From assembly GCA_017545585.1 (NCBI GenBank), contig JAFWMK010000015.1, forward strand, positions 1 to 52,283: a stretch of DNA of 52,283 bases, in the 5' to 3' direction. How positions within the stretch are numbered: the first letter of the stretch is position 1; the number at the start of each line of letters is the position of its first letter. Source of the stretch: Candidatus Saccharimonadota bacterium (GTDB lineage: Bacteria > Patescibacteriota > Saccharimonadia > Saccharimonadales > Saccharimonadaceae). The notes beneath the pieces are model-generated. The model did not search any database, was not told the DNA's origin, and saw only the letters and a program-made list of their open reading frames with translations. The position numbers were made by a program, and so were the translations under genes. Positions 1 through 52,283 of this stretch are shown piece after piece.

Positions 1-157
<157 letters not shown>

Positions 158-328
158 TTGAGAAGGAATTAGACGTCTGAAAGTCTTCGGACTCGCAGAT
201 AGTCAGGTCGGAATACGTGTTATGATTAGCAAGCTTGAATCATAACAACTCTGGTTTTACCAGACGTAGTATTAAGCTAACAACAAGAACTAAGATAATG
301 ATTGCACAACCAAATTGTTAAACTTTAA
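158..328 (+). other. 16S 3' trailer with hairpins, no 23S
   Basis: This is a transcribed spacer after the 16S. A perfect hairpin with 9-bp arms GTTATGATT/AATCATAAC lies at 219-247, and a second one TCTGG/CCAGA follows at 251-265. I see no tRNA, no 23S start and no ORF. These hairpins may be processing sites for the 16S precursor (inference). Confidence 0.6.
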
Positions 329-358
329 AAAACCGCCCCAAAAAGGACGGTTTTTTGT
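329..358 (+). terminator. Intrinsic terminator after 16S trailer
   Basis: The arms AAAAACCG and CGGTTTTTT with inner CC/GG pairs and an A-rich loop are followed by a T run. It sits between the plus-strand rRNA and the minus-strand MazG gene and can work in both directions. It ends the rRNA transcript without a 23S gene. Confidence 0.8.
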
Positions 359-367
359 TGGCTGCAA

Positions 368-709
368 TTATCTTTCGTCTCCACTGCCATGGATTTTGTT
401 TCTTTGATAGCGGTCCTCTAATTTAGCGACATTTTTTGAGGCCACCTCAGATAAGGGAAGATCAAGGTATCTTGCAATCGAAGCTAGGTACCACAACACA
501 TCCCCGAGTTCTTTGCAGATTGCCAATCGATCTTCCTCGGATATCGTACCATTTTTATCGCGCAAAATTTTCTTAATTTTGTCTGCCGTCTCGCCCGCTT
601 CACCAGTGAGACCTAAAACTTTCTCAATAAACCCCACTTCAGTTAAATCACACTTAGAATAAGTATCGTATTTGACGATCGCCTCTTGATATTTGTCAAA
701 CTCCGTCAT
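368..709 (-). CDS. MazG-like nucleotide pyrophosphohydrolase
   Basis: 113 residues, typical of a single-domain all-alpha NTP pyrophosphohydrolase that cleaves (d)NTPs to monophosphates and pyrophosphate, a house-cleaning role. The metal-binding signature is visible as GEAGE (EAGE, ~37-40) followed by an acidic helix KELGDVLWYLASIA (~66-79), matching the family's ExxE...ExxD pattern. The start has a strong AGGAGG site a few bases upstream. It has its own extended -10 (TGCTATAAT, minus strand, box at 731-736) just upstream of the gene, in the gap after the TrmB-like gene. The exact substrate (dCTP, oxidised or other nucleotides) cannot be read from the sequence. Confidence 0.85.
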   Translation of the reverse strand: MTEFDKYQEAIVKYDTYSKCDLTEVGFIEKVLGLTGEAGETADKIKKILRDKNGTISEEDRLAICKELGDVLWYLASIARYLDLPLSEVASKNVAKLEDRYQRNKIHGSGDER

Positions 710-741
710 TTTACCTCCTATACATATTTAATTATAGCACG

Positions 742-1518
742 TTATTTTTTATCCAACTCGTCTTGATCAGTGGATTTGCGGATATATTTTTTGGCGAACA
801 AAAACACTTGCCGCATAGCATCGGCTATTTCTGGCGATTCGATCAGTGTAGACATCCCATTTTTTGAAAAATTAATAAAAGCTACATTGTCACCAAAGAT
901 ATCAATCTCCACCGGTGAATCGTATTCTTCAGGGGGAATTAGTGTCCGATCGAGTAAATACTTTTTCAACACCTCTTGATTGCTATTTCTTACATAACCT
1001 GCCTGCGCGATATCTTCAGCTTTTATCCCTAATTCCACTCGTTCACTTCTGAAATTCTCTAGCATCTCTGGGCTAGTAATTTTGTCATGGCGACTCCGCA
1101 CAAAATAATAAGGTTTTTTGGTGGCAAGCACTTTGTTCCAAATCATCTGCCTCCCCTCCATCCCATAGAAAGTTTTCACCCCAGGTTTATTCTGATGTTC
1201 GTTATAAAAATTAATCAGGGAGGGAAGATTACTCTCTAGATTCCGTGCTTGCCTAGCCACGCTCCGCAAACGTTTTTCAGCAATCGACTCTAGAATGGAA
1301 GGATGGGAGGGCGCGTAAGCAGAGATTTTCCCCTTATTTTTTTGCGCGATGATACCAAGTTTATCCAATTTTTCTAGGGCAGAATAGACCGTAGTTCGAT
1401 TTTCTTCGATACCTGTAGCTATTTCTGACGCAGTTCTTTGCCCATGCAAAATCAGATATAAATATATTTTTGCTTGTAATTCCGACAAGCCGGCTTGAGT
1501 CAAAACTTCTGTATCCAT
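742..1518 (-). CDS. TrmB-family transcriptional regulator
   Basis: 258 residues from the chosen ATG. The N-terminal ~75 residues form a winged helix: LTQAGLSELQAKIYLYLILHG, then ASEIATGIEENRTTVYSALEKL as recognition helix, then a wing ending in YAPSHP. The remainder looks like the TrmB effector-binding half, with FYGMEGRQMIWNKVL (~120). TrmB proteins usually regulate sugar or metabolic genes, but no ligand can be named here. A longer reading frame reaches 1533. I prefer 1518 because TATAAT (1525-1530, minus) ends exactly 6 bases before that ATG, the leaderless pattern seen throughout the window. It lies directly upstream of MazG with a 32-base gap. Confidence 0.8.
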   Translation of the reverse strand: MDTEVLTQAGLSELQAKIYLYLILHGQRTASEIATGIEENRTTVYSALEKLDKLGIIAQKNKGKISAYAPSHPSILESIAEKRLRSVARQARNLESNLPSLINFYNEHQNKPGVKTFYGMEGRQMIWNKVLATKKPYYFVRSRHDKITSPEMLENFRSERVELGIKAEDIAQAGYVRNSNQEVLKKYLLDRTLIPPEEYDSPVEIDIFGDNVAFINFSKNGMSTLIESPEIADAMRQVFLFAKKYIRKSTDQDELDKK

Positions 1519-1544
1519 AATTCTATTATACATCTTTTAATACA

Positions 1545-1567
1545 TTTGTCGACACTATTTCGACAAA
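1545..1567. repeat. Inverted repeat of cassette 1 (operator or recombination site)
   Basis: Perfect 8-bp arms TTTGTCGA (1545-1552) and TCGACAAA (1560-1567) flank CACTATT. The same site occurs at 2332-2354. In both copies a conserved CACCCCTGTAAAA block begins 36 bases after the first base of the repeat (1581 and 2368) and the -10 box begins 93 bases after it (1638 and 2425). This fixed phasing argues for a regulatory operator. A tyrosine-recombinase crossover site is the alternative. Confidence 0.7.
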
Positions 1568-1580
1568 ATTTTGAATTTTT

Positions 1581-1593
1581 CACCCCTGTAAAA
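1581..1593 (+). promoter_or_regulatory. CACCCCTGTAAAA motif, cassette 1
   Basis: Thirteen bases identical to 2368-2380 in cassette 2 and at the same distance from both the inverted repeat and the -10 box. The sequence between the repeat and this motif differs between the two copies, so the motif is conserved on its own. The ACCCCTG core recurs near 20373 and twice at 45938-45956. Confidence 0.5.
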
Positions 1594-1614
1594 TCACGAA
1601 GCCGTCGTGGCCAA

Positions 1615-1643
1615 TTGCTTTTTATGATATATTATGTTATAAT
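1615..1643 (+). promoter_or_regulatory. Promoter of cassette 1
   Basis: The -10 box is TATAAT at 1638-1643 with upstream TG (TGTTATAAT). TTGCTT at 1615-1620 is a plausible -35 at 17-base spacing. It predicts a ~50-base leader ahead of the ORF at 1701, which has a GGGGGAAAAGAT ribosome binding stretch. Confidence 0.7.
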
Positions 1644-1700
1644 TACAAAGGTAAACATCGTGGTGTGTTTTGCAAATTAATAATAACAGGGGGAAAAGAT

Positions 1701-2147
1701 ATGAAGAAAGAAGAGCTGGAGGCGTTAAGGCAGGAGTTAGATCGGCAGGGGTGCGACACATACATGGGCGTGCTCAATGAAGAGCACGTGTCTTACATCT
1801 CGGCCGGAGGCAGCAATTTCTATGGCTTTAACATAGACTTCGGCGCCATTGCCGATCGTTGCTACAGGTCCGACAACAGGCGGGTTAAAGTCATTCTCTT
1901 TGAGAATGACGAGCAGAGCTCGTACTACTGGTCAATTTTCTTCGAGCGTGGGGAAAGCCATATTGACTTGATGGTCCATCCTCTCAGCGAAGATTTCCGC
2001 GCGGAGATCATTGGCGTGGACTGCCTCCTAAAAGTGTTCCCAGAGCTGGTCGCATACGCGCAGAAATATTTAGCGCGGAACTGGAAACGTATTACCAACC
2101 GCTTCTACAAGAAGGAGCGTGAGGAATACGAAAACGCTATCGTGTAA
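1701..2147 (+). CDS. Uncharacterised accessory protein, cassette 1
   Basis: 148 residues, not recognised. It begins with a charged helix (KKEELEALRQELDRQG), has a central stretch with beta-strand character (VKVILFEND, YYWSIFFERG, IDLMVHPL), and ends in a basic, aromatic helix (YLARNWKRITNRFYKKERE). There is no signal peptide or membrane segment. The start at 1701 is chosen for GGGGGA upstream; an in-frame ATG at 1665 lies very close to the expected transcription start and lacks a site. The codons are visibly richer in G and C than neighbouring genes, suggesting transfer. It is the cargo of the first of two cassettes with matching flanks. By analogy with cassette 2 it could be an anti-defence or phage-type protein, but nothing in the sequence proves that. 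Confidence 0.75.
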   Translation: MKKEELEALRQELDRQGCDTYMGVLNEEHVSYISAGGSNFYGFNIDFGAIADRCYRSDNRRVKVILFENDEQSSYYWSIFFERGESHIDLMVHPLSEDFRAEIIGVDCLLKVFPELVAYAQKYLARNWKRITNRFYKKEREEYENAIV

Positions 2148-2157
2148 GCGGCCAGCC

Positions 2158-2262
2158 AAAACTTCATATTGGGTGATGAGCCCCGTGAGAGAGCTTCGCA
2201 TTGAAGACCTAGGGAACCTATTGTCGTCCCACGGTCCGCGGCCCCTCACGCAATTAGACAAT
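2158..2262 (+). ncRNA. 3' structured pseudoknot RNA, copy 1
   Basis: It starts 10 bases after the ORF stop. Bases 2158-2212 are identical to 2866-2920. Visible helices: outer CGTGAG (2184-2189)/CTCACG (2245-2250); inner hairpin CTTC/GAAG; a long hairpin GACC (2206-2209)/GGTC (2233-2236) capped by GGGA/TCCC. The hairpin loop ATTGTC (2220-2225) is complementary to GACAAT (2257-2262) downstream, giving a pseudoknot. In copy 2 the cap helix is AGAAA/TTTCT, so it is preserved by compensatory change. Function is unknown. Confidence 0.7.
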
Positions 2263-2271
2263 TCTGTATAC

Positions 2272-2304
2272 GCTCCTGGCATAATATCGCCAGGGGCTTT
2301 TTTC
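2272..2304 (+). terminator. Terminator of cassette 1
   Basis: GCTCCTGGC (2272-2280) pairs with GCCAGGGGC (2289-2297) over 9 bp with one G-U, followed by seven T. It closes the transcript containing the ORF and the pseudoknot RNA. Confidence 0.85.
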
Positions 2305-2331
2305 TTGCTCACGAATACGACAAAACCACTA

Positions 2332-2354
2332 TTTGTCGACACTATTTCGACAAA
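2332..2354. repeat. Inverted repeat of cassette 2
   Basis: TTTGTCGA (2332-2339) and TCGACAAA (2347-2354), identical in arms and 7-base centre to 1545-1567, and again followed 36 bases from its start by CACCCCTGTAAAA (2368-2380). Confidence 0.7.
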
Positions 2355-2401
2355 ATTTCAGCCAATTCACCCCTGTAAAAACAGAAAAATGGAACTTGCA
2401 A

Positions 2402-2430
2402 TTGACAAAAACTAAGAATCTTGGTATAAT
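2402..2430 (+). promoter_or_regulatory. Consensus sigma-70 promoter of cassette 2
   Basis: TTGACA (2402-2407), 17-base spacer, TATAAT (2425-2430) with an upstream TG. It is one of the best promoter matches in the window. Predicted start is near 2437, giving a ~75-base leader that contains GGGAGCGCTTCCC (2470-2482), a potential hairpin. Confidence 0.85.
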
Positions 2431-2514
2431 GGTTGTAACAATTGAATAAAGTTGTAGTAATTTAAAAGTGGGAGCGCTTCCCATAAGGCGCGTGGAGTGA
2501 GGGGGCTCCAACAT

Positions 2515-2856
2515 ATGGCAAAGAAATTTTTTGGCTTTGCACTGGCGGACAGCATGTTCCAGGGCGACTGCACGATTAATCGCAAGACCCTGACGGCTGA
2601 AGAGGTGAAGGCGATGGCCGGGGATCTGACTCCGTGCCTCAACCCGAGCCACCAGGCTACCATCGCCGCGATGCGGCAGCGGTACGGGATCGAGGTGGAA
2701 ATCCCCGAGACCCCGCCGCGGGTAGCCCTGGAGTCCGGCGACAGCGTGATCGTGATGGGGGTTCGCGGATTACCGCGGCTCACCGATCGGCACGAGTACA
2801 CCGAGGAGGAAATCGCACAGGCGACCTTCTCCTTTTCGGAGTACACTGTCAGCTAG
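2515..2856 (+). CDS. DUF1874-like protein (AcrIII-1 / STIV B116-type ring nuclease fold)
   Basis: 113 residues, the usual size for DUF1874. The pattern resembles that family: an N-terminal strand (FFGFALADSMF), a helix LTAEEVKAMAG, then NPSHQATIAAMRQRYGIEVEI, then a proline turn, ESGDSVIVMGVRGLPR and a C-terminal EEEIAQATFSF segment. In viral AcrIII-1 the equivalent conserved histidine (H47 in SIRV1 gp29) cleaves the CRISPR type III messenger cA4; here His46 sits in the matching position. Family assignment is from memory of the pattern, not a search. The neighbouring glycine-rich loop is less canonical, so activity is uncertain. Codons are strongly GC-rich. Start 2515 is preferred over 2497 because GAGGGGG precedes it. 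Confidence 0.65.
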   Translation: MAKKFFGFALADSMFQGDCTINRKTLTAEEVKAMAGDLTPCLNPSHQATIAAMRQRYGIEVEIPETPPRVALESGDSVIVMGVRGLPRLTDRHEYTEEEIAQATFSFSEYTVS

Positions 2857-2865
2857 GCGGGCCGT

Positions 2866-2968
2866 AAAACTTCATATTGGGTGATGAGCCCCGTGAGAGA
2901 GCTTCGCATTGAAGACCTAGAAATCATTGTCGTTTCTAAGGTCCGCGGCCTCTCACGTCTAAGACAAT
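2866..2968 (+). ncRNA. 3' structured pseudoknot RNA, copy 2
   Basis: It begins 9 bases after the stop of the DUF1874-like gene. Outer helix CGTGAGAG (2892-2899)/CTCTCACG (2950-2957) is 8 bp. The long hairpin arm at 2914-2923 pairs with 2933-2943 with one bulged A. Loop ATTGTC (2926-2931) pairs with GACAAT (2963-2968). Compared with copy 1, stem bases change in pairs while the loop, the downstream GACAAT and the GGTCCGCGG linker stay fixed, which is good evidence for selection on RNA structure. Confidence 0.7.
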
Positions 2969-2975
2969 TTTTATA

Positions 2976-3003
2976 CCCCTGGCAAAATATGCCAGGGGAT
3001 TTT
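2976..3003 (+). terminator. Terminator of cassette 2
   Basis: CCCCTGGC (2976-2983) pairs with GCCAGGGG (2991-2998) and is followed by ATTTT. The next gene's -10 box starts only 10 bases later. Confidence 0.8.
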
Positions 3004-3024
3004 GCATTATGATATAATATCTCC

Positions 3025-3555
3025 ATGGAAGACACCCGAAATCTCATCGATAAATTCAAAGGTCAGTCAAACGAACAAATTTTTGATACACTTTCAAAAA
3101 CTCGGCAATCTTTAGAAATTGCTATCGAAAATGTTGAACACGATTTTAATATCGGTTCGATCGTTAGGACTGCCAATTCTTTTAATGTAGCAAAGGTCCA
3201 TATCATTGGTAAGAAAAAATACAATCGTCGCGGTGCTATGTGTACAGATAAATATCTCGAAATTGTTCATCATGCTAGCTTGGAAGACTTTTTAAAAACC
3301 CAAGAAAACAGGGAACTAGTTGCCATCGAAAACAACCTTGACCGCGCTAGGCCTCTGCACGATAAAAAGTTTATTCAAAACACCACTCTAATTTTTGGCT
3401 CCGAAAATAGCGGTATCACCAAAGAACTACTAAGTCGAGCAGAAGATGTCCGGTATATCGAATCATTCGGCTCTACTCGTTCTGTTAATGTTGGTGCTGC
3501 TGCCGCTATCGCGATGTACGAATGGACCAGGCAGATTCTATTTGCCAGTAATTAA
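3025..3555 (+). CDS. TrmH/SpoU-family RNA 2'-O-methyltransferase
   Basis: 176 residues, a SPOUT-class enzyme using S-adenosylmethionine to methylate ribose in tRNA or rRNA. The three SpoU motifs are visible: motif 1 NIGSIVRTANSF (~41-52), motif 2 LIFGSENSGIT (~122-132) and motif 3 STRSVNVGAAAAIAMYEW (~150-167) forming the knot that binds SAM. It is short, with no N-terminal RNA-binding extension, like compact TrmH/TrmL forms, so the target base cannot be decided. TATAAT at 3013-3018 (TGATATAAT) ends 6 bases before the ATG, predicting a leaderless transcript independent of the cassette upstream. Its 3' end overlaps the convergent small gene by 18 bases. Confidence 0.88.
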   Translation: MEDTRNLIDKFKGQSNEQIFDTLSKTRQSLEIAIENVEHDFNIGSIVRTANSFNVAKVHIIGKKKYNRRGAMCTDKYLEIVHHASLEDFLKTQENRELVAIENNLDRARPLHDKKFIQNTTLIFGSENSGITKELLSRAEDVRYIESFGSTRSVNVGAAAAIAMYEWTRQILFASN

Positions 3556-3771
3556 GTGGACCAAAAGTCCCAAAATCAAAGTATGCAGATTCATGGCTAC
3601 AAGTAGTCCTACCACAATCGTGATTACCCCAAAGAGCTTCACTTTTTCGTAAGAAGAAACTCCGCTTGCAAGATTCTCTGATATCTGTCGATGAAAAAAC
3701 ACTATTGCGCCCCCTGCAGCCGCAATCAAAAGTCCACCAATCAGCCACCCGATACTAAAAGTAAAATCCAT
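3538..3771 (-). CDS. Small two-helix membrane protein
   Basis: 77 residues from the ATG at 3771. Two hydrophobic segments, IGWLIGGLLIAAAGGAIVFF (~6-25) and LFGVITIVVGLLVAMNLHTLILGLLV (~46-71), flank a short polar loop. No family recognised. The start is set by TATAAT (minus, 3778-3783) ending 6 bases before it; a longer open frame to 3831 would begin upstream of the promoter. The 3' end overlaps the methyltransferase gene tail to tail. Confidence 0.65.
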   Translation of the reverse strand: MDFTFSIGWLIGGLLIAAAGGAIVFFHRQISENLASGVSSYEKVKLFGVITIVVGLLVAMNLHTLILGLLVHLITGK

Positions 3772-3845
3772 AACCCTATTATAGCATAAAACTTGCATTT
3801 TTGGGGTATTTGGTGTAAAATAGAATAGCACCTTACCATTTTTAT

Positions 3846-3922
3846 GGGGTAATAGCTCAGTTGATTAGAGCGCCGCCTTTGCAAGGCGGAGGTCCAGGGT
3901 TTGAGTCCCTGTTACTCCACCA
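3846..3922 (+). tRNA. tRNA-Ala (TGC)
   Basis: Acceptor GGGGTAA pairs with TTACTCC (one G-T). The D-arm contains AGCTCAG, the anticodon loop reads CTTTGCAAG (anticodon TGC), and the T-arm GGGTTTGAGTCCC is intact. CCA is encoded (3920-3922). It is followed ~100 bases later by tRNA-Ile, the pair often found inside rRNA spacers but here away from the rRNA. Confidence 0.95.
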
Positions 3923-4018
3923 CGGTAGGAGATGAGAGAAAGCCTCAAATTCATTTGAGATTTTCCGAATCGACGCCCCGTGGACGACTTTTACTAACGT
4001 AAAAGTCAACCATCGGAT

Positions 4019-4095
4019 GGGGATATAGCTCAGCTGGTTAGAGCGCGTCACTGATAATGACGAGGTCTATGGTTCAAGTCCATATATCCCCACCA
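4019..4095 (+). tRNA. tRNA-Ile (GAT)
   Basis: Acceptor GGGGATA/TATCCCC, D-arm AGCTCAGCTGGTTAGAGC, anticodon arm GTCACTGATAATGAC with anticodon GAT, T-arm with GGTTCAAGTC, and encoded CCA at 4093-4095. A terminator follows at 4109-4130. Confidence 0.95.
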
Positions 4096-4108
4096 AGACG
4101 TATATAAC

Positions 4109-4130
4109 TCGGCATTTTGGCCGATTTTTT
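4109..4130 (+). terminator. Terminator after tRNA-Ile
   Basis: TCGGC (4109-4113), short loop, GCCGA (4120-4124), then six T. Confidence 0.8.
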
Positions 4131-4193
4131 AGTGGCAAAATTCTGTTAAGTACCTTGCAGGTTCTAGGGTGCTTTTTGTGCTATAATGAAGAC

Positions 4194-4979
4194 ATGGAAG
4201 TTGTCTCGCCGTACAAACCTGCCCCCATCAATGGACTAGATTCTGATTTTCATTTTTATGATCCGGGGGAAGAAAAACGGCGCGAACCTAATAGCAAAAT
4301 AAACCGATTAAGGCCAAAAGAACGCGTTTTCTTAGCTCGTCTAGGGGCGGCTGCGATTACTGCAGCGCTGATTACATCGTCGGCATCGGCTATCAAATCT
4401 CACCCTGTCGGACGAAAGGGGATTAACGAAATAGATGCTCCAATCCCAAAATTCAAACCTATCGTAGAAATCGTAAAAACTTCTCCGGCCATGTCGATCA
4501 TAGAAGGGATTGATGAGGATTATAGGGAAATAACTTCGGAACTACCCGTGGAGTCGGACGAACCGCCAGAACCAGTCTATCCCGAAGAGCTTGATTTGCC
4601 AATCCCAGTAGCTAAATCTACTAGTGTAGAAAAACCTTCCTCGACCGCCCAAACTCCCGACTGGGACGGTACGATTTTGAATGCCAAGAACGGCCACATA
4701 AATGGCCCTACTGGTGACGAAACTTACTACGATCTACCAATGAATGAAATCGTTGCCAGGATGCATAGATTGGGTTACGACGGTGACTATTGGGTACGTG
4801 AAGATGGCGTTAAAATGCTAGGCGATTATGTGATGGTCGCTGCAAACCTCAAAGTCCATCCTCGTGGTAGTATTGTAGAGACCAGTCTCGGCACTGGTAT
4901 TGTTTGCGACACCGGTGGCTTCGCCAAAGAGCATCCAAAACGTCTTGATATCGCTACAAATTGGACTAAAAAACAGTAA
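4194..4979 (+). CDS. Membrane-anchored 3D/double-psi-barrel cell-wall protein
   Basis: 261 residues. After a ~45-residue cytoplasmic lead there is one hydrophobic segment (VFLARLGAAAITAALITSSA, ~47-66). An acidic, proline-rich linker follows (~75-155). The C-terminal ~100 residues resemble the 3D domain of Bacillus YuiC-type and related wall enzymes: GDETYYDLPM, WVREDGVKMLGDYVMVAANL, HPRGSIVETSLGTGIVCDTG. The Asp of the CDTGGF motif is the typical catalytic acid of this fold. A role in peptidoglycan cleavage or remodelling is inferred from family. ATG 4194 is chosen because TATAAT (4182-4187) ends 6 bases upstream; the in-frame ATG at 4155 lies before the promoter. Confidence 0.75.
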   Translation: MEVVSPYKPAPINGLDSDFHFYDPGEEKRREPNSKINRLRPKERVFLARLGAAAITAALITSSASAIKSHPVGRKGINEIDAPIPKFKPIVEIVKTSPAMSIIEGIDEDYREITSELPVESDEPPEPVYPEELDLPIPVAKSTSVEKPSSTAQTPDWDGTILNAKNGHINGPTGDETYYDLPMNEIVARMHRLGYDGDYWVREDGVKMLGDYVMVAANLKVHPRGSIVETSLGTGIVCDTGGFAKEHPKRLDIATNWTKKQ

Positions 4980-5029
4980 GTCGGCTGCGCCTTGTTTAAA
5001 AACAAGGTAAATAAAAAAAAGACAAAGAG

Positions 5030-5067
5030 AAAACCGCCTATTTTGTTTTAGAGAGGGGCGGTTTTCC
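5030..5067. terminator. Bidirectional terminator after 3D-domain gene
   Basis: AAAACCGCC (5030-5038) and GGCGGTTTT (5057-5065) form a 9-bp helix with A and T tails on both sides. Confidence 0.75.
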
Positions 5068-5220
5068 AGGTCATACATATAACTTGTGCAGCCTCGCAGT
5101 TTAATCTGCGCAAGTTACCTCTATTATATATCACGAAATGCATAATGTCAATACTTTTTTGTCATGATTTTTAATATTTTTGTTCGGGTAAATAAAAAAC
5201 TTATGTTCGGTAAAATAGTA

Positions 5221-5249
5221 TTGACAAAACGGAAGCGCTATGATATAAT
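5221..5249 (+). promoter_or_regulatory. Consensus promoter of the KGG-protein gene
   Basis: TTGACA (5221-5226), 17-base spacer, TATAAT (5244-5249) with TG extension. A full consensus promoter predicts strong expression. The two GTTCGG direct repeats upstream (5182, 5205) are candidate activator sites. Confidence 0.88.
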
Positions 5250-5318
5250 TTAAAGCATAACCTCGAGCAGAGGTGTGTTTATTAGTATAATCGTGGTGGG
5301 CAGAACGGAGATTCCACA

Positions 5319-5522
5319 ATGTCTGGAACCAAAGCCGGCGGTATGAAAGCCGCTGCTACTAACAAAGCCAAATACGGTAAAGAGTTTTATGCTCGTATCG
5401 GTAAAAAAGGTGGCCAAAATGGTCACACCGGCGGTTTTGCTGCTAACCCAGCCCTTGCACGTATCGCAGGTGCTAAAGGTGGCCGTATCTCTCGTCGTGG
5501 CCCAGCTAAAAAAGCTGCCTAA
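5319..5522 (+). CDS. Small basic KGG-motif protein
   Basis: 67 residues, rich in Gly, Lys and Ala. It contains the KGG stress-protein style motifs GKKGGQNGHTGGFA (~28-41) and AGAKGGRISRRGPAKKAA (~50-67). Such proteins (YciG/GsiB/con-10-like) are stress-linked or nucleic-acid-associated in other bacteria; the mechanism is poorly known. The basic tail suggests binding to RNA or DNA (inference). A consensus promoter and a CGGAG site 8 bases before the ATG suggest an abundant protein. Its stop overlaps the convergent peptidase gene by 4 bases. Confidence 0.75.
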   Translation: MSGTKAGGMKAAATNKAKYGKEFYARIGKKGGQNGHTGGFAANPALARIAGAKGGRISRRGPAKKAA

Positions 5523-5920
5523 ATATCACATTTAGGACAATGAAAAACGCCATCTGGCGTCTGAAATCGCGTTAGTCCACAAGAATGACAACGCGATTTT
5601 TGATGCAAAAAATCTCTATAGGTATTGAGTTCGTCCTCAATCAACTCCTCGTCAATTGCTATTTTATAGGAAGTGGCTAATTTTTTTGCCTCCTCCCATG
5701 CCAAAACTTCGATCTTTAAACGTTCCACTTCCGTCCTAAAAGTCCAGCGTCCGCACAAAGCATGCCCTATCTCATGCAGAAGCAAAAGGGAATCAGATCG
5801 AGGGTCAAAATTCTCGGTTATTACCACTGTCCGTGGTGGTCTAAAAGTAAACCGCTTACCGGTAATAAACCTAATATCGGGATAATCAGCTTTGACTTTT
5901 GCCAAAAAGGTAGCATCCAT
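5519..5920 (-). CDS. HExxH zinc peptidase-like protein with C-terminal zinc ribbon
   Basis: 133 residues. HEIGHALCG (~49-57) is a zinc-peptidase HExxH motif of the ImmA/IrrE or SprT-like type, preceded by a strand PPRTVVITENF. EVLAWEEAKKLA (~71-82) follows and could give the third metal ligand. The C-terminus has CHSCG...CPKC, a four-cysteine zinc ribbon. ImmA-like peptidases cleave repressors; SprT-like ones act on DNA-protein adducts; neither can be assigned. It overlaps the end of the upstream ROK kinase by 35 bases, so the two are probably co-translated. Confidence 0.7.
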   Translation of the reverse strand: MDATFLAKVKADYPDIRFITGKRFTFRPPRTVVITENFDPRSDSLLLLHEIGHALCGRWTFRTEVERLKIEVLAWEEAKKLATSYKIAIDEELIEDELNTYRDFLHQKSRCHSCGLTRFQTPDGVFHCPKCDI

Positions 5921-6653
5921 AAATCACCGACTCCAATGGACGTTTTGGTTTACGATACCTTACGCCGTCATTTTTGGGTAAATATTTTATGTATTGATTA
6001 AAAATTTTGCCAAGTGGCCCACCCAAAATAATCGTATCAGGGGAGTATTTAGAGACTATATCTGGAATTCCTAGATATACTCGCTCGGCTATCTCGGTCA
6101 TTACCTTTTTGCCTCTTAGTCCGGTCGCCGCATCTACGTGATAAATCTTTTCAAGAGCAGAACAGGCGGCCAAATCCTCCCATTCGGCAGTTTTACCATT
6201 ATATGTATAAATTTTGTGTCCAGGTTCAAACTTGTCAGACGCTGGGGCTAAATGCCCGCGCTCGGCTATCCCTCCGCCAATCCCAGTAGAAAAGGTTAAA
6301 AATACGGTCTTGCCTGGCAGCCGATGTGATTCATAAATAGCGGCAAGATTGCCATCGTTTTCGAAATAAATTGGACAGTCAAAAATTGCCTGCAAAGGCT
6401 GTACTAGGGAAAAAGTACCCCAATCGCGGTTGCCAAATCGGACTGAACAATTTTTTTGTACAACGCCCGGTATGGCTACTACCACCCCAGTTAATTTAAA
6501 TTTTTTAAATCGCTCCAAAACAGATAATAGCTCTCTAATGAATCGCTCTTTCTGCCAAGAAGTTTTGAATTTTACGCGCCTAATTACTCGCCCCCGTCGA
6601 TTAAATAGAGCAATTAAAGTTTTTGTACCTCCGATGTCTATTGCTAAATACAT
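5886..6653 (-). CDS. ROK-family sugar kinase-like protein
   Basis: 255 residues. The ATP-binding phosphate loop IDIGGTKTLIALF (~5-17), FENDGNLAAIYES (~97-109) with the catalytic Asp, and FSTGIGGGIAERG (~121-133) match ROK kinases such as glucokinase. The usual CxxCG(H)xGC zinc signature of many ROK proteins is not visible; EPGHKIY remains. Substrate unknown. TATAAT (minus, 6660-6665) ends 6 bases from the ATG, so the message should be leaderless. Confidence 0.82.
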   Translation of the reverse strand: MYLAIDIGGTKTLIALFNRRGRVIRRVKFKTSWQKERFIRELLSVLERFKKFKLTGVVVAIPGVVQKNCSVRFGNRDWGTFSLVQPLQAIFDCPIYFENDGNLAAIYESHRLPGKTVFLTFSTGIGGGIAERGHLAPASDKFEPGHKIYTYNGKTAEWEDLAACSALEKIYHVDAATGLRGKKVMTEIAERVYLGIPDIVSKYSPDTIILGGPLGKIFNQYIKYLPKNDGVRYRKPKRPLESVIYGCYLFGKSQS

Positions 6654-6719
6654 ACCCCTATTATACTACCATTTTCCAAAAAAAATAACTCTAGACTTTT
6701 AAGGGAAAATTTGTTATAA

Positions 6720-6818
6720 TTAAAAGATATTTGGGCTCATTCAGAGATGTCGCGCCGTCGCGAGATTAGACGAAAAGCGAGACCTCTGAATGGGCCTAAA
6801 GGAAGGAAAAATTTAATT
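6720..6818 (+). promoter_or_regulatory. Structured 5' leader of rpsA
   Basis: An extended -10 TGTTATAAT lies at 6711-6719. The leader has an outer helix GGCTCATTCAGAG (near 6733-6745) with CTCTGAATGGGCC (near 6784-6796), one G-U pair, enclosing TCGCG/CGCGA. The ribosome binding stretch AAGGAAGG follows the helix directly. The arrangement fits autoregulation by S1, which is an inference. Confidence 0.6.
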
Positions 6819-7886
6819 ATGGCTAATGCCAAAAAAATCACTATGGACGATCTTCTAAAAGCTAATGAAGATGCATCCAAAAAAGTCGTTGCCGGAGATA
6901 CTGTAAACGGCAAAGTCATTTCTATCAAAAAACATGAGATCCTAGTGGACCTCGGTAGTCAAGGGGTCGGGCTAGTTCCACGGCGCGAAGCTTCGTTTGT
7001 TCGAGATCTAGAACTCGGTGCTGACGTTGCTGCTTCTGTCATCGAGGCCGAAATGGACGATGGCTATGTACTATTGTCTCTTAGAAAGGCTGTCAAGGAC
7101 AAAGGTTGGGACGAGATCCAAAGCAAAATGGACAACGCTGAAGTTGTTGAGATCACGCCTTATGACGCTAACAGGGGTGGCCTGCTCGTAGAATACGAAG
7201 GAATCAGGGGCTTCTTGCCAGTTTCTCAGCTTTCTGCCGAGCATTATCCGCGCGTAGGCAGCGCTGACAAGGACGAAATCCTCCAAAGATTGAATTCTCT
7301 CGTAGGTAAGCCGATCAAGGTTCGCATCCTCGATGCCATCAAGAAAGAAAACAAGCTTATCTTCTCTGAAAAAGAGGCTATCAGAGATGGTCTCGCTGAG
7401 AGATTTGCCAACCTCAAAGTCGGTGATACCGTTAAAGGTGTGGTCACTGGCGTAGTAGACTTTGGCGTATTTGTAAACGTCGACGGTATTGAGGGCTTGA
7501 TTCATATTTCCGAGATATCTTGGGAACGGGTCAATAATCCTTCAGATTATGTCAAGATCGGTGATGAAATCGAGGCTAAGATTATCGCTATCGACAAAGA
7601 ACGTCTATCTCTCTCAATGAAGCAGCTAATGGAAGATCCATGGCTTCACGAAGTAGAGAATCTCAAGAAAGGTTCCAAAGTCGAAGGTACGGTTACTCGG
7701 ATCACCCCATTTGGGGCTTTTGTGCAGATCAGTCCAGCCGTAGAAGCTCTCGTCCACGTGTCTGAGCTTGGTGAAGGCTCCGATGTCGATCCAGAAAAGG
7801 TCTTTACCTTGAACGAACGCAAAACTTTCACTGTGCTCGATGTAGACAAAGAAGGTCGCAAGATCTCTCTATCTATCGACAAATAA
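6819..7886 (+). CDS. rpsA: 30S ribosomal protein S1, four S1 domains
   Basis: 355 residues with four S1/OB domains: ~26-95 (GDTVNGKVISIKKHEILVDL), ~105-185 (divergent, GGLLVEYEGIRGFLPVSQL), ~197-268 (GDTVKGVVTGVVDFGVFVNV...GLIHISEISW) and ~282-354 (GSKVEGTVTRITPFGAFVQI...ALVHVSELG). S1 helps mRNA docking on the 30S subunit. Four domains match the Gram-positive/CPR form, against six in E. coli. ATG 6819 is chosen after AAGGAAGG; the upstream in-frame ATG at 6747 lies in the leader hairpin. A terminator follows at 7894. Confidence 0.92.
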   Translation: MANAKKITMDDLLKANEDASKKVVAGDTVNGKVISIKKHEILVDLGSQGVGLVPRREASFVRDLELGADVAASVIEAEMDDGYVLLSLRKAVKDKGWDEIQSKMDNAEVVEITPYDANRGGLLVEYEGIRGFLPVSQLSAEHYPRVGSADKDEILQRLNSLVGKPIKVRILDAIKKENKLIFSEKEAIRDGLAERFANLKVGDTVKGVVTGVVDFGVFVNVDGIEGLIHISEISWERVNNPSDYVKIGDEIEAKIIAIDKERLSLSMKQLMEDPWLHEVENLKKGSKVEGTVTRITPFGAFVQISPAVEALVHVSELGEGSDVDPEKVFTLNERKTFTVLDVDKEGRKISLSIDK

Positions 7887-7893
7887 CAAAAAG

Positions 7894-7916
7894 AGGCTTG
7901 GGGGAGCCTTTTTTTG
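7894..7916 (+). terminator. Terminator after rpsA
   Basis: GAGGCT/AGCCTT stem with a G-rich loop and seven T. Confidence 0.85.
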
Positions 7917-7972
7917 TGCTTGCATTTTTAAGACATAAGCAATATAATGGAAAAAAGAAAGGTCATATAAAA

Positions 7973-8275
7973 ATGCAAAACATCGATGAATTCATAGAAA
8001 GTCTTTTAAAAGATAAGGGTATTGAGGTTGAACCAGAAATAAGGGAAGAACTCAAGGCCGACATGAAAAAACGCCTCTTGGAGCAAATCAATCGTGCCGC
8101 GATTCAATCTCTTAGCGAAGAAAAAGCCGCCGAGCTTGCCAAACTAGTAGAAAAACCTGATTTTACTGATGAACAAATGACTAAGTTTATCCAGGATTCT
8201 GGCGTTAACCTCACTGAAGTGGCGCTAGAAACCATGCTTCGATTCCGTAGTTTCTATCTAGGCATAGAGGAGTAG
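7973..8275 (+). CDS. DUF5663-like small protein
   Basis: 100 residues, all-helical and acidic. It resembles a second protein at 30190-30480 in layout (N-terminal short helix, KADMKKRLLEQI, then LSEEKAAELAKL and a C-terminal helix), the pattern called DUF5663 in CPR genomes. Function unknown. ATG 7973 is chosen because GAAAGG and a TATAAT (7943-7948) lie upstream; an in-frame ATG at 7898 falls in the rpsA terminator. It is separated from the next gene's ATG by a single base, so the two are coupled. Confidence 0.75.
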   Translation: MQNIDEFIESLLKDKGIEVEPEIREELKADMKKRLLEQINRAAIQSLSEEKAAELAKLVEKPDFTDEQMTKFIQDSGVNLTEVALETMLRFRSFYLGIEE

Positions 8276-8276
8276 T

Positions 8277-11200
8277 ATGGACGGAAAAACGGAAAAAGGA
8301 GAAGGCATCAAAGAAAACGGCAAAAAAACCGAATGGGAACAATTCGAGGAATACATCAAAGCTGTCAATAAGAACAGGGCTGCTGCTCTAAAAGCAGAAC
8401 CAAAACCGGCTTCAGAACCAAAACCGGCTCCAGTGCCAAAGCCTGTCCCAACTCCAAAGTCGGAGTCAAAACCTGCCCCAAAACCAGAGCCAGCCTCTGC
8501 CCCAAAACCAACCGTAGATAAGATCCCAGAGGACCAGTATGATGCTGCGAAAGCTGGTATGCTTACCGAGGAAGAACTCCGCGATCTTCTTCAAGGTTTT
8601 TCGGATGAAAGACCAGCTGAGTCTAATACTCCGTCAGAGGGGGCTGTAGAAGCATCGGCAGCACCAGAGCTTTCAGAAGCGCCAGAAGTGCCAGAATCTC
8701 CAGAAGCACCAGAACTTCCAGAAGTGCCAGAATCTCCAGAAGCACCAAAACTTCCAGAAGCACCAGAATCCTCAGATTCAGATAAAAGCCCTGAGTCGAT
8801 AGATAAAGATGCAATTAGAGCTGAACTGCTTGCCAATAGTCAGCGAATCTCGGAGATAGAAAATCAAATCAGGAGTCAGCAAGAAGAAATTAATCGTCAA
8901 CAAGAAGAAGCCAGGAGCCAGCAGGAAGAAATTAATCGCCAACAAGAGGCAGAGCTTCAGAGACAAATGGAAATTGAAAAGCGGGTAGCTGAAGCTAATG
9001 AAGAGCTAGCTCAAAATGTCGATGAATTTATGACCAATGAAGAACTAGGGCGAAATGTCAGCCAAATCATGGCTGAAGAGGAATACGCCAAAAACGAACA
9101 GAGACTCAACGAGATTAATCAGCAGCTCGAAGAGGAATATGCCAAAAATGAACAAAGAATCGCTGAAATCGATCGACAAATCGAAGAAGCACAGAAGAAG
9201 AATCCTAATCGTCTTGTCGCTATCAATGCTGATTGGGCATACGATAAAAAGGAAATGGCTCACGACCTGGCTGAACAAACCCTTAATCGAGAAGTCTCCA
9301 AAGGCAACCTGTTTGATAAACTTTGGAAAGGTACGCTGTTCAAGAAATTTTATGAGAAAAAATACGAAAAAGAGTTTTTGGCAGAGAAACGTGCTAATGA
9401 AGACGGTAAAACCGTTAGAGATCTAATCAGAGAACAAAAGCAAAGCGTGATCGAACGCTTTACTCTAGGTGCTATCGAAGGAGAGGACGAAGATACTCAC
9501 GGTGGAGGCTATATTCACACAAAAGCTGGCGAAAAACTCGTCAAGGCTGATCAGGAGACTAATGCTGAGATCAGGCATGCTATCGAACAATACGCTGGAT
9601 ATAGTCTTAGGGCTGGAGAAAAGGTATCAGATCTCAATCGCAAATTCAGCAATCACATCAATCGCGTCATTCAAGAAGCTATTGACGACGGCCGCCTTGG
9701 TAAAAGTGCTAAAGACACCGACTATCTTGCCATAGCCAAGCAAGCTGCTGGCCTGTATAAGGAGGCTATTGCTCGTCGTGGTAAGGCTGAACATGAAATG
9801 GCTATGAAAGAAGTCATGGCTGGCTTCCAGGTTTATAATGCTGAAGTTAGGAACGGTGTTCGTACCGATGCCCATAGAGACAATATTGATAAAATCGTCA
9901 ATTATTTAGAGTCCACCAAGATTGGTCAGCTTATTCCTGCTGAAGTAATTGCTGGTGTCATCGGTACAGTTGGAGGACTCACGCAAACTGGCGCTAGAGC
10001 TGTTTTTGGCGCTGCAGGCGGTATTTTAGCCTCTAGTGCAATTTCGGGCCTCAAAGAACGAAACCGTATAACTGAAGACCGCGCCCGTATGATGCGCGAT
10101 GTGGCTAAAGGTATGGATTATGAGGGGAAAGGTAAAGACTACAAAAAGCTAAAGGGTGTCGAAAGGTACGAAGCTCGTATCGGTGGCACATTATATGATG
10201 TACAAAAAGCCAGTGATCTTACTGCCAAAATTAAGGAGGCTATGAATTATGAGGGTAAAGATCGTGGTCGGATACTCATGAATGCAATTGCTGAAGCTAG
10301 GGTTCGTATTGACTATTCTGATAGCGAACAGAAAGACCTCATCGCTTATTCTTCTACTGAAAATGTAGGTAAAGAGCGCCTCGAATTAGACAAAGCTTTA
10401 ATTATGGCTGAGAAGGCTCTTACTGAAAAAGGCAAAAAAGATTATAAAATCATGCAAGCCGAAATCAGAGAAAAAATCATTGAAGATGCAGATAAACACG
10501 ATAAAGATTTTAAAAATATTCGTACTATTGCCGCTGTCGCGAAAGCTGGCAAAACCTTAGCTCTAGGTAGCGCCATCTTCCTCACATCTCAAGAAATTAT
10601 GGCTATCGTCGATCCGCAGAAAATCGGGATTTTTGAAAAGGCCGGGCTTCTTAAAACGGCCAATAATCTTGACGCCAAAGAAACGGTGCTTGCTAGAATC
10701 GGTGGACGAGGTAGCTATGAAGTACCAGGTCCAGGAAATCCTGGAGGGTACTCTACTGTCAAAAACGTTACAGATCAAAATGAAATCAATCGCTTGGAAG
10801 CTGAAGGATATAAAAAGATCAAAGTCAAAGATGCTATCACGAGCTCTGAGCAATCCATTAAAAATGTTGACCCATCCAACTCAACTGCTAGAGTTGACGT
10901 CAAATATGATGGTTGGGCTAATAATGGTACTAAATTCTCGGATGGCAACGAGCTACATGCTCATATCGAAAATGGCAAATTTATCTCCACTATGCGAGGG
11001 GCTTCAGCCTACAATGGGGAAGCTATTAATTACGACACAGCTAACATCAAAGCTTATCTCACAGTTGGCGACTCAAAATTTGAAGTACTTGGTGAACTAA
11101 ATGACAATGGTCAACTTACTTGGGGTGAAAATGGTGTATTTAGGCTCGCTACCAGCGATGGTTCCGAAGCTACAATCAAAGCTATTGGTGATAACGGAGA

Positions 11201-12005
11201 AAGGCTTTATAAATACTTTGAGATTGCCGCAGTCCGTAACGTAAATGATGATGTGCAACATATTATTCCGCTTGCTACAGATGTTGGTTCCGATAACTTT
11301 ACTGGCAAAATCGCCCAAATGGTGTCAATGCCAAAGACAGAACCAGCTGTCTATGACCTTGTCAAAGAGTCTATTGCTACTCCAAACACCGTTACTCATC
11401 TTAGGGATATCGCCCTTGAAGGTCTTGGCTTCGCTCCAGAAACTGCTCGTACTGGGCTCGGCGCGGCTCGTGCTTCTGAAAGACCAACTGGGCCGAATAT
11501 TCCGTCGGAAGGGTCTACAGGGGTATCGCCAGAGATGCTACCAGGGGAACCTATAGAGGTAGTACCAGAGGAGGATATAGAAGTACTACCAGAGATGCCG
11601 CCAGAGGAACTTACGGAAGTGTCACCAGAAGCGTCTAGAGAGGCATTACCAGAGACACCGCCAACATCAACGGAAGTTTCGACGCTTTCAGGCAACACTA
11701 CGGTGACTACGCCAGAATCTACCTCCGCTGATTTTGAACGTTGGGACAATGAGATCCAGCAAGAAATCAACGACAACAAAGATATAATTGGTGGCGAAGA
11801 TGGCGTTGCTAACTTAACAGACGATTCGTATATGGGCCCAGAATCTGAAACTCGTTGGCTCAACTGGTGGAATAGCCTTAGCGATGAAGGCAAAACTTTT
11901 GTCAAAAATATAGTCAAAAAAATTAGATCTTCCGATTACCAATATGATCTTAAATGGGGTCTTGGCATTCGAAGCTGGCTAGAGATGAATAAATATTTAA
12001 ACTAA
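8277..12005 (+). CDS. Large coiled-coil, proline-rich protein of unknown function
   Basis: 1242 residues. Residues ~40-85 are Lys-Pro repeats, ~130-165 carry a tandem 12-residue unit (EVPESPEAPELP), ~180-310 are a Gln/Glu-rich coiled coil, ~330-560 are helical and charged. Two hydrophobic stretches lie at ~565-590 (AEVIAGVIGTVGGL...GGILASSAISG) and ~760-775 (LALGSAIFLTSQEIMAIV). Residues ~780-1060 look beta-rich with secreted-protein style spacing, and a second Pro/Glu repeat (~1085-1150) precedes a globular tail. No family recognised and no classical N-terminal signal peptide. Co-translated with the DUF5663 protein. It could be a cell-envelope or host-contact protein; this is inference from size, repeats and hydrophobic segments. 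Confidence 0.75.
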   Translation: MDGKTEKGEGIKENGKKTEWEQFEEYIKAVNKNRAAALKAEPKPASEPKPAPVPKPVPTPKSESKPAPKPEPASAPKPTVDKIPEDQYDAAKAGMLTEEELRDLLQGFSDERPAESNTPSEGAVEASAAPELSEAPEVPESPEAPELPEVPESPEAPKLPEAPESSDSDKSPESIDKDAIRAELLANSQRISEIENQIRSQQEEINRQQEEARSQQEEINRQQEAELQRQMEIEKRVAEANEELAQNVDEFMTNEELGRNVSQIMAEEEYAKNEQRLNEINQQLEEEYAKNEQRIAEIDRQIEEAQKKNPNRLVAINADWAYDKKEMAHDLAEQTLNREVSKGNLFDKLWKGTLFKKFYEKKYEKEFLAEKRANEDGKTVRDLIREQKQSVIERFTLGAIEGEDEDTHGGGYIHTKAGEKLVKADQETNAEIRHAIEQYAGYSLRAGEKVSDLNRKFSNHINRVIQEAIDDGRLGKSAKDTDYLAIAKQAAGLYKEAIARRGKAEHEMAMKEVMAGFQVYNAEVRNGVRTDAHRDNIDKIVNYLESTKIGQLIPAEVIAGVIGTVGGLTQTGARAVFGAAGGILASSAISGLKERNRITEDRARMMRDVAKGMDYEGKGKDYKKLKGVERYEARIGGTLYDVQKASDLTAKIKEAMNYEGKDRGRILMNAIAEARVRIDYSDSEQKDLIAYSSTENVGKERLELDKALIMAEKALTEKGKKDYKIMQAEIREKIIEDADKHDKDFKNIRTIAAVAKAGKTLALGSAIFLTSQEIMAIVDPQKIGIFEKAGLLKTANNLDAKETVLARIGGRGSYEVPGPGNPGGYSTVKNVTDQNEINRLEAEGYKKIKVKDAITSSEQSIKNVDPSNSTARVDVKYDGWANNGTKFSDGNELHAHIENGKFISTMRGASAYNGEAINYDTANIKAYLTVGDSKFEVLGELNDNGQLTWGENGVFRLATSDGSEATIKAIGDNGERLYKYFEIAAVRNVNDDVQHIIPLATDVGSDNFTGKIAQMVSMPKTEPAVYDLVKESIATPNTVTHLRDIALEGLGFAPETARTGLGAARASERPTGPNIPSEGSTGVSPEMLPGEPIEVVPEEDIEVLPEMPPEELTEVSPEASREALPETPPTSTEVSTLSGNTTVTTPESTSADFERWDNEIQQEINDNKDIIGGEDGVANLTDDSYMGPESETRWLNWWNSLSDEGKTFVKNIVKKIRSSDYQYDLKWGLGIRSWLEMNKYLN
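8685..8756 (+). repeat. Two tandem 36-bp repeats in coding sequence
   Basis: 8685-8720 and 8721-8756 differ at one base and encode a 12-residue Pro/Glu unit. A partial third unit follows. Such repeats often vary in number between strains. Confidence 0.85.
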
Positions 12006-12042
12006 CAAAAAACAAAAAGTTTTAAACCTGTAGAGTCTATGC

Positions 12043-12048
12043 TATAAT
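12043..12048 (+). promoter_or_regulatory. -10 box of the acyl-CoA synthetase gene
   Basis: TGCTATAAT, followed by a short leader with AAGGAG before the GTG start at 12068. Confidence 0.7.
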
Positions 12049-12067
12049 AGTTTTCAAGGAGATTTTT

Positions 12068-13828
12068 GTGAATAAAAAAGTATCAGATAAGAAACCCAAA
12101 ACGACCAAATCTACTAAAGCTGTCAAAAAAGCCGACGTTCGTCCTTGGTATAAGTACTATAAAGAAGACGGTATCCCAGAAACTCTGGAATTTCCAGATT
12201 GTTCTATTGTAGATATGATTATCCAAACCGCCGAGAAATATCCAGATAATGTAGCCTATAGCTATTACGGCCACAAAGTGACCTATAAAAATTTTGTCAG
12301 AAAAATTGAAAAGGCCGCTCGCGCTCTCAAAAATTACGGCGTCAAAGAGGGCGATCGTGTTACTATTTGTATGCCTAATACCCCAGAGGGGATTACGATG
12401 GTCTACGCTGTTAATATGGTTGGTGCCGTTTGTAATATGGTTCACCCATTGTCATCAGAGAAAGAGTTGGAATACTACATCAAAGTCGCAGAATCCAAAT
12501 ACGTCATGGTTATCGACGCAGTCTTTGACAAAATCTATCGCTTAAGGGATACGGCGGGGCTTGAACGCATTATTGTGGTCCGTCCATCTGATGGTCTCGG
12601 CTTTCTTAAACAAAAGCTCTACAGACTCCTTCACATCAAGAAGGTGCGCCTTCCGATGAACGACGGTCGCGTGGTTCTCTGGGAAGATTTCATTGCGAAC
12701 AGCTATTTTTATAAAGGTGGCTACCACGAGGAGCGCGGTGGAGGCGATCTCGCCATAATTATGTACTCAGGAGGCACTACGGGCGCTCCTAAGGCGGTTA
12801 TGCTATCAAACCTTAATATTAACGCGGAATCAATCGTCGACGCGACTATGATACGTCAAATCGTGCCAGGAGCCAATGTTTTGTCTATTCTACCGCTCTT
12901 TCACTGCTTCGGGCTTGGCGTTTGTATCCATACCCCTCTCTGTAAAGGCATGGAGTGTAATCTTATCCCGGCCTTTTCACACAAATTATTTGCGGACATT
13001 TTGAGAAAGAATACCCCTAGCTTTATCGTGGGCGTGCCAACGCTATTTGAGGCTCTTATTAATACCAAACTCGGTCCAAATGACCTCGAGTCTGTCACTG
13101 CTGTTATTTGTGGTGGCGATACCCTAAATAGTACATTGAGAGATAAAGTTAATGATTTTTTGGCCGCCCATGGTTCCAAAGCTAAAATTCGCGTAGGTTA
13201 CGGTCTTACCGAAGGTTCTGGCGCAGTCTGTCTCTCTCCAGAAAACTCTTTCGCTGACGGTATTATTGGTGCGCCAATGCCAAATATGGATTTCAAGATC
13301 GTTAAACCTGGTACTAAGAAAGAGATCAAACAGGGGGAAGATGGTGAGATTTGTATTTCTGGCCCGCTTGTAATGATGGGGTATCTTGGTGACGAAGAAG
13401 AAACCAATAAAGCTATCAAGATTCATGACGACGGCAAAGTTTGGCTCCATACTGGCGACATCGGCCACCTTGGTGATGACGGTTTGATTTACTTTGGTCA
13501 AAGGCTCAAGCGTATTATTATTTCGTCTGGCTACAATATTTATCCGACCCATCTTGAATCTATCATCAATTCTCATGAGGCCGTTGAAACATCTATTGTA
13601 ATCGGTATCGATCATCCACATAAAGGTCAAGTACCAAAAGCATTCATCGTACTAAAAGAAGGTTACAAACCAAACAAGCGTACCGAAAAAGAAATCAGAG
13701 AGCTCCTTGAGAGAAACGTTCCGATCTACGCTCTCCCTACAGCCTACGAGTTTAGAGATGAACTTCCAAAAACTCTAGTTGGCAAAGTCGCCTTCAAAAA
13801 GCTCGAAGCCGAAGAAAAAGATAAATAA
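12068..13828 (+). CDS. AMP-forming acyl-CoA synthetase
   Basis: 586 residues of the ANL adenylating superfamily; activates a carboxylic acid (probably a fatty acid) through an acyl-AMP to acyl-CoA. Visible motifs: A3 YSGGTTGAPKAVMLSN (~232-247), A5 GYGLTEGSGAV (~377-387), A7/A8 HTGDIGHLGDDGLIYFGQRLKRII (~460-483) and the C-terminal catalytic lysine region TLVGKVAFKKLE (~568-580). The first ~25 residues are lysine-rich. GTG start with AAGGAG 7 bases upstream. CPR bacteria usually lack fatty acid synthesis, so a role in using scavenged host lipids is a reasonable inference. Confidence 0.88.
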   Translation: MNKKVSDKKPKTTKSTKAVKKADVRPWYKYYKEDGIPETLEFPDCSIVDMIIQTAEKYPDNVAYSYYGHKVTYKNFVRKIEKAARALKNYGVKEGDRVTICMPNTPEGITMVYAVNMVGAVCNMVHPLSSEKELEYYIKVAESKYVMVIDAVFDKIYRLRDTAGLERIIVVRPSDGLGFLKQKLYRLLHIKKVRLPMNDGRVVLWEDFIANSYFYKGGYHEERGGGDLAIIMYSGGTTGAPKAVMLSNLNINAESIVDATMIRQIVPGANVLSILPLFHCFGLGVCIHTPLCKGMECNLIPAFSHKLFADILRKNTPSFIVGVPTLFEALINTKLGPNDLESVTAVICGGDTLNSTLRDKVNDFLAAHGSKAKIRVGYGLTEGSGAVCLSPENSFADGIIGAPMPNMDFKIVKPGTKKEIKQGEDGEICISGPLVMMGYLGDEEETNKAIKIHDDGKVWLHTGDIGHLGDDGLIYFGQRLKRIIISSGYNIYPTHLESIINSHEAVETSIVIGIDHPHKGQVPKAFIVLKEGYKPNKRTEKEIRELLERNVPIYALPTAYEFRDELPKTLVGKVAFKKLEAEEKDK

Positions 13829-13994
13829 AAAATATAAGTAATTTTTGAGTATTTGATGAGCCCAAGAAGTTTTGAGAATTTTAGAAAATTTTCACAGCGT
13901 GGCCCCCATCCGGCGCAAGACGTGAAAATTTTCGTTAAGAAATTCGAAAAAACTTCCTGGCGCGAAACCAACCGCGAAAGAATTACTTATATTT
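13829..13994. repeat. 166-bp imperfect inverted repeat between convergent genes
   Basis: The left end ATATAAGTAATT and the right end AATTACTTATAT are mirror images, as are AAGAAGTTTT/AAAACTTCCT and GAAAATTTTCAC/GTGAAAATTTTC nearer the centre. The centre is GC-rich. The symmetry reaches the stop codon of each flanking gene. It is probably a long bidirectional terminator or RNA-processing hairpin; a degenerate MITE-like insertion is the alternative. Confidence 0.75.
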
Positions 13995-14936
13995 TTATTT
14001 ATGATAATTCAATCTTACTCTGATTCTAAGCTTCAGAGGCTTCTCTCTAAGAAAACGGTTTTTGCGCCAATTAGGAAAATACTTTTTAAGTATCTCGCGC
14101 GACTTTTTGAATCCCACTCGCCCTTCGCGAAACTTGGCAAAATCCCTAGAAGAATCAATCAATAGATTCCAGATAAAGAACCATTCTAATTCATCATGGT
14201 ACTTATCTGCCATCCCTACCTCTTTAAATCTAGCAAAGAGCCCAGTAAGCGCCGGAAAAATATCTAAGTAATGCGGGTCCCAAGAGGCTTTATGCAACAC
14301 CGAATCGTCGTTTTGATAATAGATATAGAGTGGTTTATCTACTGCAGAAAACCTATCCGTATAGAGAATTAAGGAAGAAATCATCTCCATATCTTCATGG
14401 ATTATCCCCTCTTTGAAGGAAAAACCATGGCTAGCCCACCATGATCTTAAGAATAAAAATTGCCACGGCCCGGCCCCGTATCTTACAAATCTACTTTTAT
14501 AGCTTGGCTCAGATGGTTTTACTGCTGAGAGGTAGTCCGAATGTCTGTCAGGATACATTCGTGTAGCCCCCATCATTACAATATCGGCTCTAGTTTTTTC
14601 GGCCTCACAAACGAGTAGTTTTATGCTATGATCAGATATTTTATCGTCTGCATCTACAAACCAGATATATTTGCCAGAAGCTTTTGAGACTCCGTAATTT
14701 CTTGCCGCTGCCGCCCCTTTTGTATGACATTCTAATACCTGAATCTTAAGTGGAGTCTCTTTGGCAAATTTTTTGGCTACCAAGAGGGAACCATCAGTAG
14801 AATCGTTATCAACAAGAATCACTTCGGTTGAGACCTTCGATAAAGCCACGGCTTTAAAAACCGATTTTAGGCATGAAAAAAGATATTTTTCCGCGTTATA
14901 GACCGGAATGATTACGGATAAAGTCACCCCTGACAT
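13995..14936 (-). CDS. Family 2 glycosyltransferase
   Basis: 313 residues from ATG 14936. The GT-A fold begins at once: LSVIIPVYNAEKYL (~6-19), VILVDNDSTDGSL (~40-52), GAAAARNYGVSKASGKYIWFVDADD (~79-103) with the metal-binding DAD. EDMEMISSLI (~180) is the likely catalytic acidic region. It probably adds sugars to a lipid carrier, surface glycan or protein; the acceptor is unknown. Translation is probably coupled to the upstream export-like gene, whose stop lies one base before this ATG with GGCGG as binding site; a TTG at 14948 is a possible alternative start. Confidence 0.86.
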   Translation of the reverse strand: MSGVTLSVIIPVYNAEKYLFSCLKSVFKAVALSKVSTEVILVDNDSTDGSLLVAKKFAKETPLKIQVLECHTKGAAAARNYGVSKASGKYIWFVDADDKISDHSIKLLVCEAEKTRADIVMMGATRMYPDRHSDYLSAVKPSEPSYKSRFVRYGAGPWQFLFLRSWWASHGFSFKEGIIHEDMEMISSLILYTDRFSAVDKPLYIYYQNDDSVLHKASWDPHYLDIFPALTGLFARFKEVGMADKYHDELEWFFIWNLLIDSSRDFAKFREGRVGFKKSREILKKYFPNWRKNRFLREKPLKLRIRVRLNYHK

Positions 14937-14937
14937 C

Positions 14938-15423
14938 TTAACCGCCAAACATCACCTTAAAGACGCCGAGTGAGACTAAAAGCATGATAAGTCCAGCTGT
15001 GATTACGCCTAAAATCACCGCTAGCATGGATTTTTTAAAGTCTAGATTCAAAATAGAGGCCGCAAGCGTACCGGTCCAAGCTCCGGTTCCCGGAACTGGG
15101 ATTGCTACAAAGAGAAATAACGCCACGTATGTTCCGCTTTTGGCTTTTTTGAGTAATTTATTACCAGCTTTCTCTCCTTTTTTAAGGCAAAAATCACAAA
15201 ACTGTTTGAAAGGTTTCCACTTGCATCTTTGTCCCCAGACTAAAACTTTTCTAGCGAACAAATAGATGATTGGAACTGGTACGATATTACCGATTAAGGC
15301 AATAATCAATACCGCCCATTCCGGAAGTCCTAGATCCATTCCGATTGCAACTGGAATCGCGCCTCGAAGCTCTATTAGGGGTACCATTGATATAAGAAAT
15401 ACGAGTAAGATTTTCCAAATCAT
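14938..15423 (-). CDS. Small multidrug export family membrane protein (Sm_multidrug_ex, COG2426)
   Basis: 161 residues with about five hydrophobic segments: ~3-28, ~36-56, ~96-112, ~118-128 and ~133-157. The motif LIELRGAIPVAIGMDLGLP near the N-terminus and FLFVAIPVPGTGAWTGTLAA near the middle match the Sm_multidrug_ex/COG2426 family, whose function is poorly proven. TATAAT (minus, 15430-15435) ends 6 bases before the ATG: leaderless. Confidence 0.8.
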   Translation of the reverse strand: MIWKILLVFLISMVPLIELRGAIPVAIGMDLGLPEWAVLIIALIGNIVPVPIIYLFARKVLVWGQRCKWKPFKQFCDFCLKKGEKAGNKLLKKAKSGTYVALFLFVAIPVPGTGAWTGTLAASILNLDFKKSMLAVILGVITAGLIMLLVSLGVFKVMFGG

Positions 15424-15553
15424 ACGACCATTATAGCATAGAATTTAAGAGCAACGCATCTTTACTTTTAGGGTGTTTTGTTGTATAATAACAGAAGTTG
15501 GATATTTTTGAAGTCCGAAGTTGTTTTATAGGTCCTAAGAAAGGGGGGATAAG

Positions 15554-16420
15554 ATGTGGAAATTATTATCTGAAGGTAAAGTGAGGGATGTATACACGGA
15601 TGAAGAAGAAATGCTAGTTCTTCTCGTCGCCACCAACAGAGTGCCGGCTTTCGACGAAAAACTAGGGGTATCGATTGTCGGAAAAGGAAGGATGTTAACG
15701 AAGATTTCGAAACACTGGTTTAGAGCCACTGAAATGTTGGTGCCAAATGCCTATAGTGGGCTCAAACAACTCAACATCAAAACCGATCTGCCTAGCGGAG
15801 TAGGAAAAGATGTTGCAACCAAAATGTTGAAGCTCGAAATGCTTCCAGTAGAGGCAATCGTCAGAGGTTATTTGACGGACGACATCTGGACGGCTTACAA
15901 AAAAGGTTCGCGTGAGATTTGTGGGATCAAGCTCCCTAAGGGTATGCAGAATTCGGAAGAATTCGATGAACCTATCTTTACGCCAACCACTAAGGCTTCG
16001 AAAGGCGAGCGTGACAAAAATCTGACCTTCGATGAGATGGTAGAGTATTTTGAATCTTACGACATTGTGGCAGCTTACGATCGAGCTCAGCTAGTCAAAG
16101 AGTATTCCCTGAAGCTCTACAAGTATGCAAGTGCTATGTTGCTTAAAAAGGGAATTATCCTTGCGGATACTAAATTTGAGTTCGGGATCAATCCACTGAC
16201 CGGTAATATTATGCTAGCAGACGAGATATTTACTCCAGATTCGTCTCATTTCTGGTCGCTTTCCGAATATACGGTCGGAGAAAACCAGAAATCTCTGGAT
16301 AAACAGATCATCAGAGATTGGATGAAGAGACACCCTGGCGAAAGGATTCCAAGAGAAATTCTTGAAAGTACCGCGATGGTCTACAGCAGAATCACCGATA
16401 TTCTGACATCTACACGTTAG
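15554..16420 (+). CDS. purC: SAICAR synthetase (purine biosynthesis)
   Basis: 288 residues, full length for PurC, which joins CAIR and aspartate using ATP. LSEGKVRDVYTDEEEMLVLLVATNRVPAFD (~4-33) is the family N-terminus; VEAIVRGYLTDDIW (~98-111), PIFTPTTKASKGERDKNLT (~138-156) and ADTKFEFGI...LADEIFTPDSSHFW (~208-237) hold substrate and metal residues. No other purine gene is nearby. AAGGGGGG precedes the ATG. The leader is ~60 bases after TTGTATAAT near 15483. A GC-rich terminator follows. Confidence 0.93.
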   Translation: MWKLLSEGKVRDVYTDEEEMLVLLVATNRVPAFDEKLGVSIVGKGRMLTKISKHWFRATEMLVPNAYSGLKQLNIKTDLPSGVGKDVATKMLKLEMLPVEAIVRGYLTDDIWTAYKKGSREICGIKLPKGMQNSEEFDEPIFTPTTKASKGERDKNLTFDEMVEYFESYDIVAAYDRAQLVKEYSLKLYKYASAMLLKKGIILADTKFEFGINPLTGNIMLADEIFTPDSSHFWSLSEYTVGENQKSLDKQIIRDWMKRHPGERIPREILESTAMVYSRITDILTSTR

Positions 16421-16430
16421 GACAAACATT

Positions 16431-16456
16431 AAAGCCGGCCCCGGGGCCGGCTTTTT
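16431..16456 (+). terminator. Terminator after purC
   Basis: AAAGCCGGCCC and GGGCCGGCTTTTT form a perfect stem. Confidence 0.92.
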
Positions 16457-16582
16457 GATTTCTACTAAATTGTGTAGTTAAAGAACTTTGGGTTTTTCAT
16501 AATTTTGATTCCTTTGTTAATGTATCTTAATAATATAGCGTAAGCCTTAAATGAAAATTAAAATCTATGCTATAATTAAATT

Positions 16583-17305
16583 ATGAAAAATATTGTGGAG
16601 ATTAAAAATTTCCGGATGGATTTTGGCAACAAAACCATCATCAAGGACCTGTCCTTTGATGTTCGTGCCGGCGAAATTTTTGGTTTTCTAGGAGCTAACG
16701 GCTCTGGCAAAACCACAACTCTCCGTGCTCTTTTAGGCTTTTATACGCCTACGAGCGGGGAATTATTAATTGACGGCAAACCTTATGATGCTGAAGATAC
16801 CAATGTCGCAGTTGGTTATTTACCAGAAGAACGTGGCCTTTACCGCAAAGAAACCGTCATGGATAATCTCATCTACTTTGGTGAGCTTAAAGGTCTCAAA
16901 GACCCTAGGGGTTGGGCCGAGAAATATCTAAAAAGAGTCAAGCTTGAAGACAAAGCTGATCTCAAACTCGAGAAGCTCTCTGGCGGTCAGCAGCAAAAAA
17001 TTCAGCTAGGTGTTACTATCATGAATAACCCTAAGCTTCTGATCTTGGATGAGCCGACCAAAGGTTTCGACCCGATGAACCGCCGGCTTCTCATGGAAAT
17101 CATCGAAGAAGCCCATCAGAAAGGCGCCGCTATCATTATGATTACCCATTATATGGATGAAGTAGAAAAGCTCTGCGACCGTGCTATCCTTTTGAAAGAT
17201 GGCAAGGCTCACGCTTATGGCACTATTAGCGAAATCAAAAAAGCTCACAATGGTAAATCCCTGGAGCAAATATTTATAGACGTATACGGAGGTGAAGATG
17301 AATAA
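16583..17305 (+). CDS. ABC transporter ATPase (NatA-like)
   Basis: 240 residues. Walker A GANGSGKTT (~38-46), Q-loop region, signature LSGGQQQKIQ (~135-144), Walker B LLILDEPTKGFDP (~155-167) and the switch His in MITHYMDE (~189-196). Pairs with the ABC-2 permease downstream, overlapping it by 8 bases, as in NatAB-type exporters of ions or drugs. TATAAT (16571-16576) ends 6 bases before the ATG, predicting a leaderless two-gene message. Confidence 0.9.
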   Translation: MKNIVEIKNFRMDFGNKTIIKDLSFDVRAGEIFGFLGANGSGKTTTLRALLGFYTPTSGELLIDGKPYDAEDTNVAVGYLPEERGLYRKETVMDNLIYFGELKGLKDPRGWAEKYLKRVKLEDKADLKLEKLSGGQQQKIQLGVTIMNNPKLLILDEPTKGFDPMNRRLLMEIIEEAHQKGAAIIMITHYMDEVEKLCDRAILLKDGKAHAYGTISEIKKAHNGKSLEQIFIDVYGGEDE

Positions 17306-18491
17306 AACATTATGGATAGTTACTAAATTCGAGTTTATTCGTCAGGTCAAAAAACCGTCTTTTTGGGCAACTATACTTTTGATTCCAGCAATGGTCATCG
17401 GGGTGTTTGCCATTTCGATGCTCGCTGGTGGCAAAGCTGCCGAACCGACCCTGGATGAAAATACCAAGATTGTCATCACTGACGAAGCTGGCATTATGCC
17501 AAAGGAAAATCCGATGGTGGCCAAAGTTAGTAAAGACGAGGGAAGGAAAAAAGTCGTCGATGGCGAAGCTGATCTCTATTTTTACATCCCAGCCGATTTT
17601 AAAGATACTAAAAAAGTTGAATTTTTCCATGTTTCCGAAGGACTTGAACTCTTCAACATGGATGGCCAGCTCATCAAGGTTATTTTAAAGCAAGCTCTAT
17701 CATCCAAATACTCAGATATAGAGGTAGCTGCACTCACTGGCGATTTTGAGGTCACCGATAATAAGCTTACCAAAACCGGCGCAGAGTCCAATGCTCTAGG
17801 CAAGGCGATTATCCCTGGTGTTATTCTGGTCTTATTCTTCTTCTTTGTCACTTTGTTCGGTGGACGACTTCTTATGACCGTGGTAGAAGAAAAGGAAAAT
17901 CGTATTTCTGAGATGATTTTGACCTCTGTTTCGGCCAAACATCTAATCATCGGGAAGATTATTTCTATGATGATGCTCGGCGTCATTCAGATGCTAGCTC
18001 TTATTATTCCATTGGCTGCCGCCTTGGTCATTTACAGAGACAACCCTATGGTTAGCCAGATTCTCTCCACCATCGAAATCGATCCACTCGCTATTACCGA
18101 AAACATCATACTATTTATCTTTTCAGCTTTCCTTACTACCGGATTTCTTACCTATATTGGCGCCATTACCCCTACCGCCAAAGACGCTTCGCAATTTATC
18201 GGCCCAGTGATTATTGGCGTGGTCTTTCCGCTTTACTTTATGTCTAGCTTCATGGCTACCGAGCCAAACGGTCTAGTCTACTTCCTTACCTATTTCCCAC
18301 TTTCAGCACCTACCGCTTTAATGCTAAGGAGTACTTTCGGCACATTGACTACCCCAGAGCTTATTATTGGCTTAGCTGAGATTATTATCCTATCCGTAAT
18401 AGTTATTCGCTTCACTGTTCGTACCTTCCAGAAAAATGCTATCAACTTCGGATTTGCCAAGCCAAAGCTTCTCACTCGTAGCAAAAAATAA
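17298..18491 (+). CDS. ABC-2 type permease (NatB-like)
   Basis: 397 residues. One N-terminal helix (~20-40, FWATILLIPAMVIGVFAISML), a ~130-residue extracytoplasmic region, then a bundle of about five helices from ~170 to the end (IIPGVILVLFFFFVTLFGG; GVIQMLALIIPLAAALVI; IILFIFSAFLTTGFL; IIGVVFPLYFMSSF; IIGLAEIIILSVIVI), the NatB/ABC-2 layout. ATG 17298 is chosen after GGAGGTG; a GTG at 17292 is in frame. Cargo unknown. It converges on the AlkD-like gene with a 13-base gap. Confidence 0.85.
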   Translation: MNKTLWIVTKFEFIRQVKKPSFWATILLIPAMVIGVFAISMLAGGKAAEPTLDENTKIVITDEAGIMPKENPMVAKVSKDEGRKKVVDGEADLYFYIPADFKDTKKVEFFHVSEGLELFNMDGQLIKVILKQALSSKYSDIEVAALTGDFEVTDNKLTKTGAESNALGKAIIPGVILVLFFFFVTLFGGRLLMTVVEEKENRISEMILTSVSAKHLIIGKIISMMMLGVIQMLALIIPLAAALVIYRDNPMVSQILSTIEIDPLAITENIILFIFSAFLTTGFLTYIGAITPTAKDASQFIGPVIIGVVFPLYFMSSFMATEPNGLVYFLTYFPLSAPTALMLRSTFGTLTTPELIIGLAEIIILSVIVIRFTVRTFQKNAINFGFAKPKLLTRSKK

Positions 18492-18504
18492 TCAAAATAG
18501 GGGG

Positions 18505-19182
18505 CTATTTTCTAAGCTTCTTTAACTCTGTTTTTGCCTCTGGTTCTACTCGGTAGGAATCGCAGATTTTGGAAATAGTTTTATTAAAAGTCCACTTAGG
18601 AAGTTTAGAAACTTTAAGATAGGCAAATGTTGGCTCTGGGAATTTGATAAAACACTCAGCGATCAGCCATGCTATCCCCATTTTGATATAGTATTCGTCT
18701 CTGAGCTTCAGACCCTCCACCCGGTCGAAAATCAGCGCCAAATAATCAAAATCCATATAGGCAGCCTTGAGAATCACAAGCCCCACTCTCACGTCAAATT
18801 CATCTTGCGATTTTATAAGCGGCTCGATTTTGAGCTCCAAGAATTCCTCACGATGTTTTTTGATTTTTTTAGAAACTTCCGCGCAGAACGTGTCACACGA
18901 ACACCAATCGTCAATTAATTCCACCTGCGAATCAAAATATTTTAGCATTTCCGTGTAGGGAAGCTGAGCGATAATCATACCTCTAGCCAAGACTTCTTCA
19001 AAGGCTACTGGCTTGGAATTCAAGACTTCTTTACGATCTAAGTCTGAGAGATTTTTAACAACCGTCCGAATGATTGGAGATCTTACGCCCAAAAACGGCC
19101 GTTCACTGGGTATAAATTTCATGATAAATTCGCGGTAGTCGTCCTCCGCATAAGTCGCCAGGGATGTTCTTAAATTATCCAT
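18505..19182 (-). CDS. AlkD-like DNA alkylation repair protein
   Basis: 225 residues, an all-helical HEAT-like protein of the DNA alkylation repair (PF08713) type. The pattern GVRSPIIRTVVKNL (~32-45), WCSCDTFCAEVSKKI (~93-107) and DVRVGLVILKAAYMD (~130-144) matches the family, whose members excise positively charged alkylated bases without base flipping. WLIAECFIKFPEP (~173-185) fits the last repeats. TATAAT (minus, 19190-19195) ends 7 bases before the start. Confidence 0.8.
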   Translation of the reverse strand: MDNLRTSLATYAEDDYREFIMKFIPSERPFLGVRSPIIRTVVKNLSDLDRKEVLNSKPVAFEEVLARGMIIAQLPYTEMLKYFDSQVELIDDWCSCDTFCAEVSKKIKKHREEFLELKIEPLIKSQDEFDVRVGLVILKAAYMDFDYLALIFDRVEGLKLRDEYYIKMGIAWLIAECFIKFPEPTFAYLKVSKLPKWTFNKTISKICDSYRVEPEAKTELKKLRK

Positions 19183-19199
19183 ATCTAGTATTATATTAC

Positions 19200-19226
19200 A
19201 AAAAAGCCCCCAAGGGGGCTTTTTAA
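19200..19226 (-). terminator. Bidirectional terminator of the surface-protein gene
   Basis: AAAAAGCCCCC and GGGGGCTTTTT form a perfect stem. It lies just downstream of the surface-protein gene and upstream of the AlkD-like gene promoter. Confidence 0.88.
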
Positions 19227-19240
19227 TTTTTTGTGATTTT

Positions 19241-20350
19241 TTAAGCTCTTTTGCTGTGCTTCTTGATTAGAACAGCTCCGAGAGTTGCTAGAGTCACAGT
19301 AGCTAGCAGACTGAGAGCGGAAGAGTTAGTAGCACTACCTTCCTCTGCGGTAAAGGCACCGGTGTCCGGAGCGTTGATCCCGCTTTTCTTAGTAGTGGTA
19401 GAAGTGGAAGTACTCGTTGGGTCGGTGGCTTGGCTTTCTTCGCCTTCAGTTTGACCATCAGCAAGCACCTTGGTGGTGCCAGCGATGTAAGCGCTATCCG
19501 GACTACCAGTTTCCGTACCTACGGTGCTATTAGTGAAATGATAACCAGTAGCAACCATTCCAGTTATAACTGTGGCATCGTCAGTGCCATAAATATTTAT
19601 GGCCTTGCCATTCGCGCCAGTACCAGTAAAAGTGCCGCCAGTCAAAGTAACTTTGCCAGCATCCGGCGCTCCATCAAATGCGATGCCAGAAGCTGCGCCA
19701 GTAAAGGTACCACCAGAAATTTTTAGAGAATTAAGTCCATAGAATTCGATACCATTATCTCCTTCAGAAGTGAAAGAGCCATTGGTGACAGTGATTTCTC
19801 CCGCTCCGATATAGGCCGCACTAGCTCCATTAGCTCCACCAGCTTTAAAATCAGCGTCTTTGATTTCAACAGACTTGGCATTGTCTACATTAAGCGCACC
19901 ACCCGCATCTTCGTTGGTGTAGCTACCACCGTCAATAGTAACTTCGGCGTTAGCATCGCGTACGTTAACGCTACCATTAACATTCAAATCTTTAAGAGTG
20001 ACTTCGGCACCGCTGATATCGATATTGCCGGTGATGGTAGAATCGCCAGAATTAGTAATATTGACGTTGTTGTTAATTACTAGTCCATTAATAGGATTAC
20101 CACCGACCTGAACGGTAGTGAGATTAATATTGCCATCTTGTGTCCAGTCGCCTGGATCGAGGCTACAAAATGGATCGTAGCCACCATTGCTATCGCAAAA
20201 GATACCATTCTGTTTGATCCCAGCAGCGCCAGCCGCCGCCTCGATATTAGTTTGACTTAACGTGTAGCTAGCAGCAAGAGCTTGCGGAGCACACAAAACA
20301 CCCACGCCAAGCATAACGGCCGGCGTAGTGAGAATTGATAGTTTTTTCAT
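19241..20350 (-). CDS. Secreted beta-helix surface protein with APDTG anchor tail
   Basis: 369 residues. A signal peptide (MKKLSILTTPAVMLGVGVL, cleavage near APQALA-A, ~27) leads into a right-handed parallel beta-helix-like region (~75-280) with short repeating Gly/Thr/Asn rungs such as ISGGTFTG and LTGGTFTG. A Thr/Ser linker follows. The last 43 residues are APDTG (327-331), a hydrophobic helix (~346-362) and a Lys/Arg tail, the layout of a sortase signal with an unusual LPxTG variant. It should be displayed on the cell surface, perhaps for host adhesion or glycan binding (inference). GAGGTG precedes the start. Confidence 0.82.
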   Translation of the reverse strand: MKKLSILTTPAVMLGVGVLCAPQALAASYTLSQTNIEAAAGAAGIKQNGIFCDSNGGYDPFCSLDPGDWTQDGNINLTTVQVGGNPINGLVINNNVNITNSGDSTITGNIDISGAEVTLKDLNVNGSVNVRDANAEVTIDGGSYTNEDAGGALNVDNAKSVEIKDADFKAGGANGASAAYIGAGEITVTNGSFTSEGDNGIEFYGLNSLKISGGTFTGAASGIAFDGAPDAGKVTLTGGTFTGTGANGKAINIYGTDDATVITGMVATGYHFTNSTVGTETGSPDSAYIAGTTKVLADGQTEGEESQATDPTSTSTSTTTKKSGINAPDTGAFTAEEGSATNSSALSLLATVTLATLGAVLIKKHSKRA

Positions 20351-20370
20351 ACAACACCTCTTAAATTATT

Positions 20371-20403
20371 ATTACCCCTGATTATATAGAAGATAGGGGT
20401 AAT
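20371..20403 (-). promoter_or_regulatory. Promoter and 9-bp inverted repeat of the surface-protein gene
   Basis: ATTACCCCT (20371-20379) and AGGGGTAAT (20395-20403) are perfect inverted arms 15 bases apart, enclosing the minus-strand -10 TATAAT (20381-20386). A repressor dimer bound here would block the promoter. The ACCCCT core is shared with the cassette motif at 1581 and 2368. Confidence 0.55.
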
Positions 20404-20462
20404 ATGCAAGCAGTACCATTTTATCTAGAGCAATTTATTATCAAGTATGATATAATAAACTT

Positions 20463-20696
20463 ATGAAAAATCTTTTTACACCAGAACGCACTATAAAATT
20501 CTTTTTTGTATCATTAATCGGTAGCATCATTGTAGCATTGATTATTTGGCCACTGATGGATCTTTTATTCGCTGCGATCTCTGGAAACACCTTCAATTAC
20601 ACTGTTAAAGAAGACGTTTTGATGCCAATCGTTTTTATGACTGTATTCACTATTATTGAATTTGCTTGTTGGAACCTCTTCCACAAAGAAAAATAG
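20463..20696 (+). CDS. Small two-helix membrane protein
   Basis: 77 residues with hydrophobic segments at ~13-38 (FFFVSLIGSIIVALIIWPLMDLLF) and ~52-70 (MPIVFMTVFTIIEFACWNLF). No family recognised. TGATATAAT (box 20451-20456) ends 6 bases before the ATG: leaderless. Its last 44 bases overlap the convergent metal permease gene. Confidence 0.7.
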   Translation: MKNLFTPERTIKFFFVSLIGSIIVALIIWPLMDLLFAAISGNTFNYTVKEDVLMPIVFMTVFTIIEFACWNLFHKEK

Positions 20697-21471
20697 AAAT
20701 TAGTATCAGAATTGTAAGATGTGTTACCACTACCGTGGCACCAGTTGGTAGTGAAAATGCGTAAGAAAGTACCAGACCAATCATAAAAGCTATCACTGTT
20801 TCTATCGCGGCAATAATCACGGTCCACTTGAAAGACCTAGCGAGTTTCATTGCGATTAGTGTAGGGAAGATGATTAGACTGGAAATAAGTAGCGCCCCGA
20901 GCAAACGCATCCCTACTACTACAGTCAGAGAGCAAATTATTGCAAAAGCTACGTCATAAAAGCTAGTTTTGATACCGATTGCCTTTGCAAAATCCGCATC
21001 AAAGGTGATTGCAAAGATCCGATGGTGCAAAAACAGATATAAAATCACCGAAATCGCCGCTACGACTAGAGAGATGATCACCTCTGTATCAGAAACTGCG
21101 AGTACGCTTCCAAACAGATAGCTATTCAGATCAATATTTACCCCCGCTACCGAAATTGCTATTACTCCAATTGCTAACGCCGAAGTAGAAAGTAGTGCAA
21201 TCAGGGAATCACCGTAGATTTTGTGCGTTTTGTCTACTTTTAGAATCAAAAACGAGGCAATAATCGCTACTGGTAGGGCGAACCATAAAGGCGTAAGTCC
21301 CAGTACTGCCGCAAGTGCAAAAGCTGCAAAGGCGACATGTGACAGCCCATCCCCAATCATTGAATTTTTGCGAAGAACTAGCGATACGCCAACCAGCGCT
21401 GCCGGAATCGAAATCAAAATTCCAACCAGTAGCGCCCGCACCATAAAAGGATAAGAAAACATCTCAATCAT
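20653..21471 (-). CDS. Zinc/manganese ABC permease (ABC-3 family)
   Basis: 272 residues with eight or so hydrophobic segments. FMVRALLVGILISIPAALVGVSLVLRKNSMIGDGLSHVAFAAFALA (~9-54) is the ABC-3 (ZnuB/MntB) family hallmark, including the GDGLSHVAF loop; LLGALLISSLIIFPTLIAMKLA (~188-209) is the ATPase-coupling region. Third gene of a metal importer, overlapping the ATPase by 4 bases. Confidence 0.9.
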   Translation of the reverse strand: MIEMFSYPFMVRALLVGILISIPAALVGVSLVLRKNSMIGDGLSHVAFAAFALAAVLGLTPLWFALPVAIIASFLILKVDKTHKIYGDSLIALLSTSALAIGVIAISVAGVNIDLNSYLFGSVLAVSDTEVIISLVVAAISVILYLFLHHRIFAITFDADFAKAIGIKTSFYDVAFAIICSLTVVVGMRLLGALLISSLIIFPTLIAMKLARSFKWTVIIAAIETVIAFMIGLVLSYAFSLPTGATVVVTHLTILILISIFLCGRGSNKQIQ

Positions 21472-22145
21472 TTAAACCTCCCAAGATATTCTTTGGTAGT
21501 ATATAATTTAGCTTCTGTATTTTCAATCGCTATAATTTTATTACCAATCAAATCTTTTTTATCTAAATCATGCGTTACCATCAAAATCGTGATTCCTTTG
21601 GATTGGTTAAGATCCATTAAAATTTGATAAAAATCTTCCCGGGACGCATGGTCTAAATTATTTGATGGCTCATCTAGAATTAATAGTTTGGGCTCGCTCA
21701 CCAGCGCCCTAGCTAGTAGAACCTTTTGCTTTTGTCCACCCGAAAGCTCGTTAAAGCTCATATCTTTCAATTTTAAAATGCCGAGTCTTTTTAAGATTTC
21801 TTGCATTTTTTGTTTTTCAACTTCGTTATAACAAATCCGGTGGCGCATTTTAGAAAGACACCCCGAAAGCACCACTTCAGAGACCAATGCCGGGAAATTT
21901 TGCTCTAAATTCAGCTCTTGCGGTAAATATCCAATTTCTTTTGAAAAAAGCCCATCGCCAAATTTAATCGTCCCTGAAATCGGCGAAACTAGCCCCAAAA
22001 TGGCTTTAATTAAAGTAGTCTTACCAGACCCATTTGCCCCCACGATGCAGACAAAATCACCGCTACTAATTTCAAAATCACTGTTAGAAACCGCAATATT
22101 TTTTCCAAAACCTAGTCGAAGCTTGTGAATAGAAATCAGGTTCAT
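21468..22145 (-). CDS. Zinc/manganese ABC transporter ATPase
   Basis: 225 residues. Walker A GANGSGKTT (~36-44), signature LSGGQKQKV (~133-141), Walker B LLILDEPSNNLDH (~153-165), switch His in MVTHDLDKKD (~187). EIGYLPQELNLEQNFPALVSEVV (~70-92) is typical of ZnuC/MntA-type ATPases. Overlaps both neighbours by 4 bases. Confidence 0.92.
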   Translation of the reverse strand: MNLISIHKLRLGFGKNIAVSNSDFEISSGDFVCIVGANGSGKTTLIKAILGLVSPISGTIKFGDGLFSKEIGYLPQELNLEQNFPALVSEVVLSGCLSKMRHRICYNEVEKQKMQEILKRLGILKLKDMSFNELSGGQKQKVLLARALVSEPKLLILDEPSNNLDHASREDFYQILMDLNQSKGITILMVTHDLDKKDLIGNKIIAIENTEAKLYTTKEYLGRFK

Positions 22146-23059
22146 TTTAGTGCCTCTTCTAGAACTTTGATATTTCGCTCCATCAAATCGGCATAAGTTA
22201 CGCCATTTTCAAAATCTCCCTTACTGACATTATGAACCGCTGAAAATTCCATCACTGTAGCCCCCGTTGCCTCAGCGATCGTTTTGGCGATTTTATCCGA
22301 CGTCAGCTCTATTTTTAAGATTACCTTTGCATTTGTGGCCTTGGCTCGGTCTATCAATCTTGCAATCGTGGCTGCATCCGCCTCAGTTTGCTCAGAACAA
22401 CCTGGAAAAGCCGCCGCGTATTTAAGTCCGTATTCTCGTATAAAATATAAGAAAGGGAAGCGATCCCCAAAAATCAACTCATCCTTATCGGCCTTAGAAA
22501 CAATGTTGCGAAAACCCTCGTCGATTCTGTTTAATCTCTCTATGTATCGGTTAGCATTATCGGTGTATTTGTCAGTCTTTTGAGGGTTGATTTTAGTCAG
22601 TTTGTTGGCGATTTTTTGGACTAAAATGGTGGCATTTTTGGGGCTAGTCCAAATGTGCTCATCGTATTCCATCTCCCCCTCTTCCTCAATTAAATCCACC
22701 TCATCCATGAGTTTCAGAGTTTTGTCAGGAGAAATATTATTGGACTCTAGAATTTTTTCTACCCACTCCTCGCTTTCGCCGCCAACGTATACAAATAAAT
22801 CGGCATTTTTGATATCAATAATATCTTCTGGCGTCGGTTCAAAATCGTGAGCTTCGGCTCCGGGCTTTAAAAGCATTTTTACTTCCGTCGCGTCACCCGT
22901 CACCGCTCTTGCAAAATCATAGCTAGCAAAATTTGAAGCCACTACAGTATAATGCTTGTTTTCTCGTGATTTTAAATTGATGACCAGCGCAACAATTCCT
23001 GTGATTAGGATCACAAAAACCGCCAAAACAAGAACGATATTTTTGTAACTCCGTTTCAT
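22142..23059 (-). CDS. Zinc/manganese-binding protein of the ABC importer
   Basis: 305 residues. N-terminal membrane or signal segment (IVLVLAVFVILITGIVALVI, ~8-27) with no lipobox Cys, so membrane-tethered. Metal ligands of the ZnuA/AdcA family are visible: His in GAEAHDFEPTPEDI (~68-81), His in EYDEHIWTSPKNA (~131-143), a mid-chain DRFPFLYFIREYGL (~199-212) where many homologues have His, and Asp/Glu near the end. The long His-rich loop of zinc-specific forms is absent. TATAAT (minus, 23066-23071) ends 6 bases before the ATG: leaderless operon. Confidence 0.9.
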   Translation of the reverse strand: MKRSYKNIVLVLAVFVILITGIVALVINLKSRENKHYTVVASNFASYDFARAVTGDATEVKMLLKPGAEAHDFEPTPEDIIDIKNADLFVYVGGESEEWVEKILESNNISPDKTLKLMDEVDLIEEEGEMEYDEHIWTSPKNATILVQKIANKLTKINPQKTDKYTDNANRYIERLNRIDEGFRNIVSKADKDELIFGDRFPFLYFIREYGLKYAAAFPGCSEQTEADAATIARLIDRAKATNAKVILKIELTSDKIAKTIAEATGATVMEFSAVHNVSKGDFENGVTYADLMERNIKVLEEALK

Positions 23060-23085
23060 GTCTCTATTATACCACTAAAACAAGT

Positions 23086-23424
23086 CTATTTTCGGGTATA
23101 GATAGTGTCATTTCCAAACGAGTCTATCACATTCAGTTCATTACCATTGATGGAATAAGTCGTTTCAAACGGAGCGGTATTGCCATCATATAGAATTGAA
23201 ATTTTGTCGCCATTTGTTTCGTAGGTGCATTTCATTGCTCCAGCACTGCCATAGCCATATGAACAAGTTTTGTCTTCATTGAAAGTATAAACATACGAAC
23301 CGTTAGCCCATGAGCCAATCAAAGGATCCTTTTTGGTGTTGATGATTAAAATCGCTGCAACCACCCCAGCTATTACAACTAGAACTGCTACTATAGCGAT
23401 GATGATTTTAGTATTCTTTTTCAT
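23086..23424 (-). CDS. Small membrane-anchored beta-barrel-like protein
   Basis: 112 residues. An N-terminal helix (IIIAIVAVLVVIAGVVAAILII, ~7-28) is followed by a short beta-rich domain: PLIGSWANGSYVYTFNEDKTCSY and later NGDKISILYD, ETTYSINGNELNVID. This resembles lipocalin-like DUF5640 domains (GxW...F..dG), function unknown. GGAGGAG lies 9 bases before the start. Confidence 0.65.
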   Translation of the reverse strand: MKKNTKIIIAIVAVLVVIAGVVAAILIINTKKDPLIGSWANGSYVYTFNEDKTCSYGYGSAGAMKCTYETNGDKISILYDGNTAPFETTYSINGNELNVIDSFGNDTIYTRK

Positions 23425-23478
23425 AGGCTCACTCCTCCATGAAATTAGTTAATACTTTTATTATAACATTTTAAAACA

Positions 23479-23500
23479 AAAAAAGCCCGAAGGGCTTTTG
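23479..23500 (-). terminator. Bidirectional terminator at the island's left edge
   Basis: AAAAGCCC (23481-23488), GAA, GGGCTTTT (23492-23499). It closes any minus-strand transcript from the island before the metal-transport region. Confidence 0.85.
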
Positions 23501-23502
23501 AA

Positions 23503-23524
23503 TGGCTCCCGGGACTGGACTCGA
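23503..23524 (-). repeat. tRNA-Asn 3'-end copy (left attachment-like site)
   Basis: 22 bases identical to the 3' end of tRNA-Asn (26863-26884), including the CCA. No acceptor or anticodon arm follows, so it is not a tRNA. It is in the same orientation as the real tRNA, as expected for an attachment duplicate left by integration. Confidence 0.75.
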
Positions 23525-23587
23525 TTCGAGCGAAGCGAGAATTCGTGGCTGGAGGCCGAAGGTCGGTTTCCGTAGTCTGTATCTAGG

Positions 23588-23643
23588 TGAATAAAAAATT
23601 TCCCCTAGCCTTGCGACTAGGGTGCGGGAAATCCCCGAATATG
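23588..23643 (-). ncRNA. Minimal promoter-terminator RNA, copy A1
   Basis: Minus strand: TGCTATAAT (-10 at 23649-23654), predicted start ~23643, then a ~25-base lead with GGGGATTTCCC and a hairpin CCCTAG/CTAGGG followed by a T run (23592-23600 in plus orientation). No ORF. A second copy with a perfect 10-bp stem is at 26480-26535. Confidence 0.5.
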
Positions 23644-23686
23644 TTTCTATTATAGCAAACAATGCCAAAAAATGCAAATTTGAAGC

Positions 23687-24091
23687 CTAAAAAGTCGCAC
23701 TAATATCTGATAGGCTTTTATTAAAATCATCTTCATCTATCGGATGCTCTTTTGCTGGTGGGATATTCCTTTCGTTGCGAGAGCCTCTACCGAATGAGCC
23801 AACATCCCGCATCTTATTAAATGTTTCTTGAGCTTGCCGTCTTGCTTCCACAGCCCCCGCCGCTCGTTTAATTTCGTCGTCCACATCTGAAGGTAGACTG
23901 TCGATTATAGCCTTCATCTCTTTTACGGATTTCACGGCATCTTTGGAGTTTACCTGTCCATTTTGTTGATTGCCTCTGAATGGCACTTTACTTAAGTCGT
24001 CCCAGGAAAACTCTGCTGTTTCACGGTTGAGATGTTCTGGATTTCTTTGGTCTAAGTCGGCACTTCTATAGCTTCTTTCAAACGATTTCAT
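23687..24091 (-). CDS. Uncharacterised hydrophilic island protein
   Basis: 134 residues, highly charged, with no membrane segment and no recognised family. A central helix (KDAVKSVKEMKAIIDSL, then DEIKRAAGAVEARRQAQETFNKM, ~50-95) sits between disordered-looking ends. It is divergent from the peptidase gene; a TGATAGAAT box (minus, 24099-24104) ends 7 bases before its start. It may partner with the peptidase, but there is no direct evidence. Confidence 0.6.
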   Translation of the reverse strand: MKSFERSYRSADLDQRNPEHLNRETAEFSWDDLSKVPFRGNQQNGQVNSKDAVKSVKEMKAIIDSLPSDVDDEIKRAAGAVEARRQAQETFNKMRDVGSFGRGSRNERNIPPAKEHPIDEDDFNKSLSDISATF

Positions 24092-24166
24092 ATCATATAT
24101 TCTATCATACTTATGCCTAAAAAGTTGTCTTTTTCTGGTATAATAAAATAAAGCAAGCGAGAAAAA

Positions 24167-25822
24167 ATGAGTAGTAGCGAAAGATTAAATTTATCAGAAC
24201 AAGACAATGGTCATCCTACTGGATGGGAGGAAGTTGCAGCAATGGCAGATAAAATGCCCGCCAAAGAATCTGCCAATAATCTTACTGACGAAGATGATGC
24301 TGATGCTGATGGTATGATTGATACGAGCGGGCGAAAATATCAGGCTATTTTTGAGCGGGCAGAGAGCATAAACTCTGAAAATACTAGAGCATACAACATA
24401 GACCGCCGTAGCAAAAACTATCAAATGTTATTAGAAAAAGATAAGGATTTGGCGGATTTGTATAAAGATATACTGACAGAATTCCCAGATTTGGACAATG
24501 TTGAACTAATAAATTTTGACACTAGACGAGAAACCAAAAACGGAAAGCCCAATGCGTTTTTTAGCCCTCTGGCTATGGAAAATGGCCAGTATAGGCCGAT
24601 AGTAAAATTTAATTTTAATGAACCTGAGGTGTATTTTGACGGGACTGAAGGTGGTGGGGATGCTCTTGCACTTGCTCAATCAGTTAAAGAGATTGCCATG
24701 AAGGTTGGTGTTGATGCGAACGAGGCGCTGAAGAATAAAAAATTTATGACTTCTTTTCTACTGCTGCACGAACTTGGCCACGCTTTAGATTTCAAGCGGA
24801 ACTATCTAGATGCTAATAATGGAGATTTAAAAGAGGCTTTCATTCTAAATCGTGAGAGCCGTCGGAGAGATGAGATGACGATGCCCGTGCCTGGAGCAAT
24901 CGAGGCGTATGATACCACTAAAGAAGATATGGAAAACCTACATAAGAGGTTTGATTCTAGATTTAGTGGTATGGGAATACATAATGGCAAACAATTGAAA
25001 TTAGTAGAGTCAAGAAAATATCGAGAAATGCATTGCGAGCGAATGGCTGATGGTTTTGCGAGAAATTATGTGTTGAGACACTATAATGATTTTTTCACTC
25101 CGACGGAAAATTCTGGAGACGGTAGGCTTAGCACAAAGTTTGAAAAATCAATAGAAATGGGAGAGGATTTTTCGGAAGTTCTAGGACTTGAAGAAGGCAC
25201 CAGAGTCAGGTTTACGTTGCTTAGTAGGCCAAACAACGTTATGGGACGAGCAAAAGTAGGGGATATGATAGACGGGTATTTGAGTAAAACTGCTATGCTC
25301 GGAGAGCCATTGCAGTTACAAAGAACAAACGACCCAATGAATCCTGGTAGAACCATCTCTGTTTCTGGCGGGATAAAAAAAGTATCTATAATCCCGCACG
25401 CCATTGTGAGAAAGGACGCAAAAGGCAATGAGCAAAGAGGTGTGAATAATGAGGTAAGGTTCATAGATGCTGATGGGCGAGTATATAGGATTGAGAAAGC
25501 ACGAGACCAGGCCAAAAAAATTGAGGGCGATAATACGGAGATGCTGAAGGCTCTAAACGAATCACTCGGCTTAAAGGCTGGAAGTGAAGTTCAATTACTC
25601 AAGCGTGAGGTTGCAGGTAGAGGTGCCTCACCTATACAAGAAGGCGAACTAAAAATGGGCAAGTTAACCACTAATGGAATATCTCTTGATGGCGTTGAAA
25701 TGATAACTGATGATGGACGAAGGTTGAAGACATCTTTTGTTGATAGTATATACCGAGAGTGGAAGACATTTTATATAGATACCGCAACATCTACGTATGA
25801 AGTTATACCTGTCCGTTCTTAA
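24167..25822 (+). CDS. HExxH zinc metallopeptidase-like island protein
   Basis: 551 residues. Disordered acidic N-terminus (~1-60). LLLHELGHALDFKRN (~198-212) gives HExxH, and MHCERMADGFARNYV (~288-302) supplies the glutamate usually acting as third zinc ligand in ImmA- and toxin-like peptidases. The C-terminal ~230 residues are beta-rich with two similar stretches (VSGGIKKVSIIPHAIVR and TTNGISLDGVEMITDDGR), perhaps a substrate domain. No signal peptide. Promoter TGGTATAAT at 24139-24144; leader ~16 bases. Possibly an effector or cargo of the tRNA-Asn island. Confidence 0.72.
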   Translation: MSSSERLNLSEQDNGHPTGWEEVAAMADKMPAKESANNLTDEDDADADGMIDTSGRKYQAIFERAESINSENTRAYNIDRRSKNYQMLLEKDKDLADLYKDILTEFPDLDNVELINFDTRRETKNGKPNAFFSPLAMENGQYRPIVKFNFNEPEVYFDGTEGGGDALALAQSVKEIAMKVGVDANEALKNKKFMTSFLLLHELGHALDFKRNYLDANNGDLKEAFILNRESRRRDEMTMPVPGAIEAYDTTKEDMENLHKRFDSRFSGMGIHNGKQLKLVESRKYREMHCERMADGFARNYVLRHYNDFFTPTENSGDGRLSTKFEKSIEMGEDFSEVLGLEEGTRVRFTLLSRPNNVMGRAKVGDMIDGYLSKTAMLGEPLQLQRTNDPMNPGRTISVSGGIKKVSIIPHAIVRKDAKGNEQRGVNNEVRFIDADGRVYRIEKARDQAKKIEGDNTEMLKALNESLGLKAGSEVQLLKREVAGRGASPIQEGELKMGKLTTNGISLDGVEMITDDGRRLKTSFVDSIYREWKTFYIDTATSTYEVIPVRS

Positions 25823-25864
25823 CGGAGAAGACTTTTGCAGTTTTACGGGTTTTGCGTGTAGATA

Positions 25865-25933
25865 CCGGGACTGGTCGCTAGCTTTTGCTAGCACAAAAGC
25901 TAGATGTCGGGCGTCGCCTCGGAAAATCCCAGA
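25865..25933. repeat. 69-bp direct repeat B1
   Basis: It matches 26603-26671 with three differences. It begins with the CCGGGACTGG core of the tRNA-Asn 3' end, followed by a CTAGCTTTTG...CAAAAGCTAG palindrome. Confidence 0.8.
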
Positions 25934-25997
25934 AATATTCTTTCTCTATCAGATAAAACCTCTGTTCTAGCATCTTAAAACATGATAAAATAGAGTA

Positions 25998-26378
25998 ATG
26001 AAAATTGGGAAAATCACACCAAATGGCGTCAGCCTGGAAAAGCACGAAAACGACACGGTAGTGTTTTTCACCAATTTAGGCTACAATATTGAACTGATTC
26101 CGCCTTCCAATACTCCAAAAGCGAAAACTCCGGATTTCATGATGGACGGCAAAGCCTGGGAGATGAAAAGCCCTCAGGGCAAAAGTCGCGTTACCGTTGA
26201 ACATGCTTTTAAACGAGCGGCCAAACAATCAGAAAATATCATTATAGATCTAAGACGCACTAAGATACCGACTGACCAAACAAAAACGGCTTTGGAGAAG
26301 TTGTTTGGAACATCAAGACGGGTACGCAATCTAAAGGTTATCACTAGAGAGCAACAATTGCTTGACTTTAAAAAGTAA
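25998..26378 (+). CDS. CdiA C-terminal-type tRNA nuclease-like protein
   Basis: 126 residues. The pattern KTPDFMMDGKAWEMKSPQG (~43-61), then a helix HAFKRAAKQSENIIIDLRRTKI (~68-90), matches the CdiA-C (PF18451) nuclease layout: PD...E.KS catalytic core and a Q..N.IIDLR strand. In contact-dependent inhibition this domain cuts tRNA; free-standing short copies also occur on mobile elements, sometimes with other roles. No immunity gene is evident next to it. TGATAAAAT (box 25986-25991) ends 6 bases before the ATG: leaderless. Confidence 0.65.
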   Translation: MKIGKITPNGVSLEKHENDTVVFFTNLGYNIELIPPSNTPKAKTPDFMMDGKAWEMKSPQGKSRVTVEHAFKRAAKQSENIIIDLRRTKIPTDQTKTALEKLFGTSRRVRNLKVITREQQLLDFKK

Positions 26379-26479
26379 GCATGATACAATGTAATCAATG
26401 AGGGCGACCTTTTGTCGAAGAGCAAAAGGCCAAGCCCCCAATTTTTTACCCCATCTATTTAATGAGGCATACGCCGCTT

Positions 26480-26535
26480 AAATAAAAAATTCACCCTAGC
26501 CTTTTAGGCTAGGGTGCGGGAAATCCCCGAATATA
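26480..26535 (-). ncRNA. Minimal promoter-terminator RNA, copy A2
   Basis: Minus strand: TGATATAAT (-10 at 26541-26546), start ~26534, a ~17-base lead GGGGATTTCCCG, then CACCCTAGCC/GGCTAGGGTG perfect 10-bp stem (26492-26501/26507-26516) and a T run. It is the same design as copy A1, with nearly identical lead and stem base. Confidence 0.55.
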
Positions 26536-26596
26536 CTTACATTATATCAAACAATATCAAACAATGCCGTATTCAGCGGCTTTTAATTTGGAATTT

Positions 26597-26612
26597 TGGC
26601 TCCCGGGACTGG
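26597..26612 (-). repeat. tRNA-Asn 3'-end copy (inner attachment-like site)
   Basis: 16 bases identical to the tRNA-Asn terminus (26863-26878), including CCA, directly joined to repeat B2. Confidence 0.75.
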
Positions 26613-26671
26613 TCACTAGCTTTTGCTAGCGCAAAAGCTAGATGTCGGGCGTCGACTCGGAAAATCCCAGA
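26603..26671. repeat. 69-bp direct repeat B2
   Basis: Direct partner of 25865-25933 with three substitutions. Its CCAGA tail is followed by a CCCAGATAAATCTGGG hairpin. B1 and B2 bracket the CdiA-C-like gene and A2. Confidence 0.8.
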
Positions 26672-26765
26672 TAAATCTGGGATTTTCGCTCGTCTCCTAC
26701 GACATCCGAACCAGCTTCGCTGGTTCTCGCCCAGTCCCTCGAGACGCACATAAAATTTGATAAAT

Positions 26766-26850
26766 AAAACCGCCTAGATGGGTATTTTCTTCATTCGAAG
26801 CGCATCTAATCGATGAGCGAGAATGAAAAAATGCCCAGATGGGCGGTTTT
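26766..26850 (-). terminator. Long terminator of tRNA-Asn
   Basis: AAAACCGCC (26766-26774) and GGGCGGTTTT (26841-26850) close a long hairpin with further paired blocks (ATTTT/AAAAT and TTCATTC/GAATGAA). It lies directly downstream of tRNA-Asn on the minus strand. Confidence 0.75.
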
Positions 26851-26862
26851 ATCATCAAATTT

Positions 26863-26937
26863 TGGCTCCCGGGACTGGACTCGAACCAGCAACCTCGAAG
26901 TTAACAGCTTCTTGCTCCACCATTGAGCTACCCGGGA
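26863..26937 (-). tRNA. tRNA-Asn (GTT)
   Basis: On the minus strand the acceptor TCCCGGG pairs with CCCGGGA, D-arm TAGCTCAATGGTGGAGCA, anticodon arm GAAGCTGTTAACTTC with GTT, T-arm CTGGTTCGAGTCCAG, then G and encoded CCA. Partial copies of its 3' end occur at 23503 and 26597, so it is the probable integration target of the island to its left. Confidence 0.95.
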
Positions 26938-27006
26938 TTACGTGTCTTCATTATACCTTGCTTTTATTTTTTTTGCAAGAGCTGTGACCCTTTTTTGGCG
27001 CCCATC

Positions 27007-27084
27007 TTGCAAAAAGCATGTCCCTTGTGGTATAATAATAAGGTTACTGTTGGTACATTTCATTTTTCGTAAAGGGGGTACCAA
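27007..27084 (+). promoter_or_regulatory. Promoter and leader hairpin of the infB operon
   Basis: TTGCAA (27007-27012) and TGGTATAAT (box 27031-27036). In the leader TTGGTAC (27050-27056) pairs with GTACCAA (27078-27084), and the ribosome binding stretch AAAGGGGG (27071-27078) lies at the edge of the loop. The hairpin could modulate translation of the first gene. Confidence 0.6.
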
Positions 27085-27087
27085 GCA

Positions 27088-27282
27088 ATGATAAAATTGC
27101 GCGATGACGAAGACGACTATTGCGATCCTTTGGTTGAAGCTGTACGAGAGTACAGAAAAAAAGTTTTAATCAAAAAAATTATATTTTTCGTAACGGTACT
27201 GACCGTCATACTCGGAGGAGTTATGTACGGTACACACTTAGAATCATCGCAACAAATAGTAGAAGCACAACAAAATCAGTAA
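27088..27282 (+). CDS. Small single-helix membrane protein upstream of infB
   Basis: 64 residues: acidic N-terminus, basic helix EYRKKVLIKK, then a membrane segment IIFFVTVLTVILGGVMYGTHL (~31-51) and a polar tail. Inside-positive charge suggests the N-terminus is cytoplasmic. No family recognised. Same orientation as infB, separated by a 9-bp hairpin without a T run. Confidence 0.65.
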   Translation: MIKLRDDEDDYCDPLVEAVREYRKKVLIKKIIFFVTVLTVILGGVMYGTHLESSQQIVEAQQNQ

Positions 27283-27286
27283 CAAA

Positions 27287-27310
27287 TAGGGCGCCATTTT
27301 CGGCGCCCTA
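27287..27310 (+). other. GC hairpin between the small gene and infB
   Basis: TAGGGCGCC and GGCGCCCTA are perfect 9-bp arms around ATTTTC. There is no T run, so it is more likely an mRNA processing or stability element, or a weak attenuator, than a full terminator. Confidence 0.6.
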
Positions 27311-27335
27311 CACCAAGAAGACGGAAAGGAGTAGG

Positions 27336-29114
27336 ATGGAGCAAAATCAAGAAGAAAAAACTATACAAATCGCCGGGTCTATCACTGTGGACGAACTTAG
27401 TCAGGCTCTCGGACTTTCTGTCACCGAGCTTATCGGCACTCTTTTTAAAAACGGTATCGTAGCTACTATCAATCAGAGATTAGATTACGAGACTGCTCAG
27501 ATTATCATCGATGAGCTAGGCTTAAAAAATGTTAAATTAGAGAAGAAAAACACCGCTACCAAGACTTCCGATTATCATCGTGAATTATCAGATAAAGCGG
27601 TTTTGAGACCTCCAGTAGTAGCAGTAATGGGTCATGTCGATCATGGCAAAACCACCCTCCTAGACACTTTATTAAATAAGAAAACCGTAGATGACGAAGC
27701 CGGTGGTATTACCCAACATATTTCTGCCTATCAGCTCAAATACAATGATAGATTGATTACTTTTCTAGATACTCCAGGCCACGAAGCTTTTGCGGCTATC
27801 AGACAACACGGCGCTCTTCTTACCGATATCGTAGTGATCGTGGTTGCTGCCGATGACGGTGTTAAACCTCAGACCGTAGAGGCTATCAACTTCGCCAAAT
27901 CCGCCAATGCCAAGATTATTGTGGCTATCAACAAAATCGACCGCGAAGGCGCCGATATTGATCGCACCAAAGCAGATCTGTCAAGTCACGGTCTTCAGCC
28001 AGAAGAATGGGGTGGCGACATTACTATGGTTCCGATTTCTGCTAAACAGAATCAGAATCTCGAAGAACTTTTAGACATGATTCTTCTTACCGCCGATATT
28101 GAAGAATTAAAAGCCGATGTCGATATTCCAGCCGAAGGTCTCGTAATTGAGTCTCATATGGAGACCGGCAAAGGTTCGGTCGTAAACCTCCTTGTCACCG
28201 GCGGGGAACTAAAAACCGGTGAGTTTGTAGTAGCAGGAAGCACTTACGGCAAAGTTCGTACTATGCTAGATTGGAAGGGCAAGCCAAAAGGCAAAGCTAC
28301 TCCATCTACCCCTGTCACCATCACTGGCTTTAAGGATTTACCAAACTTCGGTGATAGATTTATGGAGGCTAAAGACGAAAAAACCGCTCGCAAAATGGCG
28401 CTTCTTAATGCTCAAGCTGCCGCTAACGAGACTGCTAACGCCAATGTTACTTCTACCGATCTCTTAAGAATGATGAACGTAGCCGACAATTCCAAGGTCT
28501 TCAACGTAATTGTAAAAGGCGATGTTCTAGGATCGGTTACATCGGTGGTGGACAATCTCAAGCTTATTGATACTCATGGCGAAATCACTCTCAATATTGT
28601 ATCTAGCGGTGTAGGCGATGTCAACGAGAATGATGTCTATATGGCCGCCGGCGAAAATACTGTGATTTACGGCTTTAATGTGAATGTTCCGATCAACATT
28701 TCCAAAATGGCCGCGCGTGATAATGTGCCAATCAGAACTTACAGAGTAATCTATGAACTTCTAGATGATGCCAAAAAGGAAATGGAAAACCTTCTCGATG
28801 CCGAGATTATCGAAGAGGACAAAGGCGAGATGAAGGTCCTCGGCGTCTTTAGAACTGAAAAGACTTCTATTATTGCTGGCGGAGAAGTACTAAAAGGTGA
28901 TGTCAAACCAGGCTTCCTAGCCCGCGTAGTCCGAGATAAAAAATTTATCGGCGAAGCTGAAGTTACCAGCACCCAGAAAGAGAAAATGGACGTACCAGAG
29001 CTTGTCGCTGGTGAAACTGGCGGCCTCGCGCTAAAAACCACGAGCAAAATCGATCTTCAGATTAACGACAGACTTGTCTTCTTCACCCGTGAAACCAAGA
29101 AACGCACGTTGTAG
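27336..29114 (+). CDS. infB: Translation initiation factor IF-2
   Basis: 592 residues, shorter than E. coli IF-2 because the long N-terminal extension is missing. After an N-terminal IF2_N-like segment (~8-60), the GTPase domain has G1 GHVDHGKTT (~98-106), G2 GITQHI (~124), G3 DTPGHEAF (~145-152) and G4 NKID (~198-201). Domains II, III and the C-terminal fMet-tRNA-binding domain ([23 protein letters not shown], ~504-526) follow. GAAAGGAG precedes the ATG. Confidence 0.96.
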
Positions 29115-29140
29115 CTAAACTTTTATGCTATAATAAAGTT

Positions 29141-29671
29141 ATGCAACAAAGCACCACTGTCAAAACTTCTAAGCTCAACACATTTTTGAAAATTTTCTTA
29201 TGCTTAGATTTGATAGCAATTATTGGTCTTGGTATTGCTATTATTGTTAAGAATACTAAGGGTGGTAGTGACACTGGGCTTAATGGCGAACTTGTTTACG
29301 AGTATCGAGAGAACAGTATTCCTGGTGGTGAATATAAGGTTAATTTGAACTATGCTACCGGATATGTTCAAGTCACCGAGACCAGATTTTGTAGTGCTGT
29401 TGACTGTCATTCCACAACTAATGAATATAGTGGCACCTTAGATATAGATGAATTAAAGAAAATTCAGACCATCACCTCAAAAGATTATGATATTGACCAC
29501 CTCACAAAAGCTATAACTAGTCTCATCGAAGGTGGTAATCTTGCTGTTAAGAGCGAACATGAAGAGTATTGGTTAGAAAATTACGCCGAGGATGATTTAA
29601 ACCAAGACGGAGTCGTCACCAACAAAGAATTTGGTACTAAATGGCTAGACTATATGCTAGAAGAGCAGTAG
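29141..29671 (+). CDS. Membrane-anchored protein of unknown function
   Basis: 176 residues. An N-terminal membrane helix (IFLCLDLIAIIGLGIAIIV, ~18-36) is followed by a hydrophilic domain outside the membrane with two cysteines close together (RFCSAVDCHS, ~82-91) and an EF-hand-like acidic loop near the end (DDLNQDGVVTNKEF, ~151-164) that may bind calcium. Family not recognised. TGCTATAAT (box 29129-29134) ends 6 bases before the ATG. Confidence 0.65.
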   Translation: MQQSTTVKTSKLNTFLKIFLCLDLIAIIGLGIAIIVKNTKGGSDTGLNGELVYEYRENSIPGGEYKVNLNYATGYVQVTETRFCSAVDCHSTTNEYSGTLDIDELKKIQTITSKDYDIDHLTKAITSLIEGGNLAVKSEHEEYWLENYAEDDLNQDGVVTNKEFGTKWLDYMLEEQ

Positions 29672-29703
29672 TAACCGCAAGTAGCTTATGATATAATAAA
29701 ACT

Positions 29704-30150
29704 ATGGCACAAAAAAACAAAAAACGAAAAAGCAAAAATGATTTTGATGAATATATACCTGGCATCGTAATGCTTGCTATCGGTATAATTTGCATACTTT
29801 CTCTGTACTTGTTTACTCCTGGTATTATCCTACTGATGGGCGGTATTTTTTGGATGATACAAAAAGCTAGAAACAATAAAAATAGCAAAACAAATGCCGA
29901 TAAAGAACAAACTACCTTTCAAAAAACCTGCAACGCTATTGCAATGATTCTTGCAATTATCGGGATCGTACTTATCTTTGGTGGTGCCTGTGAAATCTTT
30001 ATTGTTAATATTATGTCTGGTGGCAAATTTAGCTACGCTCCACCAGAATTAATTGCTGGTATCGTTTGTCTGATATTAACTGCGATACTGGTTATCGTCA
30101 AAAAAACATCGCAAAAGAGCTCTCAAACAAAAAATCGCAAAAAGTCTTAA
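29704..30150 (+). CDS. Multi-helix membrane protein of unknown function
   Basis: 148 residues, about four hydrophobic segments: ~19-34 (GIVMLAIGIICILSLY), ~36-52, ~77-100 (AIAMILAIIGIVLIFGGACEIFIV) and ~115-132 (LIAGIVCLILTAILVIV), between Lys-rich ends. No family recognised. TGATATAAT (box 29692-29697) ends 6 bases before the ATG. Confidence 0.65.
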   Translation: MAQKNKKRKSKNDFDEYIPGIVMLAIGIICILSLYLFTPGIILLMGGIFWMIQKARNNKNSKTNADKEQTTFQKTCNAIAMILAIIGIVLIFGGACEIFIVNIMSGGKFSYAPPELIAGIVCLILTAILVIVKKTSQKSSQTKNRKKS

Positions 30151-30189
30151 TTATTTAACTTAAGCCTTTTGTGCTATAATTAAACTATT

Positions 30190-30480
30190 ATGCAATTTGA
30201 TGAAAACTTTTTACAAGAAATGGGTCTGTCAAGCATGCCGGCGGACAAAAAACAGGAATTTTTAAACTATATCCAAGAGGAACTAGAAGTCCGTATTGGC
30301 GAGAGGATTTCTAAGGGACTCACAGATGAGCAACTCCAAGAATTTGATAACCTCACTGAGACTGCCGACGTTGCCGCTTGGCTCGAAAAAAATCGCCCAG
30401 ACTACCGCGAAATCGTCAATCGTTGTATTGAGGAAATGAAACAAGCTATCAACCAGAATCGTGCCAAACTTGTCGGGTGA
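30190..30480 (+). CDS. DUF5663-like small protein
   Basis: 96 residues, helical and acidic: DENFLQEMGLSSMPADKKQEFLNYIQEELEVRIGERI is the recognisable DUF5663 half, then LTDEQLQEF and a C-terminal helix. Second copy of the family in the window (the other is 7973-8275). Function unknown. TGCTATAAT (30175-30180) ends 9 bases before the ATG, so the leader is nearly absent. It converges on fmt with no gap. Confidence 0.78.
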   Translation: MQFDENFLQEMGLSSMPADKKQEFLNYIQEELEVRIGERISKGLTDEQLQEFDNLTETADVAAWLEKNRPDYREIVNRCIEEMKQAINQNRAKLVG

Positions 30481-31281
30481 TTATTTTCTGTAGCCGTTTA
30501 CAAAGCTTTTTGCATCCATCGCTTTTCTGCCCTCTGGTTGCAAGAGATCGATAGATAGCGTAGTCCCGTCAGCGCAGGGAAGCGAAATCACCGCCGTCTC
30601 ACCAGGCTCCAGTATATGCGCCTCTAAAACAATACATTTTATACCAAAAAACTCATATTTTGCCTTTGGATAGCCTTGAAAAGCTACAATTTTGCGCAAA
30701 GTCTGTTCGGCTGTATCTGTTTCTGGAGTAAGATACGACATACTTTTATCTAATTTACCACAATAAGTCGCCTTAGAATCATCTTGTGCCACTGGCACCA
30801 TCGGTTTTTCAGACTCCAAAATAGACAGCACCATTGCCGCTCCCATCTCGGCCAAAGTTTTGTAGATCAAATCTTTATCAAGCGGTGAGTTTTCTAGGGT
30901 AGCTTGAGTATATATCGGTCCTGCGTCCATAGCTTTTACAAGCTTCATTACGGATACGCCAAACTCAGAAGCACCGTCCAAAATTGCCGATTCTATAGGG
31001 GAAGCACCACGATATAAAGGCAAAAGTGACGGGTGGATATTTAAGATCCCTTCTGGTTCAAACACTTCTAGTACAGAAGAGGGAATCAAAACTCCAAAAG
31101 AAGCTAATACCCCGTGGGCATCTGGGTTTTCCTCTTTCATTCGCACCGCCTCAGAGAGATCTTCCTTTGTGTGTGCATGAAAAATCACTTCGCACTTTTG
31201 TTCTAATACTCTTAAGGCATACTCAGATAACGGCCCATTCCCAAAAAAGATAATTTTACTTTTTACCCCAGAGTTTGGCAT
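30481..31281 (-). CDS. fmt: Methionyl-tRNA formyltransferase
   Basis: 266 residues from ATG 31281, smaller than E. coli Fmt. Core transferase: IIFFGNGPLSEYALRVL, then GVLASFGVLIPSSVL and the active-site NIHPSLLPLYRGASPIESAILDG (~95-117) with the conserved Asn, His and later KAMDAGPIY (~132-140). C-terminal anticodon-side domain follows but is short. The frame extends to 31464, but those residues have no Fmt similarity and lie inside def. It overlaps the def gene by 26 bases; def and fmt form the classic initiator pair. Confidence 0.9.
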   Translation of the reverse strand: MPNSGVKSKIIFFGNGPLSEYALRVLEQKCEVIFHAHTKEDLSEAVRMKEENPDAHGVLASFGVLIPSSVLEVFEPEGILNIHPSLLPLYRGASPIESAILDGASEFGVSVMKLVKAMDAGPIYTQATLENSPLDKDLIYKTLAEMGAAMVLSILESEKPMVPVAQDDSKATYCGKLDKSMSYLTPETDTAEQTLRKIVAFQGYPKAKYEFFGIKCIVLEAHILEPGETAVISLPCADGTTLSIDLLQPEGRKAMDAKSFVNGYRK

Positions 31282-31831
31282 TGTTTTTGATTTCCTTTTC
31301 GTAATCTTTGATCGGTAGAAGCTCCCCCTTGTCGTCCATATAATAAAACGCATCTGCTTTGTCTTTGATGTGATCGATAAAAAGCACGCCATTAAGATGG
31401 TCAATCTCATGAAGGAGCGTCCGTGCGAGCTCCCCAGTGGCCTTGATTCGCACTTCTTTGCCATCCTCGGTCTTAGCCTTTACTCTTACCTTGAGCGGCC
31501 TAGGTACCATCCCATAGATAGTAGGAACAGATAAACATCCCTCAAAATCAGTCACGGTTTTGCCCTCAGTCTTAGTTACCTCTGGATTAATCATGGCGGT
31601 AAAATGTGCGTTTTTCTTGTCTTCCATGTCGTCGCGAATGATAATAATTCGCTTATTTACGCCCATTTGAGGTGCTGCCATCGCCGCCGACAGCTCATAA
31701 GGGTGCTTAGACTCCCAGTCAAGAGAAAGTTTTCTCATGTCATTGATAATGTCTAGAACCTCAAAATCAATCTGCCTGACTTTTTCAGAGGGCTCCCTTA
31801 GTCTCCGATCTGGTGTGGTAATAATTTTCAT
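31256..31831 (-). CDS. def: Peptide deformylase
   Basis: 191 residues. Motif I AAPQMGVNKR (~49-58, usually GxGLAAPQ), motif II EGCLSVP (~96-102) with the Cys ligand, and motif III LHEIDHLNGVLFIDHI (~138-153) with HExxH. It removes the formyl group from nascent proteins. TGATATAAT (box minus 31839-31844) ends 7 bases before the ATG: leaderless def-fmt operon. Confidence 0.95.
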   Translation of the reverse strand: MKIITTPDRRLREPSEKVRQIDFEVLDIINDMRKLSLDWESKHPYELSAAMAAPQMGVNKRIIIIRDDMEDKKNAHFTAMINPEVTKTEGKTVTDFEGCLSVPTIYGMVPRPLKVRVKAKTEDGKEVRIKATGELARTLLHEIDHLNGVLFIDHIKDKADAFYYMDDKGELLPIKDYEKEIKNNAKLWGKK

Positions 31832-31844
31832 TAGCTCAATTATA

Positions 31845-33890
31845 TCATAAAAGGGATGGTAAATCTAGGGAAGCATGAAAGTTTGTGTCTAGATTTGCAA
31901 AATTTTCTAGAAGCGCCTTTCTGGAATTACTCCGGACGACGATTTCCCAAGTAAAACCTCTCGCGGTTCTCTCGTGAAAAGCCGGCATCGGCGGCGAAAT
32001 CAGAAGTCTCTTATCAGATGAGAATTTGCGAGCTGCTTCGCGGATTTTCTTCAGGGTAGAGGCTTCTGTTTTCATCGTCACGGCCACTTTTGCCACAAAT
32101 AAAAACGGCGGAAACCCACTCTTTTTTCGAGCCTTTAACAGATATTCAGAAAAACCTAAATAATCTTCGTTGATTGCAAACGATAGTACTGGGTGTTCTG
32201 GCCGAAAAGTCTGGATAAATACTTCGGCCTTATCCAGATGTCCGCGTCCGACCCTACCCATTACCTGAGTAATAAGCTGAAACACTCGTTCTTCTGCTGA
32301 AAAATCAGGGAGAGAAAGTCCCGCATCCGCTTGTACGATCCCCACCGTAGAGAGCAGCGGCAAATCCAACCCCTTAGCAAGGGTCTGTGTCCCTACCAGA
32401 ATATCTACTTCACCATCTCTTACAGACGAATAGGTCTCGTCTAGGCCTTCGCCTTTTTTGGTATCCGCATCAAATCTTTTGATGCGTGCCTTAGGAAACA
32501 ATCGGCAAAGCTCGCTCTCTAGGAGTTTAGTCCCAAACCCCTTATGAATTAGTGAACTGCCCCCACATTTTGGGCAGGCTGAAGGTACGCGGCATTTATA
32601 CCCACAGGTATGACACTGCATTTCATATTTGTCTACATGGAGCGTCAGAGGTAAAAAACAAGTAGGACAAAGTAGCTCCTCGCCGCAATCCTCGCAGATC
32701 GTTAGAGGTGAAGACCCCCGCCGATTATGAAAAATCAAACTTTGGCGGCCACTTTCTAGATTATTAGTGATCGCCTTTAGGAGAGAATTAGAAAAATATC
32801 GATTCCTAGAAAATTCGTCCCGGTTTTTGAAATCAACGATTGAAACTTCGGGCTTTATGGCGGTATTTTTGGCCTTTTCAGAGAGAATCACTAAAGAATC
32901 CCGCTTTTTGGCTAGATAAAAATCTTCAATCGCGGGCGTCGCTGACCCTAGAATGCAGGGGCATTTTAAAATGTCAACCATCTTGGAAGCCACTCGGATC
33001 GCGGAATACTTAGGGGTATTCTCTTGGTAATAGGTGGACTCGTGTTCCTCATCAATGATGACTAATCCCAGATCATCAAGTGGTGCGAACAGGGCAGATC
33101 TAGGGCCGATTACAATCCTGGGCTCATTTTTATATAGTAGGGAATCAAAAATTCGCTGTCTTTCCACTTCTGTCTGTTTGGAATGAATCACCGTAACAAT
33201 CTCGCCAAAGGTATCTTTAAAAACTGTTACTAATTGGCCAGTAAGGGCAATTTCTGGAACTAAAAGCACAACCGATTTTTGCGCTAAAAGGGCATCAGAA
33301 GCCATTTTAAGGTAGATATTGGTTTTACCACTACCAGTAACGCCTAACAGTAGCTTCGTGCCTCCTGAGCCCTTCTGGAGGCCTTCTAGAGCCTGTTTTT
33401 GGTGGGGATTAAGCGGTATATCGCCTGCGGAAGCAGTTTGCCCTTTTGAGGGAATCCGGAGCGCGGCAGCGCGAGGACTAGTGCGCGAGCCCCGTGGCGA
33501 CGGGAGCGAGCGACACGGCCCGAGAAAGGGCAACTGCTTACGGCTTACGATTTGTTCGGTTTGTTCGGTTTTTGCCTTCCGCCTCTGTTTCAATACCCCA
33601 TTTGGCAAAACCATCCCTATTATAGAAGATAAAGGCGCCGCATAATATTCGCTCATCCATATCGCTGTCTTCAAAAGATGCTTTGGTAGCGGCTTTGAAT
33701 ACAAAACTCGTATAATTTCCTTGCAGGAAAAATCCGGTTGAGCAACTTTTTTAAAAACTACCGCCGGTGCTTTTCCGCGCATTAATGGTACTTCCACGAT
33801 AGTACCCGGCTCTAGAGGTAGGGAAGAAAAATAAGTCAAAAAACTCGCCCCCTTGCCCACTGCCTTCCCCAGTATCACCTCCACATACAT
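31845..33890 (-). CDS. priA: Primosomal replication restart helicase PriA
   Basis: 681 residues. N-terminal DNA-binding domain (~1-105), helicase Walker A GVTGSGKT (~183-190), DEEH (~267-270), GSATPAIED (~299-307). A zinc-binding insertion contains CEDCGEELLCPTC, CHTCGYKC and CPKCGG (~380-430). QVMGRVGRG is helicase motif VI. Residues ~105-157 form a Ser/Pro/Arg-rich insert, encoded by a GC-rich palindromic element (33431-33539). TGATATAAT (minus, box 33897-33902) ends 6 bases before the start. Confidence 0.93.
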   Translation of the reverse strand: MYVEVILGKAVGKGASFLTYFSSLPLEPGTIVEVPLMRGKAPAVVFKKVAQPDFSCKEIIRVLYSKPLPKHLLKTAIWMSEYYAAPLSSIIGMVLPNGVLKQRRKAKTEQTEQIVSRKQLPFLGPCRSLPSPRGSRTSPRAAALRIPSKGQTASAGDIPLNPHQKQALEGLQKGSGGTKLLLGVTGSGKTNIYLKMASDALLAQKSVVLLVPEIALTGQLVTVFKDTFGEIVTVIHSKQTEVERQRIFDSLLYKNEPRIVIGPRSALFAPLDDLGLVIIDEEHESTYYQENTPKYSAIRVASKMVDILKCPCILGSATPAIEDFYLAKKRDSLVILSEKAKNTAIKPEVSIVDFKNRDEFSRNRYFSNSLLKAITNNLESGRQSLIFHNRRGSSPLTICEDCGEELLCPTCFLPLTLHVDKYEMQCHTCGYKCRVPSACPKCGGSSLIHKGFGTKLLESELCRLFPKARIKRFDADTKKGEGLDETYSSVRDGEVDILVGTQTLAKGLDLPLLSTVGIVQADAGLSLPDFSAEERVFQLITQVMGRVGRGHLDKAEVFIQTFRPEHPVLSFAINEDYLGFSEYLLKARKKSGFPPFLFVAKVAVTMKTEASTLKKIREAARKFSSDKRLLISPPMPAFHERTARGFTWEIVVRSNSRKALLENFANLDTNFHASLDLPSLL
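33431..33539. repeat. Palindromic element inserted in frame within priA
   Basis: AAGCAGTTTGCCCTTT (33431-33446) and AAAGGGCAACTGCTT (33525-33539) form a 15-bp stem with one bulge. Inside lie CCCGT/ACGGG and GCGC/GCGC hairpins. Composition is far more GC-rich than the rest of the gene. Tandem GTTCGG words lie beside it (near 33553). Confidence 0.75.
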
Positions 33891-33914
33891 ATCTCAATTA
33901 TATCATAGAAATTG

Positions 33915-33944
33915 TTGTAAAAATCACACGTTGTATGCTATAAT
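33915..33944 (+). promoter_or_regulatory. Promoter of the HTH-recJ operon
   Basis: TTGTAA (33915-33920) and TGCTATAAT (box 33939-33944), 18-base spacer. Divergent from the priA promoter ~40 bases away. Confidence 0.7.
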
Positions 33945-33965
33945 AGGGTGAGCTAAGGAGGTAAA

Positions 33966-34256
33966 ATGTTAGATCTATTCATTTCGTCACGTGTCCGTCG
34001 CAAAATCGTCGTAGTTTTTGCTAAATACCCAGATTTTAAGATACATTCTCGCGGCCTAGCCAAACTAATCAAAGAAGATCCGGGTAATATCCAAAGAGAG
34101 CTTACTCGTCTTGTGGAAGGGAACTTCCTTATTATGACCAAAAAAGGCGCCACTCGTATCTATCAGACCAACAAGAAATACCCGATTTTGAAGGAACTTC
34201 AAAGTATCGTAATTAAAAGTCAAAGGGGCAGCAAACCTAACCGTACCATCAATTAA
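33966..34256 (+). CDS. Winged-helix DNA-binding protein
   Basis: 96 residues. VRRKIVVVFAKYPDFKIHSRGLAKLIKEDPGNIQRELTRLVEGNFLIMTKKGATRIYQTNKKYPI shows the helix-turn-helix-wing order of an ArsR/MarR-like regulator, with the recognition helix near GNIQRELTRL. No metal ligands. AAGGAGG lies 6 bases before the ATG. Twelve bases upstream of recJ, so probably co-transcribed; it might regulate this or another DNA repair operon. Confidence 0.75.
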   Translation: MLDLFISSRVRRKIVVVFAKYPDFKIHSRGLAKLIKEDPGNIQRELTRLVEGNFLIMTKKGATRIYQTNKKYPILKELQSIVIKSQRGSKPNRTIN

Positions 34257-34268
34257 CAGAGGCGTAGA

Positions 34269-35885
34269 ATGAACAAAATTTTTACTCAGCTTGTTGAATC
34301 TCGCCATCTCACGGAAGATTTTTTACACCCTAAGTACGAAAACTTGACGGATCCATTAGAGCTTCCAGATTTAAAAAGAGCTCTAGACCGGATTGAAAAA
34401 GCCATCAAAACAGGGGAAAAGATCTTAATTTACGGTGATTATGATGTTGACGGCGTTACCGCTTCCACTCTGATGGAACAAGCTCTCAAGATGTCTGGGG
34501 CAAAGGATATTGAAATTATGCTTCCAGACCGGTTCGTAGATGGTTACGGTATGAGCGAGCGTCTAGTTACTCGTGCCAAAGAGACTAAAACCACCCTTGT
34601 AATTACCGTAGACTGTGGCTCCAGAAATCACTCTATTATTGATGAGCTAAGCCAAGAGAAGGTCGATACTATCGTCACCGATCATCATGAATGCGAAGAT
34701 GCGCTCCCAGAGGCAATAGCAGTCATCAACCCTCACCGCCACGATTACAAAGGCCCAGGCACTCTCAAAAATCTCGCTGGTGTTGGTGTGGCTTTTAAAC
34801 TCGCCCAAGGCCTTACCATGAAAGGGCTAATCAAAGAAGGTCAAGAAAAATGGCTCCTCGATCTCGTACTCCTTGGTACAATTTGTGATAGCATGCTCAT
34901 CACAGAGGAAAACCGCATCCTTACTTACTACGGCAAAATCGTTCTAGAAAAAACCAAACGTCTCGGCCTCAGGGAACTCATGAAAAACGCCGGCGTCAAA
35001 AGCATTACTTCCGAATCTGTCGGCTTTCAGATTGGCCCAAGACTTAACGCTGCTGGGCGTCTCGACACTGCCGAAACCTCTTTAAACCTTCTACGCGCCA
35101 CTTCTGCTACCGAAGCTGCCAAGCTTGCCAGTATCCTAGAAGAGCTCAACAAAAAGCGTCGCACCGAACAGCGTGCCGCCACCAAAGAAATCTCCAAAAG
35201 ACTAGAAGAAAGAAAAGAAACCACCCCAGTTATTATCGAAACTGGTAATTGGCATGAGGGTATTCTTGGTATCATTGCTGGTCGCCTCGTCGAAAAGTAT
35301 CATCAACCCGCTTTCGTTTTATCAGAGATAGAAGACGGTATTTTTAAAGGTTCTGGTCGCAGTTTTGGCGAATTTAATCTAGCCAAAGCTCTAGAATACA
35401 CTAAAGACGTCATCATAGGTGGTGGCGGTCATGCCGCTGCCGCTGGAGTGCAAGTCAAAAAGGAAAATCTCTGTCAATTCAAAGCAAAAATCAATCAATA
35501 TTACAAGAGTCTCCACCTAGAGAACCAAGATAGATTTTTAAAGCGCCACGCCGATATCGATATTGAAAACCTAGGAGACTTTAATCTTGACCTTCTCGAA
35601 TCCCTGAGCGCTCTCGAGCCTTTTGGCCCAGGGAATGAAGAGCCAATTTTTTGTCTTAAAAGCGCCGAAATTATAGATAGTAAAAGAATGGGAGAGGACG
35701 GTTCTCATCTTAGGTTAGACCTAAAGGGAAAAGATGGCAAAATCATTAAAACCATTGCTTTTTCTGCCCCTAAAGGCTGGTTTAACCTTTACGATGATGA
35801 GCAGTATAATTTTCTTATTCAGCCGACCGAGAACAGATGGAATGGAGTCCGTTCACTTGAAGCACGTCTGATAAATATTATATAA
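34269..35885 (+). CDS. recJ: Single-stranded-DNA exonuclease RecJ
   Basis: 538 residues. DHH-family motifs: I DYDVDGVTAS (~58-67), II TVDCGSRNH (~116-124), III TDHHECEDALP (~137-147) and the LLGTICDSM region (~198-206); RLNAAGRLD (~257-265). The DHHA1 part carries GGGGHAAAAG (~385-394). It degrades 5'-3' ssDNA in recombination and mismatch repair. Somewhat short but complete. Confidence 0.94.
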   Translation: MNKIFTQLVESRHLTEDFLHPKYENLTDPLELPDLKRALDRIEKAIKTGEKILIYGDYDVDGVTASTLMEQALKMSGAKDIEIMLPDRFVDGYGMSERLVTRAKETKTTLVITVDCGSRNHSIIDELSQEKVDTIVTDHHECEDALPEAIAVINPHRHDYKGPGTLKNLAGVGVAFKLAQGLTMKGLIKEGQEKWLLDLVLLGTICDSMLITEENRILTYYGKIVLEKTKRLGLRELMKNAGVKSITSESVGFQIGPRLNAAGRLDTAETSLNLLRATSATEAAKLASILEELNKKRRTEQRAATKEISKRLEERKETTPVIIETGNWHEGILGIIAGRLVEKYHQPAFVLSEIEDGIFKGSGRSFGEFNLAKALEYTKDVIIGGGGHAAAAGVQVKKENLCQFKAKINQYYKSLHLENQDRFLKRHADIDIENLGDFNLDLLESLSALEPFGPGNEEPIFCLKSAEIIDSKRMGEDGSHLRLDLKGKDGKIIKTIAFSAPKGWFNLYDDEQYNFLIQPTENRWNGVRSLEARLINII

Positions 35886-35979
35886 CCATTGCTTTTTTAT
35901 AAGAAATGTGCTATAATATAAACATAAGATGTATTTTTGGTCACATTGATTCATCAGGCACATTTAAAAGGAGGGAGTT

Positions 35980-36444
35980 ATGTTAGTAAAAAAAGATAGC
36001 TCTATGGTAGTACGCAAGGCTAAAATAGTCTTGCAGTTCGAATTAAAAACCGCATGCAACCACATTATTGGTGGTGTGTGTGCCCCGAACCTCAACAGCG
36101 TCGCCGAGGCACTGTATGAAGTGGACGACGATTTGTTTAGTCCAAATGGCGACTCTGTTGCGTTGCTGAGTATCACGACACCAGTGGGTTACCGTGGGTA
36201 CAACCACAAAATCCCCCGTTGGCTTGTTGTGGAGATTACTGAGCCGGTTTGCAAAGAAAGCGAAGAAAGCGATTGGGAAGAGGCGCTTGCCACTACCGCC
36301 GCTAAGATGATCAAAAAACTGGCACCAGAGGGTGACGATAGTATCGCCAGTATAGAATATGACGATGCGACAGATCGACACCAGAAGAAGTTCGTGGTGA
36401 TGACGGATGACGGCAACAGTGACAATAGCTATATTTACATTTAA
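35980..36444 (+). CDS. Uncharacterised protein
   Basis: 154 residues, acidic, not recognised. Strands such as KAKIVLQFELKTACNHIIGG and WLVVEITEPVC alternate with a helix WEEALATTAAKMIKKLAPEG (~97-116), suggesting a small alpha/beta domain. The codons look more GC-rich than its neighbours. TGCTATAAT near 35911-35919 gives a leader of ~60 bases, with AAAAGGAGGG before the ATG. A strong terminator follows at 36481. Confidence 0.65.
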   Translation: MLVKKDSSMVVRKAKIVLQFELKTACNHIIGGVCAPNLNSVAEALYEVDDDLFSPNGDSVALLSITTPVGYRGYNHKIPRWLVVEITEPVCKESEESDWEEALATTAAKMIKKLAPEGDDSIASIEYDDATDRHQKKFVVMTDDGNSDNSYIYI

Positions 36445-36480
36445 CACACCACCGGGCTCTCAGAGCCCAACCCCCTTTAA

Positions 36481-36510
36481 GACCCGAGATTTATCTCGGG
36501 TCTTTTTTAT
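36481..36510 (+). terminator. Terminator
   Basis: GACCCGAGAT (36481-36490) and ATCTCGGGTC (36493-36502) form a perfect stem followed by six T. Confidence 0.9.
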
Positions 36511-36524
36511 GTTATAATAAAAGC

Positions 36525-37055
36525 ATGAAGAAGGTGATTGTAAAATGCAAAGTCCACGACCGCGATCGGTTTGAGAGCAAATTGGAGGGAGTAGATTTAG
36601 AATTTTCGCCTATCTACTGGCAGCATGATCGCGTCTTTGTTCCACGCGGCTACAAGGGAAGACACAACTATCCGCGCCTCGTTATGCGTACCGAAATGCA
36701 TGCTATCGATGAACCACCTAAGTACCTTCTTAGTCTCCGTCGTCACATTGAAGATTCTGGCATAGATATCATTGAAGATACTCCAGTCACCGATTATGAG
36801 GGAATGGTAAATATCATCTTGCAACTTGGTTTCAAACAATTCGGCGAAGTCTCTCGTCGTCGCCAGGAAATCACGATGAGTGACTCTACGATGCTCTACC
36901 TAGACATTCTAGATGACGATAACTCTGTCTTTGCTAAGATCGAAACCGTCCTCAAAGAGAAAGACCCAGCCATACTCGTCAAGCACGAACTTATTTCCAC
37001 TCTTCGTTCCTTTGGTGAAACCGATGTTATTGAATCAACTTACTTTGAACTATAA
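36525..37055 (+). CDS. CYTH-like (CyaB/thiamine-triphosphatase type) protein
   Basis: 176 residues. Layout fits the CYTH tunnel fold: strand with basic residues (KKVIVKCKV), RLVMRTEM...KYLLSLRRH (~52-70), then DYEGMVNIILQLGF (~90-103), EVSRRRQEITM (~108-118), LYLDILDD and FAKIETVL (~125-143). Members hydrolyse or cyclise triphosphates. The canonical ExExK start is degenerate (VIVKCKV), so activity is uncertain. TGTTATAAT (box 36513-36518) ends 6 bases before the ATG. Converges on the DUF4868-like gene with a 2-base gap. Confidence 0.68.
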   Translation: MKKVIVKCKVHDRDRFESKLEGVDLEFSPIYWQHDRVFVPRGYKGRHNYPRLVMRTEMHAIDEPPKYLLSLRRHIEDSGIDIIEDTPVTDYEGMVNIILQLGFKQFGEVSRRRQEITMSDSTMLYLDILDDDNSVFAKIETVLKEKDPAILVKHELISTLRSFGETDVIESTYFEL

Positions 37056-37057
37056 GT

Positions 37058-38050
37058 CTATATCCCTCTCGGTGGTTCGCCGTCTGGCTCGCCAAGTAGC
37101 TTTTTGCTCTTGATCTCGTATCTTCTGCCGTTTACTGGTGAGACATAATAGTCTTCGTTTAGAAGATTTACAAACATCGTCAGATCTTTGTCGTCCATAA
37201 TAATAATCGAACCATCATCGTCGGTCATTAGCTCAAGTTGCATCTCATCTGCGTAATCCAACAACTTGTCTTGTGACATTTCCTCAGCAATATCCATTGC
37301 TTGTACTTTTTTGAGCAGAGGTTTTTTGTCGGCTAAAAGCCCATCTAGAGTCAATCCTTCAGAGAAGGAAAGCTTGTATTTTTCGGTGAGCTCTTTGGCT
37401 TTCGCTTCTGCCAAAACTTGAGATTTAAAATCGTACTGGAATAAATTCTCGAACTTAGCCTGATTAAACACAATTATTGTATCATCCACAATCGCCACTT
37501 GATTATCTTCTGGCATCTTGAGCGCAATCTCCGCCGAAAACGGCTCAAAGCTTTCACCGTTAATCTCCCAAGAAGAGGCCCCTCTAAGCGCCGAGGATGC
37601 TGGCAGAATCTTAGCGATATAAAAAGTCTTCATCCCGTCTTCACCCGGATAGGTAAATTTAGCGATAATCCCTTTTACTTTCTTGAAATCGTATTCATTT
37701 TCCGAGAAATAATCGATATCTTTATATTCGTGCTCAATCAAGTGAATCAAAGTATCCGCCCTATCTACTTTGGAAAGGGAAGCACGATAGATAACTTTCT
37801 CCTCACCGTCAGCTTTTTCGTAGTCGCGACATTCCAAACCTTTTTCAGCTTCGTTGATAATGTAAGATACCGCCTCTTGCAAGAATACTGATTTTACCGC
37901 CCCAGTCAACTTGTCTGAATACCGTATCTTATATGGCGTATAGTTCTTATTAAAAAGAAATAGCTCCGCCGAAACGTTATTTTTAATAGCATCCACCTGA
38001 TTCGCCCACAAGAACACGTCAAACGGTTCGTTAGTTTCAGAATTTTCCAT
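37058..38050 (-). CDS. DUF4868 (KwaB-like) protein
   Basis: 330 residues. The C-terminal half resembles DUF4868: AIVDDTIIVFNQAKFENLFQYDF (~200-222), then a helix with KAKELTEKYKLSF, LLADKKPLLKKVQAMDI (~251-267), and the ending TMFVNLLNEDYYVSPVNGRRYEIKSKKLL (~292-320). The N-terminal half is alpha/beta with no obvious motif. DUF4868 proteins include KwaB of the Kiwa phage-defence system, which works with the membrane protein KwaA; no KwaA-like gene is adjacent, so this would be a solitary member. Pattern-based assignment. TGTTATAAT (minus, near 38078) and GAGGT precede the start. Confidence 0.6.
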   Translation of the reverse strand: MENSETNEPFDVFLWANQVDAIKNNVSAELFLFNKNYTPYKIRYSDKLTGAVKSVFLQEAVSYIINEAEKGLECRDYEKADGEEKVIYRASLSKVDRADTLIHLIEHEYKDIDYFSENEYDFKKVKGIIAKFTYPGEDGMKTFYIAKILPASSALRGASSWEINGESFEPFSAEIALKMPEDNQVAIVDDTIIVFNQAKFENLFQYDFKSQVLAEAKAKELTEKYKLSFSEGLTLDGLLADKKPLLKKVQAMDIAEEMSQDKLLDYADEMQLELMTDDDGSIIIMDDKDLTMFVNLLNEDYYVSPVNGRRYEIKSKKLLGEPDGEPPRGI

Positions 38051-38219
38051 ATTTTACCTCACTTATTTTATCTATTATAACACACCTTTCGAAATCCATG
38101 TGTTCGGTTATTTTAAAATAAAAAAGGGAATAAGTAAACCCCACTTTGTTCGGTAAAGTTTTCCCCAATTGTGGAAAACTCTAAGGTGTGAAAAACTTTA
38201 AAAAAGTCCAAAAAAGCAC

Positions 38220-38248
38220 TTGCATTATTTTGAAAAACATAATATACT
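38220..38248 (+). promoter_or_regulatory. Promoter of the structured RNA upstream of rsmH
   Basis: TTGCAT (38220-38225), exact 17-base spacer, TATACT (38243-38248). Predicted start ~38255. A TGTGGAAAACTC word and GTTCGG words lie just upstream. Confidence 0.7.
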
Positions 38249-38254
38249 GAAGTT

Positions 38255-38545
38255 AGTGGCAACAACAATAAAAACCACACACAAAAAAGCACATTAAAAA
38301 AGTTTGAGAACGGCCAACTAGGAGTTTCAGCGCGCATCAAATCTCAAGCGAGATGCGAAACCAAAATCGCGCGCACCTTCCTCTAACACACCTCCCAATA
38401 AAACTCTATAGGCCAACAGGCCAAACACAATAAGTCTCTCAACGGCTACAATTTTTATAATTGTGGTAGATAAATTGTGTTAAAACAAAAATCAAACAGA
38501 AACAAACCCGCTGAAGTTTCTAGTTGAGCGTTCTCAAACAAAGAT
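38255..38545 (+). ncRNA. Candidate structured RNA upstream of rsmH
   Basis: Arms 38302-38332 and 38509-38539 (31 bases each) pair with 26 Watson-Crick, 3 G-U and 2 mismatched positions. The G-U pairs only work for a plus-strand RNA, so the helix is selected at RNA level. Inside are hairpins CGCATC (38333-38338)/GATGCG (38352-38357), GGCC/GGCC (38411-38422) and AACACAAT (38424-38431)/ATTGTGTT (38474-38481), separated by unpaired C- and A-rich stretches including CCTCC (38391-38395). No ORF. Actinobacteria have a known mraW RNA motif at the same place; whether this is related is unknown. Confidence 0.65.
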
Positions 38546-38558
38546 ATATAATATATAC

Positions 38559-39437
38559 ATGGAGAAATTGCATGTCCCTGTATTACTTTCAGAAGTTTTG
38601 GCAGGTCTTCAGCCTAGGCTTGGTGAGAAATACCTAGATCTCACAGCTGGCTACGGAGGACACGCCGAAAAAATTTTGGATGTAACACAGAATTACAAAG
38701 ACTCGGTATTGATAGATCGTGATGAGTATGCCTATGAGTATCTTAACGAGAAGTTTAAGGGCAGAAGTATCACTATTATACATGATGATTTTTATAATTC
38801 TATGCTACAGCTTTTAGAGAGTGGAAAAACTTTTGATATAATACTGGCGGATTTTGGAGTTTCTTCACCGCAGCTAGATATGAAAGATCGTGGCTTTACT
38901 TTTAAAGAAAAAGCCCCACTTGATATGCGGATGGATAAGCGGCAAAAACTCACAGCGGATCAGATTGTGAACCGCTGGAGCGAACGTGAACTCGCTGACA
39001 TTTTTGAGAAATACGGGGAAGAAAAACCCGGACGCGCCAAAATGTTAGCCAAAACTATCGTTCATCACCGCCCAATCAAAGATACTGAGGAACTAGCGAA
39101 TTTGATTAAATCAAAAACGCATGGACATTCCAAAGTACATCCAGCTACGCGCATTTTTCAAGCGATTCGGATAGCAGTAAACGATGAACTGGGCATCATC
39201 GAAAAATCCTTACCGCTTCTGCCTAATTTATTAAATAAAGACGGCAGACTTGCGATTATCACCTTTCATAGCCTAGAAGACCGATTGGTTAAAGATTTTT
39301 TGAAAGAGGAAACCAGCTTTGGCGAGGAGTCGAGACTGAAGATAGGGAACAAAAAGCCAATCACTGCGGAAAGTGAGGAGTTGTTTATCAACCCGCGTGC
39401 GCGCAGTGCTAAACTGCGAATTGCTACGCGGAATTGA
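38559..39437 (+). CDS. rsmH: 16S rRNA m4C1402 methyltransferase
   Basis: 292 residues (MraW). HVPVLLSEVL (~5-14), SAM-binding LDLTAGYGGHAEKIL (~26-40), IILADFGVSSPQLD (~95-108), RIAVNDELGIIEKSL (~206-220), ITFHSLEDRLVKDFL (~238-252). It methylates C1402 in the 16S decoding centre and heads the dcw cluster. mraZ is missing upstream. TATAAT (38547-38552) ends 6 bases before the ATG: leaderless start right after the structured RNA. Confidence 0.95.
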   Translation: MEKLHVPVLLSEVLAGLQPRLGEKYLDLTAGYGGHAEKILDVTQNYKDSVLIDRDEYAYEYLNEKFKGRSITIIHDDFYNSMLQLLESGKTFDIILADFGVSSPQLDMKDRGFTFKEKAPLDMRMDKRQKLTADQIVNRWSERELADIFEKYGEEKPGRAKMLAKTIVHHRPIKDTEELANLIKSKTHGHSKVHPATRIFQAIRIAVNDELGIIEKSLPLLPNLLNKDGRLAIITFHSLEDRLVKDFLKEETSFGEESRLKIGNKKPITAESEELFINPRARSAKLRIATRN

Positions 39438-39472
39438 TAAAAATAAAAACAAAATAACAAAAAGGAGGCAAT

Positions 39473-39547
39473 ATGCCAAAACAAATCGTAGTTGCGAGCC
39501 GCTCTCGCACCCAAACCATCAAAGTTAATTTCAAAAAGTCGAATTAA
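39473..39547 (+). CDS. 24-residue basic small protein in the dcw cluster
   Basis: ATG 39473 preceded by AAGGAGG at 8 bases, the best ribosome binding site in the cluster, and ended by TAA. Seven basic residues of 24 and no acidic one. It may be a genuine micro-protein or a leader peptide for the structured stretch that follows. Confidence 0.5.
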   Translation: MPKQIVVASRSRTQTIKVNFKKSN

Positions 39548-39764
39548 CTAAGATACAATGTATAACCCCGTGGGGTCGAAAGAATCGGCCCCAGACATGG
39601 GCCCTTAGGGTCCGCCAAAAATAGAGTTTCACACTGGGTACGAGTGTGGTGTATGACCTTCCAGTGAGCTCGAATAGGTTACTTATAGCTCTGCTTATCC
39701 GACGCTCACTGGCCTATGAATTAAAATGAAAAATAAAAATAAAAATAAGGAGTATAAAAACTAA
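39548..39764 (+). ncRNA. Structured intergenic RNA between rsmH and ftsL-like gene
   Basis: Clear helices: GGGGTCG (39572-39578)/CGGCCCC (39586-39592), CACACT (39630-39635)/AGTGTG (39643-39648), and a perfect CCAGTGAGC (39661-39669)/GCTCACTGG (39714-39722). It has a possible -10 TACAAT at 39554. No ORF. It may be a leader regulating ftsL-ftsI expression or an independent RNA. Confidence 0.5.
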
Positions 39765-40115
39765 ATGAGTAGCGTTCAAACCTATGCATCTCGTCGTGAA
39801 GTCAATCCAATTAGCTTCGCCCGTGGCCGCAATACCGTCCGTATCGAAAAAAGAAGTCTAGGCTCGATTTCTCAGATCGTTATTATTATCTTATTGACTT
39901 TGATTTGTGGTTTGATCTACGCTGCTGAAGGTACTAAATCTACTAGTTTCGACTATGAAATCTCCGCTGTTGAATCTGAAATTTCCGATCTTAACGCTCG
40001 TCGCGATGACCTTGCGGTCGAAAAGGCCCGTCTGACATCCGTAGCCGCTGCAAAAACTAGCACGGTTGCTGCTGCCATGACCGACGCTACTGTCACTGGC
40101 TACGCCACTGAATAG
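39765..40115 (+). CDS. ftsL: FtsL/DivIC-like division protein
   Basis: 116 residues: basic N-terminal tail, one membrane helix (SQIVIIILLTLICGLIYAA, ~36-54), then a coiled coil (DYEISAVESEISDLNARRDDLAVEKARL, ~64-91). Size, layout and place between rsmH and ftsI are the FtsL hallmark; the sequence itself is poorly conserved. AAGGAG precedes the start. It helps recruit FtsI/FtsW at midcell. Confidence 0.75.
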   Translation: MSSVQTYASRREVNPISFARGRNTVRIEKRSLGSISQIVIIILLTLICGLIYAAEGTKSTSFDYEISAVESEISDLNARRDDLAVEKARLTSVAAAKTSTVAAAMTDATVTGYATE

Positions 40116-40120
40116 TGGTC

Positions 40121-41866
40121 ATGAATCGTTTAAGAATTTTAAAACGCGTCACTTTGGTGCTTTTTGCTATCATCGTGGTGCGATTATTTTTTATTCAAAT
40201 CATCGAGCATGATGCTTGGGTAGCAAAAGCTGACGAGCAACACACTATGCTCGAAACCATCACCGCAAAGCGCGGGGAAATTTATATGATGGACGGGAAT
40301 GAACCCTCCGCAGTGGTTTTGAATCAGACTGTCTACCAGATTATTATCGATCCGGCCGTCACTCCAAAAGACGAAATCAAAACCGCGCTAGATAAACATG
40401 CTAAGGATTTTATTACTGCCAATCTAGACGAGGTTTATAATGCGGAAGGTTTAAGATACTATATAGTAGCCAAAAACGTTCCGTATTCCAATGCTAGTCA
40501 AATCGCGAGTGAGGGAATCAAAAATGTTTGGCTCAAAGAGAGTAACCGACGGGTTTATCCAGAAGGAGAAGTCGGTTCTACTGTTCTCGGATTTGTTAAT
40601 TCCGATGGACTTGGTCAGTACGGCGTAGAAGGCTCACTTAACCATCTTTTGACCGGCAAAGACGGGCTTCTTAAATCTATCTCGGATGTCAACAATGTGG
40701 CGCTTTCTATCGGTGATGATAATGTCAAAATCCCTGCCGAAGATGGCAAAAACGTCGTTTTATCTATTGATCGCGGCCTGGAAAGGGGAGTAGAAGAAGT
40801 GCTTGCTGGTGCGATTAATAGCACTGCTGCCACTAATGCCGCTGCTCTCGTGATGAAGCCAAACACCGGTGAAGTTGTTGCTATGACTGCTCTTCCTGGT
40901 TATAACCCCGGTGATTACGGCAATGTCAAAGATGCATCTATCTATATTAATCAAGTAACTGAAGTCCCATATGAGCCAGCCTCGATTTTCAAAAACTTCG
41001 TCTTTTCGGCTGCTATCAATGAGGGAAAAATGACTCCTGATACTACCTATCTAAACACTCCATACACAGTTGTAGATGGGAATCAAATCTGGAATGCAGA
41101 ACAGCGTGCAATTCTCAACGATCAAGTCCTTACTATGCGAGAAGCTTTGTATTGGTCTTTGAACGTAGGTTCAATCCAAGCTCTCAAGTTCCTCGGCGAC
41201 AACCCTAACGAAATCACCCCTGTGGGTCGCGAAAGACTATATCAATATTATAATGACAAGTTTCGCCTCGGCCATGCTACCGGTATCGAATTAATCGAGC
41301 AAGAAGGCTTTATTTGGGAGCCTCACGCAGAGATTTATGGTCTTGATGCCGCTTACGCCAATATGACCTTTGGTCAAAACCTTTCTGCTACTATGATTCA
41401 GACCGCTACCGCTTTTTCGTCTGTAGTAAATGGCGGAGTTTGGCGTACTCCTAGCGTAGTCAAAGGTACTCTAGAATCGGACAACAGCATCAAACCGCTA
41501 GAGAATTACGAGAAAGTCGAGGATCAAATTTTGACCGAAGAAACCTCCGCTACCATGAGGAGTTTATTAATTAACAACCGTAGCTATAAAGTTCGCGCTG
41601 GCATTGACAAACCTGGTTATGATGTGGGTGGGAAATCTGGTACTGCACAGGTAATTGTAAATGGCGCTTACGATGATTCCATGAACAATCTTGTAGGTTC
41701 GTACATTGGTTTTATCGCGCCGTCTGGCCAAATGCCAGAATACGTAGTGATGGTCAAAATGTGGGGGGAAGGCCAGGCTCTCTCCGGCGGGGAAGCACAA
41801 GACCTTTTCGATGTCCTGTCTAATTATGTAATCAACTATTTAAAAATTAAACCAGGAGGAGTATAA
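40121..41866 (+). CDS. ftsI: Septal transpeptidase (class B PBP)
   Basis: 581 residues. N-terminal membrane helix (LVLFAIIVVRLFFIQII, ~12-28), PBP dimerisation region with RGEIYMMDGN (~51-60), transpeptidase SxxK in EPASIFKNF (active Ser ~289), SxN in YWSLNVGS (~344-351) and KSGTAQ (~505-510, variant of KTGT). It cross-links septal peptidoglycan with FtsW. ATG 40121 is used; the GTG at 40115 is less likely. Confidence 0.93.
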   Translation: MNRLRILKRVTLVLFAIIVVRLFFIQIIEHDAWVAKADEQHTMLETITAKRGEIYMMDGNEPSAVVLNQTVYQIIIDPAVTPKDEIKTALDKHAKDFITANLDEVYNAEGLRYYIVAKNVPYSNASQIASEGIKNVWLKESNRRVYPEGEVGSTVLGFVNSDGLGQYGVEGSLNHLLTGKDGLLKSISDVNNVALSIGDDNVKIPAEDGKNVVLSIDRGLERGVEEVLAGAINSTAATNAAALVMKPNTGEVVAMTALPGYNPGDYGNVKDASIYINQVTEVPYEPASIFKNFVFSAAINEGKMTPDTTYLNTPYTVVDGNQIWNAEQRAILNDQVLTMREALYWSLNVGSIQALKFLGDNPNEITPVGRERLYQYYNDKFRLGHATGIELIEQEGFIWEPHAEIYGLDAAYANMTFGQNLSATMIQTATAFSSVVNGGVWRTPSVVKGTLESDNSIKPLENYEKVEDQILTEETSATMRSLLINNRSYKVRAGIDKPGYDVGGKSGTAQVIVNGAYDDSMNNLVGSYIGFIAPSGQMPEYVVMVKMWGEGQALSGGEAQDLFDVLSNYVINYLKIKPGGV

Positions 41867-41874
41867 TAAAAGCC

Positions 41875-42900
41875 ATGGGTATTATCAATGAGGAGGTTTT
41901 TTACGGTTTACTACTAGCCTTAGCAGGCTTTTTGCTCTCGATGATCTTAACTCCTATCTATACGTATTTCGCCTACAAATATCATTTTTGGAAAAAACAA
42001 AAGCAAACTACCGTAGACGGCAAAGCGCTTCCAATTATGAGCAAGCTCCATGCGCACAAATTTAAACGTAGTTTTCCTACTATGGCAGGCCTTATTGGTA
42101 TCGTTTCGGTTACTGTGGTTACCTGGATTTTTAATCTCGACCGTGGACAGACTTGGTTACCTCTAGTTGGATTCTTAGGCGGCTCGTTTGTAGGCGTGAT
42201 CGATGATTCTATCAATATTTTTGGTTCTGGTCGTGGTGCAGCGGGTTTGCGCGGCCCAGTCAAGTTCCTACTTATCACTATAGTAGGCGTAGCACTGGGG
42301 TGGTTTTTCGCCACCAAACTTGGTTGGACCGCTATTCTAGTGCCGTTTATTGGTAATCTCGAAGTCGGCATCGTTGGTATGATTATTATCTTTGCTTTTA
42401 TCGTAGTGGCTACTTCGAATGCTGTCAATATCACTGACGGTTTAGATGGCCTTGCCGGTGGTCTTGCCATGCTTTCATATGGTGCCTTTGGTATTATTGC
42501 GCTCTTTCAAGGCAATATTTTACTATTTGGTTTTTGTATGACCGTAGTCGGTTGGCTGTTGTCTTACATTTGGTTTAACGTACCGCCAGCGCGTTTTATG
42601 ATGGGGGATACCGGCTCTTTTGCGCTTGGGGCTGGGCTCGGAGTGGTAGCTATGATGACCAATTCGCTCTTGCTCCTTCCTATCATCGGGCTTCCTTTTG
42701 TGGTCGAAACTAGCTCATCTTTGATTCAGCTAGCTTCCAAAAAAATCTTTGGCAAAAAAGTCTTTATTTCTGCACCGCTTCATCATCATTTAGAAGCCAA
42801 AGGTTGGGGGGAAGCCAAGATTGTGATGCGTTTTTGGATTATCGCTGGTGTCTGTGCAATTCTGGGCGTCTTTCTGGCTGCTGTCGGGGGAACTGTCTAG
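41875..42900 (+). CDS. mraY: Phospho-MurNAc-pentapeptide transferase
   Basis: 341 residues, about ten membrane helices. The catalytic motifs are present: GVIDDSINIFG (~102-112), SNAVNITDGLDGLAGG (~181-196), MGDTGSFALG (~242-251) and the HHHLEAKGWGE loop (~302-312). It makes lipid I from UDP-MurNAc-pentapeptide. GGAGGAG lies upstream; a TATAAT 7 bases before the ATG overlaps the ftsI stop and could be an internal promoter. Confidence 0.95.
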   Translation: MGIINEEVFYGLLLALAGFLLSMILTPIYTYFAYKYHFWKKQKQTTVDGKALPIMSKLHAHKFKRSFPTMAGLIGIVSVTVVTWIFNLDRGQTWLPLVGFLGGSFVGVIDDSINIFGSGRGAAGLRGPVKFLLITIVGVALGWFFATKLGWTAILVPFIGNLEVGIVGMIIIFAFIVVATSNAVNITDGLDGLAGGLAMLSYGAFGIIALFQGNILLFGFCMTVVGWLLSYIWFNVPPARFMMGDTGSFALGAGLGVVAMMTNSLLLLPIIGLPFVVETSSSLIQLASKKIFGKKVFISAPLHHHLEAKGWGEAKIVMRFWIIAGVCAILGVFLAAVGGTV

Positions 42901-44127
42901 ATGAATCGCAAACACAAATCCGACCTAGTTATACTACTTACTACACTTGGCTTGATGGCTCTAGGGCTTATCGTAATTTATGCTATCGGTCCTATGCGTG
43001 CCAATGTCCTTAATACCACCTATGGCACTGATTATGATTCTAATTATTTCTTTTTGGGGCAACTTCGTTCGGTCGGTCTGGCGCTTCTAGCGTTTTTTTT
43101 GGCTTTCAAAGTCATTCCGTATAAGTTTTTACAAAAGTTCGCCAAACCTCTGTTGATTTTTGCATTGATGGCCTCGGCTGCACTTTGGATTTTATCGCTT
43201 GCAAATGCCTCAATCGTCAAATGCGAGCTCGGCGAATGTCGTTGGTTTCAATTTGGCTCTGTTAGCGTTCAACCGGCTGAAATTTTAAAACTTGCTCTAG
43301 TAGTTTATCTGGCAGATTTTTTAGCCAGAAAAAGGGAAGAAGGTAAGGTTGGAGATTTTAAAGAATTTTGGATACCGATAATTATCGTTTGTGGTCTGTC
43401 TCTTGGATTGGTCGTGGTGGCGCAAGGCGATCTTGGCACCGGCGTAGCTTTAATCGCAATTATCTTTGGCATGCTCTTAGTTTCTGGTATCCCGAGTTGG
43501 CAATATCTGACAATGGCAGTCATTGTGATAGCTGTAGGAGTCGCCTCTGTAGCAATGTCGTCTCACCGGATGGAACGTGTGAATGCCTGGGTTACCACTC
43601 TGACCGGCGGGGAATCATCAGATTCCACCTATCATATAGACAACGCTATGCTTGCGATTGGTACTGGTGGATTTGGCGGCGTTGGTATAGGCAACTCAGT
43701 CCAAGCCACCGGATATCTTCCAGAATCTATCAACGATTCGGTTTTCGCTATCATGGGTGAAACTTTCGGCTTTTTCGGTCTGGTTTTTGTCCTCTCGGTA
43801 TTTTGTCTTATGCTGCTAAGAATTTTAAGGGTTGCAGGTCATACCAAAGACGACGATAACCGCTTCTTTGTTGTTGGTATATTCTCTTGGACACTTGCTC
43901 AAGTGGTGGTTAACATCATGGCGATGACCGCGCTTGTTCCAGTTACTGGCATTACTCTGCCACTACTCTCTTACGGTGGTACCTCAATGATCTTTATTGC
44001 CTTTGCAATTGGTGAAGTTTGTCAACTTTCGTGTTATACTAGTAGAGAGGGCATTAAACATGAAAATATTAGTAGTGGGGGGCGGCAGCGGGGGTCATAT
44101 TACTCCAGCCGTCGCCGTCATTCGTGA
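42901..44127 (+). CDS. ftsW: Septal peptidoglycan polymerase FtsW (SEDS family)
   Basis: 408 residues with about ten helices. SEDS motifs include RWFQFGSVSVQPAEILKLALVVYLADFLA (~114-142), VVVAQGDLGTG (~171-181) and the C-terminal LPLLSYGGTSMI (~355-366). It polymerises glycan strands from lipid II. The last ~23 residues run into murG (68-base overlap), giving a basic tail that may have no fixed role. ATG abuts the mraY stop. Confidence 0.92.
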   Translation: MNRKHKSDLVILLTTLGLMALGLIVIYAIGPMRANVLNTTYGTDYDSNYFFLGQLRSVGLALLAFFLAFKVIPYKFLQKFAKPLLIFALMASAALWILSLANASIVKCELGECRWFQFGSVSVQPAEILKLALVVYLADFLARKREEGKVGDFKEFWIPIIIVCGLSLGLVVVAQGDLGTGVALIAIIFGMLLVSGIPSWQYLTMAVIVIAVGVASVAMSSHRMERVNAWVTTLTGGESSDSTYHIDNAMLAIGTGGFGGVGIGNSVQATGYLPESINDSVFAIMGETFGFFGLVFVLSVFCLMLLRILRVAGHTKDDDNRFFVVGIFSWTLAQVVVNIMAMTALVPVTGITLPLLSYGGTSMIFIAFAIGEVCQLSCYTSREGIKHENISSGGRQRGSYYSSRRRHS

Positions 44128-45292
44128 GATTTTAGAAAAGAAGCCTCGCGCCGAGGTGGAATTTTGGACTGATTTTAAATATTTTAAAAATGTCACCAAA
44201 CTCTGTTCTGAAATTGGCGTATCGTGGGCTGAGGGTTACGAGTCTAGAAGTGGTCACCGTGGCCCATTCATTCGTGTTCGTCGGACTATGTCGGGCAAGT
44301 TCCATCGTTACGCTGGCTGGAAATTTTCCGACTATTTTACGCATTTCGATATTACCATCAAGGATTTGATTCTTGGCAATATTTTTGGTTTTATTGGTTT
44401 TATCGGCGGCTTGATCGTTAGTTTCTTCCGGCTCCTTCTAAGCAGACCGAATATCATTTTCTTAAAAGGTGGCTATACTTGCCTTCCAGTTGGAATGATG
44501 GCCCGTTTGTTCCGCATACCATATGTCATTCATGAATCCGATTCCGTAGCCGGTCTCGCCAACCGATTACTTATGAAAAAAGCCAAAAAGGTAGCTTTTG
44601 GCATGCCGCCATCCGCCGAGGTAATGGAAAAACACAAAAATTACGTTTATACCGGTATCCCAGTAGCTCCAGAGTTTAAGCCAGTCAGTCTTTTTCACAC
44701 CGAGCAGCTCAAAAAAGCTTTCTCATTCAATCCGGATAAGCCTCTAGTAGTAATCACTGGTGGCTCGCAGGGCTCTGAAAATCTCGATGAAACTACACGC
44801 TTGATTCTTCCGGAATTACTAGAGTTTACTTCCGTGGCTTTAGTGGCCGGCCGCAAACATTATGAAAATATGCTTGATCTCAAAAAATACGAAAATTGGG
44901 ATCACGCCTCGCTTGAGTCGGATTTCCGAATGTGGGAGTTTAATACTACCATGGATGAGCTAATGGGAGCTGCCGATGTAGTAGTCTCGCGAGCTGGCGC
45001 TACTACCATTGCCGAGCTTGCCGCACTTCAAAAGGCTGTAATTCTCGTTCCATTCGAACGCCTTCCGGGTGGTCATCAGACCGCCAATGCCAAGCGTTTA
45101 GAGGATTTAGGGGCTGCCGTGGTCGTGAGCGACTCTAAGATGATGAAAAATCCGTCTGAACTCCTCGAGGCTATCCGACATTTAGTAAGGAGCCCTCGTC
45201 TTCGGGCTGATCTTGCTGAGCATTTACATACTGAAGCTCATTCCGACGCCGCCGCACGTCTTGCTGATTTGATTTTAGAGGAGGTCAAATAG
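44060..45292 (+). CDS. murG: UDP-GlcNAc:lipid I GlcNAc-transferase
   Basis: 410 residues, longer than E. coli MurG (355) because of an insertion at ~60-125 (RRTMSGKFHRYAGWKF...) with a hydrophobic stretch. MurG motifs: GGGSGGHITPA (~7-17), LKGGYTCLPVGMMA (~135-148), HESDSVAGLANRLL (~157-170), GGSQGSENLDE (~229-239) and RAGATTIAELAALQKAVILVPF (~313-334). It completes lipid II at the membrane. ATG 44060 with GAGAGG upstream. Confidence 0.93.
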   Translation: MKILVVGGGSGGHITPAVAVIREILEKKPRAEVEFWTDFKYFKNVTKLCSEIGVSWAEGYESRSGHRGPFIRVRRTMSGKFHRYAGWKFSDYFTHFDITIKDLILGNIFGFIGFIGGLIVSFFRLLLSRPNIIFLKGGYTCLPVGMMARLFRIPYVIHESDSVAGLANRLLMKKAKKVAFGMPPSAEVMEKHKNYVYTGIPVAPEFKPVSLFHTEQLKKAFSFNPDKPLVVITGGSQGSENLDETTRLILPELLEFTSVALVAGRKHYENMLDLKKYENWDHASLESDFRMWEFNTTMDELMGAADVVVSRAGATTIAELAALQKAVILVPFERLPGGHQTANAKRLEDLGAAVVVSDSKMMKNPSELLEAIRHLVRSPRLRADLAEHLHTEAHSDAAARLADLILEEVK

Positions 45293-45898
45293 GTGGGAAA
45301 TGAAGAGCCAAAAATCGCCAAGCGTCGTTTACACAAACACTCCACAATCAAATCCGGCCGTACTATCGGAGAACGGAACAGGGAACATATAGAGACGTCT
45401 TCTGAGCGTTTAGAAGCTAGAAAAAAAGTCAAAAAACGCCAAACCTTCCGAGTAGCGATGACTGTAATAGGCTTTATTGCGATTTTTGGTGTCGGCATTT
45501 TTTTCTTGATTAAATTCTTAAAGCAAAGGGAAGTGAACGAAGTCGAAACCGCCCCTACCGTTGTAGTCAAAACCTATTCTCCTACCATCGAGATCGTGGA
45601 TGAAAACGTTGGAGCTGGTAATATCACCACTAGAATGTCTGAGTATATCGGTAGGCTAGAATCGGATTTGAAAGATTTGAACTTAGAACCAATCAAAGCC
45701 GTTATTCCTAGTGGCTCTATTCGTGAAGTAGATTTTTATTTTAACGGACACCCAGGTTATGTTAAAACTACGATCGATCGCGGCACTGGTGTCACCGCCG
45801 AAGATATCGAACGGATGTTTCGCTATCTAGCATCTCAGGGGGTGGCCGAATATCAGTATATTGATGTCCGAATAGATGGTAAGGCCTACTGGAAATAG
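45293..45898 (+). CDS. FtsQ/DivIB-like division protein (last dcw gene)
   Basis: 201 residues. A basic N-terminal tail (~1-50), one membrane helix (VAMTVIGFIAIFGVGIFFLI, ~54-73) and an extracytoplasmic alpha/beta domain (~90-201) ending in IDVRIDGKAYWK, as FtsQ-type beta domains often do. No POTRA motif can be confirmed, so the assignment rests on layout and position. GTG start, GGAGG upstream, 0-base gap to murG. No ftsA/ftsZ follows. Confidence 0.6.
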   Translation: MGNEEPKIAKRRLHKHSTIKSGRTIGERNREHIETSSERLEARKKVKKRQTFRVAMTVIGFIAIFGVGIFFLIKFLKQREVNEVETAPTVVVKTYSPTIEIVDENVGAGNITTRMSEYIGRLESDLKDLNLEPIKAVIPSGSIREVDFYFNGHPGYVKTTIDRGTGVTAEDIERMFRYLASQGVAEYQYIDVRIDGKAYWK

Positions 45899-46588
45899 GG
45901 TACTTAAACTGATTAGGGAGGGGAGATAAGAAAATCTACCCCTGTTGCACCCCTGTTAAAATAGGCGTTATCTTCTCTTTTGTTCGGTTTTTGTTCGGGG
46001 ATAATATCAAATATCAATCAAAAGTAGGGAACGAAAATATATAAAATAACAGGGAAAATAAGCAAAAAGGGAAATAAAAGCGGGAAAAAGTCAAATGTGG
46101 AAAACTCCAGCCACCACCCAACAGCTAACAGGGGTAGCGGCCAGACACGGCCAAATGTGGGCGTTCTAAGCCAGCCAAATTGGAATTTTTACAACACTTT
46201 GGATACTTTAAACTTTTACGGATTTGGATCCTGAACTGTCCGAGTGGAATCCTGAATAAATCTAAATGCCGTAATCGGACGTTGTAAAGCCCGGACCGTC
46301 TGAATTATCCGATGATTTAGGTGAGTTTAATCGTTAGTAAAATTATGATTTCACCCTACCATTATTTCCCGCTCCCCGGCCAATATAACCATAACCAGAA
46401 TATTGTCACTATTATAAAGGCATAGACAATCGTCTTTTTGTAAATACCGTAATGTCTTAAAATCTATATTGTGCGACATTAGAACTATATAAATCTGGAT
46501 ATGTGTTTATGACTGGTTTTGGCTATTTTTGAAAGCCCGGCTTTATTTTTTAAGGCCGAGCTTAGGAAAATATTTATTTTTTAGAACT
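45899..46588. other. 690-bp gene-free region with repeats and folded core
   Basis: No ORF worth keeping. Left part: two ACCCCTGT words (45938, 45949) and two GTTCGG words (45982, 45993), each pair 11 bases apart. TGTGGAAAACTC at 46096-46107 is shared with 38170-38181. Core: TTTACAAC (46188-46195)/GTTGTAAA (46281-46288) encloses TTACGG (46216-46221)/CCGTAA (46269-46274) and GATTT/AAATC. It lies between two convergent genes. Confidence 0.65.
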
Positions 46589-49510
46589 TTATTTCTTTTT
46601 GGCTTTAAATCCATCTGCGGACACATCTTTAGAATCGTAGTTTCCCGGGTCGGTAACAGGGGTCGACAGGGAAACCGGGGAAGCTTGCCTTTTCGAAGTT
46701 GGCACTCTAGCTGGTGACTTCTCTTGAAACTCTACCTCTACGTGTGGATTTATAGTTTTAATAGCCTTCTTTCCCCGTTGCATTTTAGTATTTCCCTTAT
46801 GGCTACCTTTGTTCTTCTTCTTATTTGGCTTACTATTCTTCCCTGGCTGCTCTTTTTTGGATTGTTTTTGATTCCCCGTTTCCATATCGACTAATTTAGC
46901 CAGATCTTTTAATCCTGGACGCTCCTTGCCTTCGGCAGCGTTCGGGCTAAGTTTAGCTTTTCTAAATTCCGCTTGGGGCGAAGGGATATATTTAAAGTTC
47001 GGTTTTTGTTCGGTATTATCAGATGCTTTATGGGTAGGGACGAACACCGTCTCTTCGATCGGCTGCCTACCAGAGTCGGAAAGATTCTTTTTGTAATGTT
47101 CTGCCTGCTCGATCGTTTCACGGATTTCTTTCTCTACATCTTCGCGTGGTCGGCCGTAGCGTACGCGTGAATACTCGACAATGGAAGAGAAATTATCTTT
47201 TGGCGTAGCAGGAATAGATAAGGTGGTAGCAGAAAAAGCTGGTACCTTTTCGCCATTAATAATCATAGAAATCACAAAGTGACGATTATTGAGTTGCAAA
47301 AGATCAGAAGAATCAAATGTCGGCTCAAATTGCTTGTCTAGAATCGGAGCATCTTCAGCTGATACTCGGAAACAGATTGTGGTGCCTACGTTACCAAACA
47401 CCGCATCACGTACCGAATCGGTCATCTGGGCTACGTATTGGTTGGCTACGGTGAGATTAAGTCCGTATTTGCGTGCCTCGGAAAGAATCACTGCAAAAGA
47501 ATCTGTGGCAAAATTTTGAAACTCGTCTACGTAGAGATAAAACGGCCGTCTATCCTCTACGCGTGGAATATCGGAACGGCTCATAGCTGCAAGTTGCACT
47601 TTAGTAACTAAGAAGGCTCCCAAAATAGAAGCATTGTCTTCGCCAATTAAACCTTTTGATAGATTGACTACCAAGATTTTGCCTTCGTCCATAATTTTAC
47701 GGATATCAAAAGACGATTTTGGTTGACCGATAATATTTCGGATAATCGGATTGGCTGTAAAAGCGCCAACCTTATTGAGCACCGGCGCAATAGATTCGTT
47801 TATCTGCTTTTCATTCCATTGGCCAAATTCGTGTTTCCAGAACTGCAAAACTGTCACATCTTGACAATAATCCAAAGTCTCTTTGCGGAATTCCTTGTCG
47901 GTGAGCATTCGCGAAATATCAAGCAGTGTCGTAGACGGCCTATCAAGAAGAGCTAACAAAGTATAACGCAAAATATGCTCAAGTCGAGGGCCCCATGAAT
48001 CGCCGAACATCCTTTTTAGCACGCCAATTACTTCCGAACAGATATTTGGTTTTCTGGATGGATCTGAATATTCTAGAGGATTAAAAGCTACCGGGAAAGC
48101 TGTATCAGCTGGGTTGAAATATACTACATCCTGCACGCGTGATTCCGGAACAAATTTGAGATTGTCGATCGCAAAGTCACCGTGCGGGTCGATGATACAA
48201 TAGCCTTGATTATAAAAAACGTCTGAGAGCGCCAAAAGCTCCAACATACCACTCTTCCCCGCTCCAGTTTGCCCGATAATATATACATGGCGTGAGCGAT
48301 CGATGCGTTGCAAGCCGAATTGGTGATTAATGCCTCGGAAATTCGTAAGGCCAAAAGCGGAAATATTCTCGTCGATTGACTTCTCACCAGTAAGTACTGG
48401 AAGCTGCGCCGGTGGTTCGGCGGTCTTGGCGTTAGCCCAAACGATATTTGGCGTCTCTACGGAAGTGTGTGGCAAATGATAGACCGAGGCAAGCTCGGAG
48501 ATGTTTAAAATGAATCCGTGATCGGAGAATTGACGGGTTTTGTATAAGTCCAGATCTTTTTCATTAAAACTCCCACCTTTTTGTTGAAAGCCATTAATGG
48601 AAGTAGAATTGTATTGTTTGAACGTACCAACCAAAGCCTGCATATTGAGCTTGGCGTCAGTTTCATTTTGCCCAAGGTAAGCCAAACGAATTTTTACTTC
48701 GTAACCAAGCTTAGTGGCTTTTTCTTCAGCCTTGGCGATCTGCGCTTTGGCGCGCTCAGATAATTCTATCTTGGTTTCGGAATTAGTTCCGCCCGCTGGT
48801 GGTCTAAAAAGCGCCCCTAGCGCCTCGACCAGCCAAGTCCAATCAGGACCATTGGTAATTATTTTTTTCCCTGATTTAATCTGAGAAACCCATTTGTCAG
48901 TGGTATCCTTATGCCAACTATCCGGAATTGGACGAGCCAAAATTTGAATCCACATCTCTTCTGTCCGATCTGGGTCTAGCTTTGCCAAAGTACCGGTAAT
49001 ACCAGCTAGAGGATCTACTTCAAAAGAGTCAAAGGTTTTGATTGGCAATGCGTCGCTATCAGTTAGACTAAGCTCAGTTATGTAGGAGATCGGGTATTTT
49101 GTGCGATTATCTACGTAATCTTCGTTCATTTTGTATATTTGTACAGTTGGGTATTGCGCGTAAATTTGTCCTTCTACAAAGCTTTGTAAAACCTTTGGTA
49201 CCCATACGTAAAATCGAATTTGTCCAGCAGTCGAGACGATTTCAAAAGATAGATGTTCTTGTACGCCACCAGAGTTCCGTAGCTCTTGTTTGTCGCGCAA
49301 AATTCCATGAAGTGATGCGAACAATTGCTCTGCAGCAAGTTCCTGCTTGTCATTGGTGCGCGGAATTTCAAGCATCAAAAGCACCGAGTCTACGTTCAAA
49401 ACTTTCAATTTGTTAATTTTCTTGTAATTACGATAGGTGAGAAAGGCTAGTATTCCTACTACCGGTATCCAGAAAATTGGCATTAGAATAAAATGTATGA
49501 CATTTTCCAT
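46589..49510 (-). CDS. VirD4/TraG-like type IV secretion coupling ATPase
   Basis: 973 residues. N-terminal membrane segment (IFWIPVVGILAFLTYRNY, ~12-29), a ~370-residue variable region, Walker A IIGQTGAGKSGML (~411-423), DPHGDFAIDNL (~440-450), Walker B FYLYVDEFQNF (~652-662), a motor-domain SEARKYGLNLTVANQYVAQM (~671-690). The C-terminal ~130 residues are Lys/Gly/Pro-rich and disordered. Such HerA-FtsK ATPases move DNA or protein through T4SS-like channels; CPR often keep one without a full conjugation set. TGATATAAT (minus, box 49518-49523) ends 7 bases before the start. Confidence 0.85.
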   Translation of the reverse strand: MENVIHFILMPIFWIPVVGILAFLTYRNYKKINKLKVLNVDSVLLMLEIPRTNDKQELAAEQLFASLHGILRDKQELRNSGGVQEHLSFEIVSTAGQIRFYVWVPKVLQSFVEGQIYAQYPTVQIYKMNEDYVDNRTKYPISYITELSLTDSDALPIKTFDSFEVDPLAGITGTLAKLDPDRTEEMWIQILARPIPDSWHKDTTDKWVSQIKSGKKIITNGPDWTWLVEALGALFRPPAGGTNSETKIELSERAKAQIAKAEEKATKLGYEVKIRLAYLGQNETDAKLNMQALVGTFKQYNSTSINGFQQKGGSFNEKDLDLYKTRQFSDHGFILNISELASVYHLPHTSVETPNIVWANAKTAEPPAQLPVLTGEKSIDENISAFGLTNFRGINHQFGLQRIDRSRHVYIIGQTGAGKSGMLELLALSDVFYNQGYCIIDPHGDFAIDNLKFVPESRVQDVVYFNPADTAFPVAFNPLEYSDPSRKPNICSEVIGVLKRMFGDSWGPRLEHILRYTLLALLDRPSTTLLDISRMLTDKEFRKETLDYCQDVTVLQFWKHEFGQWNEKQINESIAPVLNKVGAFTANPIIRNIIGQPKSSFDIRKIMDEGKILVVNLSKGLIGEDNASILGAFLVTKVQLAAMSRSDIPRVEDRRPFYLYVDEFQNFATDSFAVILSEARKYGLNLTVANQYVAQMTDSVRDAVFGNVGTTICFRVSAEDAPILDKQFEPTFDSSDLLQLNNRHFVISMIINGEKVPAFSATTLSIPATPKDNFSSIVEYSRVRYGRPREDVEKEIRETIEQAEHYKKNLSDSGRQPIEETVFVPTHKASDNTEQKPNFKYIPSPQAEFRKAKLSPNAAEGKERPGLKDLAKLVDMETGNQKQSKKEQPGKNSKPNKKKNKGSHKGNTKMQRGKKAIKTINPHVEVEFQEKSPARVPTSKRQASPVSLSTPVTDPGNYDSKDVSADGFKAKKK

Positions 49511-49543
49511 AATTTCAATTATATCACAGACTAGAGAAAATCA

Positions 49544-50572
49544 CTACGCTTTTGTGTAGGAATTTTTATCAATCTTTTTGAATAGCTTCTTATTTTGTAA
49601 ATTAAGCAAGATAGTGGTTTCTTTGACTTTGCGAGTTTTTAGAACCTGTTTAACAATCTCTTCTTTGGAAAGAGGTTTGTCGGATTTTTCGAGTATTGAG
49701 GTGATAATATCGGAAATGGTTCCCTTTTTGTAACCCCATGAATCTAGTGCATAGATACCTCGTCCAATCAATACAAATCTCGGATCTTTAATCAACTCAT
49801 TATGAATTGCCTGTACGGTAACGTTTTTACGTTTAAAATTAGACTCTTTAATCTCTTTAGCAATTTCAGAAAAATGCATTGGTTCTTTTTTGGATTCCAA
49901 AATTACATAAATTTTATCGCGAATATTCTTCGGATTGACGGAAGGCCATTTTGCTAGGCCCCAAACCCCGCCAAGGGTAGCAAGTGATTTGGAAATTGAC
50001 GCGATTGCTTTTATGTGGTCAGGATGTTCATAATCTAGCTTACTGTCAAGTTCTTCCAGGGTTATCGGTGCTTTATTTTTGGAAATCACCGAAACAATTT
50101 CGTCTACTTTGCTACGAATTACTGCAGTGTCGCCATATTCCGCAATGCCTATAGCGGAATAGTATCGGTCGTTCTCCTCGATTACGGTTAGGTTTTTAGC
50201 AAAGGTAGCGATGAAATAGATCCCGTTTTGTTCAGCAGCGGAAGCAGTTTTGCCATAAACTTTGGCAGCAAGCGCATCAAGCTTTGCTACTCTTCCCATT
50301 TCAGTAAGATTGCGGACCAAGATTTTTTCTGCTTGAGCGAGTTCTGGAATTTGATTGTCTTCTGCGGAAATCTGAAGTCTAATCAAAATAGCTTTTTCTA
50401 GCTGTCTCACTCGTTCTCTCGTAATAGACAATGTTTCGCCGATTTGTTCAAGGGTTTCTTTACTTCCCTTCAAGCCAAATCTTCGAGAAATGATTTCTTT
50501 TTCGCGGTCTTGTTCTACGATTTTGAGACTGCCCGAGATTGCTTTTTTGAGGATTTCCGCATTTTGGTCCAT
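49544..50572 (-). CDS. Sigma-70 region 4-like plus HARE-HTH regulator
   Basis: 342 residues. Near the N-terminus REKEIISRRFGLKGSKETLEQIGETLSITRERVRQLEKAIL is a sigma region 4 helix-turn-helix that binds -35 elements. A middle winged-helix stretch follows and then a HARE-HTH-like domain (NIRDKIYVILESKKEPMHFSEIAKEI... and FVLIGRGIYALDSWGY, ~232-300). No sigma region 2, so it cannot melt a promoter alone; resembles RpoE-delta-type or DNA-sensing regulators. Start 50572 is preferred because GAAGG precedes it; 50593 is in frame. Confidence 0.75.
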   Translation of the reverse strand: MDQNAEILKKAISGSLKIVEQDREKEIISRRFGLKGSKETLEQIGETLSITRERVRQLEKAILIRLQISAEDNQIPELAQAEKILVRNLTEMGRVAKLDALAAKVYGKTASAAEQNGIYFIATFAKNLTVIEENDRYYSAIGIAEYGDTAVIRSKVDEIVSVISKNKAPITLEELDSKLDYEHPDHIKAIASISKSLATLGGVWGLAKWPSVNPKNIRDKIYVILESKKEPMHFSEIAKEIKESNFKRKNVTVQAIHNELIKDPRFVLIGRGIYALDSWGYKKGTISDIITSILEKSDKPLSKEEIVKQVLKTRKVKETTILLNLQNKKLFKKIDKNSYTKA

Positions 50573-50767
50573 ATATTTTTCCTTCACCCCCATCTCTGTT
50601 AATATTATTGCTTTTAGTTATAATACCATAAGTTCACATACATGTCAACTACGGATTTTATTACTTTCTACTACTATTGTAGCACATTTTTTACATTTGT
50701 GGAAAAAAATTGTAAAATGCTTATGTTGATGTCTATCGCGGCATTCTCGATGTGGTATAATAAATAT

Positions 50768-51991
50768 ATGAATATCGCTGCCATTATAGTTAGTGTAGTT
50801 GTAGCCTTCTTTGGCTTTGCTGGCGGTGGCGGTTCTAGTTCTGGTGGCGGTGGTGGAGGAGGGGGCTCTAGCTCTAGCAGCTCCTCAAGTAGCTCTTCTG
50901 GCGATTCTGATCCACTTATTACTAGTATTATGTTTGTTGTCGCGATACTATTTGTTGTGTATGGGATTTTTGACGGAAAAAGACATGGCGTTTTTGGCTA
51001 CAAGGACTATAACAAAACTGAAGCCGAGAAACGCATCCACGAAGCCGCCGAACATATTTTCAAATCGTATCAAGCAGATTGGAGTGAATTCAAAGTAGAC
51101 AATATCAAGACCTATACCACCGACCATTATTATAAACATGCTGTTCTGATGCTGGAGCTTCTTAGAAACATGCATCGCACTAATAAAGTCAGTCAATTGC
51201 AAGTTTACAAAGTCTCCCTACTAAATCCAGTTAACGAAAAAACCACTTTCCCAGCCAAGATTCGGGTTGCTTTTGGATTTGCTGGCCTAGACGAAGTCAT
51301 AGAGGATAACGGTAACAAATTATATCACCAATACGTGGCTAATGTTAGCGAGGTTTGGAATTTTATCTACGATGGACAGACTCTCAAGCTAGATGGAATT
51401 TCTCAACCTACCGAGTCTGCTCCACATTTAGTCAAATCTCTTGCTACTTTTGCCCAAGATAATAATCTATTCTATAGTCCGGACTGGGGTCGCTACTGTC
51501 TGCCAGCTCGTGGTCTCATTTTTGGCGGTGCCAGCATGAAGGTTGCTGATATTAATAATCACGTCATCGGCAAATGGAATGATTTACTTATTCAGCTTTA
51601 TACGTATTCCGAAACCCCAAGTCAGTATACCCCTGGTTACTATATTGTTGGACAGATCAATGTACCAAAGAATTATCTCGGTGTAGTAGTGAAATCTCGT
51701 AAATTCAAAACCGGTAGAAAACCAGACAAATCCTATGAAAAATTCGAAATGGAATGGAATGATTTTAATAATCGCTATGAAGTTTACGCCGCTTCTCGCG
51801 ATGCTCTCCCGGCTTTTGAACTTTTGAATCCTAAATTTATGGAGTTTCTCTATGATAAAAACCCGAGCTATAATCTCGAAGTGGTAGATAATGTCATCTA
51901 TATTTATGCTAAAATAAATCATATCACCGAAAAAGATTATAAGGATCTTCTTGAAGTTCTTCGCGCTGCCTACAACGAATTGAAAATGTAA
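50768..51991 (+). CDS. TIM44-like/DUF3137-like membrane protein with Gly-Ser linker
   Basis: 407 residues. N-terminal helix (AAIIVSVVVAFFGFAG, ~3-18), a pure Gly then Ser linker (~19-46), a second helix (~50-68), then a TIM44-like domain (~85-220; AEKRIHEAAEHIFKSYQADWSEF, FPAKIRVAFGF, NVSEVWNFIYDGQTLKLDGI). The last ~90 residues resemble DUF3137 (EMEWNDFNNRYEVYAASRDALPAFELLNPKFMEFLYD). The Gly-Ser tract is typical of TPM/TIM44-type proteins. Start 50768 is set by TGGTATAAT (box 50756-50761) ending 6 bases before; the frame extends upstream to 50642 through the promoter. Confidence 0.75.
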   Translation: MNIAAIIVSVVVAFFGFAGGGGSSSGGGGGGGGSSSSSSSSSSSGDSDPLITSIMFVVAILFVVYGIFDGKRHGVFGYKDYNKTEAEKRIHEAAEHIFKSYQADWSEFKVDNIKTYTTDHYYKHAVLMLELLRNMHRTNKVSQLQVYKVSLLNPVNEKTTFPAKIRVAFGFAGLDEVIEDNGNKLYHQYVANVSEVWNFIYDGQTLKLDGISQPTESAPHLVKSLATFAQDNNLFYSPDWGRYCLPARGLIFGGASMKVADINNHVIGKWNDLLIQLYTYSETPSQYTPGYYIVGQINVPKNYLGVVVKSRKFKTGRKPDKSYEKFEMEWNDFNNRYEVYAASRDALPAFELLNPKFMEFLYDKNPSYNLEVVDNVIYIYAKINHITEKDYKDLLEVLRAAYNELKM

Positions 51992-52002
51992 AGCAAAAAC
52001 CC

Positions 52003-52031
52003 TTGCATTTTTAAAAAACTTATGCTAAATT
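52003..52031 (+). promoter_or_regulatory. Promoter of the terminal small ORF
   Basis: TTGCAT (52003-52008), 17-base spacer, TAAATT (52026-52031) with TG extension. The leader has a TACCAC/GTGGTA hairpin near 52050-52072 and AAAAGGAG before the ATG. Confidence 0.6.
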
Positions 52032-52114
52032 AAAAAATAGTAGAGGTCATACCACGTGGATTAGTTGTGGTAAAAAACAAAAACGAAGTTTTACTATAAA
52101 AGGAGACATAAAAA

Positions 52115-52283
52115 ATGCAGGTCATACATAACGCAATGGGTAGATTGCGTTCCAACGCATATAAAATTCACAAAAAGACTGGCAGCAGACACGAAAATAC
52201 TTTGATGTCTTCCAGTTTTTCTTCATACATCAGAAACTTCCGTAATCTTCGGATCGCCGGTACTCTTTCTAGTCTATCACTAA
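52115..52283 (+). CDS. Small basic protein, runs off the window
   Basis: At least 56 codons from ATG 52115, still open at the edge. AAAGGAG lies 11 bases upstream. The product is rich in Arg, Ser and Asn with no acidic cluster (for example RLRSNAYKIHKKTGSRHEN). No family recognised. The strong promoter and binding site make it credible in spite of the truncation. Confidence 0.5.
   Translation, partial: MQVIHNAMGRLRSNAYKIHKKTGSRHENTLMSSSFSSYIRNFRNLRIAGTLSSLSL

Follow-up and report, generated by a model that had tools for sequence, protein, structure and literature searches.

Two open reading frames (ORFs) that have no detectable relation to each other lie in tandem in this DNA, each set between the same kind of operator, promoter, RNA element and terminator. 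What sort of locus offers one regulatory and RNA frame to different genes, and what do these genes do? A sequence-only reading of the stretch (52,283 nt, referred to below as the window) had proposed that the flanks form an expression or mobility platform with exchangeable cargo. We analysed this proposal in the window and in related genomes; the material consists of metagenome assemblies, and the window genome is 76% complete.

Two tandem units in the window

The units and their neighbours are as follows.

1..156, plus strand: 3' end of 16S rRNA, conserved left flank
368..709, minus strand: MazG-like gene (Pfam MazG, E 1e-11), conserved neighbour
742..1533, minus strand: gene for a TrmB-family winged-helix regulator (Pfam TrmB, E 7e-12), divergent from the platform
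1545-2303, plus strand: unit 1
1545..1567, plus strand: operator 1, TTTGTCGA-N7-TCGACAAA
1581..1593, plus strand: conserved word CACCCCTGTAAAA of unit 1, +36 from operator 1
1615..1643, plus strand: promoter 1, TTGCTT-17-TATAAT (consensus in relatives)
1701..2147, plus strand: ORF1, cargo of 148 aa, GC3 68%, no confident family
2164..2266, plus strand: R1 pseudoknot RNA, copy 1; loop ATTGTC pairs with 3' GACAAT
2272..2303, plus strand: intrinsic terminator 1, hairpin z -5.7
2332-3003, plus strand: unit 2
2332..2354, plus strand: operator 2, identical to operator 1
2368..2380, plus strand: conserved word CACCCCTGTAAAA of unit 2, +36 from operator 2
2402..2430, plus strand: promoter 2, consensus TTGACA-17-TATAAT
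2515..2856, plus strand: ORF2, cargo of 113 aa, GC3 80%, predicted DUF1874/AcrIII-1/Crn2 ring-nuclease fold with an invariant His46
2872..2972, plus strand: R1 pseudoknot RNA, copy 2, z -3.6 for the core
2976..3003, plus strand: intrinsic terminator 2, hairpin z -4.6
3025..3555, plus strand: SpoU rRNA methylase (Pfam E 7e-27), conserved right flank

The common order and spacing reported earlier were reproduced to the base. TATAAT begins at 1638 in unit 1 and at 2425 in unit 2, +93 from the operator in both; a 28-nt block is shared without a difference (1544-1571 and 2331-2358), and a 55-nt RNA block matches at 55 of 55 positions (2158-2212 and 2866-2920), starting 10 nt after the stop of ORF1 (at 2147) and 9 nt after that of ORF2 (at 2856). 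ORF1 and ORF2 give no alignment at E<=100, which speaks against their being ancient relatives, and both are foreign in composition, the GC3 of the 17 other window genes being 33-46%.

If this one genome had recently duplicated a unit in tandem and the cargo had then diverged or been replaced, with no wider meaning, operators and a 55-nt RNA block that are identical within the genome would be accounted for. However, the two promoter regions of the window are only 74% identical, and the same frame is found with other ORFs in many genomes of two genera. As a full explanation, duplication is refuted by the recurrence of the operator in the family and species-wide searches described below, and we give it hardly any credence; local duplication can be a part of the history but by itself leaves the recurrence unexplained.

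Distribution of the locus

The degenerate operator pattern TTTGTCGANNNYATTTCGACA, with one mismatch allowed, was found at 43 places in 29 of the 394 family genomes searched, as opposed to a single place for the reversed control, so the flanks are not confined to the window genome. Downstream of nearly all 43 matches, a YCCYCTGT word stands at a distance of about 36 nt, and TTGACA-N17/18-TATAAT comes after it; a few that lack word and promoter (for example in G062, G084 and contig 2 of G223) look like chance occurrences inside genes. Among 84,980 species, the exact combination of operator and word occurs in 16 stretches, every one from Candidatus Saccharibacteria and, wherever an animal source is stated, from the ruminant gut (cattle, goat, sheep, yak). 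No match to this exact pattern was found in the IMG/VR viral contigs. A DNA search with the promoter half returned many matches that were merely generic consensus promoters.

The order of the locus in relatives is the same: 16S rRNA, MazG, TrmB, the array of units, SpoU and tRNA-Ala/Ile. In addition, there is a second class of units with operator, word and promoter, which have a different leader and no adjacent TrmB gene (G169, G181, G136, G323, G280, G389, G152, G094, G282 and contig 3 of G371). No description of these elements was found in the literature, of which our coverage was partial.

The TrmB-family regulator and its probable operators

With 45.4 bits against a Pfam cut-off of 25.6, the N-terminal TrmB domain of the regulator places it with the TrmB-family sugar regulators; unlike these, it is linked to cargo arrays instead of sugar transport genes. 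Its start codon lies 11 nt from operator 1, and this divergent layout is found again in most array loci, TrmB orthologs in relatives (60-72% identity) adjoining the array. A close ortholog (at least 60% identity) is encoded in 16 of the 174 genus genomes, all of which also contain an operator. In 14 of them the operator is exact or has one mismatch to the search pattern, and in the other two, G249 and G266, it is of the TTTGTCAA type; the TrmB gene of G249 has one internal stop and the TrmB match of G266 is split into two pieces. An operator of either type lies immediately upstream of TrmB in 14 of the 16 genomes and elsewhere in the locus in G311 and G371.

TrmB paralogs of 32-35% identity are accompanied by other palindromes, again with a CCYCTGT word downstream: TTTGTCAA..TTGACAAA in G278 and G384, and TTTGTAAA..TTTACA in G314. 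Likewise, G238 and G195 have TTGTAAA palindromes close to ORF2 relatives, about 36 nt from the word as elsewhere, and some paralogs have no recognisable palindrome within the sequence stretch inspected. Because regulator and palindrome co-vary, which is the best available evidence, TrmB is the supported candidate for the protein that binds the palindrome and very probably regulates the platform, in a direction that we infer. Two observations count against this model: the operator and the -10 box downstream of it are about 90 bp apart, which is unusual for simple repression, and units are present in five genomes without a close TrmB ortholog (G169, G181, G280, G323 and G389).

Structured RNA modules

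We identified 12 copies of R1 in 9 genomes among the array loci taken, all of them inside these arrays. Helices P0 and P1 consist of 97% standard pairs, with double changes at 7 pairs, as opposed to 29-47% paired and at most one such pair in the slid controls. Helix P2 and a pseudoknot between the loop and the 3' part were seen in 10 of the 10 copies examined, with three versions of the pairing (ATTGTC/GACAAT, (T)TCGTC/GACGA(A) and TGCC/GGCA). Judged by the compensatory changes in the main helix and by this invariable loop pairing, R1 is a real pseudoknot RNA. A covariance-model scan of the genomes recovered R1 in G231 and G223, neither of which had been used in model building, with E values from 1e-7 to 1e-20; both loci adjoin TrmB and have variant operators.

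R1 is one of several modules. R2 is present in eight copies in G358, G371 and G311, with covariation at 7 pairs, and a search with its model over 295 genomes yielded one further convincing site, a partial copy near SpoU in G062. The 5' leader of about 200-300 nt shows covariation at 7 pairs in 14 aligned copies. In G331 another element, CCCGACCCCGGGGAGAAACGGGT...AAAGGAGATAGCTATGGCTAACTC with a length of about 85-120 nt, lies upstream of a series of ORFs, which all begin with MANS because this element precedes them. None of R1, R2, the leader and the G331 element matched an Rfam family over the gathering threshold, the window and 11 array loci giving only rRNA and tRNA; R1, R2 and the leader are structured-RNA candidates backed by covariation. 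Neither R1 nor R2 nor the 5' element of G331 was found in viral contigs. The exact 20-21 nt core of R1 had no match in the genome and viral collections, a query that is too specific, and a degenerate R1 pattern matched viral sequences 26 times, about as often as a rough chance estimate predicts and always without the P1 helix.

The RNA had been described at the outset as a 3' pseudoknot; the pseudoknot was borne out but the 3' position proved too narrow, as R1 and R2 can follow an ORF, separate two ORFs or be part of a 5' leader. This placement also bears on the possibility that R1, as a ligand-sensing riboswitch or an attenuator, controls the following terminator and gene, the similarity of the cargo being secondary. 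Each window copy of R1 is indeed followed by a terminator, as is R1 of G171, and there a radical SAM ORF comes next. However, the downstream genes do not belong to a single class, R1 of G309 runs into the next ORF with no terminator between them, in G230 it is part of the 5' leader of a different ORF, and Rfam offers no match, all of which makes a riboswitch unlikely. Protection of the mRNA by the R elements and the leader could be their role, a proposal to which we give slightly less than an even chance.

Cargo of the platform

For ORF2, a two-sequence AlphaFold model (pLDDT 77) was compared with solved structures. Foldseek ranks 1-17 all belong to the DUF1874 family (E 1e-5), and 2j85, 2x4i, 6scf, 2j6b and 8y7f gave VIA Z scores of 9.4-12, a further Csx1-Crn2 entry gave 8.6, and the next unrelated structure only 2.9. 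This is the fold of STIV B116 and SIRV1 gp29, and 6scf is a viral anti-CRISPR. His46, at the start of helix 44-57, is invariant in four homologs, and a conserved stretch reads GDxxxVMGVRGLPRLTDRHEYTEEE. ORF2 resembles AcrIII-1/Crn2 in its modelled fold, and its invariant histidine, with which the long helix opens, is a candidate for the catalytic one; it differs in its sequence identity of 12-21%, in a score of 15.9 bits against Pfam PF08960 (E 0.015), which is below the gathering score of 26, and in being encoded by a genome with no detected Cas10. On the strength of the model, ORF2 is likely to be a ring nuclease. Homologs were found in eight further genomes; its profile detected no relatives in viral contigs, a separate search gave one weak phage match of 25% identity, and PADLOC returned no match to either ORF1 or ORF2.

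Csx3-like proteins, which are absent from the window, constitute a second, independent cargo family (G171, G302 and others) with a PADLOC match to Csx3 (E 7e-6). The conserved residues of Csx3 are His60, Asp69, Arg71 and His80 (PMC7371418), and H76, D85, R87 and H96 of the cargo proteins have equal spacings. Among 11 sequences, nine of which come from viral contigs, H76, D85 and H96 are invariant and R87 nearly so. Resemblance to Csx3/Crn3 therefore lies in the PADLOC match and the residue spacing, whereas the fold match is weak: the top Foldseek hits are the solved Csx3 (AfCsx3) entries 3wzg and 3wzi with E 0.03-0.04.

These two families fit the anti-defence island suggested by the sequence-only reading, and its hint of a ring nuclease gains from the modelled fold of ORF2 and from the recurrence of the Csx3 family as cargo. 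No Cas10 over the cut-off was detected in 18 array genomes, so it is not obvious that these proteins belong to a CRISPR system of their own genomes; a type III system of the cell itself was accordingly rejected as their context. The remaining cargo is diverse. ORF1 matched only DUF7718 (E 0.024), and no homologs were found in other arrays, phages or PDB; other arrays encode a phage-family protein (phrog_30542, E 5e-23), PNK-like kinases, an HD protein, a cysteine-desulfurase/radical-SAM set, a MoxR-type ATPase and many ORFs with no family assignment. The cysteine desulfurase/radical SAM set, the PNK-like kinase and the HD protein need not act in counter-defence, and that counter-defence is the general purpose of the cargo appears to us a little less probable than that it is not.

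Could the locus be what remains of a prophage or a phage satellite, its ORFs being morons still controlled by an old phage repressor? Phage relatives of the cargo (the phrog_30542 protein and the polynucleotide-kinase-like proteins), the Csx3-like proteins in nine viral contigs and a regulator with operators reminiscent of a lysis/lysogeny control region would agree with such an origin. We nevertheless regard it as quite improbable, since the chromosomal position beside 16S, MazG and SpoU is fixed, no phage structural genes were recognised among the cargo examined, and the operator and RNA elements did not turn up in viral contigs. The viral homologs of the Csx3-like cargo are on contigs of 23-60% GC, and the array cargo has mostly 47-64% GC; the cargo may have come from one shared pool of GC-rich donors, or the platform itself may have selected for such a composition.

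Exchange of ORFs

Within an array, units have near-identical promoters and leaders and different ORFs. The shared promoter and leader are 81-91% identical over about 365 nt in G331, 87% over 300 nt in G358 and 85% over 345 nt in G230, after which the identity breaks off. Conversely, one type of ORF is found in different frames. Relatives of ORF2 have a short leader and R1 in the window and in G309, and a long leader in G235, with no recognised R1, and in one unit of G223, with R1; Csx3-like ORFs are accompanied by R1 in G171, G262, G246 and G231 and by a different 3' structure in G302. A few ORF2 relatives (G316, G389 and contig 1 of G195) lie outside any recognised frame, which counts against the model. 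A platform with exchangeable, unrelated ORFs, as first proposed from the window, is now seen in many related genomes and is in our judgement highly probable.

The mobility that had been proposed along with it was not supported. Besides the conserved chromosomal locus and the negative viral searches, no tyrosine recombinase was found on the array contigs of eight genomes searched, the best match always being on another contig (in G000, the only match), and reverse transcriptase was absent or unlinked to the arrays. These results also bear on an integron-like cassette array, in which the R elements or the operator would serve as attC-like recombination sites and an integrase would move ORF cassettes. 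As in chromosomal integron arrays, unrelated ORFs are collected at one locus and separated by near-identical elements, here of about 120 nt (eight copies in G331, four R2 copies in G358), and the spacer is conserved between the two window operators. But no integrase is linked, every unit has its own promoter, operator and terminator, and the elements are RNA structures on either side of the ORFs, of several kinds across genomes, where integrons have an attC 3' of each ORF. Moreover, operator spacers vary freely among units of one genome, the conservation of R1 tracks the RNA pseudoknot, and no third operator follows unit 2 of the window. An integron-like array is thus very unlikely. Because neither an integrase nor a reverse transcriptase is linked, the simplest inference is that ORFs are exchanged where the repeated modules recombine homologously.

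A probable TrmB-controlled platform

A frame composed of a TrmB-family gene, an operator, a CCYCTGT word, a near-consensus promoter and modular RNAs surrounds unrelated GC-rich ORFs in many genomes. We interpret it, with reasonable though not high confidence, as an expression platform under putative TrmB control, whose cargo is exchangeable and partly counter-defence and which occupies a conserved position in the chromosome of Saccharibacteria from the ruminant gut. TrmB would sense a signal and switch its own gene together with every unit that has its operator. The transcript would begin at a stable 5' stem-loop, continue into the structured leader and the cargo ORF with its strong ribosome-binding site, and end with the R element and terminator; the stem-loop, leader and R pseudoknots may protect or tune the mRNA. 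Near-identical RNA-coding modules would recombine homologously and so swap the ORFs, whether or not duplication inside a genome contributes, and no dedicated integrase would be involved. ORF2 and the Csx3-like cargo are predicted to degrade cyclic oligonucleotide alarm signals and, as Cas10 went undetected in the genomes searched, would be counter-defence directed at another system.

Anti-CRISPR loci regulated by Aca proteins (acr-aca) combine a dedicated HTH regulator, an inverted-repeat operator and a strong promoter with small, unrelated and exchangeable cargo. The platform appears to work in the same manner: the promoter region of its small unrelated cargo, which includes anti-CRISPR-type proteins, contains an inverted-repeat operator to which the regulator is linked and with which it co-varies. 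We do not claim identity with an acr-aca locus, as the platform has a TrmB-family regulator instead of Aca, encoded by a divergent gene, an operator far upstream of the -10 box, a chromosomal locus, long structured leaders, R pseudoknots and a regulon of many units.

More tentatively, one regulator and a set of interchangeable RNA modules may represent a new device, an mRNA frame that takes unrelated genes, mostly for counter-defence, as plug-ins and needs no site-specific recombinase to swap them. Saccharibacteria are very small and live on other bacteria, and little is known of the accessory biology of their phylum. If the plug-in frame is real, each uncharacterised ORF in it would be a candidate for inhibiting a bacterial defence, perhaps one that belongs to the host bacterium. 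The operator, the CCYCTGT word and the leader or R elements provide a signature by which accessory genes can be found by their frame and not by homology, and the presence of two independent ring-nuclease-type families in one frame suggests that there may be new counter-defence proteins among the others.

Genomic setting of the array

The 16S-23S spacer is a common place for tRNA-Ala and tRNA-Ile. At the left end of the window (positions 1-4095), the 3' end of the 16S rRNA has no 23S rRNA after it anywhere in the window, and tRNA-Ala and tRNA-Ile lie 3.7 kb downstream, past the array. The rRNA operon therefore seems to be split, with the array occupying the gap. A conserved KGG-repeat gene stands beside the locus, in relatives as well:

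5221-5249, TTGACA-TATAAT promoter of the KGG-repeat stress protein gene
5319-5522, KGG-repeat stress protein (Pfam E 5e-8)

Variation of the array in related genomes

At locus L077 of genome G331, a series of ORFs is preceded by repeats of an 85-120 nt element, which carries CCCGACCCCGGGGAGAAACGGGT, an SD and start codons, so that several different ORFs have common first codons (MANS). The CCYCTGT word is kept at about 36-50 nt from other palindromes in G314, G278, G384, G238 and G195, and these palindromes go with diverged TrmB paralogs and relatives of ORF2, the window cargo with a DUF1874/AcrIII-1/Crn2 fold.

L132 (G062:C8), apparently a relic array whose genome lacks a close TrmB ortholog, has a partial copy of the second structured RNA, R2, close to SpoU and adjoining a RelB-like antitoxin/toxin pair. 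In L084 (G262), the Csx3-like ORF, which lacks its C-terminal residues, continues straight into the sequence of the pseudoknot RNA R1, the spacer ahead of R1 being absent too; this is a natural variant or decay.

The arrays of G331 (L077) and G358 (L080) end in a three-gene set comprising a cysteine-desulfurase-like protein (PADLOC SspA/DndA, E 1e-26), a radical SAM protein (weak match) and a second radical SAM protein with CPVGCKYC. Together they may form a system that modifies DNA or RNA.

Follow-up and report, generated by a model that had tools for sequence, protein, structure and literature searches.

A covarying, pseudoknotted RNA element in untranslated regions of Saccharibacteria island mRNAs, with a possible role as a stabilising cap

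A compact, pseudoknotted RNA element recurs in islands of Saccharibacteria genomes, mostly just 3' of unrelated GC-rich genes. Covariance searches brought the total to 12 copies in nine genomes of two genera (10 copies in 8 genomes beyond the window, i.e., the whole 52,283-nucleotide stretch of DNA analysed). By their common covarying outer helix (P1) and pseudoknot, the copies are, as far as comparison of their sequences can establish, one RNA family, and the element is a genuine RNA structure under selection in the mRNA untranslated region. Its function is untested. We suggest, tentatively and short of calling it probable, that it is a bent, pseudoknot-locked cistron cap in a regulon of "armoured" mRNAs that resist ribonucleases; both the nuclease resistance and the biological setting are inferred, with no transcript, probing or decay data behind them.

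The window is a contig end of a 549-kb genome and opens with the 3' end of a 16S rRNA gene; relatives that bear both the element and a name are Candidatus Saccharibacteria, from which we infer that the window belongs there as well. Two copies lie on its + strand where the earlier note had put them, copy 1 (2158..2262) 3' of gene 1 (1701..2147, +) and copy 2 (2866..2968) 3' of gene 2 (2515..2856, +). They share an identical 55-base block (2158-2212 = 2866-2920), as that note had seen, and a second block of 18 bases (2233-2250 / 2940-2957) kept with one change; its statement that the copies diverge only in paired positions fails, since unpaired letters in the loop flank, the linker and the 5' end differ too. 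Specifically, P1 pairs 2184-2191 with 2243-2250 in copy 1 (within 2184..2250) and 2892-2899 with 2950-2957 in copy 2 (within 2892..2957). This outer helix (CGTGAGAG) is present as it had been placed, but spans 8 bp, copy 1 having a single A.C mismatch. Between P1 and the cap helix P2, copy 1 has an inner CGC/GCG pairing and the bulge ATTGAA. P2 comprises 2206-2209 / 2233-2236 and 2212-2215 / 2227-2230 in copy 1, and 2914-2923 / 2933-2943 with one bulged A in copy 2; the caps read earlier were confirmed (GGGA/TCCC in copy 1, TAGAAA/TTTCTA in copy 2) on a base, GACC/GGTC, found in both. So were the pseudoknot strands, ATTGTC in the apical loop (2220..2225 and 2926..2931) and GACAAT downstream (2257..2262 and 2963..2968). 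What had been overlooked is a 4-bp GGGU-GAUGA-GCCC hairpin within the 55-base block (2171..2183 in copy 1, with GGGU at 2171-2174 and GCCC at 2180-2183; 2879..2891 in copy 2), a reading of the letters whose pairs covary in homologues. An intrinsic terminator follows copy 1 (2272..2297, +) and an intrinsic terminator-like hairpin follows copy 2 (2976..2998, +). When each sequence is folded singly, copy 1 scores weakly (z -0.85, -0.15) and copy 2 somewhat better (z -2.9, -2.1). Two copies alone are insufficient as structural proof; that proof, in the form of sequence covariation, is supplied by the homologues.

A first covariance model (R1), built from the two window copies, was run against 386 genomes of the order and returned two new strong matches (E 3e-8 and 7e-6) plus three weak ones; L013 (G208) and L014 (G226) from this search were rejected as copies. 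A pattern scan over 84,980 species yielded 23 loci, among which R1 confirmed six, all in Saccharibacteria, and none of the 17 others, which were rejected. A second model from eight copies (R2), searched in 394 genomes of the family, matched nine genomes at E < 1e-5, second copies in G532 and G278 included; L077-L086 and L090 (E 0.001-1) were rejected, most lying within coding sequence by eye. The third (R3; 12 copies, core only) found 4 true matches in 174 genomes of the genus and 5 in 45 of the second genus, and among 286 genomes of the phylum matched only the window's own; G563, from the genus search, was rejected as a groEL-like coding stretch by eye. The genome samples overlap, many genomes are incomplete, and duplicate records were counted once (G503 = L039, G512 = L040, G341 = L042, G278 = L044, G532 = L046, G511 = L047). 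Covariance, pattern and blastn searches did not find the element in other phyla, phages, plasmids or viral contigs, with no pattern match in viral contigs and no blastn match in phages or plasmids. A phage origin was rejected on these empty results and on an equally empty tblastn search of phages with gene 2; in PHROGs, beyond weak matches, only a protein of the G278 island and the radical SAM protein matched. No Rfam 15 family covered the element at the gathering cut-off in the window and 16 loci, or in E-value mode in 2100-3030 of the window, L040 3060-3260 and L093 4900-6420. The RNA is not described anywhere in the literature searched, which left out most subscription papers and preprints, nor in the passages of PMC11665869 examined. 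With strong covariation and nothing in Rfam 15 or that literature, this is, on sequence evidence, an undescribed RNA family.

The fold rests on covariation. In a hand-set alignment of the 12 copies (P2 bulges omitted, P2 of copy 1 counted on its GACC/GGTC part only), pairing holds in 94 of the 96 cells of P1, which shows the exchanges C-G/U-A, G-C/G-U/A-U, C-G/U-A, G-C/C-G/U-A, A-U/G-C and G-C/U-A, and P2 is fast-changing yet fully paired in 12/12 copies, bulges set aside. The four-pair pseudoknot core is paired in all 48 cells and occurs in all four combinations (UGUC/GACA, UGCC/GGCA, CGUC/GACG and CGCC/GGCG); two outer pairs are optional (8/12 and 6/12). The earlier note had proposed that an RNA with a covarying pseudoknot follows two unrelated genes, an idea to be given up if homologues lacked covariation in the hairpin or in ATTGTC/GACAAT; with the core pseudoknot kept in every copy it was not refuted, and the homologues support it. 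An eight-copy alignment (A5) has 26 pairs including the pseudoknot, 89.9% of cells forming standard pairs and 15 pairs changed on both sides. It scores 0.452 for covariation, whereas shuffles average 0.208 +- 0.026 (0/500 reach it) and sliding gives at most 0.140; its "further pair types" do not exceed shuffles (401/500), and P2 is only 70% paired there because MAFFT misplaces it. Without any alignment, loop-to-tail complementarity was 59 versus 38.4 +- 2.7 (0/2000 shuffles), and 38 versus 24.9 (0/2000) in the eight less redundant copies. The GAUGA hairpin, whose third and fourth pairs covary in A5, stands upstream of P1 in nine copies and is missing in G532b, G278b and G489; G371 has it alone, as GGCC-GAUGA-GGCC, without the rest of the element. 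Six copies carry an extra upstream hairpin, CCCAG-GUAAAAG-CUGGG, which in G489 reads CUCAG/CUGAG.

Together P1, the inner pairs and P2 make some 20 bp, whereas the pseudoknot strand stands just 3-7 nt from P1; by this geometry, which is inferred, the hairpin must fold back on itself. We infer from the length of the linker relative to the helix a 180-degree bend, and take the invariant bulge AUURAA opposite C(C/U)GCG as its natural hinge. A hinge role would explain why the internal loop (AGCUUCGCAUURAA / CGCGGC) is frozen while P2 varies freely. Yet the internal loop and the GAUGA hairpin are conserved beyond what a roadblock needs, which suggests a bound ligand, a bound protein or catalysis. 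The catalytic reading would be a self-cleaving ribozyme; alternatively, RNases might always process the transcript here, and either would part the cistrons and define mature ends. In favour, the pseudoknotted core is compact, its internal loop is invariant, and the element recurs between the cistrons of long operons (G532). No Rfam ribozyme family matched even at E 5, however, and no cleavage site is obvious, the sequence bordering P1 and the pseudoknot being unconserved; we consider this explanation quite improbable.

Placement bears on several further readings. The element follows a gene in 11/12 copies, and in some copies it precedes a gene without its own promoter. The 3' location claimed earlier is not strict: copy G278b lies in the leader of a gene. 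P1 begins 13-81 nt past the stop of a GC-rich ORF in 10/12 copies, and a terminator-like hairpin comes soon after the element in 7/12. In G511 (L047:3509-3855) the small gene, its C-terminal end lost, continues into the RNA element, all of whose pairs are kept. Each window unit has the order operator, promoter, GC-rich gene, RNA, terminator. A DNA site that folds for recombination and moves gene cassettes, as attC does, could likewise trail unrelated, variable genes in the same orientation and be sparsely distributed; we give it almost no credence, as there is no GTTRRRY R' box at the edge (from a reading of window 2140-2310), each window unit has an operator and terminator of its own, G-U pairs are kept on the coding strand, one copy stands in a leader, and a covarying internal pseudoknot is not an attC trait. 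A stable fold beside a terminator might instead be the precursor of a discrete small RNA freed from the 3' end, but no unpaired conserved stretch resembles a seed and the 3' end varies between loci, which makes this very unlikely.

A regulatory aptamer or attenuator, in which a small molecule or protein binds to the internal loop and the GAUGA hairpin and thereby steers termination or downstream translation, has more in its favour: the unpaired letters are strongly conserved, a terminator separates the element in G341, G503 and G511 from a radical SAM gene that has a Shine-Dalgarno site of its own, and the G278b and G512 copies lie just upstream of a gene start. Against this, the window elements precede a terminator and then no gene of their own unit, no alternative, terminator-switching pairing was seen, and the flanking genes vary, so that no common pathway hints at a ligand. 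We judge it rather unlikely.

The islands are linked by their regulation. The palindromic operator TTTGTCGA-N7-TCGACAAA lies upstream of gene 1 (1545..1567, +) and of gene 2 (2332..2354, +), and a perfect promoter consensus, TTGACA-17-TATAAT, was found for gene 2 only (2402..2430, +). A gene for a TrmB-type transcription regulator (742..1533, -) diverges from gene 1 across the operator, and a Pfam search of seven other island loci confirmed TrmB-family proteins in each. With up to 2 mismatches allowed, the palindrome occurs in 15 of 29 genomes of the genus, not all of these convincing; the element is missing from most island loci that carry the operator. Between operator and promoter, the window (1579-1593, 2366-2380), L005 and L011 have a motif, TTCACCCCTGTAAAA, that is perhaps an activator site. 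The islands often sit just downstream of the 16S rRNA gene (window 1-2980, L006, L040, L042, L063, L091, L094), the 3' end of which is on the same contig in all seven; we read this shared position as marking a chromosomal hot spot for islands. Because the same element follows unrelated genes, its job appears regulon-wide, not gene-specific. One such job would be as the docking site of an RNA-binding protein (a stabiliser, or a localisation or export signal); in favour, mRNAs unrelated to each other but governed by one type of regulator bear the same motif, and other leader modules recur in the same operons. With no candidate protein identified, this remains decidedly doubtful.

Genes 1 and 2 are unrelated by sequence comparison, as had been claimed. 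Gene 1 (148 aa from the ATG at 1701) has a GC3 of 0.68, the highest among the 35 window ORFs of at least 150 aa (mean 0.42, sd 0.06), and no confident family (weak DUF7718, E 0.024). The structural model of gene 2 (113 aa, GC3 0.80; pLDDT 86) has a TM-score of about 0.65 to the AcrIII-1/Crn2 fold, and its Foldseek matches (2x4i, 2j6b, 6scf and 2j85; E 4.9e-6 to 2e-5) are AcrIII-1, STIV B116 and Csx1-Crn2 structures. On this prediction the product has the ring-nuclease fold of AcrIII-1 and Crn2 (DUF1874, the STIV B116 family); identity to these proteins is only 16-20%, the Pfam STIV_B116-like match falls under the cut-off, and any activity, such as cleavage of cyclic tetra-adenylate, would be by analogy only. 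A DUF1874-like gene in G342 (L007:54-395) has one in-frame TGA at a conserved cysteine position and may be a pseudogene, a misplaced contig or a case of another code. A Csx3-like identity for the small gene of G341, G503 and G494 was dropped, as Pfam gave only DUF364 at E 0.035 and the structural model was poor (pLDDT 57).

Leaders of about 400 nt with common sequence occur in the G016 and G278 islands and also in G532, and it was these that led us to test coding sequences for folding. The structured leader, with a ATATCATGGTRGGTGAGCARGGAA core, follows the operator in these three genomes (L005, L011/L044, L093) and has no Rfam match. In L093 (G532:C11:7000-20220, operon strand) the same structured leader, CCCGACCCC..GGGTACGC..GGAAAGGAG, stands before five unrelated GC-rich genes whose proteins all start MANS; it may be a second RNA family, one located at ribosome binding sites. 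Under synonymous codon shuffles, island genes had a mean z of -3.43 (20/26 below -2), against -0.96 (6/26) for low-GC3 genes of the same loci and -0.73 (3/26) for GC-rich genes of other bacteria. Dinucleotide-preserving synonymous shuffles gave -2.60 (16/26), -0.99 (5/26) and -0.41 (0/26), respectively, the island genes differing from the two controls at Mann-Whitney p 3e-4 and 1e-6, uncorrected for relatedness; the two window genes, at -1.37 and -1.30, are not significant alone. The 26 island genes (window and loci L006-L094) were chosen by hand, and there are homologues among them: four are DUF1874-like and two are the G341/G494 small gene. For the plain codon shuffles two of an initial 28, the L008 DUF1874-like gene and a 72-aa MANS gene from G532, were left out and sequences were cut to 330 nt; controls were random draws from ORF pools. 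Sense was more folded than antisense in 20/26 island genes (p 0.02), and antisense also lay below shuffles (-1.79). Six DUF1874-like coding sequences were each more folded than shuffles (mean -141 versus -126 +- 1.8 kcal/mol) with no clearly conserved shape among them (SCI 0.25 versus 0.22 +- 0.03; 4/40 shuffles reach it). Given excess folding without a conserved shape, selection seems to favour the foldedness of island coding sequences over any particular fold.

For an element found after unrelated genes under one regulator type, near terminators, between cistrons and on folded messages, a stabilising cap fits best, and among the functions first guessed for it (a stable sRNA, a 3' protective element, a ribozyme or a folded recombination site) we favour the protective one. 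In such a cap, the long hairpin would bend back at the invariant internal loop, and its apical loop would pair with letters just past the hairpin base as a lock. The resulting, mechanically stable knot would bound the cistrons of the TrmB-type regulon, mostly at the 3' end before the terminator, where it may slow 3'-5' exonucleases such as PNPase; between cistrons it may slow RNase J from the other side. A PNPase model matched in 8/8 genomes, as did an RNase J family model (7 over the cut-off), though the latter matches most control genomes too and is thus not specific. In the wider design, whole island transcripts (leader, coding sequence and trailer) would be selected to stay folded, letting small accessory proteins, the ring-nuclease-like one included, be made amid active ribonucleases. 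Several observations count against the cap: G278b stands in a leader, the GAUGA hairpin is absent from 3/12 copies, most operator loci are without the element, and the two window genes are only modestly folded under the strict shuffle. The ligand, protein and catalytic alternatives jointly outweigh it, with over half of the weight. Still bolder, and unlikely as matters stand, is the idea that epibiont islands make natural armoured mRNAs, folded throughout and knotted at cistron bounds, that survive an RNase-hostile place: a cell whose immunity acts through RNases (type III CRISPR, toxins) or, in the most daring version, the cytoplasm of the actinobacterial host after RNA export.

Known systems offer partial parallels. 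Viral xrRNAs, like the element, are compact, lie near the 3' end of the message and pair a hairpin's apical loop with the letters that directly follow the hairpin on its 3' side; no sequence relation was found, however (no Rfam match), and the element is bacterial, with nuclease resistance only inferred. Bacterial riboswitch aptamers with loop pseudoknots have an invariant internal loop, covarying helices and adjoining terminators in common with it, whereas the element mostly comes after a gene, not before, and lacks a ligand or common pathway. Type III toxin-antitoxin RNAs (ToxI-like) are also pseudoknotted and share one promoter with a small gene, but the element is not tandem (one copy per unit), trails unrelated genes and has no recognised toxin beside it.

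As a structured, pseudoknotted element of untranslated regions, the RNA would count as a new family of a known type; whole-message folding would be the surprising part for a specialist. Folding of coding sequences is usually associated with engineered mRNAs and with the genomes of RNA viruses. The element marks a regulon whose mRNA coding sequences themselves appear selected for folding, in a phylum on whose RNA biology the literature searched has next to nothing. If the idea of armour were true, these islands would hold a natural recipe for long-lived bacterial messages and would give a handle on how epibionts express anti-defence functions.
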